From IMG/VR virus record IMGVR_UViG_3300007276_000095, positions 1 through 42,378 of that record: 42,378 bases of DNA. One strand, given 5' to 3'. Each line of letters starts with the position of its first letter. Positions within the stretch are counted from its first letter, which is position 1. A model generated the notes under the pieces. That model was not told the origin of the DNA and searched no databases. It worked only from the letters and a program-made list of their open reading frames with translations. This DNA is from a virus. The translations under genes and the position numbers were made by a program. This document shows, piece after piece, positions 1 to 42,378 of this stretch.

Positions 1-1
1 A

Positions 2-1264
2 ATAGAAGGAATATTAAATGCGAAAGAAGACGGATCGACTCTCAGCTCTATTGAGACTCACGATATTATTTGCCATATTGCTGATGCTGTCCTTGCTGGC
101 GGCATAAGACGTGCGGCTTTAATTAGTTTGTTTAGCGCTGCTGACGATGAAATGATCTCCTGCAAGTCAGGTGATTGGTGGGAAACAAACCCACAGCGTG
201 GTAGAGCTAATAACTCTGCTGTATTAATGAGACATAAAATTACTGAAGAGTTTTTTATGGACTTATGGAAACGTGTAGAACTATCTGGAGCTGGTGAGCC
301 TGGTATTTATCTTAACAACGATAAAGACTGGGGAACAAACCCATGCTGCGAAATAGCTTTGCGTCCGTTTCAATTTTGTAACCTATGTGAAGTTAACGTA
401 TCAGATGTAGTTGATCAAGATGATTTCAATGCTAGAGTTAAAGCTGCAGCGTTTATCGGGACACTACAAGCTGGTTACACTGACTTTCACTACCTACGTG
501 AAATATGGAAAGAGACAACAGAGAAAGACGCACTTATAGGTGTGTCAATGACAGGGATCGGGAGTGCCGCTGTGCTCCAGCTGGATATGAAGGACGCTGC
601 AAGTATCGTAAAGAAAGAAAACGCTCGAGTAGCAAAGCTAATCGGGATAAATAAGTCTGCGCGATGTACAACCGTAAAGCCTGCAGGGACGACATCTCTG
701 GTGCTAGGAACTTCATCTGGTATTCACGCGTGGCATAATGATTATTATGTCCGTAGAATGCGCGTAGGAAAAAACGAGGCTATATATACATATTTATCTG
801 TACACCACCCTGAGCTAGTTGAAGACGAGTTCTTCAGGCCTCATGACACTGCGGTTATATCTGTGCCTCAAAAAGCTCCTGAAGGATCAATACTAAGAAC
901 CGAATCACCGTTCGATACACTTGAGAGGGTGAAGCGTGTTGCTACTGAATGGGTGAAGCCCGGTCATCGTGTTGGTTCTAATTCACACAATGTGTCAGCT
1001 ACCATATCGTTGAAAGATGATGAGTGGGACGCGGCTGGTAAGTGGATGTGGGACAATAGAGATCATTACAATGGTCTATCAGTATTACCATACAATGGTG
1101 GTACGTACACGCAGGCTCCGTTTGAAGACATTGACGAAGCTAAGTTTAATGAAATGTCTAAGGTGTTATCTAATGTAGACTTAACAAAGGTTGTTGAGCT
1201 AGATGACAACACAGATCTGTCAGGCGAGCTTGCTTGCGCTGGCGGTAACTGTGAAGTAGTTTAA
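2..1264 (+). CDS. nrdJ: Adenosylcobalamin-dependent (class II, monomeric) ribonucleotide reductase, 5' partial
   Basis: Ribonucleotide reductase converts ribonucleotides to deoxyribonucleotides for phage DNA synthesis. The reading frame is open from base 2 at the window edge, so the N-terminal part is missing and about 420 residues are visible. The first in-frame start-like codon (TTG at 128) is not the real start, because family sequence such as HIADAVLAGGIRRAALIS precedes it. The active-site segment NPCCEI carries the thiyl-radical Cys and catalytic Glu. KPAGTTS lies further on. The protein ends ELACAGGNCEVV, whose C-x4-C pair matches the redox-active tail cysteines of the monomeric RTPR subfamily. 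No second subunit gene is visible, which fits the monomeric B12-dependent class. It is followed at once by the H1-like gene. The class II assignment is made from motifs, not alignment. Confidence 0.92.
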   Translation: MEGILNAKEDGSTLSSIETHDIICHIADAVLAGGIRRAALISLFSAADDEMISCKSGDWWETNPQRGRANNSAVLMRHKITEEFFMDLWKRVELSGAGEPGIYLNNDKDWGTNPCCEIALRPFQFCNLCEVNVSDVVDQDDFNARVKAAAFIGTLQAGYTDFHYLREIWKETTEKDALIGVSMTGIGSAAVLQLDMKDAASIVKKENARVAKLIGINKSARCTTVKPAGTTSLVLGTSSGIHAWHNDYYVRRMRVGKNEAIYTYLSVHHPELVEDEFFRPHDTAVISVPQKAPEGSILRTESPFDTLERVKRVATEWVKPGHRVGSNSHNVSATISLKDDEWDAAGKWMWDNRDHYNGLSVLPYNGGTYTQAPFEDIDEAKFNEMSKVLSNVDLTKVVELDDNTDLSGELACAGGNCEVV

Positions 1265-1274
1265 TTTAATTTAA
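1260..1274 (+). repeat. TTTAA pentamer repeats in the leader of the H1-like gene
   Basis: Three tandem TTTAA units run from the reductase stop codon into the 20-bp A/T-only leader of the H1-like gene. The same pentamer array is found just upstream of the cupin start (19347-19361, minus strand) and the coiled-coil gene start (39636-39650, minus strand). It stands where a Shine-Dalgarno sequence would otherwise be. Confidence 0.5.
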
Positions 1275-1284
1275 TTTATTTATT

Positions 1285-1476
1285 ATGACAGAATTACAAA
1301 GAATGTACAATGAAATGTTAGTGACCTTAGAAAAAGGTATTAATGATTTAGAAAAGTTTGAAGATGGCAATATGTCAGCTGGAACTAGAGTACGCAAGGC
1401 AATGCAGACAGTTAAAGAGCTAGCTCAAAAGACTAGAATAGCTGTTCAAGAGCAGAAGAATGCTGTGGCTAATTAG
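1285..1476 (+). CDS. Histone H1/Hc1-like small DNA-binding protein
   Basis: This 63-residue protein is helical and rich in Lys, Glu and Ala. Its centre (GNMSAGTRVRKAMQTVKELA) strongly resembles the AAGTRxRKAMQ...LKxLAQ block of the small histone H1-like (Hc1 family) proteins common in Flavobacteriia and other Bacteroidota. Those proteins are thought to bind and compact DNA. The usual Lys/Pro/Ala-rich C-terminal tail of longer Hc1 proteins is absent. The start is the ATG 20 bp after the reductase stop, preceded by an A/T-only leader made of TTTAA repeats and no Shine-Dalgarno sequence. It is co-oriented with the reductase and ends upstream of an intrinsic terminator. Resemblance is from memory of the family; the DNA-binding role is inferred. 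It may act on host or phage chromatin. Confidence 0.75.
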   Translation: MTELQRMYNEMLVTLEKGINDLEKFEDGNMSAGTRVRKAMQTVKELAQKTRIAVQEQKNAVAN

Positions 1477-1485
1477 ATAGCTATA

Positions 1486-1513
1486 ACGTAAACGATAATC
1501 ATTATCGCTACGT
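1486..1513. repeat. 28-bp imperfect palindrome in the convergent intergenic region
   Basis: The arms CGATAAT and ATTATCG flank a single C (1493-1507). They are framed by ACGTA (1486-1490) and TACGT (1509-1513), giving a nearly continuous dyad with a small asymmetric bulge (AA against C). In RNA it could form an 11-bp hairpin with a 5-base loop. On DNA it could be a binding site for a dimeric protein. It has no T-tract, so it is not a standard terminator by itself. Confidence 0.6.
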
Positions 1514-1523
1514 AAAGCGCTTT
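1514..1523. repeat. Perfect 10-bp palindrome AAAGCGCTTT
   Basis: This directly follows the larger palindrome in the junction between the convergent gene clusters. A 10-bp palindrome can arise by chance. Its position next to two other inverted repeats within 100 bp is what makes it worth recording. No function is assigned. Confidence 0.35.
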
Positions 1524-1538
1524 GCTTATGTCAATTTT

Positions 1539-1578
1539 ACGGTCCATAGGGTTATAATCACCTTGTGGGCCGTTTTTT
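1539..1578 (+). terminator. Intrinsic terminator of the plus-strand module
   Basis: The arms ACGGTCC (1539-1545) and GGGCCGT (1567-1573) form a 7-bp stem with one G-U pair. A run of five further T follows (1574-1578). It lies downstream of the reductase and H1-like genes. The loop is long (about 21 bases) but contains further short complementarity. On the minus strand the same hairpin is not followed by a T-tract, so it does not look like a strong bidirectional terminator. Confidence 0.65.
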
Positions 1579-1603
1579 ATATTAAGTAATTGTTAAGAGA
1601 TTG

Positions 1604-2476
1604 TTATTTCTCACCACACTTTTTACTAGGATCGTTTACTTGCCTCCATTCTTCTTTCTGAAACCAATCTCTAAGTGTAGCGCCTTTCTTTCTAGCTCCT
1701 TTTACATTCGTTTTAGACGATCGTTTGTACTTACCACTTGCTCCCGCTGACTTCTTAGCACTAACAAGCTGTTGTTTTTTAGAAGATGATAATCCTTTAA
1801 TCTTAGCTGCTGGTAAACACGTTTTTGTAGTTCCCCCGCCTTTTTGTTTCTTTTTAATAGGGCTTGATTTCTTACAACTACCTTTAGATCCTTTAGCCGT
1901 ACCAGATACTCTTTCGTATCCTTTCCAACACTTCAAAGGACTGCTAGGCTTAATATGCTCGTACATGTCTTTACCCAGCTGTTCACCTAACTTACTGTCA
2001 GATTTATAATGAGCATGGGCCACGTTTCTACTATAAGATATATCTTTGCCGACTTTTATGAAGTCTTTGGCTAAAGTAGGATATTTATCTCCTAGAAGTT
2101 TAGCTATTAATATACCTTGAGCAGAATGACCCGACGGATAAGATGGTGTTTTCATTGAATCAAGTTCTTTGTCATCAAACTTTATATTGTTTTTCCTAGC
2201 AAGAACTTTAGGCCTAGGTCTATTGTGGTGTTTTTTTATTTTAAGTATAACTTTAGCAGATTCATCTAATATTTTATCTATATCAGATCCGTCTATAGTT
2301 ATATCTTTTTTCTTAGCTATTTTTTGAAAACTAGATTTAACGTCATCTTTTTCTTTAACAAACCTTTCATTAATAGGTATTTTATTCAACTCTTTTATTT
2401 CTTGAGTTGTTTGAAAAGAATCATCATTAGGAGGCTTCTTATCTAAGTACTTTTGTATGTTAAAGTCTTTAAACAT
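1604..2476 (-). CDS. Soluble PAP2-superfamily phosphatase with basic Cys-containing C-terminal modules
   Basis: All three PAP2 (acid phosphatase/haloperoxidase) motifs are present. Numbered from an upstream ATG at 2503 they are: K88-x6-R95-P96, P123-S-G-H126, and S158-R159-x5-H165-x3-D169. The two His and the Arg/Lys residues form the phosphate site in this family. There is no membrane segment, so this is a soluble enzyme rather than an integral lipid phosphatase. After residue 190 comes a very basic tail with CWKGYERV...GSCKK, SSPIKKK, CLPAAKIKGLSSS and DWFQKEEWRQV...CGEK, reminiscent of DUF5872-like modules. I prefer the ATG at 2476 because it overlaps the upstream stop as TAATG; the ATG at 2503 would add nine residues and a 28-bp overlap. 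It is the last gene of the late operon. The substrate is unknown. Confidence 0.85.
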   Translation of the reverse strand: MFKDFNIQKYLDKKPPNDDSFQTTQEIKELNKIPINERFVKEKDDVKSSFQKIAKKKDITIDGSDIDKILDESAKVILKIKKHHNRPRPKVLARKNNIKFDDKELDSMKTPSYPSGHSAQGILIAKLLGDKYPTLAKDFIKVGKDISYSRNVAHAHYKSDSKLGEQLGKDMYEHIKPSSPLKCWKGYERVSGTAKGSKGSCKKSSPIKKKQKGGGTTKTCLPAAKIKGLSSSKKQQLVSAKKSAGASGKYKRSSKTNVKGARKKGATLRDWFQKEEWRQVNDPSKKCGEK

Positions 2477-2775
2477 TATTTTTTTAATTGACCCTTGGTA
2501 CATCTAACACCCCAGCCAGAAGCATAAGCGCTAGGCCAAACTTTAAATTTCTTTTTAGCACGAGCTTTACATGAAGGGCTAATCTTACCTTTCATTGGTG
2601 ATTTCATCTTTACAGCCGTCTTCGGTCCACGACCTTCATTGTCAGGGTGGAATCTAGAAGACTTGTTCATCTCGCCTACTTCTCTACCTTGAGACTTAGC
2701 TACTTGCTCTTCAGGCGAAAGACTTTCGTCTTTACCTTGCATTTTAAACGGATTATTTTTTTGTACGTATGCCAT
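2476..2775 (-). CDS. KNNPF-tagged small basic protein with PSAYASG/Cys module
   Basis: This is a 99-residue, strongly basic protein. It begins MAYVQKNNPF, the decapeptide shared with two other small proteins of this window. The middle contains KSPMKGK. The C-terminal part (SCKARAKKKFKVWPSAYASG, then WGVRCTKG) is a short basic module with two Cys that I associate with small proteins of large marine phages. I cannot assign a biochemical activity. The charge suggests nucleic-acid binding, and the tag suggests delivery to a shared partner, possibly the virion. It sits between another tagged gene and the PAP2 gene, whose start overlaps this stop (TAATG). No catalytic motif or membrane segment is visible. 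Confidence 0.8.
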   Translation of the reverse strand: MAYVQKNNPFKMQGKDESLSPEEQVAKSQGREVGEMNKSSRFHPDNEGRGPKTAVKMKSPMKGKISPSCKARAKKKFKVWPSAYASGWGVRCTKGQLKK

Positions 2776-2785
2776 GATTTTTTAT

Positions 2786-3178
2786 TTAACAGTTCCACCT
2801 TCTTCTAGCGGCTTTACCTCTCTCGCCGGTCCAGCCTTTTGATCTAGCACAAAATGATTTTCTTCTATTAGCAGCTTTGCTACCAGGTTTTAGTTCAGAT
2901 GGTTTTTTAGTTACAGCGGTTTGAAGTTTACTACCTGGGTTGTTTCTTTTATATTCATTAACTCCTTTCTGTGTCATACCGCCTCCAGCAGCAGCACCTG
3001 TACCAGTTGGCTTAGCCTTGTTAAAGTTTTTACCAGGCCCGATAGTTCTACGTGGATCAGCCTTTTTAAACGGATTGTCTTTAGTTCTATCGTCACCCGG
3101 ATCACCACCCTGCGTAAAAGTTCTACGTCTACCACAGCTAGTTACGGGAAAAGGATTGTTTTTTTGTTTATACGCCAT
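2786..3178 (-). CDS. KNNPF-tagged small basic protein with FCARS...RRRWNC module
   Basis: This is a 130-residue, highly basic, Gly/Lys/Arg-rich and probably disordered protein. It starts MAYKQKNNPF and has a second related copy, KDNPFKK, near residues 34-40. The C-terminus, from about residue 107 (SFCARSKGW ... GKAARRRWNC), is a Cys-bracketed basic module unlike that of the downstream tagged gene. An NNPG sits near residue 80. No enzyme motif is visible. The combination of common tag and variable basic module suggests a DNA-binding virion or cargo protein, which is inference. It starts just inside the stop of the preceding fibre-associated gene. Confidence 0.8.
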   Translation of the reverse strand: MAYKQKNNPFPVTSCGRRRTFTQGGDPGDDRTKDNPFKKADPRRTIGPGKNFNKAKPTGTGAAAGGGMTQKGVNEYKRNNPGSKLQTAVTKKPSELKPGSKAANRRKSFCARSKGWTGERGKAARRRWNC

Positions 3179-3558
3179 TATTCGTTGTTTGATTTAAAAG
3201 CTGACACAAATTTAGTATCACTTATTATTGAGTATTCGAAATAAATTGTAGCAGCAGCACTGCAGTTCACAACGACAGAGTACGCATCCGTAAAATGCAT
3301 GTTTGAATCTATGATAGTATTTATTGTTCCAGAATATACTTTAGCACCGCTACAAACGGTTATAGATTTAACGCTCTGATCTTTAACATCTTCTGCAGAT
3401 AGAGTTATAGCTACATCACCATCGTTTAGTAACCCTGTTAACACAATCCTGTTTAAAGTCATTCTTTGCACAGCTGAGGTTCTTGGGTTGTTTATTCCTT
3501 TCCCAGTCAGCAGCGTAGAGTCTGTGCCTGCCGTTATTTTTTTTACTATAACACCCAT
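3178..3558 (-). CDS. Small beta-rich structural protein, probably fibre or decoration associated
   Basis: This 126-residue protein is predicted to be mainly beta strand. It has alternating hydrophobic residues, many Ser/Thr/Val and no charge clusters, and ends YFEYSIISDTKF. The style resembles the 132-residue protein at 5800-6198, which ends VEYAYFTRS; both may be small virion surface proteins. I do not recognise a named family. It lies directly downstream of the fibre gene and a tiny ORF. A fibre-tip, fibre-chaperone or head-decoration role is possible, and the sequence does not decide between them. Confidence 0.7.
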   Translation of the reverse strand: MGVIVKKITAGTDSTLLTGKGINNPRTSAVQRMTLNRIVLTGLLNDGDVAITLSAEDVKDQSVKSITVCSGAKVYSGTINTIIDSNMHFTDAYSVVVNCSAAATIYFEYSIISDTKFVSAFKSNNE

Positions 3559-3571
3559 TTATATATTGTTT

Positions 3572-3730
3572 CTATTTAGGCTTGTTTTCTATACCAGCCG
3601 CAATTATTATTTTATCTACTTTGTCTTTAATAATTTCAATAGCTTTTGTTAGCTCTTCAATTTTTTCAGCGTCAGTAGATTTTGATTTAATATCTTTTGT
3701 GTCTATATTGTTTTCTATTTTATCTATCAT
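3572..3730 (-). CDS. 52-residue coiled-coil protein translationally coupled to the tail fibre
   Basis: A short ORF encodes a 52-residue, Lys/Glu/Ile-rich helical protein beginning MIDKIENNID and ending GIENKPK. Its ATG overlaps the stop of the fibre gene as ATGA (bases 3730-3727), the usual sign of translational coupling. It fills what would otherwise be a 168-bp gap in a genome with almost none. Heptad-like spacing of Ile/Leu around residues 22-45 suggests a coiled coil. It may be a small fibre chaperone or assembly factor, but no family is recognised. Confidence 0.6.
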   Translation of the reverse strand: MIDKIENNIDTKDIKSKSTDAEKIEELTKAIEIIKDKVDKIIIAAGIENKPK

Positions 3731-5331
3731 GCTACGTAACCTAATATTGTTATGTTAAACCTTAATTGTGGCGTGCCATTAGTGCAACCAACTCCTACGT
3801 ATATTACTTCTCCTGCGCTTACAGCTCCTCCGTCTGTTATGGTCATGTCATTAAACTCGTTTTGATTAGCGCCAGTAACAGTAGCGTCAGATCCTATAGC
3901 TGTAACAGTTGTGTTACCGGACAATTCGCTAGCTGTTTTAAAACACTGCGTTATTAAATTATCACTACTACCATTTGTTCTACAATTAACTCTAACTTCT
4001 ACTTTAGATAAATTCACAGGTACTGGCCAACCACAGTTAACTTCGTTTTTAGTAACCTGTCTAGTTCCGCTAGTTGGAACCGTAACACCGCCCCAATTAA
4101 AATGGTAGTTACCGTATGAACTATGTCCTATGTGAACCTCTCCGCTAGTAGCAGACACAACATATCCGTTAGTAGAAAATGTTATAAAGTTTGTTCCAGA
4201 GCTACCGTTAGTTGTTATTTCCCTACCTTCAATTGTTGCTTTACCAGCCGCGGATCTTGCTATTGTAGTGTCGTCTGCGTGACCAAGCTCTATTGTTCCT
4301 AAGCCAACCGCAGTTGATGTTGAGGCCACTAAGTTTGTAGCTGTAGCAGCGTTGCCTGTTGTGTTTTGATTTAACGTGGGTATGTTAGCGGCGTTAATTG
4401 TTGCTGTGCCGCTTATATCATTATCCCAGCGATAATGTTCAGCTGCTACAAAATTTGCAAGTGAATCATGATCTATTGTTCCTTGTGTAGCGACTTGTAT
4501 TACACCTGAGCTATTAACAAACAAAGTTGATCCAGTAGTTATACTTCCGTCTAGCTGTAAGTTACCAACGTTGTCAAAAACTGCTATTTCAGCCGTAGAA
4601 TTAGGAACAGAACCAGAACTTCCTGTTACGCTAGATAAAAATCTGATGCTACCGCCAGCAGCATTACCAGTGCTTTGACCTCCTTGTAAAGTTAAATTTG
4701 CTCCAGCTACGTTAGAACCAGATGAAGCAGAAGGACCAACAGTCATAGAAACAGTTCCTGGCGTTAACACTTGCCCACCAGTTGAATTAGTGTCTCCAAT
4801 GGTAAGTTGATCTATGTCAACTCCACCGCCTGGAGCAAAGTTTGAGTAAGTTAAATGAGCTGAAGCTTCTATAGCTCCAGATCCGTTACCTAGCAACACC
4901 GCGTTATCAGTTAAAGAGGCTGCCCCCGTGCCACCTTTACCAACAGGTAAAGTTCCTGTAACTTCGTCGGTTAAATCAACGCCACCAGATTTTATGCTAA
5001 CAGCGCCAGATGAAACGCTAAAATTACTAGAGCTAAAACTAGCAGCTCCTTTAGCAGAAGTACTAGCATCGGCTAAATTTATAGTAACATCTCCCGATGT
5101 ACCTCCGCCGGTTAAGTTTGTTCCTGCTACAACACTAGTGATGTCGCCTTCTGTAGAGCTACCACCGATGTCGGATAGAATTTCTGAACCAGTTCTAAAT
5201 GCTATAGAACCATTTTCTTTTTGTACTAAAAACCTGTTTGTATCACTCTCAGCATTAGATATGTTGTCTAAAAATACGTCCTTAACGAATCTAGATACCT
5301 TCTGTTGTATGTTTAGGTTTTTGTTTTTCAT
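3727..5331 (-). CDS. Tail fibre / receptor-binding protein
   Basis: This 534-residue protein has the composition and repeats of phage fibres. The N-terminal segment (residues 1-55, ending FRTGSEILSDIGG) probably anchors it to the virion. It is followed by Gly/Ser/Thr-rich beta repeats, including LPVGKGGTGAASLTDNAVLL and NQNTTGNAATATNL, both recurrent fibre repeat types. The C-terminal 150 residues are Asn/Thr/Gly-rich beta sequence and are the likely receptor-contact region. No chaperone or autocleavage signature is evident. It overlaps the upstream DUF5675 gene by one base (TAATG) and the downstream 52-residue ORF by four. Carbohydrate binding is presumed but no lectin motif is recognised. 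Confidence 0.82.
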   Translation of the reverse strand: MKNKNLNIQQKVSRFVKDVFLDNISNAESDTNRFLVQKENGSIAFRTGSEILSDIGGSSTEGDITSVVAGTNLTGGGTSGDVTINLADASTSAKGAASFSSSNFSVSSGAVSIKSGGVDLTDEVTGTLPVGKGGTGAASLTDNAVLLGNGSGAIEASAHLTYSNFAPGGGVDIDQLTIGDTNSTGGQVLTPGTVSMTVGPSASSGSNVAGANLTLQGGQSTGNAAGGSIRFLSSVTGSSGSVPNSTAEIAVFDNVGNLQLDGSITTGSTLFVNSSGVIQVATQGTIDHDSLANFVAAEHYRWDNDISGTATINAANIPTLNQNTTGNAATATNLVASTSTAVGLGTIELGHADDTTIARSAAGKATIEGREITTNGSSGTNFITFSTNGYVVSATSGEVHIGHSSYGNYHFNWGGVTVPTSGTRQVTKNEVNCGWPVPVNLSKVEVRVNCRTNGSSDNLITQCFKTASELSGNTTVTAIGSDATVTGANQNEFNDMTITDGGAVSAGEVIYVGVGCTNGTPQLRFNITILGYVA

Positions 5332-5798
5332 TAATCATGATCTATGTAGTCGATAGTTACTTCTTCGCCTTGCTCAATAGCTTTAGCAATGCTTGGGTAA
5401 ATTCGCTTGTACGCGTTAACAGATTTACCAACAAACCCGTCTCTAAGTATAAGATTGTTTTCTTGACTATCCCCAACGATAAGACACCCAGCAGTATGCT
5501 CATCAGTGTTTCCAGTGTGAATAAGAATATACTCAAAGCCAGGAACATCAATGATATGAAGCATACCACGATGTATACCAGGATATTTTTTATCGTACCT
5601 CGCATGAAATCCTCCTTCTTTTCTTAGTTCTATTTTATATGTACCAGCAGGTATTCTAGTCTCGCCTTTTACTTTTAAAGCCCTTTGTTCGTCTTCCAAA
5701 GTGTAACATAAAAAATGTCTACCTAAATCGTTTACTTCAAACAATAGGCCATGCGTGCAATCTACTTGCGAGCTAAATCTTAAAACTTCTAACTTCAT
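5331..5798 (-). CDS. DUF5675-family protein, candidate peptidoglycan-active enzyme
   Basis: This 155-residue protein matches my recollection of DUF5675. It has RIPAGTYKIEL (residues 49-58), then VPGFEYILIHTGN, then DEHTAGCLIVGD (residues 99-110). The conserved His94, His101 and Cys105 are arranged loosely like the His/Cys centre of L,D-transpeptidase-type enzymes. That is why the family is often suspected of acting on cell walls, but activity is not established. It lies just downstream of three small membrane/coiled-coil proteins with holin and spanin features, making it the best endolysin candidate in the window. There is no signal peptide. Confidence is high for the family, moderate for the role. 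Confidence 0.75.
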   Translation of the reverse strand: MKLEVLRFSSQVDCTHGLLFEVNDLGRHFLCYTLEDEQRALKVKGETRIPAGTYKIELRKEGGFHARYDKKYPGIHRGMLHIIDVPGFEYILIHTGNTDEHTAGCLIVGDSQENNLILRDGFVGKSVNAYKRIYPSIAKAIEQGEEVTIDYIDHD

Positions 5799-5799
5799 G

Positions 5800-6198
5800 T
5801 TACGATCTAGTGAAATAAGCGTATTCTACCAATATCGTTTGAGTGCTGCTACTGATTGCGGTTACAGCAGCGCTAGCCACTATTGGAACCCAAGCCCATT
5901 CGTTTGGATTTACACGTAAAACACTGTTGCCACCTATTGAAACTTCAACAATATTAGTTGTAGAAGTTGTTCCGTCAGACTGTAAAGCTGTGTTTTTTAC
6001 ATATAAAAACTTTACTTCTGCAGAGGAAGGTATTAGTGTTACAGCTGCTCCGCCAGAAACGTTTATCGCGGCTCTACTTACACCAACGCCTGGAACGGCG
6101 TCTACGGTTAACGTGTCTGATTCTGTCAAAGCTAGAGGGTTAGTCGATACTTGACCAGCGGCAGCTGAAAGTGTTAATGTTGCTTTTATTGTTGGCAT
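5800..6198 (-). CDS. Small beta-rich virion protein of unknown function
   Basis: This 132-residue Ala/Ser/Thr/Val-rich protein is probably all beta. Segments such as VEVSIGGNSVLRVNPNEWAW and VEYAYFTRS look like alternating strands of a small surface or decoration protein. There is no catalytic motif, signal peptide or membrane helix. It lies between the putative spanin-like gene and the DUF5675 gene, two bases upstream of the latter. It resembles in style, but not clearly in sequence, the 126-residue protein at 3178-3558. A virion role is inferred from composition and location. Confidence 0.7.
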   Translation of the reverse strand: MPTIKATLTLSAAAGQVSTNPLALTESDTLTVDAVPGVGVSRAAINVSGGAAVTLIPSSAEVKFLYVKNTALQSDGTTSTTNIVEVSIGGNSVLRVNPNEWAWVPIVASAAVTAISSSTQTILVEYAYFTRS

Positions 6199-6224
6199 GT
6201 TATTTTACTTTAAATTATTTCTGC

Positions 6225-6452
6225 TTATTTATCTTTCTTGCAAGAATTCAATTTAGCAATTTCTTTTTCTAATTCAACAATACGATCTTCGTTCTCGTTG
6301 ATTATTTTTATTTTTTTTTCAAGCCTTTGCTCTAAGACTACTATGTCTTCGTCGAGTTGACCTATTTGACTATAGGCTATACCCATAGTAAATATAATAC
6401 CTATTATCCATATTATATTACCTACTGATATTTCTAGGTTTTTACTTATCAC
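6225..6452 (-). CDS. Small membrane-anchored coiled-coil protein, possible i-spanin
   Basis: This 75-residue protein has one N-terminal transmembrane helix (about residues 10-29, VGNIIWIIGIIFTMGIAYSQ). A long charged coiled coil then runs to the end (EQRLEKKIKIINENEDRIVE). An N-terminal anchor with a periplasmic coiled coil is the topology of inner-membrane spanins, which act in outer-membrane disruption at lysis. No partner lipoprotein was seen nearby. The gene overlaps the upstream membrane-protein gene by 11 bases. A structural coiled-coil role remains possible. Confidence 0.65.
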   Translation of the reverse strand: MISKNLEISVGNIIWIIGIIFTMGIAYSQIGQLDEDIVVLEQRLEKKIKIINENEDRIVELEKEIAKLNSCKKDK

Positions 6453-6666
6453 TTCTTTTAATGAACTCTAGTATTATATCAATTTTTTTCATCATCTCGT
6501 TTATATTGTCTGCAGCTTTCTCGTGGTGTCGTGAAAACTGATTTTTAACTTCATATAAACTAAACACTAAAAATCTGTATAATGCGTACAGAGCACCTAA
6601 AAGTAACACTAATGGTAATCCGTAACCTTCTATTAACTTTAAGATTTCTTCCATATTACGATCCAA
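6442..6666 (-). CDS. Small single-span membrane protein, possible holin
   Basis: This 74-residue protein has a hydrophobic helix at about residues 13-35 (GYGLPLVLLLGALYALYRFL) and a charged amphipathic C-terminal half (EKAADNINEMMKKIDIILEF). This layout is seen in small holins of the BhlA/UviB type, though similarity is by topology only. It overlaps the genes on both sides by about 11 bases, forming a compact set of three small membrane-linked proteins upstream of the DUF5675 gene. Confidence 0.62.
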   Translation of the reverse strand: MDRNMEEILKLIEGYGLPLVLLLGALYALYRFLVFSLYEVKNQFSRHHEKAADNINEMMKKIDIILEFIKRSDK

Positions 6667-6895
6667 AAAATATTTTAGCTATAGCAGCAGCAACGATACC
6701 GTATAAAATCCAGAGAGCTCTCACTAATACTTTTCTAGCAGAAGTGTTTCTATTCACTCTAGCTGTTACTCCGTTATCAGGATCTAAAAGTTGCTTCACT
6801 AGGTTATCTAGCTTCTCGTCCATTTTGTCGAGTTTCTTATCCATCTGATCCATTCTCTGTTGCATTAACGCTATTTCTTTATCAACCGTTGCCAT
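6656..6895 (-). CDS. Coiled-coil protein with C-terminal membrane helix (XhlA-like topology)
   Basis: This 79-residue protein starts with a regular heptad coiled coil (MQQRMDQMDKKLDKMDEKLD). It ends with a hydrophobic helix (about residues 57-76, VRALWILYGIVAAAIAKIFF). A coiled coil followed by a C-terminal anchor is the layout of the haemolysin XhlA-like holin accessory proteins. It is the first of three overlapping small membrane-protein genes just downstream of the giant virion protein. A lysis role is inferred from topology and context; a membrane-anchored virion assembly factor is the alternative. Confidence 0.65.
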   Translation of the reverse strand: MATVDKEIALMQQRMDQMDKKLDKMDEKLDNLVKQLLDPDNGVTARVNRNTSARKVLVRALWILYGIVAAAIAKIFFGS

Positions 6896-6916
6896 TTCTT
6901 TATTATTATTACACGT

Positions 6917-9900
6917 TTAGTCATGCATATAACAGTACTTCTTACCTGACTGAGCCGACTTTTTACACTGAAGGCCTCTAGAAGTATATGCTTGACATTG
7001 ATTAGCTTCTTTTTCTTTTGCTTTTTTTTCTTTTTTCTCTTTCTTTTTTTCTTCTTTTACTTTATCTTTCGCCGCTTCAACCGCTTGTCTTCTTTCGTCT
7101 AAGAACACTGTATACTCATTATCTTTACCTTTGTTACGCACAACCTTTTCGCCAACGTTTAAATCCCAGGAGCTCCAACCTAACGCTAAAAATAACCTCT
7201 GTAGATTAGTATTATCTTGATTCATAGCTTCACGCAGGTTATCCATTTTACGTATAGCCCTAGCCATCGGGATGTTTGTAGTTGCCTCAACAACGTTACC
7301 TATAGCCGTCCAAGCAGGATTGTTATAATCCAGCATAGACATGCTATCCATAGCGTCTTTATTAAACTTCCTAGTAAGCATGGCGCTGTAAAGTTTTCTA
7401 GCTTTAGAACCTATCGGCGGAGACACGTTTAAAGCTTCAACAACTACTTGACCGTAATCTGCTCTAAAACCTTTTTCTTCTTGCTCTATGTATTCCATTA
7501 TAGTATTCTTAATAGTAGCTAAAGCAGCTCCATATATACCAGAGCCTCTTAGTAAAGAATCAAGCATACTGTTTAATATTCTTTGCTCTTTAATCTCTTC
7601 TTTGTCATCATCACTTTCAAAGGCCATTGCAAACAACGCGTTTTGCAAAGCGGCAAATATAAAGTTTTGCACAGCGCCGTAATAAAGTATCCTAGACACA
7701 TTACTTCTCCAGTCACCTCTACGGTTTATTAAATCGCCAGCTGCCTTCTTTATTAAACGATTATACTGCATCGGTGTATTAGCAAACGCAAGTATTATAC
7801 GGCCTAAGTTTGAAGCTTGCTGCTGTGATATACGGTCAGGTCTAGCGGACTGTTGTGTTTCTTCAGCTATTTCTCTAAAATCAAGCATAGCTTGTGACTC
7901 AGCGTCAGCTTGACTCATGCCTTGCTTTAAGTATTTGTTAATTCTATTTCTATAAAATGTAGCGCCACCAGAAGCGATAGCAAAACTATCCGCAACCTGC
8001 GTTGGAGTAAAACCTATTTTAAGCAGGTACCTAAGAGCCGCCATAGCTTTGTTTTTAGCTCCAGCTACAGCGCTAGCGAGCTCAGCTTCATTTACGTTAG
8101 TCGCCAAACCAGCTCTTCTGTTTTTCAAGAAGTCTGAATTAAACAAAAAAGAAAAGTCAGACCAATATTGTTTTTGGTTAGCAAAAGCTTTACCAGCTGC
8201 AAATATGTTGTTGTCTTCAAAGTTAATAAAGTTAACCGTAGATAATGTTTGCAGCACGGCAGATCTAGCGTTAAAGAACATAATAGCGCCAACAGAGCTG
8301 TTAATCCAATTATTCCACTGATTCTCAAACTTAGTTCTACCTTTAGGTCTATTTCTACCAGTCTCCATACGGTATAATATATCTTCTAAAGAAGATCTAA
8401 AGTCACTACCGTATATAGCCTCTATTTTGTTTAAGTTTTTTTCTGAAAATATTATGTCTTTATTTTCTAACCACTCTTGCAAAAACTGAGCTCTTGAAAC
8501 TTTATCTACTAGCTCTTGTAAGTCCATAGCTATATTACCAGTATCCCAGCCGTCAGTAGGCTCTACATATCCAGATTGTTGTTTTGTTATAGCGCTAATT
8601 CTATCAGCGTAAGCTCTCAGCGAAGGATCGTTTTTAACTAAGTTGATTAGTTGTTGTTTAGAGCTTTCAGCTAAACCAGGTATTTCATAGCCAGCTTTAG
8701 CGTAGAGATAAACTCTTATAGCAGCATCAAAAGTAAATCCTTTTACATCCGTTAACTTACCTAACTTCTTTTTAACATCTTTAAACTCTTTGTTTAAGGC
8801 TTTATACTGATCTCTAATACCTTGTTTCATTTGGCTCATCTCACGATCAGCTTTAGCGAAAGGCTTAACTAAATACTCTTCAAAGAATTTTATATCAGCA
8901 TTACCCTGCTCGCCCTTGCCAACAAAATACCGTAATAACCCCGTGAAATCTTCTGCAGAAGGTGGTACAAATAGTGTAAAGCCACCTTTGTTTTTTCCTC
9001 GCTTTCTAGCCTCAACCCTAGAAAATGTTTTTACAGCATCAACACCTTTAGTTCTTTCGAGCATGTTGTTAAACTCAGTGTCAACGTCTTTGCTAAACCT
9101 AACTTGAACAGACTTACCCTTAATGTCTAGTTGGTTAAACACATGTTGTACAGCTTCAACGTTTTGCATAGCGTCATCTACAAAGTACATATCATTGTAT
9201 CCTTCGGCGTACTTATTAAGCATCCAAGCAGCCTTGGCATCACCCGTGCTATTTCCTAAGCCAGTAATATTTTCTAAAGGTATATCTACACCTTGATCTT
9301 TTAAAAACTGATATATTGGACCGGCGGAAGCAGCAGGTCTAGCGGTTAATACATACACATTATCTGACCCATACTTTTTAATTTGATTCTTCATCTTTTG
9401 TAAAAGAGGACCAGGTGTTCCATCTACTACTTTATTAAACTCTGAAAAATCATACTCAGCACCTTGAGCAAGTAAGTCCGCCCCACGTAAAGCAAAGTCT
9501 TCAGCGTTGATTCTATCTTTTATATAGCCTTTCGTGAAGTCGTCCATTTCTTTAACGAACTCGGCTGGTAGCGCTTCTCCTTGTTTTAAGTTGTCTGTGT
9601 TTATTTCCACAAAGCCTTTAGCAGAGTATGGAAAAAATGTTACCATCTCTTTAAATGCTTTTTTGTTTTTCTTAGCTGACTCTATACTGTTTCTAACGGT
9701 AGCATCGGTTAGTCTTCTTTCAGATCTATTCGCGTTTCTTTCTAACGCTGTTTCTAACGAAGACTCAATGAACACTATCTGAACATCGTAACCGGCGTCT
9801 TTAAACTCTCTAGCCATACTTTCAAACTGAACGCCAACGGCACCAGTGCCATCGATCACAACACCATCGCCTTGACCTCTTAGTTTTGAAGCTTTATTCT

Positions 9901-12900
9901 TAGCTGCAACTGCTGCTTGACCTCCAAGCTCTCTCCACTTTTCAGCTTGCTCTCTAGTAAACTCATTCATATCTTTTGGTAAACCATTGTTTTTGGTTAA
10001 CCAGTCTAAAGCTATATCTTGATTTACGTATTTAAAGCCTTGCTTTCTTAAACCTAACTGATTTATAACAGTAGTTTTACCGGCGCCAGCGTTACCAGCT
10101 ATTAGTATAGCTTTTCTTTTTGGTTGAGGCTTACCACTTGGATTAGGCATTGTTAATCTAATACCAGATTTAGTAAAGGCTAATGTGTCGTCAAAGTCGA
10201 ACGTAGACATACCTCTTGGTTCAGCATCTCTACTCATAGCTTGAAAAGCTTGATCGGCCTTTTCTAATCTAGTCTCGCTAGTTGTTTTTACTTTGACAGG
10301 GTATCTACTTATATATTCGTTAAGCTTTTTGTTGGCTTGCTCTTGTGTTATTTGCCCAGAAAATATTTGAAATAATAAATCTTGCTGCATTGAAACAACG
10401 TTAGCGTTGCTATATAAAGAACTGTTTATTCCAACGTTATATTCTTGAGCAATTGTATTTCCATTAGCTAACACTATAAAGTTAGGGTTTATACCTCCAG
10501 CGTTGTTATTGACGTTAGGATTAAAATATCTAATCCAAGCAGGAACTTCACCGGTAAACACTTTAAACTGCCACTCTTTAGGTATTTGCGAAACGTAATT
10601 AAACTCTCCAAGCTTTTTAAGTAAGTTGTCGTATATCTTTGGAAGACCACCTTGCATGTAAGCTTTCATAGCGTTATCAATATACTGATCAACAACACCC
10701 ATCTTTGAAAGTGTAAATAAAATCTTGCCAAACTCTGTTGCTGGCTGCGTGTGCTCTTCTACGTTTTCTAAACCTAACGTATTATGAAAACCATATCTAG
10801 CACCTGTTCTCATGAAGTGCCCTTGGTTTACAGCTGAAGACTCTAGTAGTGCTCCAACAAAAGCTACGTTAGAAGACTCTTTCATTAAATCTTGCAGTAT
10901 AGACCAAACTTCCTTAAAACCTTGATCAGACTGATCTAACAGATCTTGATTGTTGCTAAACCACTCTTGAGCTTGCGCGTTTGTAAACTTACCATACTTA
11001 ACAGAAACTTTAGCCATAGCCGCAACGTTGCTAGACTCTGGAGCAAATTCAACTCCCTCCATAACAGCTTCAAATTGAGCTTTATTTGCAAACGCGTATT
11101 TAGGGCTAGCTGGCATTAAACTTAATTCGTAAGCTTTAAAGTTAGGGTTGTTATTTCTTACTTTTTTACCGTCTAGTAAAGTATATTCTTTTAATTTTTT
11201 CTTTGTCTTTTCTAACGTTACATTACCTTCAGTATCTACGTATAGCTGTCTACCGTTTTTGTCGTTTGTATATTCGTTTCCGTTTTCGTCAACGTTTATA
11301 TTTTTAGCGCCAGCCGCGTATAAGTTGCCACCGGTAAAAAACGATCTAGGTAATTCTTTAGCAGCAACCGTTGCTAACCAGTTTATGTAAGCGCCTCTAT
11401 CCTTACCGCTTATATCTAAAAGCGTAGCACCCATGCCTGTTATTATCTTAGGCCATGTTGGATCCATGTACGTTATAGCATCAGATACGTCTTTTGAAAA
11501 CAACACATCTGACATACCGTCTGCTATTTGAGCAGCAGAAGGATCAATAGTTCTAAGGGCTTGATTTGTGATTATCTTACCCATTAAGTTTGCCATAGCT
11601 AGCGCTCTAGCCGATGTGTTTCTATCTGTTCGATCAGCGACTCCTTCAACAATACCAAACACCTCTAGAAAGTCAGAGTCTAGTATATTTGTTTTTTTAA
11701 CCTGAGTTTTTAATCCGGCTTTAGTTTTAGCTCTTGAAGATCTTTTATTGTAAAAAGCATCCAATAAAGTTTTAGGCACGCCTGTAGCCTTACCTTCAGA
11801 GTCAAAGCCTTGTGGTAGCATGTCTATTAGCAAGCCTACGTTTCTTCTAACAAACATCTGCATGCTAGCTAACTCACTTTTAGAGAGGTTAGCAAGGTTT
11901 TTTAATTTTTTAACAGGTATGCCAGTTAAATTAGAAACTGTCTGCAAAGCGGCGTTAGGCACTTTTTTAAAATTAAGCATAACTTTAGGATCTATCCCAG
12001 CCGCCTCAATCTCTGCTAAAACTTCAGCTTGAATACCAAGTCTTTCAGCTACATTTATTAATTTAACTTTTCTTTCAGGCGCTTTAATCTCTGCTGTTTC
12101 TTCGGCTGCAACACCTCTAGCTTCAGTGACGTCATCTTCAAATTGCTCTTTTAATATTCTATTAGCAGACTCAATAGCTCTTGAAGGTAAATACTTATTT
12201 ATATAAGCGGCTAAAGGTACTCCTGAATTAGGATCGTAATCCCTTATCAAGTCGTATATACCTCTTTGACCTATTTCTATTTCGCTAATCATCATCTCTA
12301 AATCAAAGCCAGGTACTTCTCTATACTTGTTTGCTATTCTAGTTGTTATAGGTTTGAACAGTTGGAATATTTCAAACGCTCCGTCAACACCGCTAGTTTC
12401 ATAAAGATTTTGAACAGCATCAGACGCATCTTTTGATTCTGCCTCAAACTGCTCGGCGTTTTCTTCGCCGTCTTCTTCAGACATCATATCTCTAAACACT
12501 TGATCTATCTCTGCTATTTCTCCAGAAACTTTAAAACCGTCAACAGCTCCTATTCGCATAGCTTCGTTTAAAGTTCCGCTCTGTATACCTCTACTATAAT
12601 CTTCTAAAAAATTATAGACGTCCATAGGATTTTTAAACTTATAAGGTATACCAAGGTTCTTAAAAACTCTAGAAAACATTGCGCCAATTTTTTCAAATGT
12701 AGTTCTGTTATACTTCATTTGACCAGTAGCTATTGCATCAGCGACCAACGTTAATACCTCTTCAGCTTGTTTAGCGCTAGTAAGAGGTACTTGCCCCGCG
12801 GCGTTTGGATCTCTATACGCGTTAAGTCTATTTATAAACCTAGCATTATTTTTGGTGATAAACGGCTGAATATCTCCAAGCATGTTTAACAAAGAGTTTC

Positions 12901-15900
12901 CTAGAGCGTAGGCTGTGGTTGGATTATTTTGCAACGTTGTTCTTAGTACACCGTGCAAAAACTCGTGAGCCGCTACATTCACGCCTTCGTTAGTAGTTTT
13001 TTTCATAGCGTTAACGTATATGGTTTTACTACCATCTTTGTTTACTTTTATACTACCGAAAGATCCGTCCGCTTCTTGCCCAAATATTTGAACAAGAGTT
13101 CCGTTTGTAACTTCTACAACATTCATGTTTTCACCAAACATACTTTCTGCAAGATCTTTAACGTTTGCTATTGTAGTTTTAGATTGTTCTTTAGCTTGCT
13201 GCTTTATTATAGGCTTTAGTATTTCTTGTCTTTTAGTTTCAAGCTCTTGTATCTTTTCATCTATTTTTTTAGCGGTGTTTGTTTTTTCTTCAGCGCTAAT
13301 CATGGAAGATTCTTTAGCGTCAGCCTTATCATCTTCTAGTTGTTGTATTTTATCTTCTATAGATTCAACTTCATTTCTAGAATCAGAGTCTAAAGCTTCT
13401 ATAGCTTTGATCTCGTTGGCGGTTTTAATATCTGTAAAAGTAATTCTAGTGTTTTCATACTGAAGAGCGTCTGCGTTACCATCTTGCTCCATCATTGCTG
13501 AATACAGTGATAAAGCGCCTTTACCGTCATTCTTTATATACACCAATGGGTTTTCACCATTTGCTCTTCTTCTGTTGTACTCTTCTTGTAACTCTTGAAC
13601 CGTAGAGAAGTTTTCGCCGTCCATTCGATAAACTTTATTGTGTTTACCTTTTATGATCTTAGAGACCGTCCCTGGAGCCGAGAACATTACCTGCATAACA
13701 CCCATGGTTAAACCAGTTTCTTTCAAGAATTGAGAATCTAATCCTTCAAATAAGTCGTTGCCTTCAACTAGGTTTTGCAAAGGAAGGTTTATAATTTCTT
13801 CAGCCATCTCTCCAAACATGCCGTCAAACCCAACTTTATTTCCTATACTATTCATAAACTGACCGGTACCAGTCAATCCTTTCTTATTAAAGTATCTAGA
13901 CACTATAGTTCTTCGCAGCCACTCAGGATCGTTCAGCACATCATTTTTGATAAATTTTCCTAGCTTTGGAAATCCAGCGCCTAGTCTTTCTGTAAAATAT
14001 TCTAAAAAGTTAACGCCAAAAGCTTTAGCGAAAGCTTTATCAAAAGCCTCAACATCATAGTCACCGTTTTTATCAAGTGCATAGCCACCGTTGATTGAAA
14101 GTTGACTCATTATATCGTCGCCATCGCTAGTAATCATTAGCTTTGCTTGCGGTGTCATTCTCTCAAGAGTAGAGTCTAGATAGTTAGTAGGTATAACAGC
14201 CGACTGAGCACCGGCGGCCAGCACAACTGAAATACCGTCTATTATGTTTCCTTTGATAGTTCTTTTACTAACGTCTTCAATCAAGCCATCGTATATGCCT
14301 TCTTTTAACGTTCTTTCCAACTTATCTTTTACTACTTTTTTAGCACCAGTAAAAACGCCTCTAGTAAGATATATTTCAGCTACCCAAGGAAACATTTCAG
14401 CTAACATTTTACCAGAGTTATACGCTGTCTCACCTTTCGTAAGTTCATTAAACTTATTATCAGAAAGTTGCTTTGTTGCTAGCGAGCTCAATACAATCTG
14501 CTCAGCAGGACTTAGCTCTTCCCCGCTCTCTTTCTTTTTAAATAAACTATAAGCCTGTAAGGCGTCAAAAGTACTAGCAACACCCCCAACAATAGGTATA
14601 TAGTCAAGACCAGACTCTAATCCTAGCGCTCCTTGAAAAAACTTTGCAAAACCACTTTCCGCTAGCTTTTCAGGTCTTTGCAAAGCAACTTCTAGCTTGT
14701 CTTTCGCCATCTTGAGGTTGTTGTATTCAGAAGCCGCTTGCTCATACTGCTCCTTGGTGTACACTCCGTAGCTAGCTATATTAATCATGCCCGCCATGTC
14801 TACATTGTAAGAATCTACAATTGGTGTAACTCTTTCAAGCTCTTTGTCTATAGCTTCTAAAAGATCTTTAGAAACTTCATCTATGCCAAACCTTGTCATG
14901 TCACCACTAATATCGAAAGTCATGTCATTCCAAAACTTATGGTAGTACTCTGTTTTTCTATTTAGTATTTCTGTTTCATCTGTCATACCAGCTTGTTTCA
15001 AACCTATTTCTATGTTTGTCCAAGCATTATCTAGCATTAATCTTTTCGTGTCATTAGTAGCTGTGTCCCAGCCGTTTAATCTAAATTGCTTAGTTAGATC
15101 GTCATATTTTTCTCTACCAATTAAATCTGTTGGAGGTATGTAGTTTTGAAAAAACTCTATTTGCTTTCTTTGAAACTCTTTTTCGTTAGCAGAAACGTAG
15201 TCGTCATATCTAGCTCCAATATATTTGTTTAATTCTTGGTTAGCTTGCTCGCTGTATAGTCCACCTATCTCCTGCTGTTTAGCATTAACTTCAGCGGTAA
15301 ACATCTGTTGAACTTGCTCTTGGCTCATGTCGGCAAACTCTCCGTCTTGTTGTCTTTGTTGAAAAGATTGAAGAAGCGTCTCTTGAAAAGCGTCAAGTTC
15401 TATTTGCATTTCTTTTACATACTTTTGCTGTATGCCATTGTTTATAGCATCTATGTCTTTTTGGTACTGCTCTTTAAACCTGTCGTTAAATTCTATATTA
15501 TAGCTAGCCGCCCAGTCTTCGTACGCTTCGTTTTGATTTTTTTGTTTTCTATTTAAAAACTTTTCAGCGTCCATGTCAGACTCTTCCACAAAAAACTCTA
15601 CGCCATCTATTGATGTTCCGCTAGTTCTTTCTTGAAGCAAGCTCCAGTCTGACTTGTGGTTAGCGTACATGTTGTTAACTGTAGATAAAGCAAGGTCAAA
15701 GTCGTTGATAAAAGCTTGAGGGTCTTTTTCTATGGCTTCTTTTTCTTCCTCAGTCAACAACCTACCATCAGAAAGTTTTTTTGCTTGCTCTTGCAAATTA
15801 ACTTTATACAAGTTTGCTTCAAATACGTTAATGTCCTCTTCTATAACAGCGCTTTCGCTGTCGGTATAACTGTAAACTATTTCGTCTTCTCCAGCAGGAT

Positions 15901-16390
15901 TATAGATAGTTTTTCTGTTTATGTTTTTAAAAGTAGTATTATCACCTACCTCTTCGTCTACGATTTCTTCACCATCAAACTCTTGCTCTACTATAGAGCT
16001 TTTTTCAATAACTGGCTTCTCGTCTGCTAATTCATCTTTTTCTTTATATACTTCTAAAAGATCTTGCTTCTGCTCCTCATGCTGTAAAAGATTAGACATG
16101 TCTGTTGATACGTTAGATATGCTAGTCTGATCTTGAGCTTGAGGTTCTAAAAGTTCGTAAGGTTTAAACTCATGATTTGCTTTTGTTAAACCTGGTAACT
16201 CCAACGAAGTATTTACCGAGGTGGATGCCGTACTTCCTGTGCTCACACTCGCATCCGGTGTTTGTGAGCTGTTCGACTTTCCCAGGCCCATCTCTTCAAT
16301 GTAATCTTCAACTTCCATTTCAGACTGCTTAGCAAAGTCTAGTACTTCTTTTTCTGAAAGTTCTTTGCCTCCTTGCGTTATATAAGACAT
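6917..16390 (-). CDS. Giant polyvalent internal virion protein (HExxH, sigma-like, HAD/kinase, membrane and zinc modules)
   Basis: This 3157-residue protein is probably packaged and injected. Modules in order are: an acidic Gln/Glu-rich N-terminal third with amphipathic segments (about 590-620 and 700-760); a HExxH metallopeptidase-like motif HEFLH (1142-1146); a segment like sigma-70 region 2 (DYDPNSGVPLAAYINKYL, 1384-1401); a HAD phosphatase motif I DFDDTL (2065-2070); a P-loop kinase GNAGAGKT (2099-2106) with VVIDGTG and an Arg-rich lid; and later HAD motifs VLTARP (Thr2349), Lys2386 and VDDAMQN (Asp2405). Then come a phage polyvalent-protein C-terminal region with a hydrophobic stretch near 2900-2925, a Lys/Glu tract, and a terminal C-x9-C-x10-C-x2-H module (3132-3156). 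It follows two internal virion protein genes. Motifs are read directly; packaging, injection and enzyme activities are inferred. Confidence 0.85.
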   Translation of the reverse strand: MSYITQGGKELSEKEVLDFAKQSEMEVEDYIEEMGLGKSNSSQTPDASVSTGSTASTSVNTSLELPGLTKANHEFKPYELLEPQAQDQTSISNVSTDMSNLLQHEEQKQDLLEVYKEKDELADEKPVIEKSSIVEQEFDGEEIVDEEVGDNTTFKNINRKTIYNPAGEDEIVYSYTDSESAVIEEDINVFEANLYKVNLQEQAKKLSDGRLLTEEEKEAIEKDPQAFINDFDLALSTVNNMYANHKSDWSLLQERTSGTSIDGVEFFVEESDMDAEKFLNRKQKNQNEAYEDWAASYNIEFNDRFKEQYQKDIDAINNGIQQKYVKEMQIELDAFQETLLQSFQQRQQDGEFADMSQEQVQQMFTAEVNAKQQEIGGLYSEQANQELNKYIGARYDDYVSANEKEFQRKQIEFFQNYIPPTDLIGREKYDDLTKQFRLNGWDTATNDTKRLMLDNAWTNIEIGLKQAGMTDETEILNRKTEYYHKFWNDMTFDISGDMTRFGIDEVSKDLLEAIDKELERVTPIVDSYNVDMAGMINIASYGVYTKEQYEQAASEYNNLKMAKDKLEVALQRPEKLAESGFAKFFQGALGLESGLDYIPIVGGVASTFDALQAYSLFKKKESGEELSPAEQIVLSSLATKQLSDNKFNELTKGETAYNSGKMLAEMFPWVAEIYLTRGVFTGAKKVVKDKLERTLKEGIYDGLIEDVSKRTIKGNIIDGISVVLAAGAQSAVIPTNYLDSTLERMTPQAKLMITSDGDDIMSQLSINGGYALDKNGDYDVEAFDKAFAKAFGVNFLEYFTERLGAGFPKLGKFIKNDVLNDPEWLRRTIVSRYFNKKGLTGTGQFMNSIGNKVGFDGMFGEMAEEIINLPLQNLVEGNDLFEGLDSQFLKETGLTMGVMQVMFSAPGTVSKIIKGKHNKVYRMDGENFSTVQELQEEYNRRRANGENPLVYIKNDGKGALSLYSAMMEQDGNADALQYENTRITFTDIKTANEIKAIEALDSDSRNEVESIEDKIQQLEDDKADAKESSMISAEEKTNTAKKIDEKIQELETKRQEILKPIIKQQAKEQSKTTIANVKDLAESMFGENMNVVEVTNGTLVQIFGQEADGSFGSIKVNKDGSKTIYVNAMKKTTNEGVNVAAHEFLHGVLRTTLQNNPTTAYALGNSLLNMLGDIQPFITKNNARFINRLNAYRDPNAAGQVPLTSAKQAEEVLTLVADAIATGQMKYNRTTFEKIGAMFSRVFKNLGIPYKFKNPMDVYNFLEDYSRGIQSGTLNEAMRIGAVDGFKVSGEIAEIDQVFRDMMSEEDGEENAEQFEAESKDASDAVQNLYETSGVDGAFEIFQLFKPITTRIANKYREVPGFDLEMMISEIEIGQRGIYDLIRDYDPNSGVPLAAYINKYLPSRAIESANRILKEQFEDDVTEARGVAAEETAEIKAPERKVKLINVAERLGIQAEVLAEIEAAGIDPKVMLNFKKVPNAALQTVSNLTGIPVKKLKNLANLSKSELASMQMFVRRNVGLLIDMLPQGFDSEGKATGVPKTLLDAFYNKRSSRAKTKAGLKTQVKKTNILDSDFLEVFGIVEGVADRTDRNTSARALAMANLMGKIITNQALRTIDPSAAQIADGMSDVLFSKDVSDAITYMDPTWPKIITGMGATLLDISGKDRGAYINWLATVAAKELPRSFFTGGNLYAAGAKNINVDENGNEYTNDKNGRQLYVDTEGNVTLEKTKKKLKEYTLLDGKKVRNNNPNFKAYELSLMPASPKYAFANKAQFEAVMEGVEFAPESSNVAAMAKVSVKYGKFTNAQAQEWFSNNQDLLDQSDQGFKEVWSILQDLMKESSNVAFVGALLESSAVNQGHFMRTGARYGFHNTLGLENVEEHTQPATEFGKILFTLSKMGVVDQYIDNAMKAYMQGGLPKIYDNLLKKLGEFNYVSQIPKEWQFKVFTGEVPAWIRYFNPNVNNNAGGINPNFIVLANGNTIAQEYNVGINSSLYSNANVVSMQQDLLFQIFSGQITQEQANKKLNEYISRYPVKVKTTSETRLEKADQAFQAMSRDAEPRGMSTFDFDDTLAFTKSGIRLTMPNPSGKPQPKRKAILIAGNAGAGKTTVINQLGLRKQGFKYVNQDIALDWLTKNNGLPKDMNEFTREQAEKWRELGGQAAVAAKNKASKLRGQGDGVVIDGTGAVGVQFESMAREFKDAGYDVQIVFIESSLETALERNANRSERRLTDATVRNSIESAKKNKKAFKEMVTFFPYSAKGFVEINTDNLKQGEALPAEFVKEMDDFTKGYIKDRINAEDFALRGADLLAQGAEYDFSEFNKVVDGTPGPLLQKMKNQIKKYGSDNVYVLTARPAASAGPIYQFLKDQGVDIPLENITGLGNSTGDAKAAWMLNKYAEGYNDMYFVDDAMQNVEAVQHVFNQLDIKGKSVQVRFSKDVDTEFNNMLERTKGVDAVKTFSRVEARKRGKNKGGFTLFVPPSAEDFTGLLRYFVGKGEQGNADIKFFEEYLVKPFAKADREMSQMKQGIRDQYKALNKEFKDVKKKLGKLTDVKGFTFDAAIRVYLYAKAGYEIPGLAESSKQQLINLVKNDPSLRAYADRISAITKQQSGYVEPTDGWDTGNIAMDLQELVDKVSRAQFLQEWLENKDIIFSEKNLNKIEAIYGSDFRSSLEDILYRMETGRNRPKGRTKFENQWNNWINSSVGAIMFFNARSAVLQTLSTVNFINFEDNNIFAAGKAFANQKQYWSDFSFLFNSDFLKNRRAGLATNVNEAELASAVAGAKNKAMAALRYLLKIGFTPTQVADSFAIASGGATFYRNRINKYLKQGMSQADAESQAMLDFREIAEETQQSARPDRISQQQASNLGRIILAFANTPMQYNRLIKKAAGDLINRRGDWRSNVSRILYYGAVQNFIFAALQNALFAMAFESDDDKEEIKEQRILNSMLDSLLRGSGIYGAALATIKNTIMEYIEQEEKGFRADYGQVVVEALNVSPPIGSKARKLYSAMLTRKFNKDAMDSMSMLDYNNPAWTAIGNVVEATTNIPMARAIRKMDNLREAMNQDNTNLQRLFLALGWSSWDLNVGEKVVRNKGKDNEYTVFLDERRQAVEAAKDKVKEEKKKEKKEKKAKEKEANQCQAYTSRGLQCKKSAQSGKKYCYMHD

Positions 16391-16406
16391 ATATATATAT
16401 TATTTA

Positions 16407-18143
16407 TTAAAATGTGTATACTTTAGGTTTTTTCGTATCAGGATCTATTACATAATTACCGTTACTTAACTGTTTGTAATACGTTCCATCATCTCTTTTT
16501 ACCCAAGTGCTATTAGGATTTCTATAGTCTGGTATATTGTCTTTACCCTCTTTGATAGCGACATCCCAATTAGCCTTAGCGAGCTCTTGATCTTTTTTCT
16601 TTTTAGCAGCTATTCTTTCAGCAGAGCTAGTAGAGTTTTGTGGATTTTTATTATTGTAGTTTAAATCATATTCTCCCGTACCGTAAGCGCTCGGCGTTGA
16701 CTTTCCGTTTGCTTTATGCATGTCGTTGTGAACCCCTCTAAGTCTTTCTACGTAGTAAGCTTTTAATTCGTCTCTTAACCACTCTCCAATGTTTTGGTTT
16801 TCGTCGTACGGCTCGCTCCAATTAGCCCCGGCAGAATACTTGCTAATATCAACGTCTGGATTCTCTAAAGTAAAATCGTCAATCCAAGTTTTTCCATCAC
16901 CGTCTAAATCGTCATACATCCAAGAAACCATTACTTTTTTATTAGGATCTTGTTTTGTTCCAAAAAGTTGATTTACTAAGCTTTCAGCTTTACCTTGACT
17001 AAAAGGCATGTTTTCTTTTTGATTTTTAGCAACCTCTTCTCTGTATTTCGCGAAAGCACCTAAACCATCTTCATCTCTTTCGAAAATAGTTTCGTTGAGT
17101 TGGTCTAAAGTAACTATGCTTGTTTGACCGCTAGCATCCATGTTACCAACCACAAACTGTATCTGCCCGTTTGGACTTATTAACATATCAGCTTGACCAC
17201 TGTGTATTTGATTTAAGTAGTCATACTCTGGCGTATCAAGCGTAGCGTTAGAGTATCTAAATCTTCCGTCATTGTTTCCTTCGCCTTCACCCTTACCATG
17301 CATGTTAGCCCAATCATCTCTATTGGTCTGTACCTCTGTCATCTGTGTATTTAAAGCTTTCCACTTGTCTTCGATAGCTATTATCTCAGACTTTATTTGT
17401 TTAAACTTAGGGCTATTAGTATTTAAGTTTTCGGCTTTAGCTTTTAGATCGCTCATTGCTTTTTTCTGCTCAGATAAGTACTGAGTGCAAGCGTTGGTAC
17501 CGTTTTTAAACTTATTAAAACCATTGTTAGTTTCCTCAACGCTATATTGATCAAGCTCTTTTTGAGCCTTTTTTCTAACGCTTTCCTTCATTAAAGCAAC
17601 TCTATCTACTAAATCATTTACGCCGCTAAAAGCGTTATACTGCTTTCCAGCTTGATTCATACGTCTAACACCAGCTATTAAAGTTGCGTCTGCTCTACCA
17701 TACTTCATTGGGCTTTTCATAAAAGCCATAGTTCCAGTATTTCCTTTACTAAAATCAGGTATAAACCTGTCTCTATTCTCTAGCTTATCATCTTTTAGCG
17801 TTTTCTTTTTTATTTTTTCTTCTTTCTTTAGAGCTTTCTTTTTCTCTCGCGCTTGTTGTTTATCGTATTTGTCTTCATACGATCGAAGCTTTTTTAACTC
17901 TCTTTCTTCTTTTCTAGCTTCTCTTTTTTCTGCTCTTTCTTCTTGCTTTGCAGCTACTTTAGCTTGATAAGCCTCGCTTTGCTTGTAGTCTCTAATCAAA
18001 GCTTGTAATCCATCTAAAGCGCTACTAACGCCAGTAATACCCATGTTCTCTACAGGAAGACCATTAGCTAGAGCTTGTTGAACTTGAAGTTCTCTAGCAT
18101 TTCTTTCTTCCATGTATCTTTCGTAATAACTCTTCTCAGCCAT
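16407..18143 (-). CDS. Internal virion protein with N-terminal coiled coil and EF-hand-like loop
   Basis: This 578-residue protein has a highly charged coiled-coil N-terminus (about residues 60-130, very rich in Lys/Glu/Arg). A KSPMKYGR motif follows near 150, then a helical middle and a mixed C-terminal half. A loop at about 412-423 (DLDGDGKTWIDD) has the D-x-D-x-D-G calcium-binding pattern of EF-hand or dockerin loops, with Asp instead of Glu at position 12. It lies between the 237-residue Ala/Gln-rich protein and the giant protein, the usual place for ejection or pilot proteins in short-tailed phages. I recognise no named family. The ejection-protein role is inference from context and helical content. 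Confidence 0.75.
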   Translation of the reverse strand: MAEKSYYERYMEERNARELQVQQALANGLPVENMGITGVSSALDGLQALIRDYKQSEAYQAKVAAKQEERAEKREARKEERELKKLRSYEDKYDKQQAREKKKALKKEEKIKKKTLKDDKLENRDRFIPDFSKGNTGTMAFMKSPMKYGRADATLIAGVRRMNQAGKQYNAFSGVNDLVDRVALMKESVRKKAQKELDQYSVEETNNGFNKFKNGTNACTQYLSEQKKAMSDLKAKAENLNTNSPKFKQIKSEIIAIEDKWKALNTQMTEVQTNRDDWANMHGKGEGEGNNDGRFRYSNATLDTPEYDYLNQIHSGQADMLISPNGQIQFVVGNMDASGQTSIVTLDQLNETIFERDEDGLGAFAKYREEVAKNQKENMPFSQGKAESLVNQLFGTKQDPNKKVMVSWMYDDLDGDGKTWIDDFTLENPDVDISKYSAGANWSEPYDENQNIGEWLRDELKAYYVERLRGVHNDMHKANGKSTPSAYGTGEYDLNYNNKNPQNSTSSAERIAAKKKKDQELAKANWDVAIKEGKDNIPDYRNPNSTWVKRDDGTYYKQLSNGNYVIDPDTKKPKVYTF

Positions 18144-18148
18144 ACCTA

Positions 18149-18862
18149 TTATTTCTTTTTAGATTTTGCTTTCTTCTTTTTGTCATTAGCATGAGCGCTA
18201 ACAGAAGCTTTTAACTTTGGATCTTTCATGAAAAACGCACCTGCCATATCTGTAACACCACCCCACATTTGTTCGTTTGCAGCCGCTTTGTTTGCGTTAG
18301 CTTGTGCCATTTCTTCTTGAGACATACCTAGCAAAGTAGCCTGCTTATCAGCTTCCATTTGTCTAGATATAGCTTCACCTTCAGCTTTCATCATACCTAC
18401 TTGCTGTCTACCTTTAAGTGTTTGTGATTGAATATCTGCTGCGCCAGTTGCTGCGGCTTGTTGGTTAGCAGACTCTTGAGCTCCAATGCTAGCAGAAGAC
18501 TGCCTAGCTTGTTGCGATGCAGCACCGGCTAAAGCTTGTATGTTACCAGCGTTAAACGATCCGCCAGATTCCATGCTACCCATAATGTTGGCTTGTTGCT
18601 GCTGAAAAGAATCTCTTTCGAACTCAGCTTGCTGCGTGTTAACCGTTAAGTCTTCGAAGGTATTCTCCATACCTTCCATTTCATTTTTAAGGCCAGCGTA
18701 AGGATTAGAGGTGTCTAAGTTTTCATAAGCCTTCATTCGCTCAGCGTGCTTTCTTTTAGCTTCTTTCTGCTCTTTTTTGGCTTTCTTGTTTTTTATAAAG
18801 CCTGATATACCTTTAGCCGCACCTAAACCTACAGCTGCTATTGTTGCTATTGTAAATGACAT
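18149..18862 (-). CDS. Ala/Gln-rich internal virion (ejection-type) protein
   Basis: This 237-residue protein has an N-terminal hydrophobic Gly/Ala segment (MSFTIATIAAVGLGAAKGIS) followed by a Lys-rich stretch. A long Ala/Gln/Ser-rich helical region comes next, then a second short hydrophobic patch (WGGVTDMAGAFFMKDPKLK) and a Lys-rich end. This resembles the small pilot or ejection proteins of podoviruses, such as the T7 gp14 type, which insert into the host envelope during DNA delivery. The similarity is in layout and composition. It lies five bases upstream of the 578-residue internal protein and just after the cupin. Confidence 0.75.
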   Translation of the reverse strand: MSFTIATIAAVGLGAAKGISGFIKNKKAKKEQKEAKRKHAERMKAYENLDTSNPYAGLKNEMEGMENTFEDLTVNTQQAEFERDSFQQQQANIMGSMESGGSFNAGNIQALAGAASQQARQSSASIGAQESANQQAAATGAADIQSQTLKGRQQVGMMKAEGEAISRQMEADKQATLLGMSQEEMAQANANKAAANEQMWGGVTDMAGAFFMKDPKLKASVSAHANDKKKKAKSKKK

Positions 18863-18863
18863 A

Positions 18864-19346
18864 TTATTTGTTTTTTATGTATTGATCGTAATCTTCTATG
18901 CTCATTGCTACGATGCTTTTTTCTAGTTCTACCATATCTCGAGTGTTGCTTGGGTTTTTGTGAACGTTAACGAATACTGAATCTTCAGCGGCGTATATTA
19001 ATCTTTTCGACCCTGGTTCAGCTAACACGTAGCACGGGGCAACATACTCTTTTTTTGAATCTTCTTTCGCCACTATTAAACGCCCGCTCATTAAAAACCA
19101 AACGTGCAGATGTTTGTGTATAGCACCTACGACAGCCGAGTCTTGTTTCATAAACATTTCTCTAACGTAAATACCGTCGGCAAAAGTATGTTTTAGTGGA
19201 AATTTGTCGCTGTGCACTATGCTTTTACCGTCACCTTCGACTAAGTCTCCGTCAGCAATAGCTAGCAACGATCTTTGGAAAGCCTCTATCTTCTCTCTTT
19301 GTTGCAGCTTGTGCTCAATATTTTTTAGCTCTACCTCGTTAGACAT
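18864..19346 (-). CDS. Cupin-fold protein in the virion gene cluster
   Basis: This 160-residue protein fits a single-domain cupin. Motif 1 is around IHKHLHVWFLMSGRLIV (His77, His79, His81, then Gly88). Motif 2 is around EPGSKRLIYAA...VFVNVHKNP (Pro111, Gly112, His129). The metal-binding Glu usual in motif 1 is not in its normal place, so metal binding or enzyme activity is uncertain and a structural beta-barrel role is possible. The first 30 residues are helical and charged. The ATG follows an A/T-only leader with TTAAA repeats. Its location between tail and internal virion genes suggests a virion part. Substrate unknown. Confidence 0.75.
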   Translation of the reverse strand: MSNEVELKNIEHKLQQREKIEAFQRSLLAIADGDLVEGDGKSIVHSDKFPLKHTFADGIYVREMFMKQDSAVVGAIHKHLHVWFLMSGRLIVAKEDSKKEYVAPCYVLAEPGSKRLIYAAEDSVFVNVHKNPSNTRDMVELEKSIVAMSIEDYDQYIKNK

Positions 19347-19361
19347 TTAATTTAATTTAAT
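19347..19361 (-). repeat. TTTAA/TTAAA pentamer repeats upstream of the cupin gene
   Basis: The bases directly before the cupin ATG read ATTAAATTAAATTAA on the minus strand. This is the reverse-complement register of the pentamer array at 1260 and 39636. There is no purine-rich ribosome-binding site in the leader, as is common in Bacteroidota and their phages. Confidence 0.45.
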
Positions 19362-19390
19362 TACTGTTATATAATCACACTTAGCACCGC

Positions 19391-19756
19391 TTATTTACTG
19401 CTTTCAAATACCTCGCAGCCAATAGAGAATATCTCAGCTTTGTCAGTAGACTTGTTGACAAATTTAATATCAGCATAGTAACCTAACAAACTAGAAAGGT
19501 TAGCGGCGTTGTCTTTGCTAAACATTATGAAGTTGCTTGTGGTAGGAATTGAAACGTTATCGTCATGCGTTATTACTACAATATTTTTATTTATGTGTTC
19601 TATAGGACCCATTTTAACAATGTTACTATAGCCTGTAGCTGTTTGCACTTTACCGGCATCTGCTGCCGCTTCAGTAACAGGCACGTAATACGCTATATCA
19701 CCTACCTGAGCAGAGATGTTTACGTTGTTTGCAAATTTTAAGGTTAGTGTTGACAT
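19391..19756 (-). CDS. Small conserved marine-phage structural protein
   Basis: This 121-residue beta-rich protein begins MSTLTLKFANNVNISAQVGD. It contains IMFSKDNAANLSSLLGYYAD and ends EIFSIGCEVFESSK. I associate this pattern with a small structural protein found in many marine phage genomes, usually without a function. There is no catalytic motif or membrane helix. It begins one base after the stop of the muzzle/tail gene, suggesting coupled expression and a tail- or head-associated role. A 44-bp A/T-rich gap without a hairpin separates it from the cupin. Confidence 0.75.
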   Translation of the reverse strand: MSTLTLKFANNVNISAQVGDIAYYVPVTEAAADAGKVQTATGYSNIVKMGPIEHINKNIVVITHDDNVSIPTTSNFIMFSKDNAANLSSLLGYYADIKFVNKSTDKAEIFSIGCEVFESSK

Positions 19757-19757
19757 A

Positions 19758-22700
19758 TTATATTATTTTTTTTCTTGCAAGTACAAATCTTCCAGCGTTA
19801 ACAAAACTTGGGCTTATTATTAATGGATCAAAATAGTAGTCTGTATCTGTTTGCACTTCGCTACCAACAACTGAGGTTTCGTACGATATAGTGAACTCAA
19901 TAGCTGTACATTTTCCACTAGAAAAAGTACCAGCCGCATGCAATTTATAATTACCCAATTGCGTAGCAATAGATCCTTTCGTTAAATCGTTCTCGCTTGC
20001 TATGTCCATAAACTCATCAAGCTTGTCTTGATCATTAATTCTAATGGCTGTTGTGTCAACTAAGTTGTACATAACGAACTCTGTATCTGTACTCTCTACT
20101 TGAGTCGCCGTGTACTTGAACTTATGTGTTGCAACAGCACCTGAAGAGTAAGCTCCGTGAATATCGACTTCGTAGTACTTGCCGTGATTGTCCGAGTCAA
20201 ATCTCAGCCCAGTCCAGTTGCTAGTTCCACTGGGGTTTGCTCCTCCAGTTCCAGCTAACAGCTGCTCAAACGTTATCGATGTCAAGGTTGCGTTAACGCT
20301 AGACGTGCCTAAGCCGTCGTGATTATAAGCGTCGTAGTTAGTTTGCTCTGTCTGCGTCAGTGTTAATCCAGTAGGACTGTAGCCATATTTGTGTGTTGTT
20401 ACAAAGTCGACGTGAGAAGCACCTCCGGCAGCAAGAATATAGTCAATCTCGTCTATAAATAAACTGTATTTATGATTTAAAGTTGGAGCAGCTGATGTCG
20501 TACTCATTGCCGGCGCTGGTATTCTTAAGAAAGCCCCAGCCTCCCAGTTAGCGGCTAGAAGAATGTCAGGGTACAAAGATACGTTAGGAGCAAGTTTTAT
20601 TGTCATCAAAACTTTGTTATCAGCTTCGTCAGCACCTGCAAATACGCCGTCTATATAATTACCTAAATTACTGAACTCAACGCTCTTTATAGCGTCTTTA
20701 ACAGGTATTAAGTTGTTAGCCCCATAGGTAGAGTTGCCTCCACTATTAGGGTAATAGTCTATTGTTTGTCCTTCAAAACTTACTACACCAGGGTCGCCAG
20801 AAACATAGTATTCTTGATTTCTAAAAGTTAGCACTCCAGTAGAAGCGCTCAAGTCTCCGCTGGCTACAGCTACACCTAAAAAAGAGGTTATACTACTTAC
20901 ATTTATTACCTGTCCTACGTTTGGAGCTAGCACTATCAAAAAGTCTTCGAAAATATCGTCTAGATCTTCTTGGCTAACAACCGTCGTGGAAGTTGCTACT
21001 GTTGCCTCATCGTGAAAAACCGTAGATTTAGCTACTACATCAACATAGTTTGTGTCAGGGCTCGGCACGGCGTTTGTTTTTAAACTACCGAAAGTAAATG
21101 AAAATGGTGGAGTAGAAGCCTCGTGATCTATAAAATAAGGATTATCAGCTGCTACATCAACGTCCTCAACGCCTATGCGAACTCTAAGATCTGAAGCAAT
21201 AAAATCTGATGGATCGTCGAAAATCGGTATCTCTATAGCGTTCTCAATTAAAAGCGCTGGTATTCTTAAAAAGTCTACGTTACTTTGTGACCCAGTCCCA
21301 CTCGTATCAGGATTGTAAAAAATTCCAACAGTTATACTATTGACGTTTCCGCTTATATCGTAATCGTAAGTATATTGAAAATTGTAGTTTCCATCAGCTG
21401 AGCTAAGCGTGATAGACGCGCTGTCAGAAGCATCGTTAAATTGATTGAACGTTTTTCTAGCGGTCACGGTTGCACCTCCTGAGTCGTTAGCTGGTGTTGT
21501 GGCTAAGCCGTCGTTGTCTACAGTTGAAAGAGTATTTGTTATTTTAGCTATGTCAGTAGCGTTAAAGTAGAAACCTTCGTCTGCTATTAACTTAAAATAA
21601 GCTATCTGTGTAGAGTTATTATAAGGATTTATATTTTCAGCTGATATCTCGTATGTAGCATCAAATATGTTTCCAAGAACTTTGTTAAAAACGTTAAACT
21701 CCTCACCGTAAGAACCAACGGTGTAGTCTGTACTCACGGCTAAAGGTGAGACTATAGAGTACGGTTGGCTATTGTTACTTATCGTTACACCTGTAGTGTC
21801 GTCTTCTATATCTGAGAAAAACTCAAAGCATAACTTAAGCGTATGATCAACTAATGCTACGCTAGTCATAGTAAACCCAAGATTAAATGCTAGGTCGGCG
21901 CTTACATTAATGTCATCATAAATTATTGTAAGGGTAACAGTGACTTGACCAGCGGTAGGAATATCGGTATCAACATCGTAAGATATTCCATTATATACTA
22001 CTTTCCCTACTGTCACGCCACCTACTGCGTTGAAAGCGTCAGAGTCTAAATTTATATTACCAAGAACATAACCGCTGGCAGCTGTAAGCGTTACGGTGCT
22101 TTCAACAGAGGATGCGCTCGCTCCAGTTAGCAAAGAGTCTGAATCACCAACTATTGTAGGAGCATTGCTTCCGCCTGTTTGATTCATTGTTGCTGTTATA
22201 GTTCTCAAGGTTCCAGCCGTGGTGCTACCTAAAACACCGCTAGCAGACCCAATACCTTGAAAAGAAATTTCTTGAGAGTCTAAGTTTCCAGATCCGCTAC
22301 CATCGCCTCCGCCTAATGTGTTAGCCCATGTGGTTCGCAAACCTTGTATAGAGTTAAACCATTTACCTTCTTTTTCTTTAAACTCTAGAACATTACCTTC
22401 TTGTTGATCAGTACTTATAGATTCTACATACCAACCTTCTCTAGCTACATTATTGTAGTACTCTTGATAGTTTTGATCAGGAGTTCTAGTAGCATAAGCG
22501 TCGTCGTCATTTACCAGTACAACTCTAGCTTGTGATCCCTCGTAGTTTAGTAAGTTGAAACTTTTTACTGACGAAGGCATATCGTTGAACACAGGGGTTA
22601 CGCTAGAATAGTATTGCGTACCATAGAAATTATTTCTAGCAGCAGAGCCTGGATTAACACCATGCTCCCAAATTTTACCTGAATTAAAAGTGTAATACGT

Positions 22701-25700
22701 GTTGTTTAAAGATAAACCATGCTCTAAGGCGTATCCTCTAAAGCTAACCCAACCGTTAGTACTTTCGTTGAAAGAAAGCGTATTAACTTCTTTGGTAGAA
22801 GCTGTGGCGTTGATAGCAGAGTGTATGGTTAAATCATATTCGTCTTTTCTAGAGTTAAAAGATCCTACGGCGGCAGCAGCGCTCTTTAGGTTATCAGCAA
22901 AATAGTTCTTCATGCCTATATCTGATATTTTTGTTAAACCGTCCTTAGAAAGCCTTAAAACAGCTCCTCTAGCTCTGTCTGTAAAGTAACATCTAAACTC
23001 GTTCTCAGCGAAAGACTCTGGATTTCTAGATATACCAAAGTCACCTGAAAAAGGTATAGCTGTTCCAAGAACCCTGTTTGAAGCTGTCAAGTTAGTGTTA
23101 CCATCAGCATTAAATAAAGCGTCTTTGCTAGAAAGAACTTTAAGAACCTTATCTTCGCAAAATGTTACGATGTCTGTATTTCTCGAAAATAGCTTTTGTA
23201 TACTACCGTACTCTGGATTTAAGTCTTTTGTTATACCTTCAGCAGCTATAAATTGATTTAAGCTATTGACACCGTTCTTAGAGTTGTATATTCCAGAAAA
23301 TATCAAACCATGTTTTAAGTGTTTTCTCTTGTAGTTTGAAGACACTGTAGAAACTTTAACGCCGTTATCTAGTTTTGTAGAGTTGAATTTGTCTAATATC
23401 CTGTCTGTTTCAACCCCGTTTTCAAATGTAAAGCAGTTGTAAAAAGGTAGCGTTTGTGGTTTACCCCAATTGTATGACTTTATATAAAACACGCAGTTAC
23501 CACTTTGATACTTTACTTTTTTATCACCATCTAGAAATCCTTTGAAATTTTGATTTATAGCGTGTACTGAAGCTGAGTTGTCGCTTTCGTCTAAATTTAT
23601 TTCTAGCGTAACAACAGTTCGATCGTGCTTGCAAACTCTAAGGTAAGCTTTTTCGTATATCATACTACCATCACTACCGCTGTGAAAGTTCATTAGCATT
23701 GGAACTCTTAGTTTTACTATGTTTTTGTCTAATCCTTTTATTGGTGAACCGTAAACAGACTGTATTGAATTGTGAATTTTGTGGTAAAACACGGTGCCCG
23801 TGTCAATACTTTGAGCCTCTGGATTTCCAAAGTTAATCGCTTGAGTGGTGCCATCGGGTTTTACCGCTATACCTGTTACCCTGTCGCCAGGCTCGATAAA
23901 GTTTTCTATGTTTTCATTCCATAGATAAACAGGATTAGCTCCACCAACCTCATAGTATATATCTAGGTCTGGTCCTTGATCTGGAAGAGTTTGAAATATA
24001 GCGGTATTAGCTCTAGTTCTAACCATACCATTCGTGGCGTTTCTAAAGTTTTTACGAAGAGCGGCATCAGCTTTTATTTTCACAAAAAACTTACCTTTTT
24101 TATCTTCGTCAGACACTGATATTCCTTCTGGCAACTCTGGGTTTGGGTGAGCAGTGTCCTCGGCTCCACCGATACCAGGTATAGTCGTTGGATTTGGTGC
24201 TTCGTTAGATATAGCTAAAACTTTATACTGATTTGGATTTATACCAACCCAATGGTCAAGAGGTTTAGTTAATATTAAAGTATCATCTTCTTTTATTTTG
24301 TTTCTTTCAGTTGAGTTAAAAGAAACCCAATATTCTAAGGCTAAGCTTGGTGCTCCATCGGAAAGTAGCGCTGGATAAGCAGCGTGCATTGCTAGGTTGT
24401 AATACTCGTTTGATGTTTCTTTAACAAAGTACTTATAGTACTCAGCCCAATAAGGTATTGTTCCTTTAGGACATACGCTTAGTCTTAGATCAGAAACTCC
24501 CGACCTATGCTCAGCTTGCCCTAAGCTAAAAGCAGCATCCTTACCTACAATCACAGAAGATTCTCTTCCGTATCTGTCTTTAAAAACAACGCCAACCGTG
24601 TATGTCCTGTTTCTTTTCAAACCAGGCGCCACTCTACCCCTACCATTCCTACCATCAGTAGATATTATACCTATGCCCTGCTTAAAGTCCAAGCTATAGT
24701 TATGCTCTAATGACTTTTTACTTGAAAAGTTAAAGTTTATTTTTTTTCTATTAGAATCTACTAAGTCATAACCTTCTTGATAGTTAGCGTAAATTAGCCT
24801 GCTAGAAGAGATACACTGTGCTTTGGCTGTGATCGGAACATTGTCGAAAGGTCTAAACACCTGCATTTCAGGTATCACGCTTCCAACTGTGCCAGGAGGT
24901 ACTATGTAAAACCCTCTATTGTGCGACGCGTTGTAAAATCTAAAATCACTAAGATGATTATGTGAATATTGATGAGTTAATCCCGCGAAGGTTGTTTCGT
25001 CTAAAGTGTATGGCCCTAGTATAGGTCCAGCAGAAGGGGCAGATCCCCAAAAATTGCCGACACCAATAAGCGGGTTGACAGTACTTAAAGGGATATGCTT
25101 GTCTCCGCCTTGATACCCAGAGTGGTTCCAACTAGAAGATGGTTCTACAACAGAAAACTCTCCGATAGGGGTTGGAGCACTTTGTACTGTTGATCTTTTA
25201 ATATTCTTTAGAAGATACACGTTAGTGTTTCCGTCTTCTTTGTATAAAATATCTACAGAGTCTATATCTATAGGCCTAAGGCTGTTTCTTCTTCTTCCAA
25301 AAGTAGGATAACCATAGCTTTCAGTTAACTTACCTCCACCTAAAAAGTTTGTTACAGCTAGCCATTTTAAGTTGTTTTTTATAGCTTCATTTTGGCCATT
25401 ATCAGAGTTATACAGATAAGGGCATTTGGGCATAAAAGCCGGCTCTGTAAAAGGTGATATAGGAGAAACTTCCCCGTCTTTATATCTCCACCTATAAGCA
25501 AATCTAACAAATTTTTCCTCGTACATAGACCCAGCCTCTTCTGAGTCTAAGTAGGCCACCCACTTACAAGCTAAAGGCGTTGTTGTTGAGTTTACGTCTA
25601 AAGTGTCTGTGGCTGCGTTTTGATAACCGGCGTTAGCATCTACAAGAATTACTTTTATTTTTGTTATTTTTTTCTCATCATAACCAAAGTGATGCTCTAT

Positions 25701-27629
25701 AGTTTCTACAGTTGGATCTTCTACGATCTGAACCTTAACCCTGTAGCCATGTTTTCCGTTATAAAGAGCTAGTATATCACCGCTCTTCCAACCGCCTTGG
25801 TATGGGTACCTTTGTATTATTTTGTCAAAATAGTTTGTCTTACCAGCCTCGTAGCCAAGAGAAGGATCTACGTGAAGCTCGTATTCAATAGTTTCATTTC
25901 CAAGATCTAATTCGTAATTCTCTCCAACCTGGTTGAAAAAGCTAAAATCTGAAGCCTCTTTCTGCCCGTACGGCATTGGAACCTCATCGCTAGGCGCGTT
26001 ACCTACCATAGCTACTTGCAATGGCCCTCCAAGACCAACTTCATTACACATAGCATCTCTACCACCTGGGCCAAGACGTTTAGTATCTCTCATCCAAAGC
26101 TTAGGTGGAGATATAGGTCCAATTCTAGCTACCGTAACATCACTTTTTTTCATAGTCTCCCACAGCACTACGTTTCCTTCAGTTGTAGTGTCATCAGCTT
26201 CAAAGTAATATCTTGTAGTAGCGTATAAGTTTGGCGTATCCCCTAAGCTTCCGTCGATGTTTAGCTTAGAACCCTCAACTCCTTTAGTTATATTTATTTT
26301 TTTAGGCTCGTCGTAGTCCGTGGTAAAAAACAACATGTCGTCTACAACATCAATAGCTGTAACTTTAGTTCCTTCAGGCGTTGCGCTAGACACTGTGGTT
26401 TCAGCAAAGTCTTTGTCTGTGTAGCTGTAGGTAGGGCCAGTCTTAAAGTTTAATATTCTTTCTTTATTAAATTTTAGTACAGCGCCGGCACGAACTTGAG
26501 CCTCTGTTAGAAGCACTGGCTTGCTTAAAGTTAGTGTTATTACCGTGTTTGTTGGCGTTGCATTTACCGCCACAATCCCGCCCCCAGGGTTCCAACTTAT
26601 CTGCACGTCTTCTACGTAAACCCCATTGTAAGTGCCGTCCCACAAGCTATTGCCATCAACGTCTACAGCATCAACAGTCATACCTATTTCTAATCCATTT
26701 ATAACGTCAGTGTTTAATACTGCTGCGGTATGGGCGTGCGTAATGTCTTCGTAGGGCGTTGGAAAGTTAGTGTGATTTGTTTGAAAGCTAACGGTGTTAC
26801 TAACAGCGTCTCCACTCCAAGATGGCCAATTTGCTCTGACCTCGTAAACATCTACAAAAACAGGTTCCATTTTAGATGATCCAGAAACAACGGCGTCGGG
26901 AATAAGTTTAGTTATTATATCCGCTTTTCTACCTACAGATATTGCTCTGTGAATACTAATTACATCATCTACAGCGTTTGATCCCGCGTAAGACTTGTCC
27001 ATAACGATTTTAGTAGTAGCTCCTAAGTCTGTTTTAGATAAAACTTTTGTGTCTTTCAATATGCCATCACTAACATCACTAAACACATAGTCACCAACGT
27101 TAATATCGTCGGCTATATCTGAATTTAAAGTTAAAGTGTCGTTTGATACACTTGTAGTTGCCACAGCTGTAACAGTGCCTTGCACTGAGTGAAATTTAGA
27201 TGGTTGAGACTCGTAGTCGAATGCGTCCGCCACTAAAGAATATATAGCGTTCTCTCTTTCGTCAGCTATAGCTCCAACCACTTGAGCCGTAGACGACATT
27301 CCGTCAAATGTGTTTTGCGTTACGGTTATGTAATCACTTTTTCTTCCATCTTCAAGAATGCTTAAAGGCTCGCCTAGAGCATTAAGATCTCCTTCAAATA
27401 ACATCGGAGCAAGAGGTCTTCTCGCAATACGTTTAGCGTAAGGCTTGTAATAGCTAACTAAGTTAAGAGCTTTGTTGGAGACAATATTTCTAGCTGTACC
27501 AACGTCAGATCCCTCAGCTGTAGATACCTGTATGTTTAAAGCATCTCTATACTCTCCGTCTGATACTAATCTCTCGTCAAGGTCTTTGTTCATTCGACCT
27601 TGCATAAAATTTCTTTTTAACTCTGGCAT
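19758..27629 (-). CDS. P22 gp10-like tail hub / muzzle protein with long C-terminal extension
   Basis: The N-terminus (KRNFMQGRMNKDLDERLVSD, then GEYRDALNIQVS) matches the typical start of P22 gp10-like stabilisation or muzzle proteins that close the tail tube in crAss-like and related podoviruses. At 2623 residues it is far longer than P22 gp10 (about 470) and longer than I expect for a muzzle. Residues 1 to about 1770 look like the muzzle body, rich in Trp, Tyr and Asp/Asn beta segments. A Gly/Ser linker (GGGDGSGSGN, about 1775) then leads into roughly 850 residues of Thr/Ser/Val/Asp-rich, Ig-like beta repeats. The extension may bind receptor or capsular polysaccharide. It lies downstream of two connector genes, as expected. 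Confidence 0.85.
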   Translation of the reverse strand: MPELKRNFMQGRMNKDLDERLVSDGEYRDALNIQVSTAEGSDVGTARNIVSNKALNLVSYYKPYAKRIARRPLAPMLFEGDLNALGEPLSILEDGRKSDYITVTQNTFDGMSSTAQVVGAIADERENAIYSLVADAFDYESQPSKFHSVQGTVTAVATTSVSNDTLTLNSDIADDINVGDYVFSDVSDGILKDTKVLSKTDLGATTKIVMDKSYAGSNAVDDVISIHRAISVGRKADIITKLIPDAVVSGSSKMEPVFVDVYEVRANWPSWSGDAVSNTVSFQTNHTNFPTPYEDITHAHTAAVLNTDVINGLEIGMTVDAVDVDGNSLWDGTYNGVYVEDVQISWNPGGGIVAVNATPTNTVITLTLSKPVLLTEAQVRAGAVLKFNKERILNFKTGPTYSYTDKDFAETTVSSATPEGTKVTAIDVVDDMLFFTTDYDEPKKINITKGVEGSKLNIDGSLGDTPNLYATTRYYFEADDTTTEGNVVLWETMKKSDVTVARIGPISPPKLWMRDTKRLGPGGRDAMCNEVGLGGPLQVAMVGNAPSDEVPMPYGQKEASDFSFFNQVGENYELDLGNETIEYELHVDPSLGYEAGKTNYFDKIIQRYPYQGGWKSGDILALYNGKHGYRVKVQIVEDPTVETIEHHFGYDEKKITKIKVILVDANAGYQNAATDTLDVNSTTTPLACKWVAYLDSEEAGSMYEEKFVRFAYRWRYKDGEVSPISPFTEPAFMPKCPYLYNSDNGQNEAIKNNLKWLAVTNFLGGGKLTESYGYPTFGRRRNSLRPIDIDSVDILYKEDGNTNVYLLKNIKRSTVQSAPTPIGEFSVVEPSSSWNHSGYQGGDKHIPLSTVNPLIGVGNFWGSAPSAGPILGPYTLDETTFAGLTHQYSHNHLSDFRFYNASHNRGFYIVPPGTVGSVIPEMQVFRPFDNVPITAKAQCISSSRLIYANYQEGYDLVDSNRKKINFNFSSKKSLEHNYSLDFKQGIGIISTDGRNGRGRVAPGLKRNRTYTVGVVFKDRYGRESSVIVGKDAAFSLGQAEHRSGVSDLRLSVCPKGTIPYWAEYYKYFVKETSNEYYNLAMHAAYPALLSDGAPSLALEYWVSFNSTERNKIKEDDTLILTKPLDHWVGINPNQYKVLAISNEAPNPTTIPGIGGAEDTAHPNPELPEGISVSDEDKKGKFFVKIKADAALRKNFRNATNGMVRTRANTAIFQTLPDQGPDLDIYYEVGGANPVYLWNENIENFIEPGDRVTGIAVKPDGTTQAINFGNPEAQSIDTGTVFYHKIHNSIQSVYGSPIKGLDKNIVKLRVPMLMNFHSGSDGSMIYEKAYLRVCKHDRTVVTLEINLDESDNSASVHAINQNFKGFLDGDKKVKYQSGNCVFYIKSYNWGKPQTLPFYNCFTFENGVETDRILDKFNSTKLDNGVKVSTVSSNYKRKHLKHGLIFSGIYNSKNGVNSLNQFIAAEGITKDLNPEYGSIQKLFSRNTDIVTFCEDKVLKVLSSKDALFNADGNTNLTASNRVLGTAIPFSGDFGISRNPESFAENEFRCYFTDRARGAVLRLSKDGLTKISDIGMKNYFADNLKSAAAAVGSFNSRKDEYDLTIHSAINATASTKEVNTLSFNESTNGWVSFRGYALEHGLSLNNTYYTFNSGKIWEHGVNPGSAARNNFYGTQYYSSVTPVFNDMPSSVKSFNLLNYEGSQARVVLVNDDDAYATRTPDQNYQEYYNNVAREGWYVESISTDQQEGNVLEFKEKEGKWFNSIQGLRTTWANTLGGGDGSGSGNLDSQEISFQGIGSASGVLGSTTAGTLRTITATMNQTGGSNAPTIVGDSDSLLTGASASSVESTVTLTAASGYVLGNINLDSDAFNAVGGVTVGKVVYNGISYDVDTDIPTAGQVTVTLTIIYDDINVSADLAFNLGFTMTSVALVDHTLKLCFEFFSDIEDDTTGVTISNNSQPYSIVSPLAVSTDYTVGSYGEEFNVFNKVLGNIFDATYEISAENINPYNNSTQIAYFKLIADEGFYFNATDIAKITNTLSTVDNDGLATTPANDSGGATVTARKTFNQFNDASDSASITLSSADGNYNFQYTYDYDISGNVNSITVGIFYNPDTSGTGSQSNVDFLRIPALLIENAIEIPIFDDPSDFIASDLRVRIGVEDVDVAADNPYFIDHEASTPPFSFTFGSLKTNAVPSPDTNYVDVVAKSTVFHDEATVATSTTVVSQEDLDDIFEDFLIVLAPNVGQVINVSSITSFLGVAVASGDLSASTGVLTFRNQEYYVSGDPGVVSFEGQTIDYYPNSGGNSTYGANNLIPVKDAIKSVEFSNLGNYIDGVFAGADEADNKVLMTIKLAPNVSLYPDILLAANWEAGAFLRIPAPAMSTTSAAPTLNHKYSLFIDEIDYILAAGGASHVDFVTTHKYGYSPTGLTLTQTEQTNYDAYNHDGLGTSSVNATLTSITFEQLLAGTGGANPSGTSNWTGLRFDSDNHGKYYEVDIHGAYSSGAVATHKFKYTATQVESTDTEFVMYNLVDTTAIRINDQDKLDEFMDIASENDLTKGSIATQLGNYKLHAAGTFSSGKCTAIEFTISYETSVVGSEVQTDTDYYFDPLIISPSFVNAGRFVLARKKII

Positions 27630-27632
27630 CTA

Positions 27633-28541
27633 CTAGTGTTTAATTTGTTTTGACTTACCTCTTAATACTTGAGTTATTTCTTCTAGTTTAATGTTTGATA
27701 ATCTTAGCTTAGCCTGTCTCTTTGCGGCTCTAGCCTCTCTTTTAAACCTGTCAACTAAGTATTCGGGCGTGTTAGCCTTAGTTGCTAAAACAGCGTGAGC
27801 TATATACTTGTACATTGCTTCTTCTGCGAACTTATGCACTTGCATCTCGTCTTCAGTTCCTAAGCTATCACTTATGTACTTTAGTATTACAGGGTTACCG
27901 CTTAAAGTTGAAGAGAAATGTATCTTACCTTTCAATTCGTCTATGTAGAATGTCCCGTTAGTCTGAGCGAACTGAGGATCAATACCAAATCTTTGGCCAT
28001 AATTAGCGTCGTAGTGGCTGGTGTCATAATCTCTTATATGGTCAATGTCAACGCTAGATAGATCGTCGTTACCTTTGTATCTATCCCAAGTTGTTGAGTC
28101 TGAAGTTTGTATCTCATCACTATTTAGAGTATAATCACCGTTAGCATCTTGTGCTATTTTCTGTGGATTACTAGATATTCTAGCTGGATGTAGTATGTGC
28201 TCTACACCTGAAGAATCACTGTAAGTTAGTTTGACGTAATTAACGTAGTCGTGAGGCAATGGCATTTGAAGTGTTGCCGGTACTACTATTTCTTGAGCTT
28301 TAGTTGACTTAAACGTGTCAAAGCTCAACTCTTGTAAAGCTCTTTGAGCGTGAAATACTACGTCAAGTCTTTTTATTTTAGATATAATTTTATCTTCTCC
28401 AACGTAGGCTAACATAAACTGATCTATAACAACCTGCAGTGAAGTAAATTGATAGTTACCGTATTGAGTGTCGTCTGCTGTGTTTTGAGTGTTATCAGCA
28501 CCTTGATAATAATTTCCTGTTGTTCCTTCAAATAACGGCAT
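27633..28541 (-). CDS. Head-tail connector / ring protein 2 (P22 gp4-like position)
   Basis: This 302-residue protein lies between the first connector and the muzzle. The body (LQVVIDQFMLAYVGEDKIIS, then DVVFHAQRALQELSFD and LPHDYVNYVKLTY) has the helical-bundle-plus-beta layout of adaptor proteins that stack on the portal in podoviruses. The C-terminal helices (KFAEEAMYKYIAHAVL, then KREARAAKRQAKLRLSNIKL) are typical of the same class and would face the portal. There are four bases to the muzzle start and three to the previous stop. I assign the class by gene order and pattern; which ring it forms cannot be told from sequence. Confidence 0.78.
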   Translation of the reverse strand: MPLFEGTTGNYYQGADNTQNTADDTQYGNYQFTSLQVVIDQFMLAYVGEDKIISKIKRLDVVFHAQRALQELSFDTFKSTKAQEIVVPATLQMPLPHDYVNYVKLTYSDSSGVEHILHPARISSNPQKIAQDANGDYTLNSDEIQTSDSTTWDRYKGNDDLSSVDIDHIRDYDTSHYDANYGQRFGIDPQFAQTNGTFYIDELKGKIHFSSTLSGNPVILKYISDSLGTEDEMQVHKFAEEAMYKYIAHAVLATKANTPEYLVDRFKREARAAKRQAKLRLSNIKLEEITQVLRGKSKQIKH

Positions 28542-28544
28542 ATA

Positions 28545-29705
28545 TTATTGTTTTTCTTGTTGTAAGTTTTCTTGTTGCTCTAATGAAGCTGCTTGAACTA
28601 AACCTGGTTTATTTATAACTATACCGGCTAACTCTAGTATCTTGTATACTAAAGGCATTTCTTCAGATCCATGAAGATCAAAGTTTTTGCTATTAGAAGC
28701 GTTGTACATTGGATACTCATTTCCTCCGCTGCTATTTGGAACTATAGTATATCCCCAGTATACATCTTCTGGTCTTTTTATAAAGTTGTGTGTTATAGTA
28801 TCTGCAGACGATGGAGTTGGATATAGCTTTATAGACGTATCGCTTACCCTAACGTACACAGGATTTTTACTAGTAGGTCTAGCTAAAGGCGAAACGTTGT
28901 ATTTTGTTATTTCGTTAGCGTTTACTAGAGGTACTTGAGTAGCGTAACTTTGACCAGATCTTTGCCACATAACTTCACCTAGTCTATAAACAGTGTTAGT
29001 ACCGCTATCGCCAATGCTTGTATTATCTACTTCTTTAATAGATATACTACCAAAAGTTATGTATTTACCTGCGTTATTAGTATCAGAATTTATAATTCTT
29101 ATATTGTGATTACTAGTGGCGTCTGCTATAAAAGTAAAGCTGAAAGAACCAATTGAAGGTTCGTTTTGTTGGTAATTGATTGCGTTTAATCCCGCATCAT
29201 CAATAATTACATAGTAAGATGATGGCTCGTCCATATCTATAATCTCCCAATTTACTACATATTTTTTACCTGCTGTCAAAGCAACATTAGTACCACTTTC
29301 AGCAGTGTGGGTAGCTCCGCTTGCGTTTTGCAAAACTTTTAAACCTCCATTGTAGTTATTAGATGCTGCTGGAGCAACGTGCGTAGACGTACCGTTTGCG
29401 CCCGCGGTCCAGTCTGCTATGTCAAGTTCAAAATCATCTTCAAACTTAGCACTTGAGATAAGAGATTGATCATTAATTTTAAACGGAGCTATTTTTTCTT
29501 CTAATATATGAAGCATGTCAGCGTACTCGGTTGAGTTGCCTGGAGCTCTATTATACAAGTTTATGTCATAAAAATATTGCTCAAATATTTCCATCTGAGC
29601 TTGGTTGGCTAGTAAATTAAATTCAAGAGGCGTTACATAGCCTCTTTGTTCTTTATTAGCAAGCGCTAACACTCTTTGATATACTGTGTTTATATTTACC
29701 GCCAT
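28545..29705 (-). CDS. Head-tail connector / ring protein 1 with inserted carbohydrate-binding-like domain
   Basis: The N-terminus (residues 1-80, with VYQRVLALANKEQRGYVTPL and FNLLANQAQMEIFEQYFYDI) and C-terminus (about 235-386) look like one connector protein. Residues about 84-228 form an inserted jelly-roll domain of carbohydrate-binding-module type: FELDIADWTAG near its start, GKKYVVNWEI in the middle and ITFGSISIKEVD at the end. The last of these is the strand that typically closes CBM/galactose-binding-like folds. The insert is Ser/Thr/Asn/Ala-rich compared with the Gln/Glu-rich flanks. Such an insert would project from the neck. It is the first connector gene after the MCP and the 278-residue head protein. 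Confidence 0.78.
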   Translation of the reverse strand: MAVNINTVYQRVLALANKEQRGYVTPLEFNLLANQAQMEIFEQYFYDINLYNRAPGNSTEYADMLHILEEKIAPFKINDQSLISSAKFEDDFELDIADWTAGANGTSTHVAPAASNNYNGGLKVLQNASGATHTAESGTNVALTAGKKYVVNWEIIDMDEPSSYYVIIDDAGLNAINYQQNEPSIGSFSFTFIADATSNHNIRIINSDTNNAGKYITFGSISIKEVDNTSIGDSGTNTVYRLGEVMWQRSGQSYATQVPLVNANEITKYNVSPLARPTSKNPVYVRVSDTSIKLYPTPSSADTITHNFIKRPEDVYWGYTIVPNSSGGNEYPMYNASNSKNFDLHGSEEMPLVYKILELAGIVINKPGLVQAASLEQQENLQQEKQ

Positions 29706-29726
29706 TATGTATGTTTTTATAGTTAA

Positions 29727-29750
29727 GCAACCACCCCGCAGAGTGGCTGC
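29727..29750 (-). other. Stable RNA hairpin between two structural genes
   Basis: On the minus strand GCAGCCACTC and GGGTGGTTGC form a 10-bp stem (two G-U pairs) closed by a TGCG loop. It is followed by TTAACTATAAAAAC rather than a T-tract, so it is not a classical intrinsic terminator. It lies in the 60-bp gap upstream of the connector gene and might protect or process the mRNA. Confidence 0.55.
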
Positions 29751-29765
29751 TCTACTATATAGTGA

Positions 29766-30602
29766 TTACGCGTTTAAACGCTTTTCAATATTGGAGTATA
29801 TCTCCATTCCTTCATCTGTTTTAAACCAAGCGGCTAAAGCAGAATACGGGTGTTCATCAAATGGTACTGTCATAATTTTTCTATCATTTGAAGCCCACAT
29901 AAAGTTACGTTGATCTCCTGATAGTTTGATTATTCTAGCTTCTACAGCTTTAATACCAAAATTTCTAAGTTGAACATTATCGTCTGTAGTTAATTCTAAG
30001 AACAGTTTAGGATTTCTTTTAGCAAATAGTAGTAAATCTCTTTTAAGCTCCTTAGAACTCAACTCATTTACTTTAGATCCCATTTCTACTCTCATTATAG
30101 CTTCAGCCATGTCAATATCCATTGACCTTGCTATAGTTAAAGCTTCAACTTCAAACTCTAACCAATCTAATTGATTTTCTGCAATTTCGACAGGTTTGTG
30201 TTCGTAAAAAATACTGTCTCTGTGAGGGTGGTACAAAGAAAGTAGCTTTTGTAAAACAGTTTCTTCTTTTGGGACAAACAAAGATCCACTTCTAAATATA
30301 ATATGTGATAATCTTTGATCGCCTTTCATTTCGTCAACAAAGCATGTTTGCTGATTCTTGCAATACTTAAGCTCTCTTTCAAATCCTTTTTCCTCGTCAA
30401 AGTAATAAACATTTGCAGATCGTATCATCTTAGATAAAGGCTTTTTGCCGCCTTTCAAATGATACACTCTATCTTTTATTTCCCAATCGGGTTTTTTTGG
30501 TTCTGGTTTAGCTTCTACTTTAGGAGCTTTAACCACCGGCGTATCGATCACCGCTTCTTGAGGCGCTACCTCAACTGTTTTAGCTGTTTGCTTTTTAGCC
30601 AT
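29766..30602 (-). CDS. Conserved head protein of unknown function
   Basis: This 278-residue protein has a Lys/Ala/Pro/Val-rich, probably flexible N-terminal 40 residues. A compact domain follows, with DRVYHLKGGKKPLSKMI, Cys81/Cys87 in a YCKNQQTCF segment, and a helical C-terminus (about 145-278). I have seen this gene type directly downstream of the MCP in marine Bacteroidota phages, but know no assigned function. It could be a head-completion or auxiliary capsid protein. It is separated from the MCP by a strong terminator, so it is expected to be expressed at a lower level than the MCP. Confidence 0.72.
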   Translation of the reverse strand: MAKKQTAKTVEVAPQEAVIDTPVVKAPKVEAKPEPKKPDWEIKDRVYHLKGGKKPLSKMIRSANVYYFDEEKGFERELKYCKNQQTCFVDEMKGDQRLSHIIFRSGSLFVPKEETVLQKLLSLYHPHRDSIFYEHKPVEIAENQLDWLEFEVEALTIARSMDIDMAEAIMRVEMGSKVNELSSKELKRDLLLFAKRNPKLFLELTTDDNVQLRNFGIKAVEARIIKLSGDQRNFMWASNDRKIMTVPFDEHPYSALAAWFKTDEGMEIYSNIEKRLNA

Positions 30603-30623
30603 AATATAATATAATAAAAATTA

Positions 30624-30658
30624 ATAAAAAAACTACCCCACCCGAAGGCAGGGTAGTT
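30624..30658 (-). terminator. Strong intrinsic terminator (UUCG tetraloop) after the major capsid gene
   Basis: On the minus strand AACTACCCTGCC, loop TTCG, GGTGGGGTAGTT forms a continuous 12-bp stem with two G-U pairs, followed directly by seven T. It starts 11 bp after the MCP stop. Only about 21 A/T-rich bases remain between the T-tract and the next start codon, so no promoter fits. The downstream genes must therefore rely on read-through or on promoters inside the MCP gene. Confidence 0.9.
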
Positions 30659-30668
30659 CAAAGTATTT

Positions 30669-32165
30669 CTACTTCATGATCATAAAGTTGTTAGCACCTT
30701 GAGTGACTAAACATCTTTCTGATAAGAAGTGGATTTGCATTGCATCTAAAGCAGACGTCGAAGCTCCAACTGAACCAGTAGTCCAAGTTTTCATCTTACG
30801 ATTATCTGTTTGAGAAGCTCTATAACGAACATGTAAGAAAGGACGCTTAAGGTTCTTTCCTAAAGACTGATCGTATACAGTTGATGTACCTGCAGGAATA
30901 ATAACCCCACGGATAGCGTTAGCGCCAGCCGCATCGTTAATACCACCACGAGTAGCTTTGTCGTTTAAGTAACGGAAGTCAGACTTATAGAAGTCGTAAG
31001 ATCCTCTACGGAAACCAGAAAAACCTAAGTTTAACGCCATATCCTCATCGTTTTCGAATACTCCGTAAGAAGTACCACCAGCACCATAAGAATTCATAGA
31101 AGCTAACATATCGTCCATTGCTAAACTAGTAGCGCGGTTAACGAATAACATGTTCTCTTCAATAGCACCTTGCTTATCAAATTCAGCTAAGATAGCATCA
31201 AACTCAGCTAAGTCAGTAGCAGCGTTAACACCAGTTACACCTGAAGTTTCATTACCTCTTGACTCAATAGCAGCGAACAAACCTTCAGTACCAGTTTGAT
31301 TGCCAGCAGCGTTGTACATAACGTTAGAGCTTTCAGTAAGGTCATTTGCAGCGCCACCAAGCTCACCTTCAAGCATAGACATCTCTAAGTAGTCGTTAAA
31401 ACGAGCTCTTGTGTCAGCCTCAGCTTTTAAGTACCATAAGTAACCTGACTGTCCTTCCTCACCTGTAACTTCAACCCAACCGATTCTAGCTGTATCAGAT
31501 CCTGATACTTCGTAGTAATCTTTAATAATGATTGGCTTGTTGCTATAAGTTTGCATTTTAGGCTCGTTAGCGCCCCTTGAGTCAGACTGTGTAACAGCGT
31601 TGCCACCGTCAAAGTAACGAGTACCTTTAGCGTATTCAGAACCGTAAACTAAGATAGTTGTTCCGTCTGTAGCTGTGTTTTGAGATAGCGTAGCTGTTCC
31701 GTAAGGAGCAACGTCAATAACTTCGTTAGCTACAGTTACAACTAAACACTTAAAAACACCGTCAGAGTTTGCAACAACAACAGTGTCGTTAACTCTAATA
31801 GCGTGATCAACTGATCCTGATGATACACCCGCACCGTCAATCTCTTTAGTTAATGTAATTTGAGATACAGAATCTTGACCACCAGAAGCGCTTGATACGT
31901 TTCCTGTGTAAGATATGTGTAAACGTCCTTGTTCAGACCATACAACCTGATCAGCTTGCATTGCCTCTTCAGCGCCTATTTTAGATAAAAAGCCTGCGAT
32001 AGTTCTCGGTCCGAAAACTTCAGCCTCTTTTTCCATAAGGTCTGGTAAGTATTGTTGAGCCCAAGTAGTATCACTTGTACCCGTAAAGTCTAGATAGTTT
32101 GTGTTTAGCGTCTGCTTATTTGGAGCAGGAGTGCTATTCAAACTAGGTCCATTAGTAATTGCCAT
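30669..32165 (-). CDS. Major capsid protein (HK97 fold, crAss-like)
   Basis: This 498-residue protein lies downstream of portal and scaffold. The N-terminal segment is NYLDFTGTSDTTWAQQYLPD; the middle contains YLWYLKAEADTRARFNDYLE, which fits the spine helix of HK97-type capsids. The C-terminal half carries FLHVRYRASQTDNRK and HFLSERCLVTQGANNFMI. Length and context match crAss-like MCPs of about 490-500 residues. Residues about 95-195 are a Ser/Thr/Gly/Val-rich beta region, possibly an inserted surface domain. It has an A/T-only leader and is followed by a strong terminator, consistent with very high expression. The fold is inferred from family resemblance. Confidence 0.88.
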   Translation of the reverse strand: MAITNGPSLNSTPAPNKQTLNTNYLDFTGTSDTTWAQQYLPDLMEKEAEVFGPRTIAGFLSKIGAEEAMQADQVVWSEQGRLHISYTGNVSSASGGQDSVSQITLTKEIDGAGVSSGSVDHAIRVNDTVVVANSDGVFKCLVVTVANEVIDVAPYGTATLSQNTATDGTTILVYGSEYAKGTRYFDGGNAVTQSDSRGANEPKMQTYSNKPIIIKDYYEVSGSDTARIGWVEVTGEEGQSGYLWYLKAEADTRARFNDYLEMSMLEGELGGAANDLTESSNVMYNAAGNQTGTEGLFAAIESRGNETSGVTGVNAATDLAEFDAILAEFDKQGAIEENMLFVNRATSLAMDDMLASMNSYGAGGTSYGVFENDEDMALNLGFSGFRRGSYDFYKSDFRYLNDKATRGGINDAAGANAIRGVIIPAGTSTVYDQSLGKNLKRPFLHVRYRASQTDNRKMKTWTTGSVGASTSALDAMQIHFLSERCLVTQGANNFMIMK

Positions 32166-32194
32166 TTTTAATTTGTTTTAAATGGGTTAATAAA

Positions 32195-33307
32195 TTATTT
32201 TCGTTTTTTAAATTTAAACGAAGGAGTTGTATCTAAATCAAGAGCTTTTACTCTCATACCGTTCGCTTGAACCTCTCCATGAGAAGTCCTAGGCGTCATA
32301 TCGATATTTTTAGTTTTAGCCACCGAATTCTTCAAAGCGTCAGCTTTGCCTTGTTCGTAAAAGTGTTGTGCTAAAGAGTCGGCGTTCATAGCCGCATACA
32401 ATGCTTTGTGATAACCCGCCGCGTCGGTAATCTTACCTTCACTATCAATAAAATTATTTATAAAGTTATTGATGTCGCTTTGAGTTTCTTTTACTTTGCT
32501 AGCGTCTTTAACGTTGTACTTAAACGTTTTGTCTTCTACTTGGTATTCGAAACCTTCGAAACCGTCGTTGAAAACACTATCTGTTCTCTCAACAAAAGCG
32601 TTTGAGCGTTCTTCAGCAATCTTTTGATTCTGTTCAGCTTCTTCGTTATATCGATTAAAGAAGTCCATTGCTTTCTGATATTCATCATTGACAATAGGCT
32701 TAGCCTTAATCTCATCATAATACTTAGACTTTTGCCCGTCTAAATAGGCCTTAGCTTCGGCAACCTGCTCTTTTAAAGCTAATTTTTTTCTTTTAACATC
32801 ACGATCTTCGTCAACTTCTTCATCAAAAGAAAATTGATCGTCCATCATGAACTCTATTTCTTCAGCCGATAAATGCGGCTTTGTTGTTTTGTAGTATTCT
32901 TGTAGAGCTGTGTGGTTATCCATTTCGTCATAATTTTGGTTTAACCTAACATAATCCTCTACACTACCTCCAGTTTCGTTAACAAAGTTAACTAACTTCT
33001 CTATATTCTCAGGTAAAGGATTACCTGTTTCTTGAGATTCTTGAATAGCTTCATTAGCTGTTTCAATAACGTCGTCTACTTTTTCTTCAACCGTTTGTTC
33101 CTCTTGAGGAGTTTCTACTTCGCTTACAAGTTCTTTTAAAGCCTCATTAGGCTCTTCTTGAACAGCTTCTTCTATTTCATTTAGCTTATTCATGTCTAAG
33201 ACAATAGTACCATCTTCTTTGTAAGAGACTGGTGACTCTTGTTCTACGACTTCTTCTTGTGGCTGCTCGTTTACTTGCTGCTCTTCAATGTTTTCATTTT
33301 CTTCCAT
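32195..33307 (-). CDS. Acidic scaffolding protein
   Basis: This 370-residue protein is extremely rich in Glu/Gln in its first 100 residues (QVNEQPQEEVVEQESPV and similar). A helical coiled-coil middle follows (KKLALKEQVAEAKAYLDGQK), then a basic C-terminal tail (SFKFKKRK). Acidic, helical and basic-tailed is the usual make-up of tailed-phage scaffolds, where the tail contacts the MCP. Position between portal and MCP is the standard scaffold position. No protease domain or cleavage site is evident, so a separate maturation protease, or scaffold exit without cleavage, is implied. Confidence 0.82.
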   Translation of the reverse strand: MEENENIEEQQVNEQPQEEVVEQESPVSYKEDGTIVLDMNKLNEIEEAVQEEPNEALKELVSEVETPQEEQTVEEKVDDVIETANEAIQESQETGNPLPENIEKLVNFVNETGGSVEDYVRLNQNYDEMDNHTALQEYYKTTKPHLSAEEIEFMMDDQFSFDEEVDEDRDVKRKKLALKEQVAEAKAYLDGQKSKYYDEIKAKPIVNDEYQKAMDFFNRYNEEAEQNQKIAEERSNAFVERTDSVFNDGFEGFEYQVEDKTFKYNVKDASKVKETQSDINNFINNFIDSEGKITDAAGYHKALYAAMNADSLAQHFYEQGKADALKNSVAKTKNIDMTPRTSHGEVQANGMRVKALDLDTTPSFKFKKRK

Positions 33308-33332
33308 AATATAAAATATAAATTAGTTTTTG

Positions 33333-35756
33333 TTATCTTGGGTCGAAAGCACCTAACCCAAAATCACCAAGTGTGTCATTCCCAGATGATTCAAAGTTTT
33401 TAGGTGGCGCTCCTGTTTTTCTTTGGTCTATAAGCTCCGACTGTTGCGTAGCTTGTATTTTAGTTCTTTTATCTTTTCTATCCTCTTTCTCTGTTTCTTT
33501 ACTCTTAATCACTTGTAGTTCCATCTGCTTTAACTGCATGTTTATTTGAAACTCGTGATTCATGAGCTCTTTTTTAACATTAGCTTCTTGCATTAGCATC
33601 TCTGCTTTCATTTGAGTTTTAGCTTCTTCTAACTGTATTTGAGTTTGAACTAAAGCTTGACTCTTTTGAACTTCAGCTTGAGCAGCAACCTGTTGAGCCT
33701 CTGCGTTAGCTTGCGACTGAACCTTTATATTCTCTTGCTGCATCTTTTGATCTCTCTCTATCTTCTTTTTTCTACGTATTTTAAGAAGTTGATTTGCTAG
33801 CTTTATGTTTTTAATTTCTCTAAGGTCAATAGCATCTTCTAGATCTAAAGCTTGTTGCTGCAAAGATTGCTGTATGTTGTTTTCTAGCATTTGCTTTTCT
33901 TCTTCATCAGGTGTAAGCTCTAAGAATATTCCAAAGTCATACAAGAACAAACTCTTAACGTCATCTAATGTTCCTACGTTGTGAGCACCTATGGCTTGCA
34001 CAAAAGCTTCTTTAGTTGGCGAAAACTCTAATATATCTGATATTCTAAGAGATAGCTGCTCAGCAACCTCTTGGCTTAAGAATAATCCAGCTTGCAAAAT
34101 GTGTCTAGTTGCAGTGTTACTATTCGCCGCCGCCATCTTCTGTATTCCTACTAAAGCGTTTCTATCTGGAGATGAAGCGTCTTTAGCTTCGTTTAGACCT
34201 GTTACGTCTCTAATCATCTGTAAGTAGTAGTTGTAAGTAGAGATAAGCCCTTGCATCTTTTGACTACCTGATCCAGACGATATTTCTTGTATAGGTATTC
34301 TACCTTGATTTGGCTCGCCTAACTCATTCATTGATCTACCAATAACAGAACCTGTTTGGAAGAACATGTTTAAAGCTTCTTGTGGATTGTAGTTTGTTCC
34401 ATTACCTAAATCTATCTCAGCTAAACCATCAGCGTCAAGATATATTCCATCGGGTATCATTCTAGACATCACCTGCTGAAGCTTTAAGTGTGTAAGCTGT
34501 ATCATATCAGCAAAGCCAGTTATACGCTTAACCAAAGAGTCTATCTTACCATTGTACATTCTAGGCGCTACTATAGAGTAGTTCATCTTGACTTTGTTGT
34601 AGTCAGACTTTGGCCTCATCATGTTTTTAGCCTTTTGCCATCTTAAAAGTTTTTTAGTACCTAGTATAGATACACCTTCAAACAAGCACTCAATTTTTCG
34701 CTCTAACCTTAAGAAGTTAGTTTGCTTTTCCTTTGGTGGGTTAAATGAGTCGTCTTTTTCTATAGCTTTCTCAAGCCCGTTAGGCATCTCTTTAACTTTG
34801 TAAACGTCGTTCATGTACGTTTTGTAATTAAAGTAAAGCAACTTTATTTGGTTGTCATCTTTTTGACGATCTCCAACGTAAGACATAGAGTTGTACTTAC
34901 CTGTAGAAACATTATATTCTTTTGATATTTCTTTTAAGTCTTCTTCTGTTAAATGAGGAAACTCTTTAACAAGTTCGTTTATTGGTATAGTTTTTACTTC
35001 ACCAACGTAATATATATCGTCAAAATAAGGCGAGTCAGTATAAGAGTATACTAGGTTTGCTGGGTCAACGTACTCCACTTTAACCCCTTCAGATGTATTA
35101 AAAGAAGTTTTAACAGCGCCCATACCAAGTACAGCTAAGTCGTAATAAAATCTTTTCTTTGTTAACTCGTATCTATTACCTTCTAACAGTACGTTAATAG
35201 CTTGTTCTTCGGCTATTTCTACAGATTGCTTATATGTAAGCTGCATGTGAAGATCTAACTCTTCTTGAGTTTCTGGAAGTTTATCTTCAGGAGTGTTAAA
35301 TATATCTACTTTAAACTGCTGCTTACTAAACTTAGCTAAATCTTTAGTTCTCATATCTTCTAATATGTCTTCCATATAAGAAGTTCTTTTGTCCATTCCG
35401 TAAGGATCTTGAGAAGTAGCTTTTATTTTGTAAGTTCTATCAGACATCCCATTGACTAGTATATCTACGAACTTAGGTATAATAGGAACAGGCTTCCAAT
35501 CTAGGTTTAAGTAGCTTAAGTCACCATTTATTGACAACTCATCTTTATACTTTTGTATACCTTGCTCTCCTCTAGCGTAAAGTCTCAGCTTATGAAACTC
35601 TTGCTTGTTAGTATAATATCTGTTGGTAGAGTAGGTCTCGTGAAACCACTCTTGTTCTATAGCTTGAGCTACTTTCAACCCGTAGTCTAACGACATTTTT
35701 TCTAAGTCGCTAACAACTTGACTTGGAAAATAATTGCTCTCTGTTCCTTTTGGCAT
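33333..35756 (-). CDS. Portal protein
   Basis: This 807-residue protein lies directly downstream of the large terminase. The N-terminal core (RLYARGEQGIQKYKDELS, then LSYLNLDWKPVPIIPKFVDI) and the mid-region GKIDSLVKRITGFADMIQLT with RDVTGLNEAKDASSPDRNAL fit crAss-like portals. From about residue 645 to 780 there is a very long Gln/Glu/Lys coiled coil (the barrel-like C-terminus). The Pro/Gly-rich end is TLGDFGLGAFDPR. The dodecameric portal forms the DNA gate and binds the terminase and ring proteins. There are two bases between the terminase stop and this start. Confidence 0.9.
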   Translation of the reverse strand: MPKGTESNYFPSQVVSDLEKMSLDYGLKVAQAIEQEWFHETYSTNRYYTNKQEFHKLRLYARGEQGIQKYKDELSINGDLSYLNLDWKPVPIIPKFVDILVNGMSDRTYKIKATSQDPYGMDKRTSYMEDILEDMRTKDLAKFSKQQFKVDIFNTPEDKLPETQEELDLHMQLTYKQSVEIAEEQAINVLLEGNRYELTKKRFYYDLAVLGMGAVKTSFNTSEGVKVEYVDPANLVYSYTDSPYFDDIYYVGEVKTIPINELVKEFPHLTEEDLKEISKEYNVSTGKYNSMSYVGDRQKDDNQIKLLYFNYKTYMNDVYKVKEMPNGLEKAIEKDDSFNPPKEKQTNFLRLERKIECLFEGVSILGTKKLLRWQKAKNMMRPKSDYNKVKMNYSIVAPRMYNGKIDSLVKRITGFADMIQLTHLKLQQVMSRMIPDGIYLDADGLAEIDLGNGTNYNPQEALNMFFQTGSVIGRSMNELGEPNQGRIPIQEISSGSGSQKMQGLISTYNYYLQMIRDVTGLNEAKDASSPDRNALVGIQKMAAANSNTATRHILQAGLFLSQEVAEQLSLRISDILEFSPTKEAFVQAIGAHNVGTLDDVKSLFLYDFGIFLELTPDEEEKQMLENNIQQSLQQQALDLEDAIDLREIKNIKLANQLLKIRRKKKIERDQKMQQENIKVQSQANAEAQQVAAQAEVQKSQALVQTQIQLEEAKTQMKAEMLMQEANVKKELMNHEFQINMQLKQMELQVIKSKETEKEDRKDKRTKIQATQQSELIDQRKTGAPPKNFESSGNDTLGDFGLGAFDPR

Positions 35757-35758
35757 AC

Positions 35759-37975
35759 CTATTGTTTAATTATTTTTGACACACTGCTTTTATTATCAAA
35801 TCTAGCAATGTTTATATTTAACTTTTGCCTTTCTACCTTAGCATTAGGGGCGTACAAATGTCTATTGCAAGCCATTATAGCTAATCCAGAACTTATAGCG
35901 GCATCAAACTTAGTTCTTTTGTTTATATCAAATTTAGACCAATCGCCTAATGTTTCAGCGAAGTACATGTCTCCATAAACACCGTCTCCTTTATGTCCAA
36001 CATGAGCTTGAATATACATCTCTATTGCAGCCGCGTGAGCTTGTTTAATATCCTCACTAGAGTTTGGTATACCACCAATCTCTTTCTCTGCAACAGAAAG
36101 CTTATTCCAAGTCTTATCTGGTCTGTTCATGCTAAACCCTCTGTAACCTCTTCTACGCATATAATATAGTAGCCTAGGTTTATTGTTCTCCGCAAGTATT
36201 GGCATACCATAAAACACGCACGCCATAAGTACGTCTTCGAAAAACATTTCAGCGGTTTGTGGTCTAGCAACATATTCTAAAAAGAACGAATTAGCAGGAG
36301 CGTCTTCCATTGAAAACTTGGTCAATCCGTGTAAAGCTCCGTTAGAACCTCTACCGTCAACAGTACCGCTTATATCGTAACTGTCACAACCAAAAGCTCC
36401 CATGTGTTCATTTCCAGGATACTTTATTCCGTTCTTCACTATAACTTTATTCTGAAGGTGTGGTTGCGGTGTCCAGCTAATTTTAAACCTACCTTTTGGG
36501 TCTGGATAAAAAATAACCTTTGTGTCTTTAATCCCGTTAACCCATTGGAAGTTTCCTGTGTTTACTACAGACATACTACCAAGCCCTTCGTTATAGTCTA
36601 TTTGTTCGTATATCTTAACTAAGTTAAAAATACTGTTTTTAGTTTCATCTCTAAACGCGTGCTCTTCAGTTCTTGGAAACTGTCGATAAAACTCGTTTAA
36701 AGCATCTTGATCACTTTTTAAACCGTCAGCTTCATTGTTCCAATGATCAACAACACCAACTTCTATTAATTCACCGTCGGGTCCGTATACATCATTATCT
36801 GGGTTATTAAATACAGGTTGTCCGTATTCGTCAATAAATCCCTCATAGTTCCATTCCATTGGGATAAACAAAGAATATAAACCAGACTTTGTTTGTCCAT
36901 TACGGTTTCGGCTTGTAACATCTGAATCATTATAAAGTTTCTTAAAGTTATCACCACCTTTATCCAAAGCATTTGATGTTGATCCCATCATACACTTACC
37001 AACTATACGAGCACCTAGCCTTAAACAAGTTTTAGTTACTCGCCAGTTGTTTAGAATATTATCTGGTCTTTCCCACTTACCACTCTCATCATGTATTAGC
37101 AAGTTAAGCTTTTCACCATCGTAGCTGTTATCACCTGTGTTTTTCCAATCAATAGTAGTGTCAAGTCCAGCCAGCTCTTCCTGCTTTTCGTTCGACGTAA
37201 TTTTTTTACGAGTAAACTTACTTGCAGGAACCCTATAAGCAAGTTCACTCTTAGGTCTGTCCATACCGTCTTGTATCGGTTTAAAGAAAAACGGATAGTT
37301 GATAGATATTGGTACAACCTTGTCTGTAAACATCTTTTTAGCATCAGCACCACTTTTAGATAGTATTCCATATCTAGAGTCACTTGAAATGGTGGCTAAG
37401 TTAACGGTCTCTGCTGAGCTCATAAAAGAAAAACCAGAACGTCTGTTTTTAAGATAACACATGCCGTAGCAGCGTTTGTCAGCTTTACAAGCCTCCCAAA
37501 ATATAAAAAATAATCTATTTGCTTCTCGAAAGTCAGGCGCACCTACGTCGATCTTACTCCATTGAAGATACATATAGTGACTACCCGTTATGTAGGTAGG
37601 TTCTTTGTCGTTAAGAAACCAAAATCCTTCGTCACGACTTTTGAACTCTTCATCTATATAGTCATACCACTGTTCTTTTTGCTCTTCAGGATATGCTTTC
37701 CAATCAAATATATTTTTTAATCTACCTAGCTCCTTAGGATAATCTAATCTTTCCCACTTCTTTTTTTCAGAAGTATATACTTTTTTTGGTTGAGACGGTA
37801 AGGCTATATGCAAGCCTTGTATCTCTAGTATCTGCCCGATCTTACCAGTTTTAGATATAACAACTATATCGTGTTCTTTGTTATACCCGTACTTCCACTT
37901 TTTGCTCTTGTTAAGTCTACTAACAGTGGTTCTCTTAACTGGCTCTACAATTTTATATAGTTTTTGTTCGTACAT
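35759..37975 (-). CDS. Terminase large subunit
   Basis: This 738-residue DNA-packaging ATPase/nuclease has a Walker A-like motif KNRRSGFSF (176-184). It is the deviant, Arg-rich form seen in crAss-like terminases. Walker B plus catalytic Glu are at LNLLIHDESGKW (Asp296, Glu297). The coupling motif region is CMMGSTSNAL. The RNase H-like nuclease begins at FGCDSYDISG (Asp531, Asp534). An unusually long N-terminal region of about 170 residues precedes the ATPase. Its ATG overlaps the stop of the small subunit (TAATG at 37975), and the portal follows. This is the most secure functional call in the late operon. Confidence 0.93.
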   Translation of the reverse strand: MYEQKLYKIVEPVKRTTVSRLNKSKKWKYGYNKEHDIVVISKTGKIGQILEIQGLHIALPSQPKKVYTSEKKKWERLDYPKELGRLKNIFDWKAYPEEQKEQWYDYIDEEFKSRDEGFWFLNDKEPTYITGSHYMYLQWSKIDVGAPDFREANRLFFIFWEACKADKRCYGMCYLKNRRSGFSFMSSAETVNLATISSDSRYGILSKSGADAKKMFTDKVVPISINYPFFFKPIQDGMDRPKSELAYRVPASKFTRKKITSNEKQEELAGLDTTIDWKNTGDNSYDGEKLNLLIHDESGKWERPDNILNNWRVTKTCLRLGARIVGKCMMGSTSNALDKGGDNFKKLYNDSDVTSRNRNGQTKSGLYSLFIPMEWNYEGFIDEYGQPVFNNPDNDVYGPDGELIEVGVVDHWNNEADGLKSDQDALNEFYRQFPRTEEHAFRDETKNSIFNLVKIYEQIDYNEGLGSMSVVNTGNFQWVNGIKDTKVIFYPDPKGRFKISWTPQPHLQNKVIVKNGIKYPGNEHMGAFGCDSYDISGTVDGRGSNGALHGLTKFSMEDAPANSFFLEYVARPQTAEMFFEDVLMACVFYGMPILAENNKPRLLYYMRRRGYRGFSMNRPDKTWNKLSVAEKEIGGIPNSSEDIKQAHAAAIEMYIQAHVGHKGDGVYGDMYFAETLGDWSKFDINKRTKFDAAISSGLAIMACNRHLYAPNAKVERQKLNINIARFDNKSSVSKIIKQ

Positions 37976-38250
37976 TATTTAGATCTACCTTCGGCAAAGC
38001 CTTTAAAAACTTTCTCTTTTTTCTCCTCAATAACCTTACCTTCGAGTAAAGCTTGTTCTTCTTGTATACGATTAAGTATCTCAAAGGCATCGAATATTGC
38101 GAGTTTCTTTGTAGCAGCAGCGTTCTTAAGTCTATCGGCAGTAATATCATCACCACTATCAACGATAGCTTCCTTAGCAACTTTAATAAGCTCTTCAACA
38201 GCTCTGTGCCCAGCTTGGATTATACTCTTCTTCGTTTCCTTGATATTCAT
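37975..38250 (-). CDS. Terminase small subunit (putative)
   Basis: This 91-residue, entirely helical protein (AGHRAVEELIKVAKEAIVDS, then RLKNAAATKKLAIFDAFEIL) is directly upstream of and overlapping the large subunit. Size, helix-turn-helix-like N-terminal half and Lys/Glu-rich C-terminal helix fit small terminases that recognise DNA for packaging. The ATG overlaps the preceding GroES-like gene by 56 bases. There is no direct family signature, so the call rests mainly on position. Confidence 0.75.
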   Translation of the reverse strand: MNIKETKKSIIQAGHRAVEELIKVAKEAIVDSGDDITADRLKNAAATKKLAIFDAFEILNRIQEEQALLEGKVIEEKKEKVFKGFAEGRSK

Positions 38251-38785
38251 ATTTAATTGTAATAAAATGATTCATTATTCTATACAGTCTCTGGCCGTCT
38301 ACCACAAACTCATACTCTGAGTTAGGTCTAAACCCCACAAGATCTCCTACTTGATGTTCACCGTCAGAATACTTAACAATACCTACCAAAGGTCTTTCTT
38401 GATCAACATTAAATTCATCAATAGCTTTTATAGGTTTCACAAAGCTGTACCCTTTAGTAGGTTTGTATTTATCGTTTCTTTTGTAGAGAAAAATTTGATC
38501 TATAGAAACTATGTATATACCTTCTTTAAAAAAGTTTTTGCTATTTCTTTCTTTACCTTTAACATCTAGCCATCTTCTAAAAACATTATGATGAACAGTT
38601 ACAATATCACCGGGCTGTATGTCATACTCTCCTACCATAGGAACACTTAAAACTCTAGCCTCTCTATTAACGAACTGATGGTTGAAGTTTTCAGAATTTA
38701 ATATTAATTCTTTACCGTCTACGCTTGCTGTGTTATTGTATCTACCGCCAACAGGCTCTATTACGAATCCGTACAAACTTTTCAT
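38195..38785 (-). CDS. Tandem GroES-like (co-chaperonin) protein
   Basis: This 196-residue protein appears to have two GroES-like beta barrels. The first is residues about 40-105 (EYDIQPGDIVTVHHNVFR ... GIYIVSIDQIFLY) and the second about 112-180 (SFVKPIKAI ... GIVKYSDGE ... VGDLVGFRPNSEYEF, then VDGQRLYRIMNHFITIKYE). The GIV, GDxVxF and D-G-x-x-LYR-x-x-x-x-I pattern is that of GroES/Cpn10. The mobile-loop sequence typical of chaperonin contact is not obvious. Phage co-chaperonins such as T4 gp31 replace GroES for folding the capsid protein, and the gene lies in the morphogenesis cluster just before terminase. Similarity is by pattern, so moderate confidence. Confidence 0.62.
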   Translation of the reverse strand: MKSLYGFVIEPVGGRYNNTASVDGKELILNSENFNHQFVNREARVLSVPMVGEYDIQPGDIVTVHHNVFRRWLDVKGKERNSKNFFKEGIYIVSIDQIFLYKRNDKYKPTKGYSFVKPIKAIDEFNVDQERPLVGIVKYSDGEHQVGDLVGFRPNSEYEFVVDGQRLYRIMNHFITIKYEYQGNEEEYNPSWAQSC

Positions 38786-39150
38786 AAATACCTTTCGTTT
38801 AAAGTGTGGTCTCTATAATCTACTAATATTTCTTTGCCTTCAGCTATGTCTAGCTCGGCTACTAATACTAAGTCTCTGTTCTTGAGTTGGTAGAATCTAG
38901 CGTTGTTGTTGTCTGAGTGATTAGTGAATCTTCCTAGTGTAGTCTTTATAACATTGTCTATAGTAGCTAATCCAATGATTTGTTTTTGCTTTATATCTTT
39001 TTTAGCAAATACTCCAAGCCCATGGATGTCAGATTCTCTTTTGCTATACATACAGCTATCAAACTCAACGACCTTACCAGACCTAGTGACTTTATCCACC
39101 TGCTCTCTAGACACACCTATGTCTTTAAGCATGTTATCATACTCGTTCAT
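38782..39150 (-). CDS. SET-domain protein (putative lysine methyltransferase)
   Basis: This 122-residue protein has a minimal SET domain. The GxGvFA motif is at HGLGVFAKKDI (43-53). The core motif is RFTNHSDNNNARF (74-86), matching R-x-x-NHS-x-x-x-N. The closing GEEI-x-x-DY motif is GKEILVDY (105-112) with its Tyr. SET enzymes transfer methyl groups from S-adenosylmethionine to lysine. The pre-SET part is only about 35 residues and there is no Cys-rich post-SET. It overlaps the previous stop by TAATG and the next start by ATGA. Substrate could be a phage capsid protein, the H1-like protein or a host protein; none is shown. Confidence 0.82.
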   Translation of the reverse strand: MNEYDNMLKDIGVSREQVDKVTRSGKVVEFDSCMYSKRESDIHGLGVFAKKDIKQKQIIGLATIDNVIKTTLGRFTNHSDNNNARFYQLKNRDLVLVAELDIAEGKEILVDYRDHTLNERYL

Positions 39151-39371
39151 TAATACTCTAGGTTGTATTCAATAGAAACAGCCATGTTTTTATTAAAGTC
39201 TTTCCAAGGCATTACATCCTTGTTTTTTCTTATATATATGCTGTATTTATCTTTCTCCTCTACAATATCACAAATGGTATGTCCCCCATAGACCTCTTGG
39301 CCCACGGAGTAGTGCATTGCGTCTATTTTGTAATCTTTACCTATTGTGATTTTACGAATTAACCTGCTCAT
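39150..39371 (-). CDS. Small conserved protein of unknown function
   Basis: This is a 73-residue protein of mixed beta sequence (ITIGKDYKIDAMHYSVGQEV, then GGHTICDIVEEKDKYSIYIR, then MPWKDFNKNMAVSIEY). I have met similar short proteins in marine phage genomes without a function. It is probably a small beta barrel. It overlaps the upstream gene by 20 bases and the SET gene by one base (TAATG). There are no catalytic motifs or membrane segments. Confidence 0.7.
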   Translation of the reverse strand: MSRLIRKITIGKDYKIDAMHYSVGQEVYGGHTICDIVEEKDKYSIYIRKNKDVMPWKDFNKNMAVSIEYNLEY

Positions 39372-39633
39372 CTTCTCTTGGAGTTATAGAGCCGTCGTTG
39401 ATGTTTATGTCAACATTACCATGCTCTTCTTGAAGTTCTTTTTGAAACGCACTGATCATGTCTTGAAGTTGCATGATGTCGTGTAGTAGGTTGTGTTTTT
39501 TAGTTTCAATCATACCTAACTGCTGCTGGCCTTCATTCATAGCCTTAACAAGGTTTTGAATTTTGTTTAATTGATCTTCACTAATTTTTTTAGGCCCAAG
39601 GTCTTTAACCTTAGGCGTCTTTCTTTTTGCCAT
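39352..39633 (-). CDS. Small coiled-coil protein of unknown function
   Basis: This 93-residue protein has a basic N-terminus (MAKRKTPKVKDLGPKKIS) and a helical coiled-coil body of about 60 residues (KAMNEGQQQLGMIETKKHNL, then DIMQLQDMISAFQKELQEEH). It ends in a short acidic/polar tail. The ATG follows an A/T leader containing three TTTAA repeats (39636-39650). It may be an assembly chaperone or scaffold-like factor; no family is recognised. Confidence 0.7.
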   Translation of the reverse strand: MAKRKTPKVKDLGPKKISEDQLNKIQNLVKAMNEGQQQLGMIETKKHNLLHDIMQLQDMISAFQKELQEEHGNVDININDGSITPREDEQVNS

Positions 39634-39635
39634 GA

Positions 39636-39650
39636 TTTAATTTAATTTAA
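39636..39650 (-). repeat. TTTAA/TTAAA pentamer repeats upstream of the coiled-coil gene
   Basis: Three TTTAA units (TTAAA on the coding strand) lie two bases before the ATG of the 93-residue coiled-coil protein, again without a Shine-Dalgarno sequence. This is the third occurrence of the same array at a gene start in the window. Confidence 0.45.
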
Positions 39651-39665
39651 GTTAATTTTTGTTTA

Positions 39666-40460
39666 TTATTTTCTAAACGAAGCTTGTATAACTATTGGGC
39701 TTGAGTTGTACAAATGCTTTCCATCAGCAACACTATTGGCTATATTATCCTCTAATGTTATTGTAGTAGCATCATCTACACTTTTAACAGTTCCTACTAG
39801 TTGATCGTCTTCGTCGTGTATTACATCTCCCGCTGCAAAAGCAAGTCTTGCATCTATAGTAGCTACAGTTAATACAGCTCCAGTTGTTCCTGAAGCGTGA
39901 GCACCGTTAACATTAAGCGTTGAAGTTGTATAAGCTTGGGTAGCTTTAGCCACTAAAGCACAATATAATTTGTCATAACCAACGTTGGTTCCACTTTCAG
40001 GTTCGCCTTGTAACACGTGAGATACTGCACCTATACCAAAGTTTTGAGCTGTAGCAGCGTCAGCTCTTCCTCCAAAGCCGTAAGAAGGAGAAAGTTGTCT
40101 AAGGCAAGTTAAATAGCCAACATCTTTAAAATTTGAAGCGTCAACATAAGTCCTGCCTTGCAGATTGTTAAACCAAGGATTACTAGCCGGCGTGCCAACC
40201 ACGGTTCCTGGTGTAGCTAAACTTGTTGGAGCGGTTCCGTCTTTATTACCTTTAGCCCACACGATTTCAAAGTCTGTTGGATCAATATCTGCTCCATCAA
40301 CTCCTTTGTACAATATATTTAATCCAATTAGTTCAACAGCCCCTCTAGGAACTTCAAATTCAGTCCAATCGGCTAGTACTTTATTATCAGTCATATTATT
40401 ATTGCTATGCTGTAAGCTAGCTGGAAAAAGTGGTTTAATATCTACTTTAAAATATCCCAT
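39666..40460 (-). CDS. Probable structural (minor capsid or decoration) protein
   Basis: This 264-residue protein is rich in Ala, Thr, Gly, Val and Asp. It has an N-terminal domain (TEFEVPRGAVELIGLNILYK) and a C-terminal beta domain (about 200-264, AFAAGDVIHDEDDQLVGTVK with VDDATTITLEDN) typical of phage structural beta modules. There is no membrane helix or catalytic motif. It is located between the holin-like gene and the pre-terminase small genes. A similar short beta pattern appears near residues 150-215 of the muzzle protein, which supports a virion role but not a precise one. Confidence 0.7.
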   Translation of the reverse strand: MGYFKVDIKPLFPASLQHSNNNMTDNKVLADWTEFEVPRGAVELIGLNILYKGVDGADIDPTDFEIVWAKGNKDGTAPTSLATPGTVVGTPASNPWFNNLQGRTYVDASNFKDVGYLTCLRQLSPSYGFGGRADAATAQNFGIGAVSHVLQGEPESGTNVGYDKLYCALVAKATQAYTTSTLNVNGAHASGTTGAVLTVATIDARLAFAAGDVIHDEDDQLVGTVKSVDDATTITLEDNIANSVADGKHLYNSSPIVIQASFRK

Positions 40461-40461
40461 T

Positions 40462-40884
40462 TTATTTTTCTTTTATTTGTTCGTTTTTCTTTGAACTTCC
40501 GCCGAAGAAGAAGTCTATTATTGTATTTACCTTAGCACTCATAGCGCCAAATATTGTTGATATAAAGCTAATTTCAAATTCACCTAACTCTATAGTTTTT
40601 GTGACGAAGTAATTAAACATTACAAACGTAATACCAAAATAAGCTACTGTAAATAATGTTGCTAATACTTTTTGGATAATAGCATCGTCTTTATAAAGAT
40701 CACGTGCAGATTTACGATCTTCAACTTCTTTTGCAAAAGCTTCACGTTCTGCATCAAGAAGTAGCTTTTTAAGAGCAAGCTTAGCTTCGTCGCGTTCTTT
40801 GTCTGTAGTAATAACTTTATCAAGTATTCCCTCAGCGTTATCTACTACTTTACCTAATATTCCTCCAAGCAAGTTGTTTATCAT
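40462..40884 (-). CDS. Holin of the GTA_holin_3TM type
   Basis: This 140-residue protein has an amphipathic N-terminus (MINNLLGGILGKVVDNAEGI) and a long charged helix (AKLALKKLLLDAEREAFAKE, then VEDRKSARDLY). One clear hydrophobic span follows (about 76-95, ATLFTVAYFGITFVMFNYFV), then a second weaker span (about 105-128) ending in FFFGGSSKKNEQ. This order and the FFGGSS end match the GTA_holin_3TM family (PF11351), which is common in marine phages. Such holins permeabilise the inner membrane at lysis. It overlaps the tagged basic gene upstream by four bases (ATGA). It is far from the other lysis-like genes at 5-7 kb. Confidence 0.8.
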   Translation of the reverse strand: MINNLLGGILGKVVDNAEGILDKVITTDKERDEAKLALKKLLLDAEREAFAKEVEDRKSARDLYKDDAIIQKVLATLFTVAYFGITFVMFNYFVTKTIELGEFEISFISTIFGAMSAKVNTIIDFFFGGSSKKNEQIKEK

Positions 40885-41138
40885 TTTTTCTTGTTCTTCT
40901 TGTTGTTCATTGCACCGCCAACTTGATCGCTAAACGTTGGCACAGCGCCTACGTGAGCGTCTGAGTCAGGATGTGGACCTTTTTTAATAGACTTAGGTCT
41001 TGCATCCATCATTCCTTTTGGTTTAGCTGGTCCTTTACCCATAGCAATGTTATCATTCATTTCTTCTTTTTTGGCATCACCAACCTGGCCTTTGTGATAA
41101 CCTTTTCTAAACGGATTGTTTTTTTGCTTGAAAGCCAT
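40881..41138 (-). CDS. KNNPF-tagged small basic protein
   Basis: This 85-residue basic protein starts MAFKQKNNPFRKG, the third copy of the shared N-terminal tag. The rest is Lys/Gly/Pro/Asp-rich and likely disordered (AMGKGPAKPKGMMDARPKSI), ending in a Lys-rich tail (MNNKKNKKK). No Cys module is present, unlike the two tagged proteins near 3 kb. It lies between the mini HExxH gene and the holin, overlapping the latter by ATGA. Virion targeting is inferred from the shared tag. Confidence 0.78.
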   Translation of the reverse strand: MAFKQKNNPFRKGYHKGQVGDAKKEEMNDNIAMGKGPAKPKGMMDARPKSIKKGPHPDSDAHVGAVPTFSDQVGGAMNNKKNKKK

Positions 41139-41140
41139 AT

Positions 41141-41500
41141 TTATTTCTTTTTTTCAGCACGCTTAGCAGCCTTCTCCCAAGGAAAATCCATACTTCCTTC
41201 TTCTGACCACTTGCCATTATACCTTATTTTACCATTAGCTCTTGGGTACGTCTTACCGTTATGTCTAACGTAATCATCGCCATACGACAGCTTACCAGAC
41301 TTCATATCATCTAGGTGTTTACCCTCGTGATTTATAACTCTTTTTTCAAGAGCACTGCCTTTAGGTACAGACTTATCAATATAAATAGATCCGTCCATAT
41401 TAGCTTCACCTAATATACCCTTGCCTAATTTTTTACGAAATATAGGTGTACTCTTTGAGCTTCTAATTTTTCTACTTTCACTACCCAGTTTAAAACCCAT
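41141..41500 (-). CDS. Mini HExxH metallopeptidase-like protein
   Basis: This 119-residue protein has the zinc-protease motif HEGKH (58-62) in VINHEGKHLDDMKSG. Asp64/Asp65 and a C-terminal Glu (WSEEGS, about 99-103) are possible third ligands. The segment GKGILGEANMDGSIYIDKS precedes it and is conserved in my memory of related marine phage genes. The N-terminus MGFKLGSESRK is short and basic. It is far smaller than typical metalloproteases, so enzyme activity is uncertain. It may be a maturation protease or a virion zinc protein. It overlaps the upstream stop by one base. Confidence 0.7.
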   Translation of the reverse strand: MGFKLGSESRKIRSSKSTPIFRKKLGKGILGEANMDGSIYIDKSVPKGSALEKRVINHEGKHLDDMKSGKLSYGDDYVRHNGKTYPRANGKIRYNGKWSEEGSMDFPWEKAAKRAEKKK

Positions 41501-42126
41501 TAAGCTATATTTTTTTTGTTTTTAGGCTTCTTAGTTGCTATTTTTTTATTTTTAGGCTTGTCTACTTTTTTGTGAGCAACTTTTTTAGCTTCATCGCTGG
41601 CTTTTTCTTTAGCTATATTTTTAGGTGCTTGTTTAACCGTGTCTTTAGCTATTTTCTTTGCGGTTACTTTAGCTGTCTTACCGGCAACTTTTTCAGCTTT
41701 ACTAAGTTTTATTGCATCAGCGGTCTTGTCGGTTGTTTTAGCTACTTTAGCTACGTCAGCTACAGCATCAGCTCCTTTAATAGCCTTAGCACCTTTAGCC
41801 GCTAGCTTAGCTCCTCCAACAGCAAGACCTGCACCCGGTATCATAGCCGCTGCGTTTATAGCTGCATCAGCCGCGTGCCTTTTAGCACCAGCGTCATCGC
41901 CTTTGTATTTAGCGTAACCTGCTCTACCAGCTGACAAAGCAGTGTTAGCAGCGTCTGCAAAATTACCTACAACAGGTATCATACCAGCCCCAGTTAAAGC
42001 TGTACCTACGTTATCTAAAGCTGAGCTCCAACTAAACTTGACTGGTGATTCAGTTTGTCTTGAGTTGGGTTTACCAGCTTGTCTAGTAGCTTTACCAAGG
42101 TTTTGATTTTTCATTTTAAACGCCAT
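41500..42126 (-). CDS. Ala/Lys-rich protein with histone-like C-terminal tail
   Basis: This 208-residue protein begins MAFKMKNQNLGKATRQ, a looser version of the tag on three other proteins, and contains TESPVKFSW. Residues about 38-110 have Gly/Ala-rich hydrophobic segments (GTALTGAGMIPVVGNFADAA, then AAMIPGAGLAVGGAKLAAKG) that look membrane-active. Residues 115-208 are a Lys/Ala-rich, histone H1-like tail ending KKPKNKKNIA. It could be a virion-packaged DNA-binding or membrane-inserting protein. No catalytic motif is seen. The function is not known. Confidence 0.72.
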   Translation of the reverse strand: MAFKMKNQNLGKATRQAGKPNSRQTESPVKFSWSSALDNVGTALTGAGMIPVVGNFADAANTALSAGRAGYAKYKGDDAGAKRHAADAAINAAAMIPGAGLAVGGAKLAAKGAKAIKGADAVADVAKVAKTTDKTADAIKLSKAEKVAGKTAKVTAKKIAKDTVKQAPKNIAKEKASDEAKKVAHKKVDKPKNKKIATKKPKNKKNIA

Positions 42127-42128
42127 AG

Positions 42129-42378
42129 CTATCTGTCTTTATCTTTTATCATATCGTCAATAGCCTTGTTAAAGACTTTGTCCGTGTATGTTTTGTTATT
42201 ATAGAATACACTTCGATCTGATACTGGCATATCTTCTTCTCCGAGTAAGATGCGATATATTCTACTTATAAGTTGGCTGCATTTAAAAGAGGTTTTGAAG
42301 ACGCTGTATTTAATCGTAGTTCGATTTCGATGACGCCAGACCTCTATCCAGCCTAGTTTTCTTAGTTTGTCCCACCGG
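42129..42378 (-). CDS. Basic protein of unknown function, 5' partial at the window edge
   Basis: A frame open to the right window edge gives 82 residues ending AIDDMIKDKDR with TAG at 42131-42129. No Met precedes residue 49, so the true start is outside the window. The visible part starts WDKLRKLGWIEVWRHRNRTT, then SVFKTSFKCSQLISRIYRIL and LGEEDMPVSD. The pattern recalls a basic winged-helix-like tail seen in marine phage proteins of unknown role, but I cannot name the family. It lies directly upstream of the Ala/Lys-rich gene. Confidence 0.6.
   Translation of the reverse strand, partial: RWDKLRKLGWIEVWRHRNRTTIKYSVFKTSFKCSQLISRIYRILLGEEDMPVSDRSVFYNNKTYTDKVFNKAIDDMIKDKDR

Follow-up and report, generated by a model that had tools for sequence, protein, structure and literature searches.

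A CBM-fold domain predicted within a tail-barrel ring protein of a probable marine Bacteroidetes phage, and its exchange by recombination

The window, the whole stretch of DNA analysed here, is a linear virus record of 42378 bases. One protein of its structural operon, 386 aa long, carries an accessory domain that is present or absent at a single point of the chain and that has been swapped between lineages by recombination, the protein otherwise being little changed. The domain is predicted to be a separate jelly-roll of the carbohydrate-binding-module (CBM) fold, and its host is, on profile comparison, better described as a tail-barrel ring protein than as a connector. CBMs at the neck are already known from lactococcal phages; a CBM-like domain within the barrel ring is a new variation. 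Neither the recombinational exchange of the insert nor the insertions that we find in a neighbouring protein had been part of the earlier note on this DNA.

The phage is probably short-tailed, marine and Bacteroidetes-infecting. Its cultured named relatives infect Flavobacterium, Cellulophaga and Maribacter; seawater, a Baltic Sea mesocosm and a Baltic sponge are among the sources from which named relatives were isolated. Homologues also occur at 12 loci in genome bins. Six of these bins are labelled Bacteroidetes, Sphingobacteriales or Flavobacteriaceae, and the remaining six Maricaulis (2), unclassified bacterium, Ilumatobacteraceae, Pelagibacter and Aliivibrio, although misbinning of phage contigs may play a part.

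The ring protein and its operon

The structural operon runs in the order terminase, portal, 370-aa ORF, probable major capsid protein, 278-aa ORF and then the 386-aa, 302-aa and 2623-aa proteins (Table 1). Flavobacterium phage elemoF and Cellulophaga phage phi40:1 have the same gene order without the insert, and in Maribacter phage Panino several small ORFs intervene.

Table 1. Features of the window, with the evidence for each assignment
Feature	Positions	Strand	Evidence
Probable insert-bearing ring (adaptor-type) protein of the tail barrel, 386 aa	28545-29705	-	phrog_14543 virion structural protein, E 2.2e-29
Predicted ring-protein core, N-terminal helical part, residues 1-79	29469-29705	-	model helices 5-18, 26-52 and 64-75; aligns with relatives
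Predicted CBM-like jelly-roll insert, residues ~82-229	29019-29462	-	AlphaFold2 model, Foldseek, VIA, absence from most homologues
Predicted C-terminal core, residues 236-386: remaining beta domain and two C-terminal helices	28548-29000	-	model; aligned with insert-less relatives
Ring/adaptor-like protein downstream, 302 aa, undecorated here	27633-28541	-	phrog_13977, E 3.1e-41
Muzzle/nozzle-like protein, 2623 aa	19758-27629	-	Pfam crAss_MUZ_C, E 3.3e-9; phrog_14478 virion structural, E 2.1e-107
278-aa ORF between major capsid protein and ring protein	29766-30602	-	phrog_34748, E 3.1e-23; position of crAss001 gp33
Virion structural protein, 498 aa, in the major capsid protein position	30669-32165	-	phrog_13704 head and packaging, E 2e-94; position of crAss001 gp32
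Low-identity stretch in the 5' part of the 498-aa gene	about 31305-32130	-	position transferred from L085
Portal protein, 807 aa	33333-35756	-	phrog_6547 portal, E 1.2e-145
Terminase large subunit, 738 aa	35759-37975	-	phrog_6681, E 3e-170
3157-aa ORF	6917-16390	-	P-loop kinase-like domain near residue 2090 (AAA_33, E 3.3e-10); PHROG polynucleotide kinase, E 2.2e-7; weak LPD14 match
299-aa ORF	1604-2503	-	PAP2 phosphatase domain, E 9.5e-7, 29.1 bits against a cutoff of 27.2

A profile of 34 insert-less relatives of the 386-aa protein matches the crassvirus gp34/gp35 family with an hhalign score of 85.5% (E 5.6e-6 for the single pair), the crassvirus profile being made of eight proteins: crAss001 gp34, gp35 and six gp34 homologues. 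The alignment is nearly full length, with columns 28-211 on 29-233, and the C-terminal core is colinear with the crAss001 ring family; the two share a homologous core of helices and beta domain. Against crAss001 gp34 alone the core profile scores 48.5%, and against crAss001 gp43 0.2%. Three other profile pairings made in the same way stay below 1%, but one of these joins two adaptor-type families, and a low score therefore does not show absence of kinship. Similarity to SU10-type adaptors is weaker (hhalign 56%): Pfam SU10_adaptor is found at E<=0.1 in seven of the 34 insert-less relatives (best 1.3e-4), and the window protein, at 12.8 bits, falls short of the gathering score of 27 of that family (PF24175). 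No solved structure matches the ring-protein core, and its identity comes from the profile comparison.

The ring proteins of crAss001 assemble into dodecamers that lie in its tail barrel, with the portal on one side and the muzzle on the other (PMC10172136). The earlier note had read the 386-aa protein as a head-tail connector with the domain mounted on the neck. Its assignment to the virion proteins of the head-tail region stands, the phi40:1 homologue being annotated 'structural protein' from MS/MS, but the protein looks like a ring protein of the crassvirus tail-barrel type. The gp34/gp35 match of the core, together with a crAss_MUZ_C domain in the 2623-aa neighbour (residues 1665-1762, 37.5 bits against a cutoff of 27), places the domain probably on the tail barrel rather than on a portal-bound connector. 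A dodecameric ring, the copy number and the exposure of the domain would follow by analogy with crAss001.

The 2623-aa muzzle-like protein is much longer than crAss001 gp44, which has 1371 aa by its coordinates, and probably contains large insertions of its own. Elsewhere in the window, the 3157-aa ORF perhaps encodes a polyvalent or ejected virion protein.

Fold, sequence family and distribution of the insert

The AlphaFold2 model of the whole 386-aa protein, built on 43 aligned sequences, has a mean pLDDT of 84.1 and a pTM of 0.60, with ten-residue blocks from 81 to 230 at 69-93. In this model the insert is all-beta and forms a two-sheet CBM jelly-roll (CBM4/16/22/61-like fold) over residues 82-229, in close agreement with the earlier note, which had proposed such a domain at residues 84-228 (29022-29456). 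In a Foldseek search against the PDB, CBM16, a xylan-binding CBM and CBM4 come out on top (best E 4e-7). In the VIA comparison, where the best matches cover model residues 84-227 or thereabouts, the highest score, Z 15.6, belongs to residues 333-480 of the endo-arabinanase EndoMA1 chain (rmsd 2.1 A, 136 aligned), followed by 14.8 for both a porphyran-binding CBM (2.1 A, 130 aligned) and CBM4-2 (2.3 A, 139 aligned); CBM4-2, CBM16 and the porphyran CBM together span 14.3-14.8, and CBM61 reaches 13.2. All 50 VIA matches listed lie at Z 13.2-15.6, 48 of them with an rmsd of 2.1-3.2 A. Since models without a clear Foldseek match typically reach a best Z of 7-8, the fold match goes beyond chance. 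Among viral structures the insert is closest to a 242-aa protein (E 9.8e-11, TMt 0.67), and tail fibres and CBM-cenC proteins are among the named matches further down. Other users of the fold come up in the PDB searches too, namely Cry toxin domains and, as proteins that do not bind sugars, an ephrin receptor (by Foldseek), a meprin MAM domain and HpiC1-type cyclases, so that the fold alone does not prove sugar binding.

At the level of sequence the insert stays outside the described families. The window, L001-L005 (L-numbers denote IMG/VR loci) and ten relatives of the neighbouring 302-aa protein have no match to Pfam CBM families, CBM_4_9 included, at E<=1. NCBIfam gives the inserts sub-threshold matches only, to GTA_spike_fiber (E 0.0015 for L004, 0.03 and 0.09 for the window); the L004 match, to the GTA head spike fibre domain NF048003, lies across the insert end (L004:4523-4765) at 19.1 bits against 36. 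Nothing in PHROGs is secure for the inserts, the best match (0.0015) having no description. Matches to CBM22 chains (E 0.07-0.18) disappeared with a profile of window-type inserts only (A3), and with profiles A4, A8 and A9 the PDB yielded no CBM chain. Nor could the window-type inserts be established as one sequence family with those of the L003/L004 type (hhalign 12.7%, E 0.0023).

The distribution of the insert was examined in the best 80 of 203 relatives retrieved with the insert-bearing query, 75 of which have complete ORFs. The flanks align with insert-less relatives as one continuous protein, and 66 of the 75 complete homologues, 225-270 aa long, have no domain at the insertion point of the window; the earlier note had read the flanks in this way, and the alternative that every homologue carries the segment does not hold. 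Five complete homologues (L001-L005, 387-405 aa) bear an insert at this point, site A, a count that is no frequency because an insert-bearing query favours carriers in the ranking. Another four (L032, L035, L038 and L048, 311-351 aa) bear an insert at a second point, site B, immediately before a 'P..V.W' motif. The truncated loci are L011, L018, L027, L052 and L053, with a site-A insert in L011 and a site-B insert in L018. In four of the five site-B loci (L032, L038, L048 and the truncated L018) the module is short, beta and repeat-like; that of L035 is larger and reads CBM-like.

Further scans found a window-type insert at the same point in L082/L083, L084, L088, L090, L092 and the partial L093. 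Scanned for at the DNA level, the window insert had confirmed relatives only in the ring protein, first at three loci and then at nine; at all nine the insert occupies the same point, in divergent forms. Named phages yielded no carrier in the matches listed (60 of 70 with the insert-bearing query, each 669 bp long and too short for an insert; 12 of 85 named-phage records with an insert-less query, each a single piece of 648-753 bp). Against the phage collection the window insert has no match at E<=1. No donor emerged either: scans of the L004, L005 and L007 types led to their own contigs, known carriers and L129 (L107 and L127 are the contigs of L011 and L010). The segment L129:3001-3141 is a partial relative, on another contig, of the insert in the L007 neighbour protein (52% over 54 residues).

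Exchange of the insert, and insertions in the 302-aa neighbour

The ring proteins of L082 and L084 have cores that are 97-99% identical and inserts that are 70% identical, dS being 0.041 for the core and 0.756 for the insert. The window and L082 show the reverse: their inserts are 80% identical, their C parts 56%, and dS is 1.30 in the core and 0.206 in the insert. With L001 and L002 the window shares 95% of the N part and 81-88% of the C part, but only 50% and 47% of the insert. This pattern of dS excludes mere fast evolution of the protein. DNA identity, computed in 150-base windows from the ATG of the ring-protein gene, changes near the domain borders. Between L085 and L087, the contigs of L082 and L084, it is 66-81% in windows 275-575, as against 91-100% from -475 to 125 and 93-100% from 650 to 2150; between the window and L085 it is 78-94% in windows 251-626, as against 50-79% from -499 to 176 and from 701 to 1151.

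In AU tests the insert data reject the groups {window,L001,L002} (p 0.0021) and {L088,L090} (p 0.025) and do not reject {L082,L084} (p 0.34), and the core data reject {window,L082} (p 1.9e-40); these p values are post hoc, {window,L082} and {L001,L090} having been picked after the identity table and the others partly so. Among eight window-type carriers mean column entropy amounts to 1.14 bits for the insert, as against 0.60 for the core. Strand 163-169 has one variable face, with 2.4 bits at 163, 165 and 167 and 0.5 at 164 and 168, which as a sign of glycan binding is only suggestive. In all eight pairs computed dN is below dS in the insert, which speaks for exchange and divergence and does not prove positive selection.

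The probable major capsid gene shows a contrast of its own between the near-identical phages L085 and L087, with 76-95% DNA identity in the first half and 96-99% in the second. Its 5' part looks like a second exchange-prone stretch, perhaps corresponding to the capsid insertion domain.

Insertions are also frequent in relatives of the 302-aa protein. Among 58 representatives with data for this neighbour, 24 contain at least 100 additional residues as an internal insertion, eight have an N-terminal extension and 26 neither. The extensions, about 80-150 aa before the ring-like core, are seen in L006, L013, L021, L025, L049, L055 and L061. The inserts differ in kind, and those of L007, L060, L071 and L075 read CBM-like; membership of the L007/L075-type inserts in the sequence family of our insert could not be established (36% over 47 columns; 1.5%), although, when 1961 translated open stretches were compared with profile A2, the neighbour protein of L075 reached E 1.9e-4. 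This L075 protein gave a poor model, with a pLDDT of 55.6 overall and values below 50 in much of the insert. Each of the first 19 matches of its core region is to a portal-tail or neck chain of a phage or phage-like particle, at Z 6.8-9.4 and rmsd 3.4-10.1 A, and its insert, in this low-pLDDT model, matches CBM4-type chains at Z about 6. Where Z stays below about 8, a core match of this kind may reflect no more than a common arrangement. An adaptor- or connector-like 302-aa protein with partly CBM-like inserts is thus suggested at low confidence only. Its identification as the portal-end ring was dropped: it has no profile match to crAss001 gp43, gp34 or SU10 adaptors, and no secure Pfam hit.

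A decorated neighbour occurs with none of the 10 site-A carriers and with 32 of the 48 other representatives (Fisher p 1.0e-4; 58 of 70 representatives). This set was drawn from 83 rows, after L011, L018, L027 and L053 had been dropped as truncated, and L084 was kept by hand though nearly identical to L082. Mutual exclusion of insert and neighbour decoration was nevertheless not accepted, as shared descent explains the counts equally well: two changes suffice for the site-A insert on the tree, grouping all carriers in one clade is compatible with the data (p 0.70), and well-supported branches provide only one independent pair.

What the insert may do

CBMs at comparable places provide the closest precedents. 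The neck passage structure (NPS) of 936 and P335 lactococcal siphophages likewise places a CBM at the head-tail junction (PMC6669499; background on NPS CBMs in PMC4759559). The NPS CBMs of 936 phages are reported to bind host cells weakly; in these systems a near-identical N-terminal part goes with variable distal groups, and binding is of low affinity and presumably accessory (PMC6669499), features that our protein would share, its own binding being putative. The NPS CBM, however, is modelled at the C-terminus of a separate collar fibre protein, on a coiled coil (PMC6669499), whereas here the domain is inserted in the middle of a ring protein with ring core on both flanks, so that the window protein does not belong to the NPS proteins. 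A recent exchange of domains is also reported for neck passage proteins, which in close relatives are nearly identical elsewhere (PMC10684548); there the exchanged part is a non-homologous C-terminal domain, and here it is internal and comes in divergent forms of one CBM-like domain.

The crAss001 proteins gp34 and gp35 share with our protein a core homologous over most of its length and a muzzle-like protein encoded nearby, but gp34 has 238 aa and no such insert, and the word 'carbohydrate' does not occur in the main text of PMC10172136. SU10/T7-type adaptors also tolerate an extra domain beside the helix bundle; theirs is a dock domain reported to hold long tail fibres (PMC9509320), and their sequence similarity to our core is weak. 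The marine roseophage R4C has CBM-like domains on baseplate proteins (a Dit insertion and the megatron), with a proposed grip on the capsule, at the baseplate of a long tail and not on a barrel ring (PMC10276861). A CBM has further been proposed on the turrets of the archaeal virus HFTV1 (PMC12494034) and predicted in the tailspike of phage Peru-2 (PMC13320782). In the literature searched, with subscription journals mostly outside its scope, we found no description of a CBM inside a ring or adaptor protein.

We consider it fairly likely that the CBM-fold insert, located directly behind helix three, where the beta domain of the ring protein begins, gives the particle a weak, high-avidity grip on the sugar coat and is swapped as host coats change. 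About twelve copies would stand out from the tail barrel, if the dodecameric rings of crAss001 are a guide. Each copy would bind a bacterial surface or capsule glycan weakly, the ring as a whole with high avidity, and the particle could thus be kept within the coat as its fibres and muzzle search for the receptor. Domain swaps would then follow changes in the sugars of the host coat. Glycan binding is the conditional step of this proposal.

We think it improbable that the domain binds no sugar and serves as a structural spacer or stabiliser, padding the barrel or touching the capsid, the muzzle or neighbouring rings. The non-sugar uses of the jelly-roll and the lack of a Pfam CBM match would suit such a role, as would the finding that most homologues examined do without the insert and some bear different modules elsewhere, as if any folded domain were tolerated. 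A spacer should co-evolve with its core, yet the insert is common to cores at dS 1.3 and replaced at dS 0.04, and its retention at the same point in divergent forms at all nine confirmed loci also argues against this role. Also unlikely, in our estimation, is a domain that binds environmental sugars (marine gels, algal polysaccharide, particles) in place of the host coat and so raises the encounter rate. CBMs for porphyran and xylan, which are algal and plant polysaccharides, are among the top fold matches, and the marine sources of the named relatives fit; but a ligand cannot be read from a fold match, our data do not distinguish between host and environmental glycans, and the neck CBM of PMC6669499 bound host cells, if weakly. 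A docking platform for a tail fibre or spike, swapped with the fibres, is less likely still: SU10 and T7 adaptors have a fibre-dock domain and those of P22 and Sf6 do not (PMC9509320), and the weak kinship of our core to SU10 adaptors points the same way, but the best fold matches of the insert are CBMs, the SU10-like region is the beta part of the core, which is present without the insert, and the inserts of L085 and L087 differ while most windows of the stretch compared (-2950 to 4925) are 90-100% identical.

A wider reading, to which we give rather less than even credence, is that the two ring-like proteins form a modular display platform, with at least four insertion points (two per family) for different modules, several of them CBM-like. 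Recombination would reshuffle the CBM, so that the barrel, and not the fibres alone, would set which sugar coats can be held, and a CBM in one ring would appear to exclude decoration of the other.

Fibres and spikes are usually credited with host recognition in short-tailed phages. If the coat grip that we favour is real, the tail barrel would carry a second, hidden layer of specificity besides them. The domain is small and expressible, and its natural variants on near-identical scaffolds, such as L082 and L084, would allow a direct test of accessory sugar grip against the host coat in marine Bacteroidetes.

Follow-up and report, generated by a model that had tools for sequence, protein, structure and literature searches.

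In phage T4, the 10 N-terminal residues of the capsid targeting sequence (CTS) are the sole sequence common to diverse internal proteins and suffice to load foreign proteins (PMC3012670, PMC9026906). Encapsulin cargo-loading peptides are comparable in function, being short motifs that bring unrelated cargo into an HK97-fold shell, that of bacterial nanocompartments rather than of phage heads. In crAss001, whose virion architecture is related to that expected here, about 5.5 MDa of cargo protein is held in head and tail, and gp45, gp46, gp47, gp49 and gp50 are stored there, according to the excerpts considered of the published account (PMC10172136); these are large proteins, and the same excerpts describe no shared loading peptide. 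An earlier note on the present DNA proposed that a decapeptide shared by otherwise unrelated proteins is a portable address label and knew of no characterised phage system using one, a statement that the T4 internal proteins contradict (PMC3012670, PMC9026906). The likeness to IPI, IPII, IPIII (and Alt) is twofold: about 10 N-terminal residues are common to unrelated, mostly small basic late proteins, and the bodies of the T4 proteins are quickly swapped among related phages (PMC3012670, PMC9026906), as the tagged bodies described below appear to do.

The window, the whole stretch of 42,378 nucleotides analysed here, is 42 kb of viral DNA with a single late block on the minus strand. By terminase and portal, its nearest relatives are a Manatee Spring phage, Flavobacterium elemoviruses, and phi38:1 and Calle of the Callevirus group. 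Three minus-strand ORFs start with MAFKQKNNPF, MAYKQKNNPF and MAYVQKNNPF and have no common body, which can be read directly from the ORFs as the earlier note had done; the internal KDNPFKK that it saw is present in the DUF6321 protein, and the looser starts at the right end (MAFKMKNQNLGK, MGFKLGS) are real and belong to the commonest form of the tag, MAFKMKG-x-P-[MF]. The pattern MA[YF]xQKNNPF, taken by the note as the tag itself, is a genuine subtype of it. The tags and motif copies of the window are the following.

42106..42126, minus strand: canonical tag MAFKMKN, ORF 41500-42126, 208 aa, start MAFKMKNQNLGK
41483..41500, minus strand: tag version MGFKLG of the HExxH protein 41141-41500, start MGFKLGSESRK
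41315..41329, minus strand: HEGKH (HExxH) signature of this metallopeptidase-like candidate cargo; H58, E59 and H62 are invariant in 41 homologs
41109..41138, minus strand: tag MAFKQKNNPF, ORF 40881-41138, 85 aa, start MAFKQKNNPFRKGY; body conserved in, and known only from, a few relatives
17703..17729, minus strand: MAFMKSPMK within the 578-aa ejection-type protein 16407-18143
3149..3178, minus strand: tag MAYKQKNNPF, ORF 2786-3178, 130 aa, start MAYKQKNNPFPVTS; DUF6321 body (PF19846, E 1.8e-11)
3062..3082, minus strand: internal tag copy KDNPFKK of the DUF6321 protein, aligned with the N-terminal tag of a shorter relative, MPYKQLNNPFKKAEPRRTIG (G015)
2746..2775, minus strand: tag MAYVQKNNPF, ORF 2476-2775, 99 aa, start MAYVQKNNPFKMQG; C-terminal KFKVWPSAYASGWGVRC module
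2584..2616, minus strand: internal copy VKMKSPMKGKI immediately preceding the WPSAYASG module; its counterpart is the N-terminal MAFKMKGAPYKKGIS of 55-aa relatives
1931..1942, minus strand: SPLK in the PAP2-fusion protein 1604-2503; in separate relatives the same stretch comes after the N-terminus (MYDITSKFAKNSPLPCWKGYERVPG)
1853..1864, minus strand: SPIK in the same protein, ahead of the KGGGTTKTCLPAAK module, which sits behind MAYNQKNNPFKK in relatives

The PAP2-fusion ORF unites a PAP2 phosphatase domain (E 9.5e-7) with a CLPAAK module, the two being unfused in several relatives. Most relatives encode a member of the HExxH family immediately upstream of holin/terminase; the best PDB matches of the window member are the minigluzincins selecase and abylysin, both weak (E 0.06 by sequence, 0.14 by fold), and no homologs were found in phage records. 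Other genes of the window encode a GroES-like co-chaperonin (38195-38785; PHROG 13932, E 2.7e-15), shortly upstream of the terminase and kept across the clade, and a 3157-aa ejection-type protein (6917-16390) in which residues 2090-2300 are ATPase/polynucleotide-kinase-like. A plus-strand ORF (128-1264), broken at the contig end, is by eye a candidate ribonucleotide reductase C-terminus.

The tag proved to be widespread. The 17-nt QKNNPF core (CARAARAAYAAYCCNTT) has exactly three copies in the record, and a reversed-pattern control none. A codon-degenerate MA[FY]xQKNNPF pattern hit 76 viral-contig stretches, and all 78 matches were ORF starts, ahead of different bodies; with MA[FY]KMK, 30 related records yielded 48 matches (control 0), on one strand only within each record, and the MAFKMKGxxP form was found in at least 120 viral stretches. 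Among 1650 proteins (665 body clusters) from loci none of which had been selected for the tag, AFKM was the top N-terminal tetrapeptide, at 34 places against about 0.1 expected. Single linkage of the bodies at E<1e-4 gave 122 groups; we speak of roughly 100 families, since modules in common chained the largest group together and homology may go unseen among short singletons. Up to 7 ORFs per phage carry the tag. A tagged ORF was present in 18 of 36 terminase-selected loci (>=10 kb), and the tag was absent from the stretches examined of the cultured relatives elemovirus, phi38:1 and MW202828. The related phages L302 and L315 carry another version on several proteins (MKSKSPF, MNSKSPF, MKSNSPF and MTSNSPF). 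Searching 85,000 prokaryote genomes (257 Gb) gave 27 matches, not above chance, in tiny ORFs, at internal sites and in unrelated genes, and an origin of the tag from a host or prophage was rejected on this ground. A tblastn search of phages with a synthetic tag peptide found no match, a weak search owing to low-complexity filtering. A Pfam scan of 65 tagged families returned DUF5872, DUF6321, one weak match and nothing else, and a literature search found no paper on the tag peptide strings or DUF6321 and nothing relevant on DUF5872.

Across 178 representatives the consensus was M-A-[FY]-K-[MLQ]-K-[GN]-x-P-[MFL], in which F3, M/L/Q5, P9 and F/M/L10 are conserved; positions 2-6 were set by the search expression and positions 7-10 were free, these being mainly G/N, F/S/P/N, P/S and M/F/L. 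Ser and Asn alternate at one motif position, and a reading as phosphorylation site was rejected for this reason. Nor is the tag an SPKK-type minor-groove motif ([ST]-P-[KR]-[KR]), since Pro is followed mainly by M/F/L and the place of Ser can be taken by Asn.

Comparison of homologous bodies revealed that the tag is modular. DUF6321 bodies start with MAYxQKNNPF, MAFKMTGWSPY, MAYIQNGSPF or MPYKQLNNPF in different phages, and the WPSAYASG body, common to PHROG 27331 and the end of ORF 2476-2775, likewise stands behind differing versions. Cyanophages and pelagiphages have DUF6321 and WPSAYASG modules that are the same bodies as those of the two window proteins, and these matches extend over the body alone, not the tag; the DUF6321 module adjoins the terminase large subunit gene in cyanophage S-N03 and lies near that gene in Venkman, a phage of Methylophilales (S-N03/Venkman loci L223 and L224). 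Copies of the tag also recur within proteins, ahead of further modules. The internal KDNPFKKADPRRTIG of the window DUF6321 protein is the counterpart of the G015 N-terminal tag, and a 55-aa relative consists of MAFKMKGAPYKKGIS and the WPSAYASG module only, where the window protein has AVKMKSPMKGKIS well downstream of its N-terminal tag. A further motif was found in residues 13-70 of 140 of 409 tagged proteins (shuffles: mean 22, maximum 35), and tags can be followed by arrays, for instance KSPMDKSPMDKSPMD or KSSM repeats; tandem KSPMD or KSSM repeats were seen in the tagged proteins G003:49152-49604 and G005:11769-12992. In structure models, pLDDT is below 50 for residues 1-16 of the HExxH protein and for most of residues 1-35 of the DUF6321 protein, with more confident structure behind, so that tags apparently lie in N-termini predicted to be disordered. 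The tagged proteins have a median length of 124 aa and a median net charge of +11. The description of them as small basic proteins fits the 78% that are net positive and fails for the other 22%; several tagged bodies, e.g. the HExxH family, are not basic.

In 16 long records the tags form two late-strand islands, one upstream of holin/terminase and the other after the giant ejection-type protein or the fibres, which together flank the virion module (0-7 tags per record by our count); a sister group (G008 and G023) has one tag or none. Three observations link the tag to the virion. First, gp040 of Cellulophaga phage phi4:1, annotated as structural from MS/MS, has an N-terminal domain that a tagged 82-aa family matches (49% identity, E 3e-6); the match covers the body only, gp040 itself starting with MAIRKKYKRG, without the tag. 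Gene order suggests that gp040 takes the position of crAss001 cargo; crAss001 gp45 has neither the tag nor the gp040 N-terminal domain, and the N-terminus of gp46 likewise differs in lacking the motif. Second, SP[FLMTA]K lies within residues 1-45 of 7 of 35 distinct ejection-type proteins (related by homology or synteny to gp99-gp101 of phi38:1, whose structural annotation rests on similarity), being absent near the N-terminus in the other 28, vs 1 of 292 proteins from eight further families of the virion module (among them terminase, scaffold and GroES-like protein); Fisher's test gives p = 7e-7, an optimistic value because the expression was chosen after examples had been seen and shared descent is not corrected. 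No motif enrichment was found in capsid, portal and terminase genes. Third, the 578-aa protein of the window, which belongs to the ejection-type group, contains MAFMKSPMK, and in two of three homologs M-[KR]-S-P-[MI]-K is found at a similar position (KMRSPIK, PMRSPIK). Another small basic protein, phi38:1 gp080 (L081 12493-12798), is annotated as structural by similarity to a further Cellulophaga phage.

The reading that we prefer, at a probability of about 0.5, is that M-A-[FY]-K-[MLQ]-K-x-x-P-[FLM] is a portable disordered linear motif serving as a virion-cargo address akin to the T4 CTS. Small late proteins whose bodies are otherwise unrelated bear the tag, and a common binding site, which may lie on the acidic scaffold, the inner capsid surface, the portal or the large ejection proteins, would capture it during head assembly. 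The tagged proteins would thereby become enclosed in the capsid or the tail-barrel cargo zone and enter the host together with the DNA, where the exchangeable bodies may act as early-infection effectors or DNA-condensing proteins. As for the earlier idea of a portable address, there is strong support for a protein-level peptide borne by unrelated bodies, strict N-terminal position has to be given up, and packaging is the best available explanation of evidence that is indirect. More tentatively, uncultured crAss-like marine phages may use a common cargo code, [FY]-K-[MLQ]-K ... [SN]-P-[FLM], by which roughly 100 unrelated effector families are swapped in the virion payload and internal copies mark each module. 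As to the docking partner, the scaffold-like protein of the window (32195-33307) is strongly acidic (net -43) and has homologs ending FKFKIK or LKxK. The FKFKIK end in the tag-rich group (FKxK in 58 of 76) suggested that tags imitate the scaffold; this idea failed a co-variation test, as contigs with LKxK scaffolds also carry F-type tags and lack L-type ones.

Differences from the T4 CTS are that the marine tag has another sequence, no gp21-type processing site, and internal and tandem copies, and that it occurs in crAss-like podovirus relatives, not in T4-like myoviruses. Prohead proteases cleave at L/IxE-type sites. The same rule is given in PMC9026906, and the tag does not end in such a site (consensus positions 7-10). 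No S78 prohead protease was found in 13 records, which may be incomplete, by a search that detected its controls; an S77 search of records with the same limit gave no matches and its controls were likewise silent. The misfits in sequence, processing site and N-terminal confinement place the marine tag outside the T4 family.

The main rival to a cargo address is a motif by which late proteins stay in the cell and bind one host protein, such as polymerase, ribosome, chaperonin or membrane machinery. The tags are disordered, repeated and lineage-variable, as is often the case for host-directed linear motifs, but their late-strand placement flanking the virion genes, the motif in ejection-type proteins and the tagged body within an MS-proven virion protein make this unlikely. 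Somewhat less probable again is nonspecific binding to packaged DNA or acidic scaffold through a basic unit, K-[SN]-P-[FLM]-K, that recurs along the proteins and of which the tag is one instance. The arrays behind tags and the charges (median net +11 for tagged proteins, -32 for the scaffold-like protein) speak for such a condensing role, whereas conservation of F3, M/L/Q5, P9 and F/M/L10 indicates a specificity beyond charge, 22% of tagged proteins lack a net positive charge, and Pro is followed by a hydrophobic residue, in contrast to SPKK DNA-binding repeats.

It was also considered that the 5' DNA is kept for initiation or for recombination of cargo genes, with an inert peptide. Codon 2 is GCA in 72% of tags vs 29% in bodies, which indicates that some DNA-level selection acts too, and tag DNA is 80% identical between families. 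Against this, the 30 nt upstream are only 41% identical on average, Phe3, Gly7 and Pro9 use varied synonymous codons (Phe3 usage tracking that of the bodies), internal copies lie away from the start, and capsid, portal and terminase genes are not enriched; we regard this reading as very improbable. In the window, the codons for Ala2 (GCT/GCG/GCA), Tyr (TAT/TAC), Asn7 (AAC/AAC/AAT) and Pro9 (CCG/CCT/CCG) differ as the earlier note had said, and the 30 nt upstream are dissimilar. Its conclusion that the identity is selected at protein level agrees with a portable peptide of varied codons and needs qualification at codon 2. Least probable of all, by a little, is that the tag and its internal copies are cleavage sites at which a protease of the phage, perhaps the HExxH protein, separates modules: copies do lie at module junctions and the HExxH family is present in most relatives, but the HExxH protein is itself tagged, and both the S78 search and the absence of an acidic L/IxE-type site from the consensus argue against processing.

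Should the tag prove to be a cargo address, genome sequence could reveal what an abundant group of marine phages carries as payload, each tagged ORF being a candidate injected protein, and these candidates would include many unannotated families. Such a short peptide would also be usable for loading proteins into phage particles. The strategy of the T4 internal proteins would then extend to crAss-like virions, whose cargo loading lacks an explanation.
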